NCBI GenBank assembly: GCA_031268125.1
Contig: JAIRXT010000110.1
Coordinates: 1 to 35,827, forward strand
DNA length: 35,827 nt
Direction of reading: 5' to 3'
Source: Treponema sp.
GTDB lineage: Bacteria > Spirochaetota > Spirochaetia > Treponematales > Breznakiellaceae
Each line of letters begins with the position of its first letter. Position 1 is the first letter of the stretch. This document shows positions 1-35,827 of this stretch, one piece after another. Position numbers and translations under genes: made by a program. The notes below the pieces were generated by a model. The model was not told where the DNA came from and did no database searches. It saw nothing but the letters and a program-made list of their open reading frames with translations.

Positions 1-37
1 AATGGTTAAAATGAGAATTGCTGATTGCTGGCACGTA

Positions 38-66
38 TTGACCCCGGCAGAGCGGAATGATACGAT
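38..66 (+). promoter_or_regulatory. Sigma70-like promoter for tRNA-Arg (TTGACC-N17-TACGAT)
   Basis: TTGACC at 38-43, 17-nt spacer, TACGAT at 61-66, about 16 nt before the tRNA 5' end. Confidence 0.65.
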
Positions 67-81
67 ATAAAAACGTGATCA

Positions 82-154
82 GGTCCTGTAGCTCAGTGGA
101 TAGAGCGGCCGCCTCCTAAGCGGCAGGTCGGCCGTCCGATTCGGCCCAGGATCA
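82..154 (+). tRNA. tRNA-Arg, anticodon CCU
   Basis: Cloverleaf: acceptor GGTCCTG/CAGGATC, D-stem GCTC/GAGC, anticodon stem GCCGC/GCGGC with loop CTCCTAA, T-stem GGCCG/CGGCC; discriminator A154; no encoded CCA. Confidence 0.93.
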
Positions 155-202
155 AGCAGAAAAACGCTGTCATACCGATGGCAGCGCCCCATTACTGCCT
201 TC

Positions 203-256
203 AAAAAATAGTGAAAGATGTAGTACCCGCGGGAACAATACTATTTGACCATTTTT
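203..256 (-). repeat. Diverged copy of the AAAAATGGTCAAAT hairpin repeat
   Basis: Reverse complement AAAAATGGTCAAATAGTATTGTTCCC...ATCTTTCACTATTT matches the ends of 35404-35472. Confidence 0.6.
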
Positions 257-1658
257 AGGGCCGCACATAGGGATCGCCAAAACCCAGGGCTTTAACCTTC
301 TCCCTGGTCCGGGCCAGTTCCTTCTGATCAACCGCCGGGATCACTACCCGCGTCAAGTTCTGGTGATATTCATAAAGCGGACTAAACCCCTCCTGCTCAA
401 GGGCCGCATAAGCGGCGGCGGCATTTTTTTGCTCACGGAAAGCCCCCACCTGAATGGTATAACCGGAGGCACGCGTTTCCGCGCCGGCGCCGGAAATATC
501 AGCAACAGGAGTGAGGCCGGAACCGCCGGTACCGCTCATTATCAACACCACGGTATTACCTTCTCCCGCGGCAGTCTCATCAGGGGACAGAACCGGCGGT
601 ATCCGGGGAAATTCCGAAAAACTTGAAGGTCCCAGGGAATCATCCGTATCAAATTGACCAAAAACAATTACGGGACGGTCCGATACGGACAGCGCCGTAT
701 CTTCCACAGGATTCGCCGCGGCAGCGGGCCGGCCCGTGTTATCCACGAATTCCATCGCAACAACGGGCGTATTATCCGCAGGATTTATCACAGCAACTGA
801 CCGATTCGTATTATTCACCGGTTCCGCTGCGGCCGCAGGGGGAAGGGCCCTGTTATCAATCGTGCCGGGCTGCGAAGACACGGGGGAAGACAACCGTGAG
901 GCATCCCCCGCCTGATAATCCGGCCCGCTGTTCAACTGAATTCTGGTTTCGCCGGCATTGGAGAAAACCGTCTGGTAATTGATCAGGAGATGGGGCCGTG
1001 TTCCGGCCAGGGTCAGAGGGATCCGTTTTTGTTCGTTTTCTTCAACGGCAAATTCCAAATCGTACCAGTTTTTTTCCTGATTCAGAACAAAACCCAGAGT
1101 AATTTGACGCTCAGGATAGTTGATTTCAAAAATATCCCCCTCCTGGTTGATACTGCCCAGCATCCCTTCATCATCTCTGGAAATTCTGGTCTGATTCAAA
1201 GAGGCCCCGCTTTCTTTGAAAGTCAGGATCGATATAGTTTGGTTTTCCTGGAATAAATCCGTTTGTGCTGTTTCACCTTCGGAGGAACTTTGAGCGGCTT
1301 CGGCATTCTGGGCCTCCGCTCCCTTTCGCAATTCCTGGGTTTCCAAATCCAGAGACGAGGTCCCCGCCTCATCATGAACCAGAGCAATATCGACAGAAGT
1401 ATAATATCGAATCTCCCCAAGGAGATGATCTTTTTTTTCTGCCCTGACCTGGTTTATAATTTGAGGGGTAATGGGTACCCGTACCGCTTCTTTATACAAC
1501 TCCCCCAAACGCCCGGCTTCTTCTTCCCAATCGACAATGCCGGAATCAACACTGTTGCCGCTATTGTTGGCAGATGAAGAGGACGCTCCCGTTGTTTTAC
1601 ATGCAAAAAAAAGGGCAGCTATTACACAAAGTAAAAAAAACCCGGCAAAACGTTTCAT
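255..1658 (-). CDS. SPOR-domain lipoprotein
   Basis: N-terminal signal with lipobox LFFAC; C-terminal GYTIQVGAFREQKNAAAAYAALEQEGF...VVIPA SPOR-like repeat. Confidence 0.85.
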   Translation of the reverse strand: MKRFAGFFLLCVIAALFFACKTTGASSSSANNSGNSVDSGIVDWEEEAGRLGELYKEAVRVPITPQIINQVRAEKKDHLLGEIRYYTSVDIALVHDEAGTSSLDLETQELRKGAEAQNAEAAQSSSEGETAQTDLFQENQTISILTFKESGASLNQTRISRDDEGMLGSINQEGDIFEINYPERQITLGFVLNQEKNWYDLEFAVEENEQKRIPLTLAGTRPHLLINYQTVFSNAGETRIQLNSGPDYQAGDASRLSSPVSSQPGTIDNRALPPAAAAEPVNNTNRSVAVINPADNTPVVAMEFVDNTGRPAAAANPVEDTALSVSDRPVIVFGQFDTDDSLGPSSFSEFPRIPPVLSPDETAAGEGNTVVLIMSGTGGSGLTPVADISGAGAETRASGYTIQVGAFREQKNAAAAYAALEQEGFSPLYEYHQNLTRVVIPAVDQKELARTREKVKALGFGDPYVRP

Positions 1659-1751
1659 CTGATACCTCCTGGTATCGTTCCGCTTTTCGCGGAGGCAGTC
1701 TCAGACTGCCCAATCAGATGCAACGCCCTCCCTTCGTTGTCTATGTAATAT

Positions 1752-1780
1752 AATGTATGGTCTGCCCTTATATTTGTCAA
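1752..1780 (-). promoter_or_regulatory. Sigma70-like promoter (TTGACA-N17-TACATT)
   Basis: Minus-strand TTGACA (1780-1775) and TACATT (1757-1752), upstream of the SPOR lipoprotein. Confidence 0.55.
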
Positions 1781-1907
1781 TCTTACGCATTCTTTGTGTA
1801 TCCGTTGCGGTCCCGCTGAATATCCGCGCCGGGCTGTATGTTTTTTCATACTTTTTGAGCTGTCCGCCGGTATCACCGGGACACACGGCCTCACATCATC
1901 ATTGGAC

Positions 1908-1936
1908 TTGTTCGATAACGAAAGGTTATCGAACAA
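1908..1936. repeat. Perfect 12-bp inverted repeat, 5-nt loop
   Basis: TTGTTCGATAAC gaaag GTTATCGAACAA. Confidence 0.85.
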
Positions 1937-1944
1937 CTCTATTA

Positions 1945-1984
1945 TAAAAACAAGGCCAATTCCGCTTGTTTTGCAGAATTGGCC
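1945..1984 (-). terminator. Intrinsic terminator downstream of solute-binding protein gene
   Basis: GGCCAATTC (1954-1962)/GAATTGGCC (1976-1984) followed on the minus strand by a TTGTTTTTATAA tract. Confidence 0.65.
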
Positions 1985-2008
1985 CTGTTTGTTGTTTAGA
2001 GCGGCGTT

Positions 2009-3739
2009 TTACCGGACGGAGGTTTTATCACCATAAAACTGCTTCCATTTGGCAATGCGTTCATCAATGATGGCCTGACCGCCTGAATTCATTAAATCCC
2101 GGTAACCGGCATTCCAGACAGCATCAAAGTTGGCGGCAGAAGCGGTAATAGACTGGGCAAAGAGGGCGTTCCGTTTATCCTTGATTATCTGGGCCATGCC
2201 CGATTCAGAAGCAATTTCACCAACAATAGGACGGCCCATGATCCGGCGGGGTTCAGCGGAAGCGTAATAACCGGCTTCAATATAGCTTGAATCAATGCCG
2301 GTATAGGCAAGCGCCATAGACTTAATGGTGAGATCGAGGGTAGGCATCTTGATACCGTTGATGGTGAGGGTATAGTCGACATTGTTCGGGGAGTTCTGTA
2401 TCTTGTCCCCGGCGGCTGTTATGGTCTGCACCGCGCCGCTGCTTGTGGTTGTGTGGGTTACGCCTTCTTCACCAAACTGGAGGAAGCCGAGGTTTTCCTG
2501 TTTGGTGATCCAGTCCAGGTACAAAAGACCGGCGATGGGATTTTTATTGGACGCGGGAAAGAACAGGTTAACACCGGTCAAGGTGTATCCGTATTTCTGC
2601 GCCATACCTGCATCGTCCTTGAAAGGGGTAATGGCGATATAATCAGCATCCGAGCCCGCCAGTTTTTTCATCGCCGCAAGGATGCTGTCATTGCCGTTGC
2701 GCCAGGGATAATCCCAGTTGTGGATAAAGGCGCCGATATAGCCGGATTTTAACAGATTGTCTTCCGTGGTATCGCCTTCGCCGTAAAGGGCAAAATCTTT
2801 CCAGGTAAGATTTTCGTTGTACCACCTGTTGAGGACCCGGGCGGCAGATTTTGCCGCTGTTTCCCCGGCCACGGAACTGGGGCGTGCAAGGTTGTAGTCA
2901 TCAATACTGTAAACAAAAAAATCCCTGTCATTAATATTGCCGGGAATAAATGACTGAAGAAGATGTTCCGCACGCCAGCCCACGTCAAAACTGTGGGAGA
3001 AGGGGATCATCATTCTGGCGTTGGCCCCCAGGAGGGTACCGGCATTATCCCGAAAGGCTACAAGGGCCTTGTAAAACGCATCCAGGGTGGTAGGAACCGG
3101 GATATTGAGTTTTTTAAGCCAATCCTCACGGATAAAGGTATTGATACGGGTAGGATTGGACATTTTAGCCATAATTCCCCATAAATTACCGGTAACAGGG
3201 TCCAAATTGTAATTGATACATTCATCCCCAAGCCATTCCCAAAGACTGGGGAAAAACTCCTGGTACCTGTTGACATAGGGATTAAGGTCGGTTACTCCGC
3301 CCATGTTGGCATAGGACTGTATTGTCGCGTAATTGTAGGTAACACAAATGTCAGGAGCCGTCCCCGCGGCAAGCATATTATTAAGCTCATCAACTTCTGT
3401 CCAACGGGGCACCGGCTTAAAGATAACCTGGACATTGTGATCCCGCAGCATACCAGCCTGAATCCATTTGGTGTAGAAGTTGTCTTCCGGCTTCGATCTG
3501 CCGCCGTCAAGCCCGCGGTCGAATACTTCAACGGTTATCGTCTGGGTTTGCCTGAACCGGTATATTCCGTTTACCTGTTCAAGACCAAGCTGATTGAGGG
3601 TAGAACTCCCCGCAGGCGCCGCCGTTGTTCCGGATCCGGCTGTTCCACCGCCGCTGCCTCCACTCGAACTCTGCCGGCCGCCGGCGAATGCCGAAAAGGC
3701 AACTGCGGCAATCATCAAAACTGCAAACAATTTTCTCAT
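2009..3739 (-). CDS. Extracellular solute-binding protein, family 1 (LipO-like), sugar ABC transporter
   Basis: Start chosen at MRKLFAVLMIAAVAFSAFAGG (CAT 3737-3739) with GGAGG upstream rather than the 607-aa ORF start; SBP-like sequence; next to two permeases. Confidence 0.88.
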   Translation of the reverse strand: MRKLFAVLMIAAVAFSAFAGGRQSSSGGSGGGTAGSGTTAAPAGSSTLNQLGLEQVNGIYRFRQTQTITVEVFDRGLDGGRSKPEDNFYTKWIQAGMLRDHNVQVIFKPVPRWTEVDELNNMLAAGTAPDICVTYNYATIQSYANMGGVTDLNPYVNRYQEFFPSLWEWLGDECINYNLDPVTGNLWGIMAKMSNPTRINTFIREDWLKKLNIPVPTTLDAFYKALVAFRDNAGTLLGANARMMIPFSHSFDVGWRAEHLLQSFIPGNINDRDFFVYSIDDYNLARPSSVAGETAAKSAARVLNRWYNENLTWKDFALYGEGDTTEDNLLKSGYIGAFIHNWDYPWRNGNDSILAAMKKLAGSDADYIAITPFKDDAGMAQKYGYTLTGVNLFFPASNKNPIAGLLYLDWITKQENLGFLQFGEEGVTHTTTSSGAVQTITAAGDKIQNSPNNVDYTLTINGIKMPTLDLTIKSMALAYTGIDSSYIEAGYYASAEPRRIMGRPIVGEIASESGMAQIIKDKRNALFAQSITASAANFDAVWNAGYRDLMNSGGQAIIDERIAKWKQFYGDKTSVR

Positions 3740-3812
3740 TTCTTTTCCTCCGGTAAAATTTTTTGAAGTTTTACCTCTTTTTGTTTTCGCTCCCCTACGG
3801 GAACGATTATGC

Positions 3813-4700
3813 CTATTCTTTAACCGCACCAAGGGTAGCGCCGGTTATAAAATATCTTTGCAGCCAGGGATACACGACAAGAATAGGAACGGTAGCAAAC
3901 ATAACCGTAGCGGCCCGCAGTGTTTCACCAAGGCCCGGCGTAGTAAAACCTTCGTTCTGGGATGCCTCAAGACTGTTGGTACTGTTGAGAATGTTGTATA
4001 GCAAAAGCTGAATGGGAAAGAGATCCCTGTTTTTTACATACATAAGGGCGTCGGAAAAACCGTTCCACCGGCCCACGGCGTAAAAAAGGGCCAGGGTCGC
4101 AAGTACCGGCGTCGAAAGCGGCAGATAAATCTTCAAGAGTACTTTTACCGGCCCCGCCCCGTCGATTTCCGCGGATTCGCGGAGGCTGTCGGGAATACCT
4201 AAAAGAAAGCTTTTCATAATGATCATGTTGAACACAGATAGGCAGTTGGGAATTATCAACACCCAGACGGTGTCGAGCATTTTGAGGGAACGCAGGAGCA
4301 GGTAGGTAGGAATCGTACCCGCTCCAAAATACATGGTGATAATCATGATGGTATTGATAATTTTTCTGCCCTTGAGCTGATCATAAATAAGCGGATAGGC
4401 GCAGATTGTTGTCATGGCCAGCGAAAGAAGGGTACATACAACGGTAAGGATACCCGTATAAAGCAGGGACCATGTATAACGGGCATCGTTGAGAATCGTT
4501 TTATAGGCGTCAAAATTCAGGCCGACCGGTATCAGCGTTACCTCGTTCATGACCAGGGCTTCGGCGCTTGACAGGGAGCGGGCCAGCATATTCACCAATG
4601 GCAAAAGGCAGACAATAATAAGCACAAAACAGATACAAACGACTATCCAATCGCCAAGGGTAACCGGGTTTGCGCTTAATGTTTTAGTATTGTTTTTCAT
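3813..4700 (-). CDS. ABC sugar transporter permease, YtcP/AraQ-like
   Basis: EAL/EAA-loop-like segment SAEIDGAGPVKVLLKIYLPLSTPVLATLALFYAVGRWN; multiple TM segments. Confidence 0.9.
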   Translation of the reverse strand: MKNNTKTLSANPVTLGDWIVVCICFVLIIVCLLPLVNMLARSLSSAEALVMNEVTLIPVGLNFDAYKTILNDARYTWSLLYTGILTVVCTLLSLAMTTICAYPLIYDQLKGRKIINTIMIITMYFGAGTIPTYLLLRSLKMLDTVWVLIIPNCLSVFNMIIMKSFLLGIPDSLRESAEIDGAGPVKVLLKIYLPLSTPVLATLALFYAVGRWNGFSDALMYVKNRDLFPIQLLLYNILNSTNSLEASQNEGFTTPGLGETLRAATVMFATVPILVVYPWLQRYFITGATLGAVKE

Positions 4701-4709
4701 ATACCGCTC

Positions 4710-5714
4710 CTACCAGATTCCCCGTTCACCCATTTTTTCCGCCAGCACATTTGCCGACAGAACAAAGATCAGCCCTACTATTGACTGGAAAAGGCCGACG
4801 GCGGTAGCAAGGGAAACCCGCATGGCCTTAATACCGTAGTTATACACAAATATCGACAGGACATTAGAAACATTGCTTACCAGGTCATTCCTTAGCGTAT
4901 ACGGGCGGTCAAATTCAGAACCGAGGATGCGGCCCAGGCTCATAATCAACAGGACGATGATCGTGGCCTTTAAGCCGGGGAGGGTGATATGCCATATCTT
5001 CCGCCAGCGGCCTGCGCCGTCCACGGTGGCGGCTTCGTACAGTTCCGGGTTTATGCTGGTAATGGCGGCAAGGTAGATAATGGTATTCCAGCCGATGCTC
5101 TGCCATATCCCCAGGAAGATATAGGTGAAAACCCAGTGTACCGGCTCATCAAGAAAATGAACCGGCGCAAGGTCTATTCTGCCCAATATAATATTGACAA
5201 GCCCCTGGGTCGGAGGGTTGGGGGCAAAAAGGCGGAGGGCCAGACTCGAAATAATGATCCACGAAAGAAAGTGGGGCATGTAGGCAACCGTCTGGGTAAT
5301 GCGCTTAAAAAGCCTGAAACGGAGTTCATTAAGAATTATCGCCAAAATAACGGGGGCGGGGAAACCCAGCACAAGATCAAGCAAATTCAGCATGACGGTA
5401 TTGCGCAGGGCATACAGGAAATCCCGGTTTTGAAACACCTGGATAAACCACTGGAAGCCGTGGTTGTCCGCCCAGGGCACCTCCCAAACAGGTTTTAAAA
5501 AGTTATTCTGTTTGAACGCAATAAGGATATTCACCATTGGCGCGTAACGGAAAACTAAAAAGAACACGATGGGAGGCAGCAATAACAGGTACAAGGCCCC
5601 ATAGCGCCTGAGATAAATCCAAAAACGCTGCTTTCCGGTCAATGCCGGTTTTACAGACTGAGTTATTTGCATGTAAATATGATATAGCGTTTTTTCCGGT
5701 TGTATATTCTCCAA
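4710..5714 (-). CDS. ABC sugar transporter permease, LplB-like
   Basis: YEAATVDGAGRWRKIWHITLPGLKATIIVLLIMSLGRIL; start may be at MQITQ. Confidence 0.9.
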   Translation of the reverse strand: MENIQPEKTLYHIYMQITQSVKPALTGKQRFWIYLRRYGALYLLLLPPIVFFLVFRYAPMVNILIAFKQNNFLKPVWEVPWADNHGFQWFIQVFQNRDFLYALRNTVMLNLLDLVLGFPAPVILAIILNELRFRLFKRITQTVAYMPHFLSWIIISSLALRLFAPNPPTQGLVNIILGRIDLAPVHFLDEPVHWVFTYIFLGIWQSIGWNTIIYLAAITSINPELYEAATVDGAGRWRKIWHITLPGLKATIIVLLIMSLGRILGSEFDRPYTLRNDLVSNVSNVLSIFVYNYGIKAMRVSLATAVGLFQSIVGLIFVLSANVLAEKMGERGIW

Positions 5715-5835
5715 ACTTCAAAAGATTAGGTATAAATTATATATTTTAAAAATGCCGCTTTTTTTGAATATCAAGCTTAAAACGGCGGCTGGAAAATAAT
5801 AGACAATTCCTGACTATCGGGTTATTCTTGTTTTT

Positions 5836-6660
5836 ATGGAACCGTATCCGGGAAACAAACCCGGCGTTTTATTTACAGAAGAGGAGAGCCTTTTCCCGGT
5901 TATCAACTACCTGGTATACCGGGAATGTCATCCGTGGTGGGTTATTAAAAAACACCCGGTAGACAGGTTTGATATGACCTATGTAATCCAGGGCGGAGCA
6001 CGGTATGTCATCGACGGGACGTCTTATGAGCTTACGCCGGGGGACCTGCTCTGCCTTAGAGAAGGCACACTAAAGGAAGCGGCTACCTACAGCAAAAATT
6101 TTATGCACTGCTTTTCCGTCAATTTTGAACTACGGGATATTCGGAATCAGGCTGTATTTCTTCCCTTTCCCCAATTCAGCCGTATCGGCATACTTCCCGA
6201 TCTTATCCAGCATTTCCAAGAACTTGTACATATTTCACTTGTCCGGCAGCCCGGCTATATGCTGAAATGCGCGGGGCTTTTGCTCCTTATTTTACACCGT
6301 ATATATGAATTAACCGTTCTGAATATAGGCGCGGATGTAAAAGACAGCAGAATACAAAATATTATCAGGTATATCGTACAGCATTACGCGGAACAACTTA
6401 GCGTCCGCTGCCTTGCCGATAAAGCAAAGCTGAACCCCGCGTACCTGGGGGCGCTTTTCAAGAAGGAAACAGGGGAATCGATACATCAATATATTGCGAA
6501 AATCAGGGTACGAAACGCCAAAAACATCCTAAGCGCCGGCGGATACCGCGTGTCGGAAGTGGCCGAACAGTGCGGTTACTGCGACATATACCACTTTTAC
6601 AAGCAATTCAAAACCATTACCGGGAAAGCGCCTTCGCGGTATTTGCCCCACAATAAGTGA
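5836..6660 (+). CDS. AraC-family transcriptional regulator (cupin + HTH)
   Basis: C-terminal LNPAYLGALFKKETGESIHQYIAKIRVRNAKNILSAGGYRVSEVAEQCGYCDIYHFYKQFKTITGKAPSRY; divergent from the ABC cluster. Confidence 0.93.
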   Translation: MEPYPGNKPGVLFTEEESLFPVINYLVYRECHPWWVIKKHPVDRFDMTYVIQGGARYVIDGTSYELTPGDLLCLREGTLKEAATYSKNFMHCFSVNFELRDIRNQAVFLPFPQFSRIGILPDLIQHFQELVHISLVRQPGYMLKCAGLLLLILHRIYELTVLNIGADVKDSRIQNIIRYIVQHYAEQLSVRCLADKAKLNPAYLGALFKKETGESIHQYIAKIRVRNAKNILSAGGYRVSEVAEQCGYCDIYHFYKQFKTITGKAPSRYLPHNK

Positions 6661-6680
6661 TTAGAATTGCAACAAGTCCA

Positions 6681-6709
6681 TTGACTTTTTCCTGGAAAAG
6701 TGCCATAGT
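6681..6709 (+). promoter_or_regulatory. Sigma70-like promoter (TTGACT-N17-CATAGT)
   Basis: Consensus spacing; predicted start about 6715, the first base of the first hairpin. Confidence 0.5.
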
Positions 6710-6714
6710 ATGGG

Positions 6715-6840
6715 AAGGTAGCCTATATCTACCTTTAGGGCGCTTAACCTTCGGGTTATTCGACCCTGTATAATCCGGGTAAACGGCCGGATTATTGGGC
6801 CCCCCAGTTTCCCTCCCATGGATAAGGGGGGCCTTTTTTT
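6715..6840 (+). ncRNA. Candidate structured small RNA (four tandem stem-loops)
   Basis: AAGGTAG/CTACCTT; AGGGCG...TAACC-UUCG-GGTTA...CGACCCT; ATAATCCGG/CCGGATTAT; GGCCCCCC/GGGGGGCC-T7. Confidence 0.5.
6798..6840 (+). terminator. Intrinsic terminator
   Basis: GGCCCCCC (6798-6805)/GGGGGGCC (6826-6833) followed by T7. Confidence 0.75.
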
Positions 6841-6869
6841 GCCCTTTTACCGGTAGTTTTGGAACAAGC

Positions 6870-9260
6870 TTATTTGACAATTTTTTCGCGGGGCAGGTAT
6901 TTTTGCAGAATTTCCCGCAGCTCACCCAGAATAATCGGCTTGGCAAGAAAATCGTCCATCCCCGCCTGCAGGAATTGTTCCCGGGCCCCGGACAGGGCAT
7001 TCGCCGAAAGCGCAATGATAATCATGGCGGCGAAACGGCCGCCCAGGCTCCTGATTGCCCGGGTAGTATCCAGCCCGTCCATGCCGGACATCATGTGGTC
7101 CATAAAAACAATGTCGTAACCGGCCTGCTTTACCTTTTCAATGGCTTCTTTTCCGCCGGCGGCGGTATCTGTACTAATGCCGTACTGTTCCAGTAAACCC
7201 TTGGCCACCACAAGGTTTACCGGGTTATCGTCAACTACCAGCATCCTGGAATTTACAACCTTAAAGGCGGCCGCCGCTCCCTCTCCGGTTTTTGTATGCC
7301 GGATTCGGTAATCTTTTTTCCCGTTCAGCACATCCGCCAGGGCGCTTACCAGAACGGGCCGGTTCAGCGAATTCGGTATAAGGCTGTCGTATTTTTCCGA
7401 TGCCTCCTTGAGGAGCACAAATTTTAAATTAATATTACCCTGATATTCCGTAAACTTGTCCTTGCCGGAACTGTCAAGAAAAATATGGGTAAAGCCGCCG
7501 GCCCCTATCAGCTCCCGGATTCTGCCGGGTTCCCCGGACACCTCGCCGGGAACACCCAGGCTCTCCAGCATATCCCGGAACGCCCCGGCGTTGTAGGGAA
7601 CAGATTCGTAGCAGAGTACCCTGAGCCGTTCCGGGTTGTCCACGGCTGCCAGCTTCCCCTGGTGCGGCCCCGTGCAGACAATATAAAAAGAAAAGGTAGA
7701 ACCCTGGCCGTATACGCTTTCCACGCTCACGCTGCCGCCCATCAATTCCACCAGGCGGCGGGTTATGGCGAGTCCCAGGCCGGTACCCTCGACAGACCGG
7801 TTTTTACGGGTATCAAAACGCTCAAATTTGGTAAAAAGATTTTTTAGATTATTTGCGGCAATGCCCATCCCCGTATCTTTGACGGAAAAATGGAGCTGCA
7901 AATCCCCGCCTTCCGGGAATTCCGGCCATACGCAAAGCTGAACACAGCCCTTGGGCGTAAACTTAACGGCATTGGTAAGAAGATTAACCAAACACTGCTT
8001 AAGCCGGATTTCATCGGTGTTTATAATGGGCGGTATATCCTTTGAGATAGTGATGGTAAAAGCAATCCCCGCGCCGGCGGCTTTAAGGCTGATCATATTA
8101 ATCGTATCGTTGATAAACGAAATAAAATTAAAGGGCTGGGGAATAATTTCCATTTTCCGGGCGTCGATTTTGGAAAAATCGAGAATGTCATTAATGATGT
8201 TCAACAGGGACAGCGCCGCACCCTTGATCGTATCTGCCCTGGCCGCCTGTTCAGGATCCAGGGAATTCTGGAGCAGGAGATCGGTCATGCCGACAATGGC
8301 ATTCATCGGCGTTCTTATTTCGTGGCTCATATTTGCAAGGAAATCGCCCTTGGCCCGGGCCAGCGACTCCGCCTCATTTTTGGCGTTCATAAGCTCGGTA
8401 ATATCGATCCATTCAAAAAACCGGGAATATTTTCTTTCTTCAAGGGTGGTTGAGCGCATCCAAAGCCAGTATTTTTCACCCCTCACGGTAACCGGAAATA
8501 CATCCGCTACATATTCATCCCGCTCCATAATTTCCTGGAAGATCATTCTTATTTCCCCGGGAGGAAATATATCAAGCAGGGGCCGGCCAAGAACATAGGG
8601 CCGGGCAATGCCAAGCCATTTCGCCAGAGTATCGCTGATATAATCTACTTCTGCTTTTTCGTTGACAATAACCAGGAACGAAGGAGTTGTTTTAAGCACT
8701 ATTTCAAAGGTCTTTTTGGTTTTTTCAATCTCCACAACCTGGCGTCTAATCAAACACAATACGGTGTAAAGCAAAAGGCCAAGCATATCATGAATAAGGA
8801 ATTCCAGCGCCCCCTGGTACCACGGAAATTCCGGTCCCAGAATATTAAAGCCGGGAAAAACCACCAGGGGTATTAAAATAACGTTGGTAAGACCCATATA
8901 GATTAAAAAACCGCGGGGATAGAGAAAAGAAAAACTGACAACTGTCCAAATAATAGCAAAAATGACAAGAATTTTGTCTGTTCCCAGCACCGCGGTAAAC
9001 ACCAGCTCAACAAGTACGGGAAGAAACGGCAGAAGCCACGATTTAAGTTCCGGCTTAATCCGGTATGGCAGACCGATGCAGGCTACTATAATTATATCCG
9101 CGGATGCAGCAATCAGGTGGCCAAGCCGTTCTGCCCCGGGGGGAAGAAACACAAAACAGTAGATCAGGGCGATGATCAAAAAGAATATATCCGCGGTAAT
9201 AACAACCCACCGCACAATCCGGGTATCCATCCAGGACCAGGTAATGTCCGTCTTGCTCAT
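6870..9260 (-). CDS. Hybrid histidine kinase (multi-TM, PAS, HisKA, HATPase, receiver)
   Basis: FLANMSHEIRTPMNAIVGMTDLLL; LKQCLVNLLTNAVKFTP; GTGLGLAITRRLVELMGGSVSVES; MLVVDDNPVNLVVAKGLL...IVFMDHMMSGMDG. Confidence 0.95.
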   Translation of the reverse strand: MSKTDITWSWMDTRIVRWVVITADIFFLIIALIYCFVFLPPGAERLGHLIAASADIIIVACIGLPYRIKPELKSWLLPFLPVLVELVFTAVLGTDKILVIFAIIWTVVSFSFLYPRGFLIYMGLTNVILIPLVVFPGFNILGPEFPWYQGALEFLIHDMLGLLLYTVLCLIRRQVVEIEKTKKTFEIVLKTTPSFLVIVNEKAEVDYISDTLAKWLGIARPYVLGRPLLDIFPPGEIRMIFQEIMERDEYVADVFPVTVRGEKYWLWMRSTTLEERKYSRFFEWIDITELMNAKNEAESLARAKGDFLANMSHEIRTPMNAIVGMTDLLLQNSLDPEQAARADTIKGAALSLLNIINDILDFSKIDARKMEIIPQPFNFISFINDTINMISLKAAGAGIAFTITISKDIPPIINTDEIRLKQCLVNLLTNAVKFTPKGCVQLCVWPEFPEGGDLQLHFSVKDTGMGIAANNLKNLFTKFERFDTRKNRSVEGTGLGLAITRRLVELMGGSVSVESVYGQGSTFSFYIVCTGPHQGKLAAVDNPERLRVLCYESVPYNAGAFRDMLESLGVPGEVSGEPGRIRELIGAGGFTHIFLDSSGKDKFTEYQGNINLKFVLLKEASEKYDSLIPNSLNRPVLVSALADVLNGKKDYRIRHTKTGEGAAAAFKVVNSRMLVVDDNPVNLVVAKGLLEQYGISTDTAAGGKEAIEKVKQAGYDIVFMDHMMSGMDGLDTTRAIRSLGGRFAAMIIIALSANALSGAREQFLQAGMDDFLAKPIILGELREILQKYLPREKIVK

Positions 9261-9263
9261 AAT

Positions 9264-10250
9264 TTACAGGGATTCCAAAGGGGCGCCGCTTAATGTACTG
9301 CCGGACGCCGTTTCCCGGTTAATATCGCCGGGACAGACAAATTCCACCGCACGGGGAATAACTTCGTATTCGACAGCGGTATCATAAAAATGTTCGCCGT
9401 CTACACAGACATTCATCATATAATCCGTAGATACACTGACAGTTTTTGCCCGATAATGTGATATGTGGCAGGGCCATTTATCATAACGGCCGCGGGTATA
9501 ATCAAGGATGAGGGCGGGCATTTTGATATTCGGCGCCTGCCGTATCAAATAAACATCCAAAAGACCATCGTCGGGCCGGGCTTCCACCGCGGGGATTGTT
9601 TCGTTTGACAAGAAGGGCTCGTTGGCAATCAATATGCTGCGGTAGATTCCCTGCAGGGATACCCCGTCAATCATAACCCGGTACAACTGGACGGTTTTTC
9701 TTTTAATGCCGTAATAAAAAGCCAGGGCAATATATATGCCGCCGGTTCCGGCAAGCCAGCCGGGTAAAAAATCCACATTCTCTATAATGTTGTCCCCCTG
9801 CCGGGATACAATGGCCTCTACCCCCATATAACCGGCGCAAATACCGTAATTATTCCCGCACTTTATAAGATCAAAGGCGGAAACACCGGAGAAAACCAGG
9901 TTTTTAAGAGAGCGGAAATATTCTATTTTGTCTTTTCCAAAATAATTCAAAAAGGTATTGTCCACGCCAAAAGGCCAGCAGGCCACCTGCACGTTGGGCA
10001 GGGCGGCCACGCCGTTGATAACTTCAAACAGCGTACCCATGCCCCCCACCGCGTACACCCGTACAATCCTGTCCGCACCGGAAACATAACGGTGCGTAAA
10101 CCCAACGGCATCCCGTTTCCACCGGGTAATATGAATATCATATTTTACATGGGGAAAAGCGGCAAAAAAGTCTCGTATCTCCCGGCATATTTCTTCGACG
10201 TGTCCTTTGATAAAAAATGCCTTTGGATTAATAACAAAAAGATGCCTCAT
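9264..10250 (-). CDS. Diacylglycerol/lipid-kinase-fold protein with degenerate nucleotide motif
   Basis: NPKA..., AVGGMGTLFEVINGV (canonical GGDGT), ARPDDGLLDVYLI and VDGE...V.P.AVEFVCP typical of the family. Confidence 0.8.
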   Translation of the reverse strand: MRHLFVINPKAFFIKGHVEEICREIRDFFAAFPHVKYDIHITRWKRDAVGFTHRYVSGADRIVRVYAVGGMGTLFEVINGVAALPNVQVACWPFGVDNTFLNYFGKDKIEYFRSLKNLVFSGVSAFDLIKCGNNYGICAGYMGVEAIVSRQGDNIIENVDFLPGWLAGTGGIYIALAFYYGIKRKTVQLYRVMIDGVSLQGIYRSILIANEPFLSNETIPAVEARPDDGLLDVYLIRQAPNIKMPALILDYTRGRYDKWPCHISHYRAKTVSVSTDYMMNVCVDGEHFYDTAVEYEVIPRAVEFVCPGDINRETASGSTLSGAPLESL

Positions 10251-12646
10251 AAAATCGTATTTCCCGGATACTCCCCCGCCTTTAAATATTCCAGCAGCCG
10301 GATCATGTTCCGTTCCGCCTCGTCATAGTTCATGCTGTCCAGGGCATCGGAAATTTTTTCCAGCGTTTCTCCTGTCTGCAATTCCTCATCCCCTTTCGTT
10401 TTGCCGTCTTCCCAGGAATACTCCAGCAGGGGGGTTATACGCTCTCCGGCCCCGGCGGAATCAAACATGCGGGACGATTCCAGGGCTTCCTCAAGCGCGC
10501 CGATCAACACCGGGATGCTGCCCGGACCCCTGGACGGAATTTGCTGTTTCCTGGTAATGGCCTCAAGCTGTGCAGTAAAAGCGGCAAGTTTTTCTTCAAA
10601 GACCGGGTATGCCCTGGCGCAGTATTCCGCATCCCCTGACTTGGCGGCAAATTCAAGTTCCCTGGCCAGGTCCCCCAGCCCGCCGGCGCCTATGGCATTC
10701 AGGGCCCCCTTTATTCCATGAATTTCAATGCCAAAGGCCGGGAGATCGGCCGTGTAGAAAGACCGCATGGTCTGCATCTTCACCGTAAAGGACTTGGCGG
10801 AAATCCGCAGCAGCTTTCCGTATTGTTCCCCTGCACCGCCGGAATGAAAAAGTCCCTTGTCCACATCAAGATCCCCGATGGTCCGGGCGGCTTTAATTAC
10901 CGGCAATTCCTCCGTTCCGGGCGGGGCCTCAGCCGGTCTTTCCACCGGGGTAATATTCATAGCGGCGGCCTCCTTTTGGGTAAGCATAAAAGATATTGTT
11001 TCCGATAAAAAAAGCAAAGCCGTGTCATTGTGGACTATGGGCCCCGTTTCGCTGTCCCCCTCCATAATAATATAGCCCTTCAGCTCATCAAAAACCAGAA
11101 AAGGAAGAATACAAAGAAACAAAACCTGGCTCCCGGCAAAATCGATCTTCTGATTCCGCAGGGCGTTGGCATTTAGGGAAAGATACTTTCTGCCGGCAAG
11201 CAGGGCCGCCGCCTGCTGGTGATATAAAAACTGTTCCCCTTCCACCCTTTGCACCCCCTTGCCCGGCTCAAAGGACGCAAAAATACGGGCGGTTTCCCCG
11301 GTAACCAGGACCAGTGAAGCCCTGCGGACCGCAAAAAAATCGCCGATAACCGGCATCATCTCATCGAATACGTCTTCCATACGTCCCTGCCGGTACAGGG
11401 CCTTGGACAGCCGGGTATACATATCCAGCAGCTGCCGGGACCGCTCCTGCATGGTAATATGTATTTTAAACTGTTCCACCATGCGGTAAAGGGACTGAGC
11501 CATGATCCCAATTTCATCCAGGGACCGGGGCCGGGCGATCTCCGTATCAAAATTCCCCCGGGATATGGCTTCGCAGGCCAGGCTTAGATCGTGGACCGGC
11601 CTTGATACAGCCCGGAAAAGATAATAAAGAAACATGATAAAAATTACCAGAAAAATGACAAAGGTATACACGAACAGGCGCAGCATGGGAAACAGGGCGT
11701 CCCAGACGCTGCTTTTTGGGACAGCGGCATATATATAAATAAACTTGTCAAAATCACCAAATTTTACCGGATAAAAACAGGCAAAAGCCCCCGTGTCCAG
11801 CAGGGGGCTGTAATCCCCGGACAATAACATGCTTTCTTTCCGGCCCAGAGCCTCCTTAATGCGGTCAGAGCCGGGAAAGCCCAGTTCTTCCAGAGACTTC
11901 CCCACCTTGCCGGGGTCTTCATGACAGCGCAAAACACCCGTTGCCGTAAACAGGGTAGACACTACGCCGGGCGCCGGTCCCAAAATCTCTTTGGTCAGCA
12001 GAATATCCTGCCCCACACAACCGATAAATTCGCCGTCCCTGAACACCGGTACCGACAGGCTGATACAGTCAAACTGACCTTCCCCTGCGCCGTAATCCCA
12101 AAAATACCCGTATTCATCGTCAACATCAATAAAAGGAGACCGCGTTATCCTGGGAACAAGATACCAGTAAGAAACATCCATGTCATCCAAAAGATCTTCA
12201 TACATATCCGGCGCTTCAACATAGCCGTTCCCCTGCCGGACATACGACCGCATATATCTGCCGGAACTCTCCCCCGGATACTCCCCCCGGTGTTCCGCAT
12301 CCCTGCCGTCGAAGGCGTTGGGCTCAAAAATCAGCCAGGTATTAATAACCATACCGTTTCTAAAACCGGAAATAAGTACCCGTTCCCCCAGGTCCCTGGC
12401 ATCGGGGCGGGTAATATCTATATCCTGCAATTCCCGGGCGGCAATTACCAGGGCCAGTTTGACCGTTTCAACGTAGTTTTGGAAGTTTGCCCCGCTAAAC
12501 CGGGCGGCGTTTTCAACATCCTGCTTTGCTTTTTCGGTCTTGTCATGAACTGAAATTTGAATAATTAAAACAGATTGAACCGCATAGAGCAGCATGAAGG
12601 GAATCGTAACAAAAACAAATACTTTTAACCAAATAGTGCTTTTCAT
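10247..12646 (-). CDS. Cache-HAMP(-GAF-like)-HPt signalling protein
   Basis: N-terminal TM plus Cache-like periplasmic region, second TM, HAMP-like SRPVHDLSLACEAISRGNFDTEIARPRSLDEIGIMAQS, HPt-like EIHGIKGALNAIGAGGLGDLARELE; no HisKA/HATPase motifs. Confidence 0.75.
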   Translation of the reverse strand: MKSTIWLKVFVFVTIPFMLLYAVQSVLIIQISVHDKTEKAKQDVENAARFSGANFQNYVETVKLALVIAARELQDIDITRPDARDLGERVLISGFRNGMVINTWLIFEPNAFDGRDAEHRGEYPGESSGRYMRSYVRQGNGYVEAPDMYEDLLDDMDVSYWYLVPRITRSPFIDVDDEYGYFWDYGAGEGQFDCISLSVPVFRDGEFIGCVGQDILLTKEILGPAPGVVSTLFTATGVLRCHEDPGKVGKSLEELGFPGSDRIKEALGRKESMLLSGDYSPLLDTGAFACFYPVKFGDFDKFIYIYAAVPKSSVWDALFPMLRLFVYTFVIFLVIFIMFLYYLFRAVSRPVHDLSLACEAISRGNFDTEIARPRSLDEIGIMAQSLYRMVEQFKIHITMQERSRQLLDMYTRLSKALYRQGRMEDVFDEMMPVIGDFFAVRRASLVLVTGETARIFASFEPGKGVQRVEGEQFLYHQQAAALLAGRKYLSLNANALRNQKIDFAGSQVLFLCILPFLVFDELKGYIIMEGDSETGPIVHNDTALLFLSETISFMLTQKEAAAMNITPVERPAEAPPGTEELPVIKAARTIGDLDVDKGLFHSGGAGEQYGKLLRISAKSFTVKMQTMRSFYTADLPAFGIEIHGIKGALNAIGAGGLGDLARELEFAAKSGDAEYCARAYPVFEEKLAAFTAQLEAITRKQQIPSRGPGSIPVLIGALEEALESSRMFDSAGAGERITPLLEYSWEDGKTKGDEELQTGETLEKISDALDSMNYDEAERNMIRLLEYLKAGEYPGNTIL

Positions 12647-12749
12647 ATTCCCGTCCCCGAATACCTTGTCCGCAAAAATTTGATCTACAACTTATGACAT
12701 AGTAGAACAAATTCCATAAAAAAAATAGTTTCTGGGGATAAGATTCAGC

Positions 12750-13433
12750 TCACTTGAAAAAATTCAGGCGTCCATACTTGTGCCATTTCCCGGAATGGCG
12801 CTTACCCGGCTGATCGATTAACCGGAAGATATAGGCGGCAAAATTATCGTCCTCCCCCGTTTCCCGGGAAGAAAAACCCAGGGTAATGTAAGGTTCCGCC
12901 AAAGATGAGGCAAGAAGCCCCTGGGTAAAGGCCCGAAACGCCGCGGCGGCGGAAAGCCCCAGAAGATCCGCCTGGTCATCGCGGCCGGCCGGGGAATCCG
13001 GCGCCACCAGCGCCAGGACGCCGGACCGCCGGGCCCGGAAGATCAACGCCAATTCCCGGACCAGGAAAAACCAGCCCTTAATGTGATCGTTCACCAGAAT
13101 TTCAATATCCAGGGGCAAAAGTTCGGCGGCAGGACGGCGAAAAGACGGGGGATTACAGATCAAGACGGCCTCGTCAATATGCTCAAGCTGATGAACGGCG
13201 GAAAGGACCAGGGTACGGGCGGAAATAGGACTTCCGGGATTCCAGGCCAAGGGTATGACCGCCTGACCAAATTCCCCGGAGGAGGGAAGATCCCGGTGAG
13301 AAATCCTGGTTTGTTCGGAAAGCCGGTTGGGCAGCAGAACCTGGGCAAACCGCTCCACCCGCTTGGCGGCCTGGGCGGCGACAGCGGCACAGAGTAGTGA
13401 ATCATTCCCCACAATCAAAATACCCCTGGTCAT
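12750..13433 (-). CDS. Hypothetical protein, possibly degenerate Rossmann/SDR-like
   Basis: Good-length ORF; alternating beta-alpha pattern; no clear SDR catalytic motif. Confidence 0.5.
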   Translation of the reverse strand: MTRGILIVGNDSLLCAAVAAQAAKRVERFAQVLLPNRLSEQTRISHRDLPSSGEFGQAVIPLAWNPGSPISARTLVLSAVHQLEHIDEAVLICNPPSFRRPAAELLPLDIEILVNDHIKGWFFLVRELALIFRARRSGVLALVAPDSPAGRDDQADLLGLSAAAAFRAFTQGLLASSLAEPYITLGFSSRETGEDDNFAAYIFRLIDQPGKRHSGKWHKYGRLNFFK

Positions 13434-13486
13434 TGTCTCAGTGTACCCGCAGACGGCCCCTGCCGCAAGGCTCCCTGCCTAATTGT

Positions 13487-13555
13487 CAGCAATTTTACTT
13501 TTACAAAATTTTCCGATGGAAAGACGCCTATAAAATCATTGGGGATCCTGCCGGC
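13487..13555 (+). repeat. CAGCAATT-family intergenic repeat, copy A
   Basis: 69 nt nearly identical to 30806-30875. Confidence 0.9.
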
Positions 13556-13557
13556 CG

Positions 13558-13601
13558 GGAAAAAAGAGACACTTCCCCAAAGGGTCCCTTCTCTTTTTTC
13601 C
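13558..13601. terminator. Hairpin with T-rich arm
   Basis: GGAAAAAAGAGA (13558-13569)/TCTCTTTTTTCC (13590-13601), 12-bp perfect. Confidence 0.4.
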
Positions 13602-13661
13602 GCTTTTCGCTTTAGCGAAACCGCCGCCCCCTGTTACATCTTTTGGGCGTCTTTTTCCCCC

Positions 13662-13692
13662 TAAAAAAAGAGGGGGCGATCCACCCCCTCTT
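13662..13692 (-). terminator. Intrinsic terminator for second SBP gene
   Basis: AAGAGGGGG (13668-13676)/CCCCCTCTT (13684-13692), followed on minus by a T7 run. Confidence 0.85.
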
Positions 13693-13713
13693 CATATTCT
13701 AAACTAACTAAAC

Positions 13714-15312
13714 TTAGCGCCTTACGGCGCCGCGCTTAAGCTGTAAAAGTTCCTGGAGCCCCAGACGGTTAAGCTGGGCAACATAAGTGTCCCATTCACG
13801 GTCAATGTCCGCCTGGCCGCTTACCCATTCTGCCTGCTTCTGCACGACATAATCGCTGACGGCTGTTTGAAGATCCGCCGCCCTCCGGGCATTGGCCGCA
13901 GTCAGCCATAACTGGGGCATAACTTCTTTTTCAAGGAAGGGCTTGTACAGGGCGTCCCGGACTTCTTTGTCCTTGTATTCGTTCTCATAACCCGGTTTGG
14001 GCTGTTCTTTCCAATTGGGCCGCCGGAATTTGGGTAAAGAAGGTATCGAATACCCTCCCCAGCCGTTCATGTCCCGCTCGTCCTGATTCCAGGACGTGGT
14101 ATTAACAGGCAGCCAATACTGGGTACCGTTCTCCAGATTCGTAAGATTCCAGGTCTTCCCCATAGGTCCCGCATCACATTCGGTGCTGTGAATGGGATCG
14201 TATATCCGGTCCAGCCAGTCGATAATCCGCTGGGCTTTGGCCTGGGCCTTGTCGGTAATGGCAAACTGGGTGCGGAACAGGGTCATCCCGTTGTTGTTGT
14301 TACGGAATACCGGGTTTGTTACCCCCGGGGCCCGGAGAACCGGTATTGGCGTATAGCCGTACCAGTTCTTTGAAGGATCTGTATCTATAATGCTGGGTTC
14401 AATTTCGGCAACGTAATCGCCCGTACCGTAGGCGATGGAAGAACCGTAAAGCCCCTGTTTCCCCTTGGCCTTCCAGGTCTCCAAATTCTGGGTATAGAGT
14501 TCCCGATCCACCAGGCCCTCTTTGTAAAGCCCCGCGAACCACTTGATAAATTCCCGGTACTCCGGCCGGATGATAGTGCTTTCTATCTGGCCGTTAATGA
14601 CGGAAAAATACCCGGCGTTTATCCCTGCTCCGGACGCGTTTACCCCGAACCAGCCCGCCAGGGTACCCAGGTTCAGGTTATTCGGATCCCCGGAGAAGGG
14701 GATGATCTGCTGGCCGTTCACCGCGGGAATCCTGTCCCGGAAGGCGATTAACACCTGCCGGAATTCGTCGGTGGTGGTGGGCATTTTAAGGCCAAGCTGA
14801 TCCAGCCACACCTGGTTAATCCAGGGGCTAAAGGAGACAATGGGCTCCTCTACGACATACGGCGGTGAATAGATGTGGCCGTCGGGAAGGGTCATGCTCT
14901 GGCGGATCCCGGGCCGGTCCAGGGCTTCTTTGATATTCACGGTATTGGCGATGTAACTTTCCAGCGGAATAATGGCGCCTTCCCCGGACAAGGTCATAAT
15001 ATCGTTGTCGTTGAGCAGCCAGCCCCCAATAGCATCGGGATAGTTACCGGTATTCAGCATGATGTTCTTCTGTTCCAGAGCCGCCTGGTAGGGATAAATC
15101 TGGGGCTGGACCCGGACGCCGGATTCTTTGGCAATTACATCATACAGGGCATACCAGCCGGGCCCGACTGCCCGGTCCGCGTCTACCAGCAGGGTAAAGG
15201 TGGTTTCCCCGGAAACCGAAGGAGCCGCAGTACTTTGACGCCCTCCCCCTCCGAACAACAATCCTGCGGATACCAGCATTGATACCGCAACAAGGAAAAA
15301 AATCTTCCTCAT
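13714..15312 (-). CDS. Extracellular solute-binding protein, sugar ABC transporter (second cluster)
   Basis: Start at MRKIFFLVAVSMLVSAGLLFGGGGRQS chosen over upstream ORF start; SBP-like sequence; permeases adjacent. Confidence 0.87.
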   Translation of the reverse strand: MRKIFFLVAVSMLVSAGLLFGGGGRQSTAAPSVSGETTFTLLVDADRAVGPGWYALYDVIAKESGVRVQPQIYPYQAALEQKNIMLNTGNYPDAIGGWLLNDNDIMTLSGEGAIIPLESYIANTVNIKEALDRPGIRQSMTLPDGHIYSPPYVVEEPIVSFSPWINQVWLDQLGLKMPTTTDEFRQVLIAFRDRIPAVNGQQIIPFSGDPNNLNLGTLAGWFGVNASGAGINAGYFSVINGQIESTIIRPEYREFIKWFAGLYKEGLVDRELYTQNLETWKAKGKQGLYGSSIAYGTGDYVAEIEPSIIDTDPSKNWYGYTPIPVLRAPGVTNPVFRNNNNGMTLFRTQFAITDKAQAKAQRIIDWLDRIYDPIHSTECDAGPMGKTWNLTNLENGTQYWLPVNTTSWNQDERDMNGWGGYSIPSLPKFRRPNWKEQPKPGYENEYKDKEVRDALYKPFLEKEVMPQLWLTAANARRAADLQTAVSDYVVQKQAEWVSGQADIDREWDTYVAQLNRLGLQELLQLKRGAVRR

Positions 15313-15346
15313 ATTCAATCCTCCTAAAACATTATCCTGGGCTAAA

Positions 15347-16282
15347 CTAGCCTTTAAGGGAACCAACAGTAACACCTTTTACAAAGTGTTTTTGTATAAA
15401 GGGATACAGAACTAACACCGGAACACTGGAAATAATAATAAGAGAATATTTCATCATGTCCCGCAGGGCTTCCAGCCGCCGCCGCTCGGCAATAAAATCA
15501 TCCGTCAGCGGCATGTTGGGGGCCTGGGTATTTTGCAGCAGGACCATCCGCAGTTCCAACTGCAGGGGCTGCCGCTCCCGGTCGGTTATGTACAGCAGGG
15601 CGCTGAAGTAGGAATTCCAGTGGCCTACGCCGCACCACAGGACCAGAATGGCAATAATGGCCCCGGACAGGGGCAGCACAACACGGAAAAAGAAACCGGT
15701 GTTGGTACAGCCGTCAATCCTTGCCGCGTCCAAAAGCTCACCCGGAATATTCGCCATAAAAAAGGTCCGGGCCACCATCATGTTGTAAACCCCAAGGGCC
15801 CCGGGGATAACCAGCGCCCATACGGTGTTAAGCATGTGCATCTGGCGCACTACCAGGTAGGTGGGAACCAGGCCGCCGGAAACAAACATGGTAACAATGT
15901 AAAAAATAGAAATAGTTTTTCTGCCGTAAAAGTCGTTCCGGGAAAGGGCGTAGGCGGTGGGCAGGGTAACGGCCAGGTTAATAATAACCCCCAGGATGGT
16001 GTAATATACGGAATTAAAGAAACCCCGCATAACACCCTGGTTTTTAAGCACTTCCTTGTATCCGTCCAGGGTAAAACCCTTGGGATAAAGAAGCACCCGG
16101 CCCCCCGCAACCTCAAACGGATCGCTTACCGAAGAAATAACAATAAAATACAAGGGATAGGCGACAATCAAAAATACAAGCGTAAGAACGATAAAGTTGA
16201 CAATATCGAACACAAGGTCTTCCGCGCAGCGCCGCTGGGCACGGAATTTTACTGTTTTACTCATAGATCCCCCTTCTACCAA
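15347..16282 (-). CDS. ABC sugar transporter permease, YtcP-like (second cluster)
   Basis: LLDAARIDGCTNTGFFFRVVLPLSGAIIAILVLWCGVGHWN EAA loop; TM helices. Confidence 0.9.
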   Translation of the reverse strand: MVEGGSMSKTVKFRAQRRCAEDLVFDIVNFIVLTLVFLIVAYPLYFIVISSVSDPFEVAGGRVLLYPKGFTLDGYKEVLKNQGVMRGFFNSVYYTILGVIINLAVTLPTAYALSRNDFYGRKTISIFYIVTMFVSGGLVPTYLVVRQMHMLNTVWALVIPGALGVYNMMVARTFFMANIPGELLDAARIDGCTNTGFFFRVVLPLSGAIIAILVLWCGVGHWNSYFSALLYITDRERQPLQLELRMVLLQNTQAPNMPLTDDFIAERRRLEALRDMMKYSLIIISSVPVLVLYPFIQKHFVKGVTVGSLKG

Positions 16283-17220
16283 AGCGCATTGTCAGAAAGT
16301 TTCCGGGAAAGCGCGTTTACCGTAATAAGCAGCACTGCGTTTACCGCCGAATTAAAAAGACCAATGGCCGATGAATACGCCATATCGTTATTCAGAATAC
16401 CAAGTTTATACACATAGGTTGAAATAATTTCCGACACGTTCAGGTTAAGGGGGTTCTGCAAAGCGTAGACCTTTTCAAAACCGATGGACAAAAGGCTCCC
16501 AAAAGACAAGATCAACAGCATTACTGCTACCGGCAGGATAGTGGGCAGATCGATATGGATAATCCGCTGGAGCTTTGTAGCGCCGTCCATAATGGCCGCC
16601 TCGTGGTGTTCCGGGTTTACCCCGGAAAGGGCGGCGAAGTACACTACGGAACTCCAGCCCATGCCCTGCCAGACGCCGGTCCATACATAAATGTGGCGCC
16701 ATATACCGCGTTCCCCCATAAAATTGACGGAAGAACCCCCTAAAATTTCAATAATCTTGTTTACCATGCCCACCCGGGGGGAAAGGAACATGATAATCAT
16801 ACTGCACATGACCACGGTGCTGATAAAATTGGGCGCATAGGTAACGGTTTGAATTACCTTGGTGTAGCCCTTGTGCCGGAACGAATTGAGAAGCAGGGCA
16901 AGGATAATCGGGATAGGGAAGCTGGCCGCCAGGCCGTAGATACTAAGAATAAAAGTATTCCAGATGATAAGCCCCGCGTTGGGGCTGTTGAAAAACCGGA
17001 TAAAATGATCCCAGCCTACCCAGGGGCTGCCCCAAATGCCCCTCCGCGCCGAATATGCCCTAAAGGCTATTTGAGCGCCGTACAGCGGCCAGTAATGAAA
17101 AATAAGCGTAATGACAATACCGGGGAGGCAAAATAGATATAAATCCCGGTTTGCCAGTATTTGGGCTATCCGGGATTTACCGTTTTTATTCGCAAGACCT
17201 GACGACAATGTGTGTTTCAA
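16276..17220 (-). CDS. ABC sugar transporter permease, LplB-like (second cluster)
   Basis: HHEAAIMDGATKLQRIIHIDLPTILPVAVMLLILSFGSLLSIGFEKVY. Confidence 0.9.
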   Translation of the reverse strand: MKHTLSSGLANKNGKSRIAQILANRDLYLFCLPGIVITLIFHYWPLYGAQIAFRAYSARRGIWGSPWVGWDHFIRFFNSPNAGLIIWNTFILSIYGLAASFPIPIILALLLNSFRHKGYTKVIQTVTYAPNFISTVVMCSMIIMFLSPRVGMVNKIIEILGGSSVNFMGERGIWRHIYVWTGVWQGMGWSSVVYFAALSGVNPEHHEAAIMDGATKLQRIIHIDLPTILPVAVMLLILSFGSLLSIGFEKVYALQNPLNLNVSEIISTYVYKLGILNNDMAYSSAIGLFNSAVNAVLLITVNALSRKLSDNALW

Positions 17221-17293
17221 TTGTTATCCCTCTTGAAGATGAACCTTCCGCAAACCCTGTTAACTTAGGGAAGGAACAACTTTGATATTAATC

Positions 17294-17322
17294 ATTGTAG
17301 CTCCGGCCCGGCGGCATGTCAA
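17294..17322 (-). promoter_or_regulatory. Sigma70-like promoter of the second ABC cluster (TTGACA-N17-TACAAT)
   Basis: Minus-strand TTGACA (17322-17317), 17-nt spacer, TACAAT (17299-17294). Confidence 0.75.
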
Positions 17323-17440
17323 CATTTTTTCTGCATTTCACTCCCGCAGGCCGGCGGAAGAAGTTCCGAACGGAAGAGAACCGGAACTCAGGCCGCCCCT
17401 GCCGCCCAAAAGCGGCAGAGAACAGCGTCCCCGGGGCGGT

Positions 17441-18202
17441 CTATTCGGCCCGGCGGGAAACCTTCTGAATTTCCACATCGTTTTTATGAAGATAGCTTTC
17501 TATCCTCAGGGGTATTTCATCATCGGTATAAACAGCGGCCACCTTGTCGGTGCGGACCAGTCCTACTACGCCCGCCGTACTAAATTTTTCCGACTCGATA
17601 AGCACGATGATATCTTTTGCCTGCCCGGAGAGATTCTGAATAGTCTCCGCCCGCAGATGATCCCTGCCGGTAAATCCAAAGGATTCGGAAAAACCATCAA
17701 CCCCAATAAAAAATTTATCTGAAAAGAAAATCTCCCCGCACTTGCAGGTCATGGGACCTACGGTTACCTGGGATTCCTTTTCAAAAACTCCGCCCAAAAG
17801 AATAATTTTTCCGTTAGGAATACTGCGGATGTGGTTCGCAATAAATATTGAATTTGTTACGATGGTTACATCCTTTTTGGTTTTAACCAGTTCTTCCGCC
17901 AGCAGGGCGCAGATAGAATCCGACTCGATAAGCACGGTTTCCCCGTCCGTTACGGTAGACGCCGCCCGCAGGGCGATGCGTTTTTTTATATTGTAATTGT
18001 AGGCCATGCAGGTATTTACGCCGTTGCTTAGATCAATACAGGCGTATCCATGTTCACGCCGGACAAGTCCTTGTTCCTCAAGAGTATCAAGATCTTTGCG
18101 GATGGTTACCTGAGAAACTGAAAACATTTCCGCCAGTGCAGCTACTTCAACCTTCCGGTTCTTAGTGAGTGCATCAAGGATTCTACGGTGACGGTGTGTC
18201 AT
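17441..18202 (-). CDS. DeoR-family transcriptional regulator
   Basis: RHRRILDALTKNRKVEVAALAEMFSVSQVTIRKDLDTLEEQGLVRREHG; DeoR sugar-sensor region IGVDGF... Confidence 0.95.
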   Translation of the reverse strand: MTHRHRRILDALTKNRKVEVAALAEMFSVSQVTIRKDLDTLEEQGLVRREHGYACIDLSNGVNTCMAYNYNIKKRIALRAASTVTDGETVLIESDSICALLAEELVKTKKDVTIVTNSIFIANHIRSIPNGKIILLGGVFEKESQVTVGPMTCKCGEIFFSDKFFIGVDGFSESFGFTGRDHLRAETIQNLSGQAKDIIVLIESEKFSTAGVVGLVRTDKVAAVYTDDEIPLRIESYLHKNDVEIQKVSRRAE

Positions 18203-18406
18203 TCTTTCCTCTCTTTAATAGAATCTGTACACGGATTGGTAGCGCTAACTCCCCTTGGCCTTATCAAGTACCTGCCGGCAACGCCGTCTGTAGTTTTGAT
18301 ACTTTTTCCCGGCCGCTCTGTTATAAGATACAATTTTTACTAAAATAGTCAACAAAAAACTTTCATAAAAAATTCTGCTTCTTTTGACAGAAACTAAAGG
18401 GGCAGC

Positions 18407-18416
18407 GTAACGTTAC
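18407..18416. promoter_or_regulatory. Palindrome GTAACGTTAC, possible operator
   Basis: Perfect 10-bp palindrome downstream of TTGACA (18384-18389). Confidence 0.35.
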
Positions 18417-18442
18417 TGTTATATGATCTTGTTCCAAAATGC

Positions 18443-18474
18443 CAAAACTGCGGCTTATAAAAACCGCAGTTTTG
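18443..18474. repeat. 11-bp perfect inverted repeat
   Basis: CAAAACTGCGG cttataaaaa CCGCAGTTTTG. Confidence 0.8.
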
Positions 18475-18704
18475 CAGGGAACGCTGCGGCGGGACCGGCC
18501 CCGCCAAGGGCTAAACTTGACCCACAACCCGGACCGGGTACACGATACGGGTCAAATTTAGAGCCAGGGAGGAGGCTTCCCCCTCAAAACCGGATGCCCA
18601 GGGCCTGGAGCGAAACTTACGATCAAAAAGGAGATAATTTCGAACTTTCCGGGGATTTTGTGTTATACTGGAGATATTCAAATGAACCAAGCCGGGGGCC
18701 AGCT

Positions 18705-21700
18705 ATGAAAAGTTTCCACATTTGCCTGTCAAAATTTGAACGGAAGGGAGCGGAGGGACGGAAGGGTCCCGGAACGGGGAGTTGGGCGGCGTCGCGGAAG
18801 GCGGTGATGGAGTTTCACATCCGCCGGGAGCTGCGGGACGAATACGCCCTGGAGGGCCGGCTTTTTTCCCTGACGGGAAATGTGGTCTTGATTGACCTGC
18901 GGGAAGTCCGGGAACTGGCGGCCAAGTTTAACGCCAGGCTGCCCCCCGGGGTTAAACCGGTGCGGGCGGGGCAGCTCCACGCTATGGGGCTTATCGACGA
19001 GATTCTGCACTACATGACGGCCCTGTACCGGGAACAGGTACAGCCCGGCCTGTTTGATACGGCCCTGGAACAGTTAAACGAAAAGCTGGGCCGCGGGAAA
19101 GTCGAGGGGCTGCTCCACGCTTTTGGCGGGCAATTCCCCCCCCAGGCGGTCTATGCGGGGAAGGCTACGGTAGATTCCTGGCTTAAAGGCAGCGAGGGGG
19201 GCGAAAGCCGCCGGGCCCTTTCCCTGGAAGAGATTCTGCTGCTGGCCCTGGCGAATCTGAACCCCGCCTTTAAGCCCTTTACCTTTCTTTTTGACGATGG
19301 CGATCTGGGGCGTTCCACGGTGTACCCCGAGGTAATCGATGCGCTAAAAACCCATCTGACTTTGCTGCCCGCCTTTGGGCCCGAGGGGATGAATCTGTGG
19401 GACCTGCTGCGGGCCCCCGCCCTGGCAAATCCCGATTCCCTTTCGGGCCAGCTTGAGTACATGCGGAGCCGCTGGGGGCTGATGCTGGGGCAATTTATGG
19501 CCCGGCTTCTGACCACCCTGGACGTGATACGGGAAGAAGAAAAGCCCTTTTTTGGGGGGCCCGGCCCTACCCAGGTGTTAAGTTACGGGGGGCTGGATGA
19601 GTACGAAAAATTCAGTCCCGATCAAGAGTGGATGCCCCAGACGGTACTGATGGCCAAGAGTACCCTGGTGTGGCTTTACCAGCTTTCCCGGAGCTACGGC
19701 CGGGAGATTACCCGGCTGGACCAGATTCCCGATGAGGAACTGGATGAACTGGCCCGCCGGGGTTTTACGGGGCTCTGGCTTATTGGTTTGTGGGAGCGGA
19801 GCAGTGCCAGCCGGACGATCAAGCAGTGGACCGGCAACAGCGAGGCGGCGGCCAGCGCCTACAGTCTGTACGATTACGACATTGCCGGGGAACTGGGGGG
19901 CTGGGAGGCCCTGGCAAACCTGCGGGAACGCTGTTTCCGCAGGGGGATCCGCCTGGGTTCCGACATGGTGCCTAACCATACGGGCATAGACAGCCGCTGG
20001 GTTATTGAGCATCCGGACCGGTTCCTCCAGCTTTCCTACCCGCCCTTTCCCGGCTACACCTACAACTGCGGGAACCTGTCCGGCCGGGAAGATATTACGG
20101 TCCAGATTGAGGAGCACTACTTTAGCCGCAGCGACGCGGCGGTGGTGTTCAAGCGTACCGATAACCGCACGGGGAAGGCGCGCTATATCTACCACGGCAA
20201 CGATGGAACCTCCATGCCCTGGAACGATACGGCCCAGATCGACTTTTTGAACCCCGAGGCCCGGGAGGCGGTGATCCGCACGATTATCGGGGTCTGCCAG
20301 CAGTTTTCGATTGTCCGCTTTGACGCGGCCATGACTCTGGCAAAACGGCATATCCAGCGGCTCTGGTACCCCGAGCCGGGACACGGCGGCGATATTGCCA
20401 GCCGGGCGGAACACGCCGTTTCCAACGAGGAATTTAACCGCCGGATTCCCAACGAATTCTGGCGGGAGGTGGTGGACCGCTGCGCGGCGGAGGCTCCCCA
20501 TACCCTGCTGCTGGCGGAAGCCTTTTGGATGATGGAGGGCTACTTTGTGCGGACCCTGGGGATGCACCGGGTCTACAATTCCGCCTTTATGAACATGCTG
20601 AAAAACGAAGAAAACGGCAAATACCGGGCCACGATTAAGAACACCCTGGAGTTTGATCCGGAAATTCTTAAACGGTTTGTGAATTTTATGAATAACCCCG
20701 ATGAGGAAACCGCGGTGGCCCAGTTTGGCAAAGGAGACAAATACTTTGGAATCTGTACGCTGCTGGTAACCATGCCGGGGCTCCCGATGTTCGGCCACGG
20801 GCAAATTGAGGGCTTTGAGGAAAAGTACGGCATGGAGTACCGCCGGTCCTACCGGGATGAGCGGCCCGACAGCGGCCTGGTGGACCGGCACGAGCGGGAG
20901 ATCTTCCCCCTGATGAAGAAGCGGCATGTCTTTTCCGGCAGCGCCGCCTTCCGGATCTACGATTTTTACACGTCCCAGGGCCAGGTAAACGAAAATGTTT
21001 TTGCCTATTCCAACCGGGACTGGGATGACCGGGCCCTGGTGTTCTACAACAATTCCTATTACGAAAGTTCCGGCTGGATTCGGCAGAGTTCCCCGGCAAT
21101 TCCCCAGGATGACGGGAGTCTGCGCCAGGATACCCTGACGGAAGCCCTGTCGATTCACGGGGAGGACCGGTACTTTAGCCTGTTCCGTGAACAGCGTTCC
21201 GGCCTGTGGTACATCCGGTCTTCCAAGGAGCTGAGCGAGCGGGGACTTTTTGTGTCCCTGAAGGGCTACGAAGCCCAGGTCTTCCTGGATATTCACGAGC
21301 GGGAGGACAGCGGGGGGAGTCCCTGGGAGCGGCGCTGGTCCCGGCTGAACGACGAACTGAAGGGCCGGGGAACGCCGGACCCGGACGCGGCGGCGGCGGA
21401 CATCTTCCTGGACCCCCTGTACCGCTCCTTTGCCGAACTGCTTGCCCCCCGGCGGGTCCAGGCACTGGAGGCCGCTTTAAATTCCGGGGCTTCCATTGCC
21501 GCCCTGCCGGAAGAATGGACGGGCCCGGTTCAGGATTTTGCCGGAGCCGCCCTTGCGTATCTGGACGGCGCCGGGGGCAATTACGAGCCCTTTGTTCTTC
21601 CCGGCAAGGCAGCCGCGCCGGGGACCGCCGGAGAGACCGGGCAAGAGGCCGCCAAAGCCTGGTTCTCCGGCTTCCTGCTGCGGCTGGGCGGCCTTAAAGA

Positions 21701-22421
21701 CGCGGCGGAGGCATCGGCAGCCCCGGAGGGCGGAACGGGGACCGTCGTGGTGGTTCCCGCGGCCTTACCGGCAGGAACGGCGGCCTACATTCTGGGTTAC
21801 GGGGCACTGGCCCTGCTGCGGAGCATTTTTGAACCGTCCGGGGAAACCGCGGCGGCCCTGCTTAGGCATTGGCAGTTGGACCGGAAACTCCGGGAGTGCC
21901 TGCAGGACCTGGGCCTTAACGGCGATGAAGTCCGGCGGGTGGTGGAGATTATGACGGCAGTCCTGCGCCGGACCGGCGGCCTGACCGGCGCCGCAAAGGG
22001 CACAGGAAGTCCGGCGGGAGGGGATTCCTCCGGCGGCCCGGCCAAAGCGGGAAAAACCAAACCCGGCAAAGCGGGAACCCGGAAGTCCGGGGGTACAGGG
22101 ATAGCGGCGGACGCTGTGGAACCCTGGGCCGCCGCCCTGCTTGCCGCCAACTATGATGCGGAAGATTTCCGCCGGCTCCTGGGGGTAAACCGTTTTAACG
22201 ACGCCACCTGGTTCAACAAAGAGGCATTTGAGGAAACCCTGCGGTATTCGTCCCTGTTCCTGCTTGCAGAAGATGCGGCCGCCCTTGGAACGGCATCCGC
22301 CGCGGACCGTGCCGCCTTCATCACCGCCCTTAACCGGGCCATGCTAAAGGCGGAACAAGCCTCCGGGTACAGGCTGGACAAACTAATCCAAATACTTTCA
22401 GGGGATTCATCCCAAGCGTAG
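18705..22421 (+). CDS. GH13 alpha-amylase-like glycosidase with long C-terminal region
   Basis: GSDMVPNHTGID, IVRFDAAMTLAKRHIQ, LLLAEAFWMMEG, MNNPDEE; ORF is open from 18423 but 18705 (MKSFHICLSKFE) is the likelier start. Confidence 0.85.
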   Translation: MKSFHICLSKFERKGAEGRKGPGTGSWAASRKAVMEFHIRRELRDEYALEGRLFSLTGNVVLIDLREVRELAAKFNARLPPGVKPVRAGQLHAMGLIDEILHYMTALYREQVQPGLFDTALEQLNEKLGRGKVEGLLHAFGGQFPPQAVYAGKATVDSWLKGSEGGESRRALSLEEILLLALANLNPAFKPFTFLFDDGDLGRSTVYPEVIDALKTHLTLLPAFGPEGMNLWDLLRAPALANPDSLSGQLEYMRSRWGLMLGQFMARLLTTLDVIREEEKPFFGGPGPTQVLSYGGLDEYEKFSPDQEWMPQTVLMAKSTLVWLYQLSRSYGREITRLDQIPDEELDELARRGFTGLWLIGLWERSSASRTIKQWTGNSEAAASAYSLYDYDIAGELGGWEALANLRERCFRRGIRLGSDMVPNHTGIDSRWVIEHPDRFLQLSYPPFPGYTYNCGNLSGREDITVQIEEHYFSRSDAAVVFKRTDNRTGKARYIYHGNDGTSMPWNDTAQIDFLNPEAREAVIRTIIGVCQQFSIVRFDAAMTLAKRHIQRLWYPEPGHGGDIASRAEHAVSNEEFNRRIPNEFWREVVDRCAAEAPHTLLLAEAFWMMEGYFVRTLGMHRVYNSAFMNMLKNEENGKYRATIKNTLEFDPEILKRFVNFMNNPDEETAVAQFGKGDKYFGICTLLVTMPGLPMFGHGQIEGFEEKYGMEYRRSYRDERPDSGLVDRHEREIFPLMKKRHVFSGSAAFRIYDFYTSQGQVNENVFAYSNRDWDDRALVFYNNSYYESSGWIRQSSPAIPQDDGSLRQDTLTEALSIHGEDRYFSLFREQRSGLWYIRSSKELSERGLFVSLKGYEAQVFLDIHEREDSGGSPWERRWSRLNDELKGRGTPDPDAAAADIFLDPLYRSFAELLAPRRVQALEAALNSGASIAALPEEWTGPVQDFAGAALAYLDGAGGNYEPFVLPGKAAAPGTAGETGQEAAKAWFSGFLLRLGGLKDAAEASAAPEGGTGTVVVVPAALPAGTAAYILGYGALALLRSIFEPSGETAAALLRHWQLDRKLRECLQDLGLNGDEVRRVVEIMTAVLRRTGGLTGAAKGTGSPAGGDSSGGPAKAGKTKPGKAGTRKSGGTGIAADAVEPWAAALLAANYDAEDFRRLLGVNRFNDATWFNKEAFEETLRYSSLFLLAEDAAALGTASAADRAAFITALNRAMLKAEQASGYRLDKLIQILSGDSSQA

Positions 22422-22468
22422 TGTTGACAGAGAACGGCGCAATGTTTACGTTTGTATAGGGGGAGCAG

Positions 22469-22714
22469 GTGAATTTAAGCAATTTTGAAGACAAACCGAT
22501 TATCGGAACAAAACGTTTAGAACCATTCCAGCGGATGTGTTCAATGGCCGGGGCGTTTGCCATCTACGAGGCAAAACAGGCCGGGCTTCCCATCACCTCG
22601 GCCAAAGACGGCAAAATAGTAAAAGAATACCCCGACGGCAAAGTAGAGATTCTCGGCGATGCTCCTCCCTGGGTTCCTGTAAAAAAACGGGTCTATAAAC
22701 TTCCCAAGGTCTGA
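22469..22714 (+). CDS. Small protein, putative antitoxin of zeta-like module
   Basis: 81 aa, GTG start with GGGGGAG upstream, stop 2 nt before the start of the next ORF. Confidence 0.65.
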   Translation: MNLSNFEDKPIIGTKRLEPFQRMCSMAGAFAIYEAKQAGLPITSAKDGKIVKEYPDGKVEILGDAPPWVPVKKRVYKLPKV

Positions 22715-22716
22715 AC

Positions 22717-23472
22717 GTGGCGGGGGGAAGGGTCAGGCGCCTGCGTATTTTTGCAGGTCCGAACGGCTCAGGCAAAACTTCTTTGTTTAACTACCTCCTC
22801 AAAATTCATGCTTTTAACGCGTATTACCATATCAACCCGGATCAGATCGCTCTTGATATGGCAGTTGGTTTTAATACCTGTAATTGGCCCATAGTTTTTT
22901 CTGCCGAAGAGCTCTTGGAATATTTGGATACTTCATCTTTTCAAAAAATTGTCTCTTTCCGTTTGGCAGAGACGATACAAATTGAACATGGAATCCTTTC
23001 CCTCAAATCTGCTGTTTTGGAAGAATTCAGCTATCTTTATGCGGCTTTGGGCGATTTTCTAAGGCAAAAAATGCTTGATTCGGTTTCTTCTTTTTCGTTT
23101 GAGACGGTTTTTTCTCATCCGTCCAAAATTGATGAATTGAAAAACGCAAAGGAAAAAGGATTTATCACTTATCTTTATGTTATAGCCACCGATGATCCCG
23201 GTATCAACCTGGAACGGGTTAAAAACCGGGTTGAACGCGGGGGCCATGATGTCCCGGAAAAAAAGATCATAGAAAGATACTACCGGACAATGGAAAATCT
23301 TTCCGCAGCGTTTTCGCTTGCCCACCGTGTATATTTTTTCGATAATTCATCATCAAAAGAGGCTGAAGCATATCAATATTTTGCTGAAAAACGGGATGAC
23401 CGGCTGTACATTACCGGCAATTCAGCGCCCGCCTGGTTTGAAAAAAATATACTTTCAAAGATCGAAATATAA
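22717..23472 (+). CDS. Zeta-toxin-like P-loop ATPase/kinase (COG4185-like)
   Basis: RIFAGPNGSGKTS Walker A, HINPD, SFSFETVFSHPSKIDEL, VKNRVERGGHDVPEKKIIERYYRTMENL. Confidence 0.85.
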   Translation: MAGGRVRRLRIFAGPNGSGKTSLFNYLLKIHAFNAYYHINPDQIALDMAVGFNTCNWPIVFSAEELLEYLDTSSFQKIVSFRLAETIQIEHGILSLKSAVLEEFSYLYAALGDFLRQKMLDSVSSFSFETVFSHPSKIDELKNAKEKGFITYLYVIATDDPGINLERVKNRVERGGHDVPEKKIIERYYRTMENLSAAFSLAHRVYFFDNSSSKEAEAYQYFAEKRDDRLYITGNSAPAWFEKNILSKIEI

Positions 23473-23523
23473 ATTCGGCGCAGGGGGTATGATCGGCTTA
23501 ATTCCTTGAGGTACTATCGGGTT

Positions 23524-25293
23524 ATGGGTAATACTGCTGCTTCCGAACAAGCTGACGAAAAAAATCCGCCCCTTCCCGGCGGTTATCTTGAACTGTGCCT
23601 GGGAAAGAGGACGGCGGTTCCCCCAAACTTGGCAAGATCCCGCCGCTCTTCCGAATCTTCTCTTGAAATTATCAGGGTTATTGAAAAAGCCAGGGAGGAT
23701 TCCCATATCCGGGGCTTGGCGCTTAACCTTTCCGGCTTTTCCGCCGGCCGTTCCTGCCTGTGGGAACTGAGGACCAGCCTGGAATCCTTCAAGGCCCCGG
23801 TCCCTCCGGCTTCCGCGGGTAAAAAAATTGTCGCCTACCTAAGCCAGGGGGATCTGGACCTGTACTGCCTTGTCTCCGTGGCGGATAAAATTGTCCTTGA
23901 CCCCGCCGGGTCTTTAAGCCTGCTGGGCTGCCTCTACGGGCGGGGGTTTGTCCGGGGGGCGCTGGAAAAAATCGGCCTTGGGGTGCGGGAACTCCGCTAT
24001 TTAAAGTACAAGTCCGCCCAGGAAACTTTTACCCGTGAAGATCTTTCGGATGCGGACAGGGAACAGTACGGCGCCTATCTGGACGATACCTTTGCCCTGA
24101 CCAAAACCCTGCTGATGAAGTCCCGTTCCTGGAGCGAAGAAGATTTTAACCGTATCTTAAACGACGAGTACCTCTACTCCGCGTTCCGGGCGCGGGAACA
24201 GGGACTGGTAGATTACCTGGGCCGGGGCCCCGAACTGCGGGAGGCGGTACAAAACCTGGAAGGGGGTCAGCCAAAAAACTGGTTCCGCTGGGGGGATCCC
24301 CAGTTCAGCCTGTTGGAGGCCGGACGCCGGGGAAACGATGCCCTGCCCCGGCCCTACCACGTAAAAGATGGCGGTATTCTTCGAAAAGTTTTTGGTAAAA
24401 AAACCGAAATCGCGCTGGTCCACGCGCAAGGCCAGACGGACCTGGAACGGGGTATGGCGGCCAGAAGCCTTGCGGCGCTGATTCGGGAGATTCCGCGGCG
24501 AAAAGCCGTCAAGGCCCTGGTGTTGCGGATAGAATCCCCCGGCGGCAGTGCGGAGGCGGCGGACTATATAGCCCAGGCCATCAACGAAGTAAAAGAAAAA
24601 ATCCCCGTGGTGGTCTCTATGGGTTCCGTGGCCGCATCCGGCGGGTACTGGGCCGCCATGAACGCCAGTTACATCGTAGCATCCCCCTACACCCTTACCG
24701 GGTCCATCGGGGTCATCGCCGCCTGGTTCTTCGACAAGGGCCTGTACGGCAAACTGGGGCTTGGGGTGGACCTGCTGAGCCGGGGGGCCCATGCGGATCT
24801 TCCGGCTGGGGTTTTAATTCCCCGCCGGGATCTGAGCGGGGAGGAGGAGGAGCAGTTCCGCCGCCTTATCCTGGATCTCTACACCGATTTTGTGAACCGG
24901 GTTGCCAAGGGACGGAACATGAGCGTCCCGGCGGTAGAAGCCGCCGCCCAGGGCCGGGTCTATTCCGGGCTGCGGGCCAAGGACATGGGGCTGGTGGACC
25001 GGATTGGCGGTTTGGACGAAGCCCTGCGGGCAGCCCGGGAACTTGCCGGAATTCCCCAGGGTAGGCGGGTGCGCTACACCGAACATCCCAAACCCCGGTT
25101 CATCGACCGCATTGCCGCCCGTTTCGGCCTTCCTGCGCCGCCCGTCACCGCTTTTCCCGGCCTCTTTTGGCTATATTCCCTCCCGTACCCGGAATCTGCC
25201 GGGATGCTGGAGGATATCCGGTACCGCCTCTCCCGGAACGGAGAGGCCCTGCCCATCCTGCCCCTGTTTCCCGGCGGAGTAAAGGAAAGATGA
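23524..25293 (+). CDS. sppA: Signal peptide peptidase SppA (S49)
   Basis: LVLRIESPGGSAEAADYIAQAI, VVSMGSVAASGGYWAAMNASYIVASPYTLTGSIGVIA; start MGNTAAS preferred. Confidence 0.92.
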   Translation: MGNTAASEQADEKNPPLPGGYLELCLGKRTAVPPNLARSRRSSESSLEIIRVIEKAREDSHIRGLALNLSGFSAGRSCLWELRTSLESFKAPVPPASAGKKIVAYLSQGDLDLYCLVSVADKIVLDPAGSLSLLGCLYGRGFVRGALEKIGLGVRELRYLKYKSAQETFTREDLSDADREQYGAYLDDTFALTKTLLMKSRSWSEEDFNRILNDEYLYSAFRAREQGLVDYLGRGPELREAVQNLEGGQPKNWFRWGDPQFSLLEAGRRGNDALPRPYHVKDGGILRKVFGKKTEIALVHAQGQTDLERGMAARSLAALIREIPRRKAVKALVLRIESPGGSAEAADYIAQAINEVKEKIPVVVSMGSVAASGGYWAAMNASYIVASPYTLTGSIGVIAAWFFDKGLYGKLGLGVDLLSRGAHADLPAGVLIPRRDLSGEEEEQFRRLILDLYTDFVNRVAKGRNMSVPAVEAAAQGRVYSGLRAKDMGLVDRIGGLDEALRAARELAGIPQGRRVRYTEHPKPRFIDRIAARFGLPAPPVTAFPGLFWLYSLPYPESAGMLEDIRYRLSRNGEALPILPLFPGGVKER

Positions 25294-26556
25294 ATGGACG
25301 CCGTCAGCGGAATACCGGGCAACATCCCGGCGCCAAAAACCACATCAAAGGCGGAGACCGGGGATATTTGCGAAACCCTGGTTTCGCTTGGTTACGAGGC
25401 ACGGCTTTGGAGCTTTAGCGCCATCGACCGCTACCTGGACAGGGATTCCCTCCCCTTTGTCCTGGTATACACCGATGCTTCCCTTACCGAATTAGCCCGC
25501 CTGTTTGAGAATCTCCGGTTCCCCGGGGCAGCGCTGGCGGACGCAGCGGTAGAGTCCTGCGGCAGGGACTATCTGTTCCGCTGTCCTGATAGTGGAAGGC
25601 CGGAACAACCCGTTTATGAACTTCTCCGGTTTTCCCAGGATTGGAAAACCCGGCGCTTTTATGACCCCTGTGGATTCTACCCCCTGCTCCGCCAGTTCCG
25701 GCAGGGCAGGGACGCAGAGCGGAAAACCCCGCCGGAGGCCGGAAACGGGGCCCCGGACCAGGAAGTCCCGCCCTGGTGGAAAGGCGTTGGCCGGGCGGAA
25801 CATTGGCTGCGGGCCGCTGCGGAAGGGGCACTGATCCTGGCCCGTTACGGGCCGGAACCACGGCAGCAGGACATTACAGAAATTGCTGAGGTGATTAGAG
25901 AACTACCCGGTACAGGCTCCGCGGGACCGGAGGAGCAGCGGTTGCTGCTGACGGCGCTGCTGGATTCCTCCCACCCGGAAAACGGGTTTGAATTCCTCAA
26001 AGCTGCGGGTTTTGTGGAAAAATACTGGCCGGAACTCGCCGCGCTTGACGATGTGGATCACGCCAAGGAATTTCACCCGGAAGGCAACGTCTGGAAACAC
26101 ACCCTGGAAACCTTCCGGTACCGCAAGGGCGGACACGCGGGCCATGATCCCTGCCTTTCCCTAGCCCTGCTTCTCCACGATTCCGGCAAACCCCTCTCCG
26201 AGTCTTCCGGAGGCCACCGTTTCCAGGCCCACGCCGAATTGGGCGCCCAGGTAGCCCGCCGTTTCCTGGGCCGCCTGGGTTTTAGAGCGGAACTCATCAA
26301 CAACGTGGCATGGCTCGTCAAAAACCACATGCTCCCCGCCGCCATGCCCCGGCTTCCCCTCATCCGCACCCAGGAGATCATGGAGGCTCCCCTGTTTCCT
26401 GCCTTAATGGAATTGTACCGTTGCGATGAATCTTCATCATTCAAAGGACTCGACGGATATTACGAAAGCAGCGCCGCCTACCGGCAGTATCTAAAACACC
26501 GCCGGAACCCCTACCGCAGCGCAGACGGGAAGAAAACCAGGGGAAACACGCGGTAG
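25294..26556 (+). CDS. HD-domain protein, CCA/polyA-nucleotidyltransferase-like with degenerate head
   Basis: HPEGNVWKHTLETFRY...LALLLHDSGKPL HD motif; ATG directly follows the sppA TGA. Confidence 0.75.
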   Translation: MDAVSGIPGNIPAPKTTSKAETGDICETLVSLGYEARLWSFSAIDRYLDRDSLPFVLVYTDASLTELARLFENLRFPGAALADAAVESCGRDYLFRCPDSGRPEQPVYELLRFSQDWKTRRFYDPCGFYPLLRQFRQGRDAERKTPPEAGNGAPDQEVPPWWKGVGRAEHWLRAAAEGALILARYGPEPRQQDITEIAEVIRELPGTGSAGPEEQRLLLTALLDSSHPENGFEFLKAAGFVEKYWPELAALDDVDHAKEFHPEGNVWKHTLETFRYRKGGHAGHDPCLSLALLLHDSGKPLSESSGGHRFQAHAELGAQVARRFLGRLGFRAELINNVAWLVKNHMLPAAMPRLPLIRTQEIMEAPLFPALMELYRCDESSSFKGLDGYYESSAAYRQYLKHRRNPYRSADGKKTRGNTR

Positions 26557-26565
26557 CGGCGGCTT

Positions 26566-28743
26566 TTACTCAACCTTGAACCGGCTTACCTCTTTGACCA
26601 GCACATCAATGTTTTCTTTGTTGGTACTGCTAATCTCGTTCACCCGCGTTACCGCAACATTGATCTGATCCGCACCGGTAGCCATTTCATTCATGCCGTT
26701 GGTAATCTCCTGGGTCGCCATTTCAAGGTTTTTGCCCTCGGTGATCACCTCTTTGCTGCCTTCAAGCATCTCGTCGGAACCGCCTTTTACCATCTGGGTA
26801 ATGTCGTTAAGCTGCCCAATCACTTCCAGAATCTGCTGGCTCCCCACGCTCTGTTCTTCCATTGCGTTTCGGATGTTTTCAGTCTGCTCGGAAACCGTTT
26901 TGACACCGCTGTCGATGGCCTCAAATTTGTTCAGTACGTTATCCGTAGATTTGGTGATCTTGTCGATGGAATCTTTTATCTTCTTGAGCACCGTACTGAT
27001 GGTCTTGGACTGCTCCCCGCTGGATTCCGCCAGCTTGCGGATCTCATCGGCCACCACGGCAAAGCCTTTCCCCGCCTCCCCGGCATGGGCAGCTTCAATG
27101 GCGGCGTTCATCGAAAGCAGGTTGGTCTGGCTGGCAATATTCTCCATCACCGCGTTGATCTCCAGCAGCCCTTCGGACTCCCGGGCAATCTCCTGAATGT
27201 CTGTCGCCACTTCCTGGAGCCCCGTGCGGCCCACTTCCGAAGATTCAAGCAGGTCTTTTACGCTTTCGGTGTTCTTGTTCAGGGTCGTTGTTACGGACTG
27301 AATATTGGCGATCATCTCCTCAATGGCGCTGGAAGATTTGGATACGCTGGAGCTTTGTTTTTCCACATTGCCGTTCAGCTTGTCGATGTTAACGGTAATC
27401 TGCTCCATTGTGGCATTGGTTTCGGTAACGCTGGCGCTCTGGTTAAGCACCCGGCCTTTAATACTCTGAATATTGCTGGTAATCTCGTTGATCGCCGCGG
27501 CGGTCTCCGTCATATTGCTGGCCAGTTCATTCCCAATATCGAAAAGAGCCACCGCCTGTTGTTTTATGGTAATCACCAGGATCTTGATTTTTTCCAGGGT
27601 CTGGTTGAAGTACCGGCCCAGATCCCCAATTTCATCCTGGGAATGAACATCAATGGTCTTGGTTAGATCCCCCTCTCCTTCGGAAATATCTTTAAGGGTA
27701 AGGGCTACGTTGACAATGGGTTTGGCAATGGTACCGGCGACAAAGAAAGTGATTACCCCTGCGATAATAATGGCAACAAAAACAATAATAACGGCAATCC
27801 GGGTAAGCTGGTTCACCGCCGCCATTACATCAGCTTCCGGGACAGAGGTAAGAATAGTCCAGGCATTTTTTACCCCTCCCACATAAAAGGGGTAACTTTC
27901 AAAAATACGCCCGCTGTTCCGCCCCGAATTCGGCCTGCCGGTTCTAAGGGTTTCCTGGGTATCGTTCACTGCCTGCTGGCCAAGAATGGAGACCGAATCG
28001 GTATCGCTTATCTTTTTCCCCACCATATTCGAATTGTAGTGGGCCGTGATAGTCCCATCGGTAGCGTACATAACGGCCCGTCCGGTTCCATAGGGCTGTA
28101 TCTGGGTAATGGTATCGGAAGACGGGGAGAGATCCACCATAATCCCCACCCTTCCTACGAGCCTGCCATTGGCAACAATAGGATAACAAAGCCGGACGGC
28201 AAAAATAGGCTTCCCGGCATAGGTTGACCAATAGGGGGCGCTTATCACCGGATCGAGGCTGTCTATATTAGCGGATACATCGTTGTACTGTTCATACTCC
28301 GACAGGGAGCGTTCTTCAAGAACTCCTGTTCTCCGGGAAAACCAAGGCATATACCTGCCTGTTGAATCGGTACCCGGATCACTGATAAAAGCCGCATCAT
28401 TGCCGTCAATCGCATTCGATTTCCAGATGGAAAACATCCCCATAAAGCTGGGATTGGATTCCATGATAGACAGTATAATATCATCATAGCGGTCCCGCCG
28501 CTGCCCGGCCGGAATTGCTTCAAAAGAATTCATTATATCTGCAAGCGTCTTTGCCACCGACAGGTAATTTTCATAGTGGTTCTGCATCACCACAGAGTAT
28601 CTGCCGGTCAATTCCTCCAAATTCGAAAAGGCGGCGCTGGTCTGAAGTGTCCGCGCCCGTATAAGCAAAACGACCGATACCCCTGCTACGGCAACCACCA
28701 GCAGGATAGAAGTGATTAAGGTTAGCCGTAATTTCAATCTCAT
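26566..28743 (-). CDS. Methyl-accepting chemotaxis protein (Cache, HAMP, MA)
   Basis: [45 protein letters not shown]; start [10 protein letters not shown]. Confidence 0.96.
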
Positions 28744-28751
28744 AAATACCC

Positions 28752-28782
28752 CCAAAAAAATCCAAAACTATTGTTTTGGATT
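28752..28782 (-). promoter_or_regulatory. Attenuator-like hairpin in MCP leader
   Basis: Minus strand AATCCAAAAC aata GTTTTGGATT followed by T run just before the GGGGG ribosome-binding region. Confidence 0.4.
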
Positions 28783-28871
28783 CATAAGTATAATCCAAAA
28801 AAATAATAAATACAATCAAATTATCGGTAAAAACAGCAACAAAACGCAAAAAAACGGCGGTTTTTCCTGTT

Positions 28872-30395
28872 TTATCCGGCAAATGCCTCTTTCAACAGCG
28901 GCAAATTCAGCTCCGGGTACACCGGAAACCGGTCCAGGAGCTTCTTTACCCGTTCCAGAGCTTCTTTTTTGGCGGATTCTGCAATAATATAACGGGCTTT
29001 GCTCCTTTTGGAAGGATTTTTAGCGTCCGGAGCCGGGCTGGTGTTCTTAAGTACCAGGCTGATAATGGCCCCCAGCTCCTCCATCTCCCCGCCGCCCATC
29101 CCCAGGGTGGTAACGGCGGCGGTTCCAATCCGCAGGCCCGATGTATACCAAGGGCCGTTTGGATCAAAGGGAAGGCTGTTCCGGTTCAGCGTAATGCGGC
29201 ACTCATGAAGGGCGCTCTCCGCCTGGCGGCCGGTAAGGGCATCTTCCCCCTGGTGGAGGCTGCGGACATTCACCAAGAGCAGGTGGTTATCGGTACCGCC
29301 GGTAAGGACCTCCAGGCCCCCCTTGATGCAGGCGGCGGCCAGAGCCTTGGAGTTATCCACAATCCGCCGGGCATAGCGGCGGAATTCCTCCGTCCCCGCC
29401 TCCCGCAGGGCCACGGCCTTGGCGGCGATTACGTGGGGAAGGGGCCCCCCCATAGTCAGGGGGCAGCCCTTGTCCAGGGCCTCGGCAAATTCCCCGGTGG
29501 AAAGTACAAGCCCCGCCCGGGGGCCCCGCAGGGTCTTATGGGTAGTGCTGGTAACAACGTGGGCCCAGGGTACAGGGTCCCACTCCCCGGTAAAGACCTT
29601 CCCCGCCGCCAGACCCGCAAAATGGGCCATATCCACCATGAGGACCGCCCCCGCCGAATCGGCAATTTCCCGCATCCGCTTAAAGTTAATCTTCCGGGGG
29701 TAGGCGGAGTAGCCCGCCAAAAGAATCAGGGGCTTCAATTCCCCGGCCATCCGCTCAATCTCATCGTAATCCAAAAGCCCTGTTTCACGGGAAACCGTAT
29801 ACCCGTACACATCGAACATCCGGGCGGAAACATTGTAGCGGTACCCGTGGGTCAGGTGGCCCCCGGAGTAGTAGTCCAGCCCCAAAAGCCGCTGGTTCCC
29901 CAAAGATGTTTTCAGTTCCTGCCACTGGGCGTCACTCAGCTTGTAGAGGTTGGTCTCGCCATAGCGGGCCAGAGCCGGAGCCTCCACCCTGGCAGTCAGG
30001 ATCGCCCAATAGGCCAAAAGGTTGGCGTCCGCTCCGCAGTGGGGCTGGACATTGGCGTATTCCGCGCCAAAAACCCGGCAGGCCTCCGCCTGGGCCAGGG
30101 CCTCCACGGCGTCCACGTTCTCGTTCCCCGCGTAAAAGCGGTGGCCCGGCACACCTTCGGCGTATTTATCAGTAAGCAGGTTCCCCATGCTCAATTGAAC
30201 CGCCAGGGAGCAGTAGTTTTCGCTGGCAATAAGTTTGACCCGGTTCCGCTGATTCTCCAGTTCCCGGACAACGGACCGGGCAATTTCCGGGGCAACGCGG
30301 GCGGTCTCCTCCAGATTGCACAGGTAAGCCAAAAGACCGGTATTTACCTTATCCGGGGCGGTAGAGGCAAGATATGAAGCTACAGGGTTATTCAT
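28872..30395 (-). CDS. glyA: Serine hydroxymethyltransferase
   Basis: RIKLIASENYCS-like core, HGYR, VTSTTHKTLRGPRAGLVLS PLP lysine; start MNNPVASY preferred (approximate). Confidence 0.95.
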   Translation of the reverse strand: MNNPVASYLASTAPDKVNTGLLAYLCNLEETARVAPEIARSVVRELENQRNRVKLIASENYCSLAVQLSMGNLLTDKYAEGVPGHRFYAGNENVDAVEALAQAEACRVFGAEYANVQPHCGADANLLAYWAILTARVEAPALARYGETNLYKLSDAQWQELKTSLGNQRLLGLDYYSGGHLTHGYRYNVSARMFDVYGYTVSRETGLLDYDEIERMAGELKPLILLAGYSAYPRKINFKRMREIADSAGAVLMVDMAHFAGLAAGKVFTGEWDPVPWAHVVTSTTHKTLRGPRAGLVLSTGEFAEALDKGCPLTMGGPLPHVIAAKAVALREAGTEEFRRYARRIVDNSKALAAACIKGGLEVLTGGTDNHLLLVNVRSLHQGEDALTGRQAESALHECRITLNRNSLPFDPNGPWYTSGLRIGTAAVTTLGMGGGEMEELGAIISLVLKNTSPAPDAKNPSKRSKARYIIAESAKKEALERVKKLLDRFPVYPELNLPLLKEAFAG

Positions 30396-30434
30396 AAATG
30401 CAGAATAGCCCGGCAAGGAAGGACTATTCAAGGG

Positions 30435-30457
30435 CAGCAATTCTCATTTTAACCATT
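30435..30457 (+). repeat. CAGCAATT-family repeat, exact inverted copy of 1-23
   Basis: CAGCAATTCTCATTTTAACCATT. Confidence 0.9.
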
Positions 30458-30751
30458 CCCGTACTTCCCCATGTCCACCCTGCCGTCATCCGAAACCTCA
30501 ACACCTTCCGATCGCAATAGGGAAGCCTGAAGTTCCAACCCATTGCCGGGATGCAGGGCAATACGGCCGTCAGCTCTGATAACCCGGTGCCAGGGGAGCC
30601 CCTCCTTCTCCGACAAGGAGTGGAGTACCCTTACCACCTGCCGCGCCCCGTTGGGGAGCCCCGCAGCCAGGGCTATGTCCCTGTAACAGGAAACCTTCCC
30701 CCTGGGGATTGACCGGATAGCTTCTACAATGGAACGGGTAGAAGGAAGCAT
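30449..30751 (-). CDS. Alkyltransferase-like (ATL) protein, MGMT family lacking the catalytic Cys
   Basis: PRGKVSCYRDIALAAGLPNGARQVVRVLHS...PWHRVI (PWHR replaces PCHR). Confidence 0.88.
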   Translation of the reverse strand: MLPSTRSIVEAIRSIPRGKVSCYRDIALAAGLPNGARQVVRVLHSLSEKEGLPWHRVIRADGRIALHPGNGLELQASLLRSEGVEVSDDGRVDMGKYGNG

Positions 30752-30805
30752 CACGCACAGAATACACGGTATCGTGTAAAACAACAGCCGGGCGGGGAAA
30801 AAGGG

Positions 30806-31125
30806 CAGCAATTTTACTTTTACAAAATTTTTCGATAGAAAAGACGCCTACAAAATCATTAGGGGTCCTGCCGGCTGAGGCACCGGGTAAGGCGGGTATT
30901 TCGGAGGACCTGTTGTTTCTCGAAGAACATAATTAATCACTGGAAAGCGTTTGACATGGCTTTCTTTTACATCAATTATGGCTTCGTTTAAGGCCCGTCA
31001 TACTTTGTGGATCACCACCAAATGTCTAAATTGCAGGGTGTTTTCACTGCAAAGCATAGTTACAGAAACAATTTATCCATTTTTTGGTTGGACAAGGGGT
31101 CTTTTCGCTAAAAGTAAAATTGCTG
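30806..31125. mobile_element. MITE-like element with 17-bp terminal inverted repeats
   Basis: CAGCAATTTTACTTTTA at 30806-30822 and its exact reverse complement at 31109-31125. Confidence 0.55.
30951..30979 (+). promoter_or_regulatory. Possible promoter TTGACA-N17-AATTAT upstream of gyrA
   Basis: TTGACA 30951-30956, AATTAT 30974-30979, within the MITE-like element. Confidence 0.4.
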
Positions 31126-31189
31126 AAATCAGGGCCCCGGCGGGTTCCCCACATGATTTTTTTAGCCCGGATTGGTATACTTGTCCCAT

Positions 31190-33667
31190 ATGTCAGACGC
31201 TGGTACCACTGAAGCCGGGAAAATTTTTCCCATCGCTATAGAAGACGAAGTTAAGACCGACTACCTGAACTACGCCATGTCGGTCAGCGTAGCACGGGCC
31301 CTGCCCGACGGGCGGGACGGCCTGAAACCCGTACACCGCCGGATTCTCTATTCCATGGACGAACTAGGGCTCCGGCCCGGATCGGCCACCAAGAAAAGCG
31401 CCCGTATTGTCGGCGATACGATGGGAAAGTACCATCCCCACGGGGATTCCGCCCTCTACGATGCCCTGGCCCGGATGGCCCAGGATTTTTCCCTCCGCTA
31501 TCCCCTGATATACGGCCAGGGGAACTTCGGGTCCCTGGACGGGGACCCCCCGGCGGCCATGCGCTATACGGAAGCCAAACTTTCCCGGGCCGGGGACGAA
31601 ATGCTCCAGGACCTGGGCAAGGAAACCGTAGACTTCCTCCCCAACTTTGACGAAAGCCTCAAGGAGCCGCAGGTCCTCCCCGCCGCGGTCCCCAACCTGC
31701 TGGTAAACGGGTCCAGCGGTATCGCCGTGGGTATGGCCACCAACATGGCCCCCCACAACATGAACGAAATCTGCGACGCCGTCTGCGCCTATATCGACAA
31801 TCCGGAAATCAGCATCGAAGGGCTGATGCAGTTTATCCAGGGGCCGGACTTTCCCACCGGGGGGGTTATCTTCGGCCGCCAGGGGATTCGGGACGCCTAC
31901 ACCACCGGCCGGGGAAAGCTCCTGGTCCGTTCCCATTTCGAGGTAGAAACCACCAAGTCCGGGAAGGAACAGATTGTCTTTACCGATGTTCCCTACGGGA
32001 TCAACAAACTAACCCTGGTGGAGCGAATCGGCGCCCTGGCCCGGGAAAAGGCCATCGACGGTATCGCCAATTCCAATGACGAATCCGACAAAGACGGCAT
32101 CCGAATTGTGGTGGAACTTAAAAAAGGGGCCATCCTCAAGGTAGTACTGAACCAGTTGTTCTCCAATACCCAGCTTCAGTCCACCTTTGGGGTTATCAAC
32201 CTGGCCCTGGTTGACGGGAAACCCCTGTGCCTTAACCTAAAAGAACTTATCCACTACTTCGTGGAACACCGGGTCGATGTAGTAACCCGCCGCATCCGCC
32301 ACGATCTGCGTAAGGCGGAGGAACGGGCTCATATCCTGAAAGGTTTGATTATCGCCCTGGAGAACATCGACGAGGTAGTGGCAATCATCAGGGCTTCCCG
32401 TGATGTGGCTACCGCCCGGCTTAAGCTGCAGGAACGTTTCGCCCTGTCGGAAATCCAGTCCGAAGCCATTGTAGAAATGCGGCTGGGACGCCTTACCAGC
32501 CTGGAAATCGAGAAGATACAGCAGGAACTGTCGGAATTACAAGTACAAATTGACAACTTTAAGTCCCTGCTGGCGGATGAAAAAAAGCTCCTGGGGCTTA
32601 TCAAGGACGAAACCCGGACTGTAAAGGAACGTTTTGGCGACAAACGGCGTACCGAAATTGTGGCCGGAGAAGTAGAAAATATCAACATCGAAGACCTTAT
32701 CAAAAAAGAAGAGATGATGATCACCATCTCCAACCTGGGCTACGTCAAGCGGGTCCCCGTTTCCAGTTACCGTAACCAGGGCCGGGGCGGCAAGGGCATG
32801 CAGGGCGCCAAGTTGACGGAGGACGACTACATCAAACAGATCTTTGTGGCCTCCACCCACGAGTACATCATGTTCATCACCAGCGCGGGCAAGGCCTACT
32901 GGATGAAGGTCCACGAACTTCCCGAAGGAAGCCGGACCAGCAAGGGTTCCCACATCAAAAGCCTCCTTACCGTTTCCCCCAACGAAGACATTACCGCCAT
33001 CGTTGCCTTAAAGGACTTTAACAGCGATCCCGGCGATACCCCTCTCTTCCCCGGCGGAGGTCTCTACCTCTTCATGGGGACCGCCCGGGGAGTTGTCAAA
33101 AAGGCTGCGGTCAGCGAATTTTCCAACGCCAAAACACGGGGGATCATCGCCATCAACCTGGACGAAGGGGACCGGCTGGTCAGCGCCCTGCTTACCGGCG
33201 GTTCCGACGAGGTGGTCCTGATATCCCGCAAGGGCCAGGCCCTGCGTACCGGGGAGGACCAGATCCGCCCCATGGGAAGATCAAGCCGCGGGGTTTCGGG
33301 CATGAAGCTGGACAACGACGATGAGTTGTCCGGGCTGCTCAAGGTGGTGCCGGAGGAGAAAATGCTAATCCTCTCCGAATTCGGCTACGGCAAGCGGGTG
33401 GATTTTTCCGAATTCTCAGGCCACGGCCGGGGAACCGGGGGGCAAAAAATCTACACCGTAAGCGAGAAAACCGGGGAGATTGTAGGCTGTGTCAACGTCC
33501 AGGACAACGAAGAAATCATGTGCATCACCAGCCAGGGGAAATCCATTAAAATAACGGTACAGGATATCCGGGTCATGGGCCGCAGCGCCCAGGGAGTGCG
33601 TATTCTTAGCATCGACAAGCCGGACTTTGTGATCGGTCTTGACCGCATCGTCAGGGAAGAAGATTGA
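31190..33667 (+). CDS. gyrA: DNA gyrase subunit A
   Basis: [71 protein letters not shown]. Confidence 0.96.
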
Positions 33668-33724
33668 GCGTTATGCAGGAGGAAGCCTAAAGGCCCCTGT
33701 GCCGAATGTGCGCTATAAAAAACC

Positions 33725-34096
33725 ATGCGAATTACGATTCCGGATACCGTTGTGATAATCCTGGCCCTGGGAATTGTGATATATTCGGCAGCCCTGGTTT
33801 ACGGATCGGAGGACGGCGTTCCCCAGGTGGTCCTTGAATCCGGCGGCCGCCGCTGGGAATATCCCCTGAACGCCGTGGAGACCATCGCCGTACCCGGCCC
33901 CCTGGGAGATACCATCATCGAACTACGGGGAAACGAGGCGCGGATTGCCGCATCGCCCTGCACGGGCCAGAACTGCATCGCCGCCGGGGCCATTCACCGT
34001 CATGGGCAGTGGATCGCCTGCCTCCCCAACCAGGTAATGGTCTCCGTGCAGGCCGCCCCCGGTAAAGGGCCGGAGCTTGACGCCGCCGCCTGGTAA
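33725..34096 (+). CDS. NusG domain II-containing membrane-anchored protein
   Basis: N-terminal TM; SPCTGQNCIAAGAIHRHGQWIACLPNQVMVSV typical of the family. Confidence 0.82.
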   Translation: MRITIPDTVVIILALGIVIYSAALVYGSEDGVPQVVLESGGRRWEYPLNAVETIAVPGPLGDTIIELRGNEARIAASPCTGQNCIAAGAIHRHGQWIACLPNQVMVSVQAAPGKGPELDAAAW

Positions 34097-35372
34097 AAAA
34101 GAACCGGACATAGCCCTGCTGGGCGCTCTGTGCCTCTTCCTTTCAACCCTGGAATACCTTATTCCCAAACCGCTGCCCTTTATACGGATTGGCCTTGCGA
34201 ATCTTCCCCTCATGGCGGCGCTGGATCTGCTCCCCCCCCGGCGTTTTGCTTTGTTGGTACTTATTAAAATTACCGGGGCGGGAATCGTGGGGGGAACTTT
34301 TTTCTCCCACGTGTTCGTCTTTTCCCTTTCGGGGAGCATCGTTTCGGCCCTGGTGATGTACGGCCTTAGACAAATATATCCTACAAAACCGTCGAACCGC
34401 CGGTTAAGCCTGGCGGGTATCGGCGCGGCCGGAGCACTGTGTTCCACGGGAATTCAACTGTTCCTGGCCCGGTTTTTGATTTTCGGCGGCGGGGTGCAGT
34501 ACCTTATCCCCCCGTTCCTCGCCGTTTCCCTGATCACCGGCTGCGCCCTGGGGCTGTTTTGCGAATACTTCTGCCGCCATTCCCGCTGGTACCGGGGAAT
34601 GCCGCCGGATGCCGAACCCGCCGTCTTCGCCGCTCCCTCCCCTCCCCTCCCCCGGATGCCGGAGGCCCGGCGCAGGCTGAGACAGAACCGCTGGGATCAA
34701 CGGTTTAACCCATCGGAGCTGGTAATCGCGGGATTCGCCGCCCTGTTACTGTTCCTGCTCAACCCCTCCACCCCGGGGCGTTTTCTGCAATTCCTGTTTT
34801 TCTGGTTCTGCGCCTGGGCCTCGGGTAAAAAAAATAACCCCCTCATAACGATTTCCGTCATCGCGGGGATTGTATTGGTGAATCTTCTGGCGCCCTACGG
34901 CAGGGTACTGGCGGCGATTGGCCCCCTGCATATCACCGAGGGAAGCCTGATCGACGGCCTCCGCAAGGGCATCACCCTGGAAGGGCTGCTCATGCTTTCC
35001 GCCGCCGTTATCCGCGGCAAATCTTTTTCCGGCGCTTCGCCGGAAACCGGTATTCCCGCGACTCGCTGCGGCAACCGGGCCGCCGTTTTTGGGCGCGCTT
35101 TTAAGCGCCTCCTGGGGGAGTCCCTGTCGGTCTTCGGGGCCCTGCGTGATAAAAAAGGGCGGGTTCGGCCGGGACACTTCATTGAAGACATAGACAGGCT
35201 GCTTCTGAATCTGAACACCGGCCCCATCATGGCCGCAGAAACCCAGGAGACCGGCATGGCCCCCCTTCCGCCGGAACAGTTCGAAGCCCCGGCGGGCGGA
35301 CGGCTATGGCTTGCCCTGGGGCTGCTTATAACGGCAACCCTTACCGTACTACCCGGAATCTTGAGGCTCTAA
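34077..35372 (+). CDS. Gx transporter family (heptaprenyl-diphosphate-synthase component I-like) with C-terminal extension
   Basis: LPFIRIGLANLPLMAALDLLPPRRFALLVLIKITGAGIVGGTFFSHVFVFSLSGS; TTG start; overlaps the upstream gene. Confidence 0.8.
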   Translation: MTPPPGKKEPDIALLGALCLFLSTLEYLIPKPLPFIRIGLANLPLMAALDLLPPRRFALLVLIKITGAGIVGGTFFSHVFVFSLSGSIVSALVMYGLRQIYPTKPSNRRLSLAGIGAAGALCSTGIQLFLARFLIFGGGVQYLIPPFLAVSLITGCALGLFCEYFCRHSRWYRGMPPDAEPAVFAAPSPPLPRMPEARRRLRQNRWDQRFNPSELVIAGFAALLLFLLNPSTPGRFLQFLFFWFCAWASGKKNNPLITISVIAGIVLVNLLAPYGRVLAAIGPLHITEGSLIDGLRKGITLEGLLMLSAAVIRGKSFSGASPETGIPATRCGNRAAVFGRAFKRLLGESLSVFGALRDKKGRVRPGHFIEDIDRLLLNLNTGPIMAAETQETGMAPLPPEQFEAPAGGRLWLALGLLITATLTVLPGILRL

Positions 35373-35403
35373 GGCGCTCGACCTACAGCAATTTTCAGTT
35401 TAG

Positions 35404-35472
35404 AAAAATGGTCAAATGGTGTTGTTTCCAGAGATGTTACCCGGTGTTATCTTTCACCATTTGACCATTTTT
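35404..35472. repeat. Perfect 18-bp inverted repeat
   Basis: AAAAATGGTCAAATGGTG (35404-35421)/CACCATTTGACCATTTTT (35455-35472). Confidence 0.95.
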
Positions 35473-35521
35473 TACCTCGAATTCCCTTAGACAACCGGCA
35501 ATTCTCAGCTTGGGAAGAGAT

Positions 35522-35634
35522 AAAAAGGCGCCCTGCCCAAAGCCGGGCGGGGCGTCAGGGGGAAAAACAAGGGGAAGGGGCCCCTGTTTTTCCCCCTGAC
35601 AGGACCCCAAGGAGATGTTACCGGCGCCTTTTTT
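35522..35634 (+). terminator. Nested hairpin with T-tract
   Basis: AAAAAGGCGCC/GGCGCCTTTTT enclosing GTCAGGGGGAAAAACA/TGTTTTTCCCCCTGAC. Confidence 0.5.
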
Positions 35635-35680
35635 TTGTGGAATGGTTAAACTGAGAATTGCTGCTTCAGACCTTAGGTAC

Positions 35681-35711
35681 TTGACACGCCGTCTTTTATA
35701 TAAAGTATAAT
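35681..35711 (+). promoter_or_regulatory. Promoter TTGACA-N19-TATAAT, pointing out of the window
   Basis: Both hexamers perfect; spacer 19 nt. Confidence 0.5.
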
Positions 35712-35827
35712 CGGGAATCGGGCGCTGCCCTTGCCAAAATCATAGCAATAAAGTAACCCTTGCAGAGAAATTTGTCAACATAGAGGGTGCGTATTTTTTC
35801 TACAAAAATGACAACCCAGCCTAAAAA

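What the first reader, a model, noticed from the sequence alone, without database searches (positions are those of the whole stretch)
6681..6840. Candidate unannotated small RNA with promoter, four tandem stem-loops and terminator
Between the AraC stop (6660) and the convergent histidine kinase (ends 6870) is a self-contained transcription unit. TTGACT-N17-CATAGT predicts a start near 6715, exactly where the first stem begins (AAGGTAG cctatat CTACCTT). It is followed by AGGGCG..TAACC-UUCG-GGTTA..CGACCCT with a UUCG tetraloop, then ATAATCCGG/CCGGATTAT, then GGCCCCCC/GGGGGGCC with T7. It matches no RNA family I can name. It could instead be a structured AraC 3' UTR.
Basis: partly seen in the sequence, partly recalled or inferred. 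Interest (0 to 1): 0.75.

Follow-up and report, generated by a model that had tools for sequence, protein, structure and literature searches.

The report
New conserved treponeme small RNA family
This stretch encodes a real, about 125-base, non-coding RNA with its own start and stop signals; relatives in at least 11 other genera of one spirochaete family (named ones are Treponema-type genome bins) keep its folded shape while changing its letters, and it matches no RNA family in the public Rfam library.

Summary
Window 6681-6840 contains a sigma-70-type promoter, three hairpins and an intrinsic terminator. A model built without the window finds it (64.9 bits, E 1.5e-13) and 17 further strong copies plus one divergent copy in 18 of 202 genomes of the same family, across 12 genera. 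No convincing member appeared outside the family. Each strong copy has a promoter 6-8 nt before hairpin 1 and a terminator after hairpin 3. Ten of 19 helix pairs show compensatory changes (0/500 shuffles; slid controls 30-47% paired). Loops 1 and 3 are complementary and partly covary, suggesting an intramolecular kissing loop. The UUCG tip is an optional extension. Neighbours differ between genera and the downstream gene lies in either orientation, so the AraC 3'UTR and riboswitch readings fail. Two genera share the locus (before tRNA-Thr), with a relic and empty sites in relatives. Rfam has no match. Most likely it is a trans-acting sRNA working without Hfq (none found in 26 family genomes); a C-rich anti-Shine-Dalgarno-like terminator loop (11 of 19 copies) is the candidate pairing site. 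The RNA gene is well supported; its mode of action is inferred. New sRNA family of a known kind.

The parts
6681..6709 (+). sigma-70-type promoter: TTGACT, 17 nt, CATAGT, extended -10 (TGC)
   Evidence: equivalent TTGAc/TTGCt-N16-18-TATaaT with TG extension at the same distance (6-8 nt) before hairpin 1 in the strong homologues (G100 and G022 read by eye)
6715..6735 (+). hairpin 1 (AAGGTAG / CTACCTT, loop CCTATAT 6722-6728); predicted 5' end of the RNA at about 6715-6717
   Evidence: stem conserved in 19 copies with one compensatory pair
6737..6767 (+). hairpin 2 (AGGGCG / CGACCCT with a bulged A at 6763), carrying an extension TAACC-TTCG-GGTTA (6745-6758)
   Evidence: the core stem is conserved, the tip is optional and varies between genera
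6770..6795 (+). hairpin 3 (ATAATCCGG / CCGGATTAT, loop GTAAACGG 6779-6786)
   Evidence: 6 of 9 pairs with changes on both sides
6722..6786 (+). predicted kissing interaction of loop 1 with loop 3: 6722-6786, 6723-6785, 6726-6781, 6727-6780, 6728-6779 (the two middle positions are unpaired in the window)
   Evidence: 88% of cells paired against 25-41% for slid registers; C-G to U-A in window and G062, A-U to C-G and U-A to A-U in G172
6798..6840 (+). intrinsic terminator: GGCCCCCC / GGGGGGCC then T7
   Evidence: a terminator follows hairpin 3 in the copies listed
6808..6817 (+). C/U-rich run TTTCCCTCCC in the terminator loop, anti-Shine-Dalgarno-like; candidate mRNA-pairing site (inferred)
   Evidence: comparable UUCC(C)-rich run in the long terminator loops of 11 of 19 copies (interrupted by one G in G099)

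Best explanation
Window 6715-6840 is the gene of a free-standing, roughly 125-nt structured small RNA of a family restricted, as far as searched, to one spirochaete family whose named members are Treponema-type genome bins. It is transcribed from its own sigma-70 promoter and ended by its own terminator. Three hairpins form a compact domain, probably closed by a kissing interaction of loops 1 and 3. Shown by comparative sequence: the gene unit, strand, fold and homology. Inferred: it acts in trans on mRNAs without Hfq, with the C-rich loop of the terminator pairing to Shine-Dalgarno regions to block translation, while the three-hairpin domain gives stability or binds an unknown partner.
For: Homologues by blastn and covariance model. 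Covariation: 98.9% of cells paired, 10 of 19 pairs and 23 cells with changes on both sides, 0/500 shuffles as high, slid controls 30-47% paired. Strand: 14 G-U cells against 3 A-C cells, so the + strand pairs better (348 against 337 of 352 cells). Recurrent promoter and terminator. Kissing pairs covary. Unlinked to any one gene, downstream gene in either orientation. Same locus before tRNA-Thr in two genera, with a separate promoter for the tRNA. Hfq family not found in 26 genomes, 18 of which carry the RNA. C-rich loop in 11 of 19 copies; a comparable CCUCCUCCC loop motif is an anti-SD motif in rhizobial alpha-r14 sRNAs (PMC10746234).
Against: No transcript data could be examined. The C-rich loop is missing or reduced in about 8 of 19 copies, so it cannot be the only function. 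The most conserved part is the three-hairpin domain, not the C-rich loop, which would also suit a protein-binding or ligand-binding RNA. No target was predicted or tested. The RNA is absent from most genomes of the family (present in 18 of 202, and in only a few of the 46 best assemblies), so it is dispensable.
Confidence: 0.6

Rival explanations
1. A protein-binding or titrating RNA: the compact three-hairpin kissing domain sequesters a regulatory protein or part of the translation or transcription machinery, and the terminator loop is incidental.
For: The three-hairpin core is far more conserved than the terminator, including loops and a bulged A. The C-rich loop is lost in about 8 copies.
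Against: No repeated protein-binding motif such as multiple GGA loops was seen by eye (not formally scanned). The C-rich loop is kept across several genera.
Confidence: 0.22
2. A cis-acting leader such as a riboswitch with terminator, controlling the downstream gene.
For: A compact aptamer-like fold followed directly by a terminator. In several loci the next gene is on the same strand (G018, G148, G147, G153, G207b).
Against: In the window and G011, G022, G208, G210, G144 the next gene points the other way. Downstream genes are unrelated between genera. In G062 and G171 the downstream tRNA has its own promoter.
Confidence: 0.06
3. A structured 3' UTR of the AraC gene, expressed only by read-through.
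For: AraC ends at 6660, 21 nt before the promoter. One other copy (G207b) also follows an AraC gene.
Against: The two AraC proteins are only 23% identical. Other copies have unrelated or divergent upstream genes. Promoters are conserved.
Confidence: 0.03
4. A mobile or decaying repeat element whose hairpins are conserved by recent spread, not by function.
For: Patchy presence, differing neighbourhoods, two copies in G207, relics in G173 and G138.
Against: Compensatory changes show selection on the RNA fold. Copies are single per genome except G207, no transposase-type neighbours were seen among the genes scanned, orthologous location in two genera, no match in phage or plasmid collections.
Confidence: 0.05

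Closest known systems
alpha-r14 / NfeR1 sRNA family of rhizobia (anti-Shine-Dalgarno loop sRNAs)
   Same: Stand-alone, several hairpins, C-rich anti-SD-like unpaired motif (PMC10746234).
   Different: There the CCUCCUCCC motif sits in each of three hairpins whose stems vary. Here it is only in the terminator loop, is not kept in all copies, and the stems are the conserved part. No Rfam relationship.
C-rich-motif sRNAs of Gram-positive bacteria (RsaE/RoxS, LhrC type; from general knowledge)
   Same: C-rich loops pairing with Shine-Dalgarno regions, usually working without Hfq.
   Different: No homology detected by Rfam; different architecture, with a kissing-loop domain here.
Purine-riboswitch-type kissing-loop RNAs (from general knowledge)
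   Same: Two hairpin loops predicted to kiss and form a compact fold next to a terminator.
   Different: No closing P1 stem around the two hairpins, no fixed downstream gene, no Rfam match.
Borrelia burgdorferi sRNAs (PMC5216591, PMC10319736; seen as search results)
   Same: Spirochaete small RNAs.
   Different: Different spirochaete lineage; the covariance model found no relative outside the family among 395 genomes drawn across the phylum.

Membership tests
Any Rfam 15 family | Score at or above the family's gathering threshold | tested here: not met
   best sub-threshold hit in the window 17.9 bits against a gathering score of 49.5 (anti-hemB).
The new treponeme sRNA family (model R1) | Significant match to a covariance model built from other genera without the window | tested here: met
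   64.9 bits, E 1.5e-13.
The new treponeme sRNA family (model R1) | Own promoter 6-8 nt before hairpin 1 and terminator after hairpin 3 | tested here: met
Stand-alone trans-acting sRNA | Not tied to one downstream gene | tested here: met
Stand-alone trans-acting sRNA | Discrete transcript of the predicted size | not testable with these tools
   No RNA data held.
Hfq-dependent sRNA | Hfq present in the genome | tested here: not met
   0 of 26 genomes, with positive controls ringing. The window genome is only 77% complete.
Riboswitch / cis leader | Conserved downstream gene on the same strand | tested here: not met
Anti-Shine-Dalgarno loop sRNA (alpha-r14 like) | Conserved CCUCC-type motif in an unpaired loop | tested here: inconclusive
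   11 of 19 terminator loops carry a UUCC(C)-rich run; about 8 do not.
Anti-Shine-Dalgarno loop sRNA (alpha-r14 like) | Experimentally shown pairing with target mRNAs | not testable with these tools
   Needs bench work.

The most novel reading that the evidence does not exclude
A two-module small RNA in a bacterial family without a detectable Hfq. The kissing-loop three-hairpin module would work as a sensor or protein-binding switch: several copies also fold into an alternative rod in which the loop-1 and loop-3 strands pair outright. The detachable C-rich terminator loop would deliver anti-Shine-Dalgarno repression. In short, a ligand- or partner-gated sRNA.
Probability: 0.15. Interest if true: 0.8.

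Novelty: new member of a known kind. Interest (0 to 1): 0.5.

Why it matters
One review lists only 6 annotated sRNAs for Spirochaetes (PMC9029176, Table 1), and Rfam holds no match for this one. It is defined by strong covariation, with a predicted tertiary contact, an exact transcription unit and a clear gain/loss pattern, in a family where no Hfq was detected. It gives a directly testable handle on RNA-based regulation in these spirochaetes.

Tried and rejected
Rfam at gathering and permissive thresholds: only sub-threshold chance hits. Weak model hits outside the family (G044, G058, G253, G347) and the second weak window hit at 14797-14848 (14 bits, inside a long ORF) were set aside; of the four outside hits only G044 was inspected, and it has no promoter or matching fold. 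Weak in-family hits G003 and G088 lack the promoter and fold. Neighbour-gene conservation as a clue to function: none beyond genus-level or sister-genus synteny. Orthologous histidine-kinase loci in the window's genus do not show the RNA, nor do the ychF loci of genus g73 other than G208 and G210 that were printed; the neighbouring DNA differs, so no clean empty-site comparison was possible there. Viral-contig pattern scans gave no answer; phage and plasmid collections had no match. Literature searches for a described treponeme sRNA of this kind found none in the library.

Full report
OBSERVATION. The region 6661-6870 folds better than 198 of 200 dinucleotide shuffles (z -2.6). Promoter and terminator pattern matches alone would be weak evidence. 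Rfam has no match, for the window or for better-conserved relatives.

HOMOLOGUES. A blastn of 6661-6869 against 61 related genomes gave four clear matches in other genera of the same family (E 2e-22 to 2e-4). A pattern scan of named genomes found further copies in Treponema sp. and Spirochaetaceae MAGs (Im510_bin72, Ncb351_bin73, Gx481_bin22, Kf353_bin43). These bin names look like termite-sample codes, but that is a guess from memory and was not verified. A covariance model built from seven relatives, without the window, finds the window at 64.9 bits, E 1.5e-13, and 17 further strong copies in the family; with the divergent copy in G154 the total is 19 copies in 18 of 202 genomes and 12 genera. 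G207 has two copies. Searches of 396 genomes of the order and 395 of the phylum found no convincing member outside the family.

FOLD AND STRAND. On the 19-copy alignment 98.9% of cells form standard pairs, 10 of 19 pairs and 23 cells show changes on both sides, and none of 500 shuffles reaches this; sliding the partners by 1-3 columns drops pairing to 30-47%. The alignment was fitted to the model, so it leans towards it, but the seven-copy MAFFT alignment gives the same picture (5 pairs with double changes, 0/500). The 14 G-U cells against 3 A-C cells make the + strand the better-pairing one, in agreement with promoter and terminator.

ANATOMY. Every strong copy has a TTGAc or TTGCt -35, a 16-18 nt spacer and a TATAAT-like -10, mostly with a TG extension, 6-8 nt before the first stem (in G100 and G022 the script picked another site and the promoter was read by eye). 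The RNA therefore should begin at hairpin 1. Hairpin 2 has a conserved core AGGGC(G/A)...(C/U)GACCCU with a bulged A and a variable tip: a short loop in some genera, an added hairpin (UUCG in the window) in others. Hairpin 3 is followed by the terminator.

LOOP-LOOP CONTACT. Loop 1 (CCAUCAU in most) is complementary to loop 3 (GUGAAUGG). Five positions pair in all 18 strong copies; the middle two pair in about half. Compensatory changes occur: C-G to U-A in the window and G062, A-U to C-G and U-A to A-U in G172. In total 88% of cells pair against 25-41% in slid registers, although the count of pairs with double changes alone does not beat the shuffles (82/500). I take an intramolecular kissing loop as likely but not proven. 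In four copies (G147, G099, G208, G210) the computed minimum-energy fold instead pairs the same strands as a rod, so a two-state RNA is conceivable.

CONTEXT. Neighbours differ from genus to genus: AraC and histidine kinase (window), an ABC-3 transporter operon and a PALP enzyme (G018), recR (G100), a glutamyl/glutaminyl-tRNA synthetase (G207a), ychF (G208, G210), DEAD/Lhr-type helicases (G022, G153), tRNA-Thr/tRNA-Trp/nusG (G062, G171). The downstream gene is sometimes sense and sometimes antisense. This excludes a leader or a 3' UTR as a general explanation. In G062 and G171, from two genera, the RNA sits at the same place before tRNA-Thr, and the tRNA appears to have its own promoter. G173 keeps a relic lacking hairpin 3, and G170 and G175 have no recognisable copy there. 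So the gene is inherited vertically at least in part and lost repeatedly. MAG incompleteness adds to the patchiness.

MECHANISM. No Hfq was found in 26 genomes of the family, including 18 carriers. Eleven of 19 terminators have a long loop with a UUCC(C)-rich run, such as UUUCCCUCCC (window), UUCCCCUCCC or UUUCCUCCUU, complementary to Shine-Dalgarno sequences. By analogy with anti-SD loop sRNAs of rhizobia (PMC10746234) I propose translational repression in trans. This step is inferred; the copies without the motif are the main argument against it and for a protein-binding rival.

VERDICT. The gene, fold, strand and distribution are well supported by comparison; transcription is untested, and the mode of action is a hypothesis.

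Noticed in passing
window 6853-6869: The end of a dispersed short repeat (TAGTTTTGGAACAAGC; elsewhere a palindrome GCTTGTTCCAAAACTAACCGAGTTTTGGAACAAGC) with 49 matches at up to 2 mismatches in the genome against 1 for the reversed control. It also recurs in same-genus G001 and looks REP-like.
   Followed up: partly
window 6662-6676 and 6854-6868: Two 15-mers 80% alike flank the sRNA gene 192 nt apart; possibly chance or linked to the dispersed repeat.
   Followed up: no
L089 471-547 (G173) and L095 (G138): Decayed relics of the sRNA: G173 keeps promoter, hairpin 1 and part of hairpin 2 before tRNA-Thr; G138 keeps hairpin 3 and terminator only.
   Followed up: partly
L077 and L084 (G207): Two diverged copies of the RNA in one genome, one beside a glutamyl/glutaminyl-tRNA synthetase and one after an AraC gene; possible subfunctional pair.
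   Followed up: no
L055 210-279 (G154): A divergent member with a longer hairpin 1, no loop-1/loop-3 complementarity, but the same promoter type and a UUUCCUCCUU terminator loop.
   Followed up: partly
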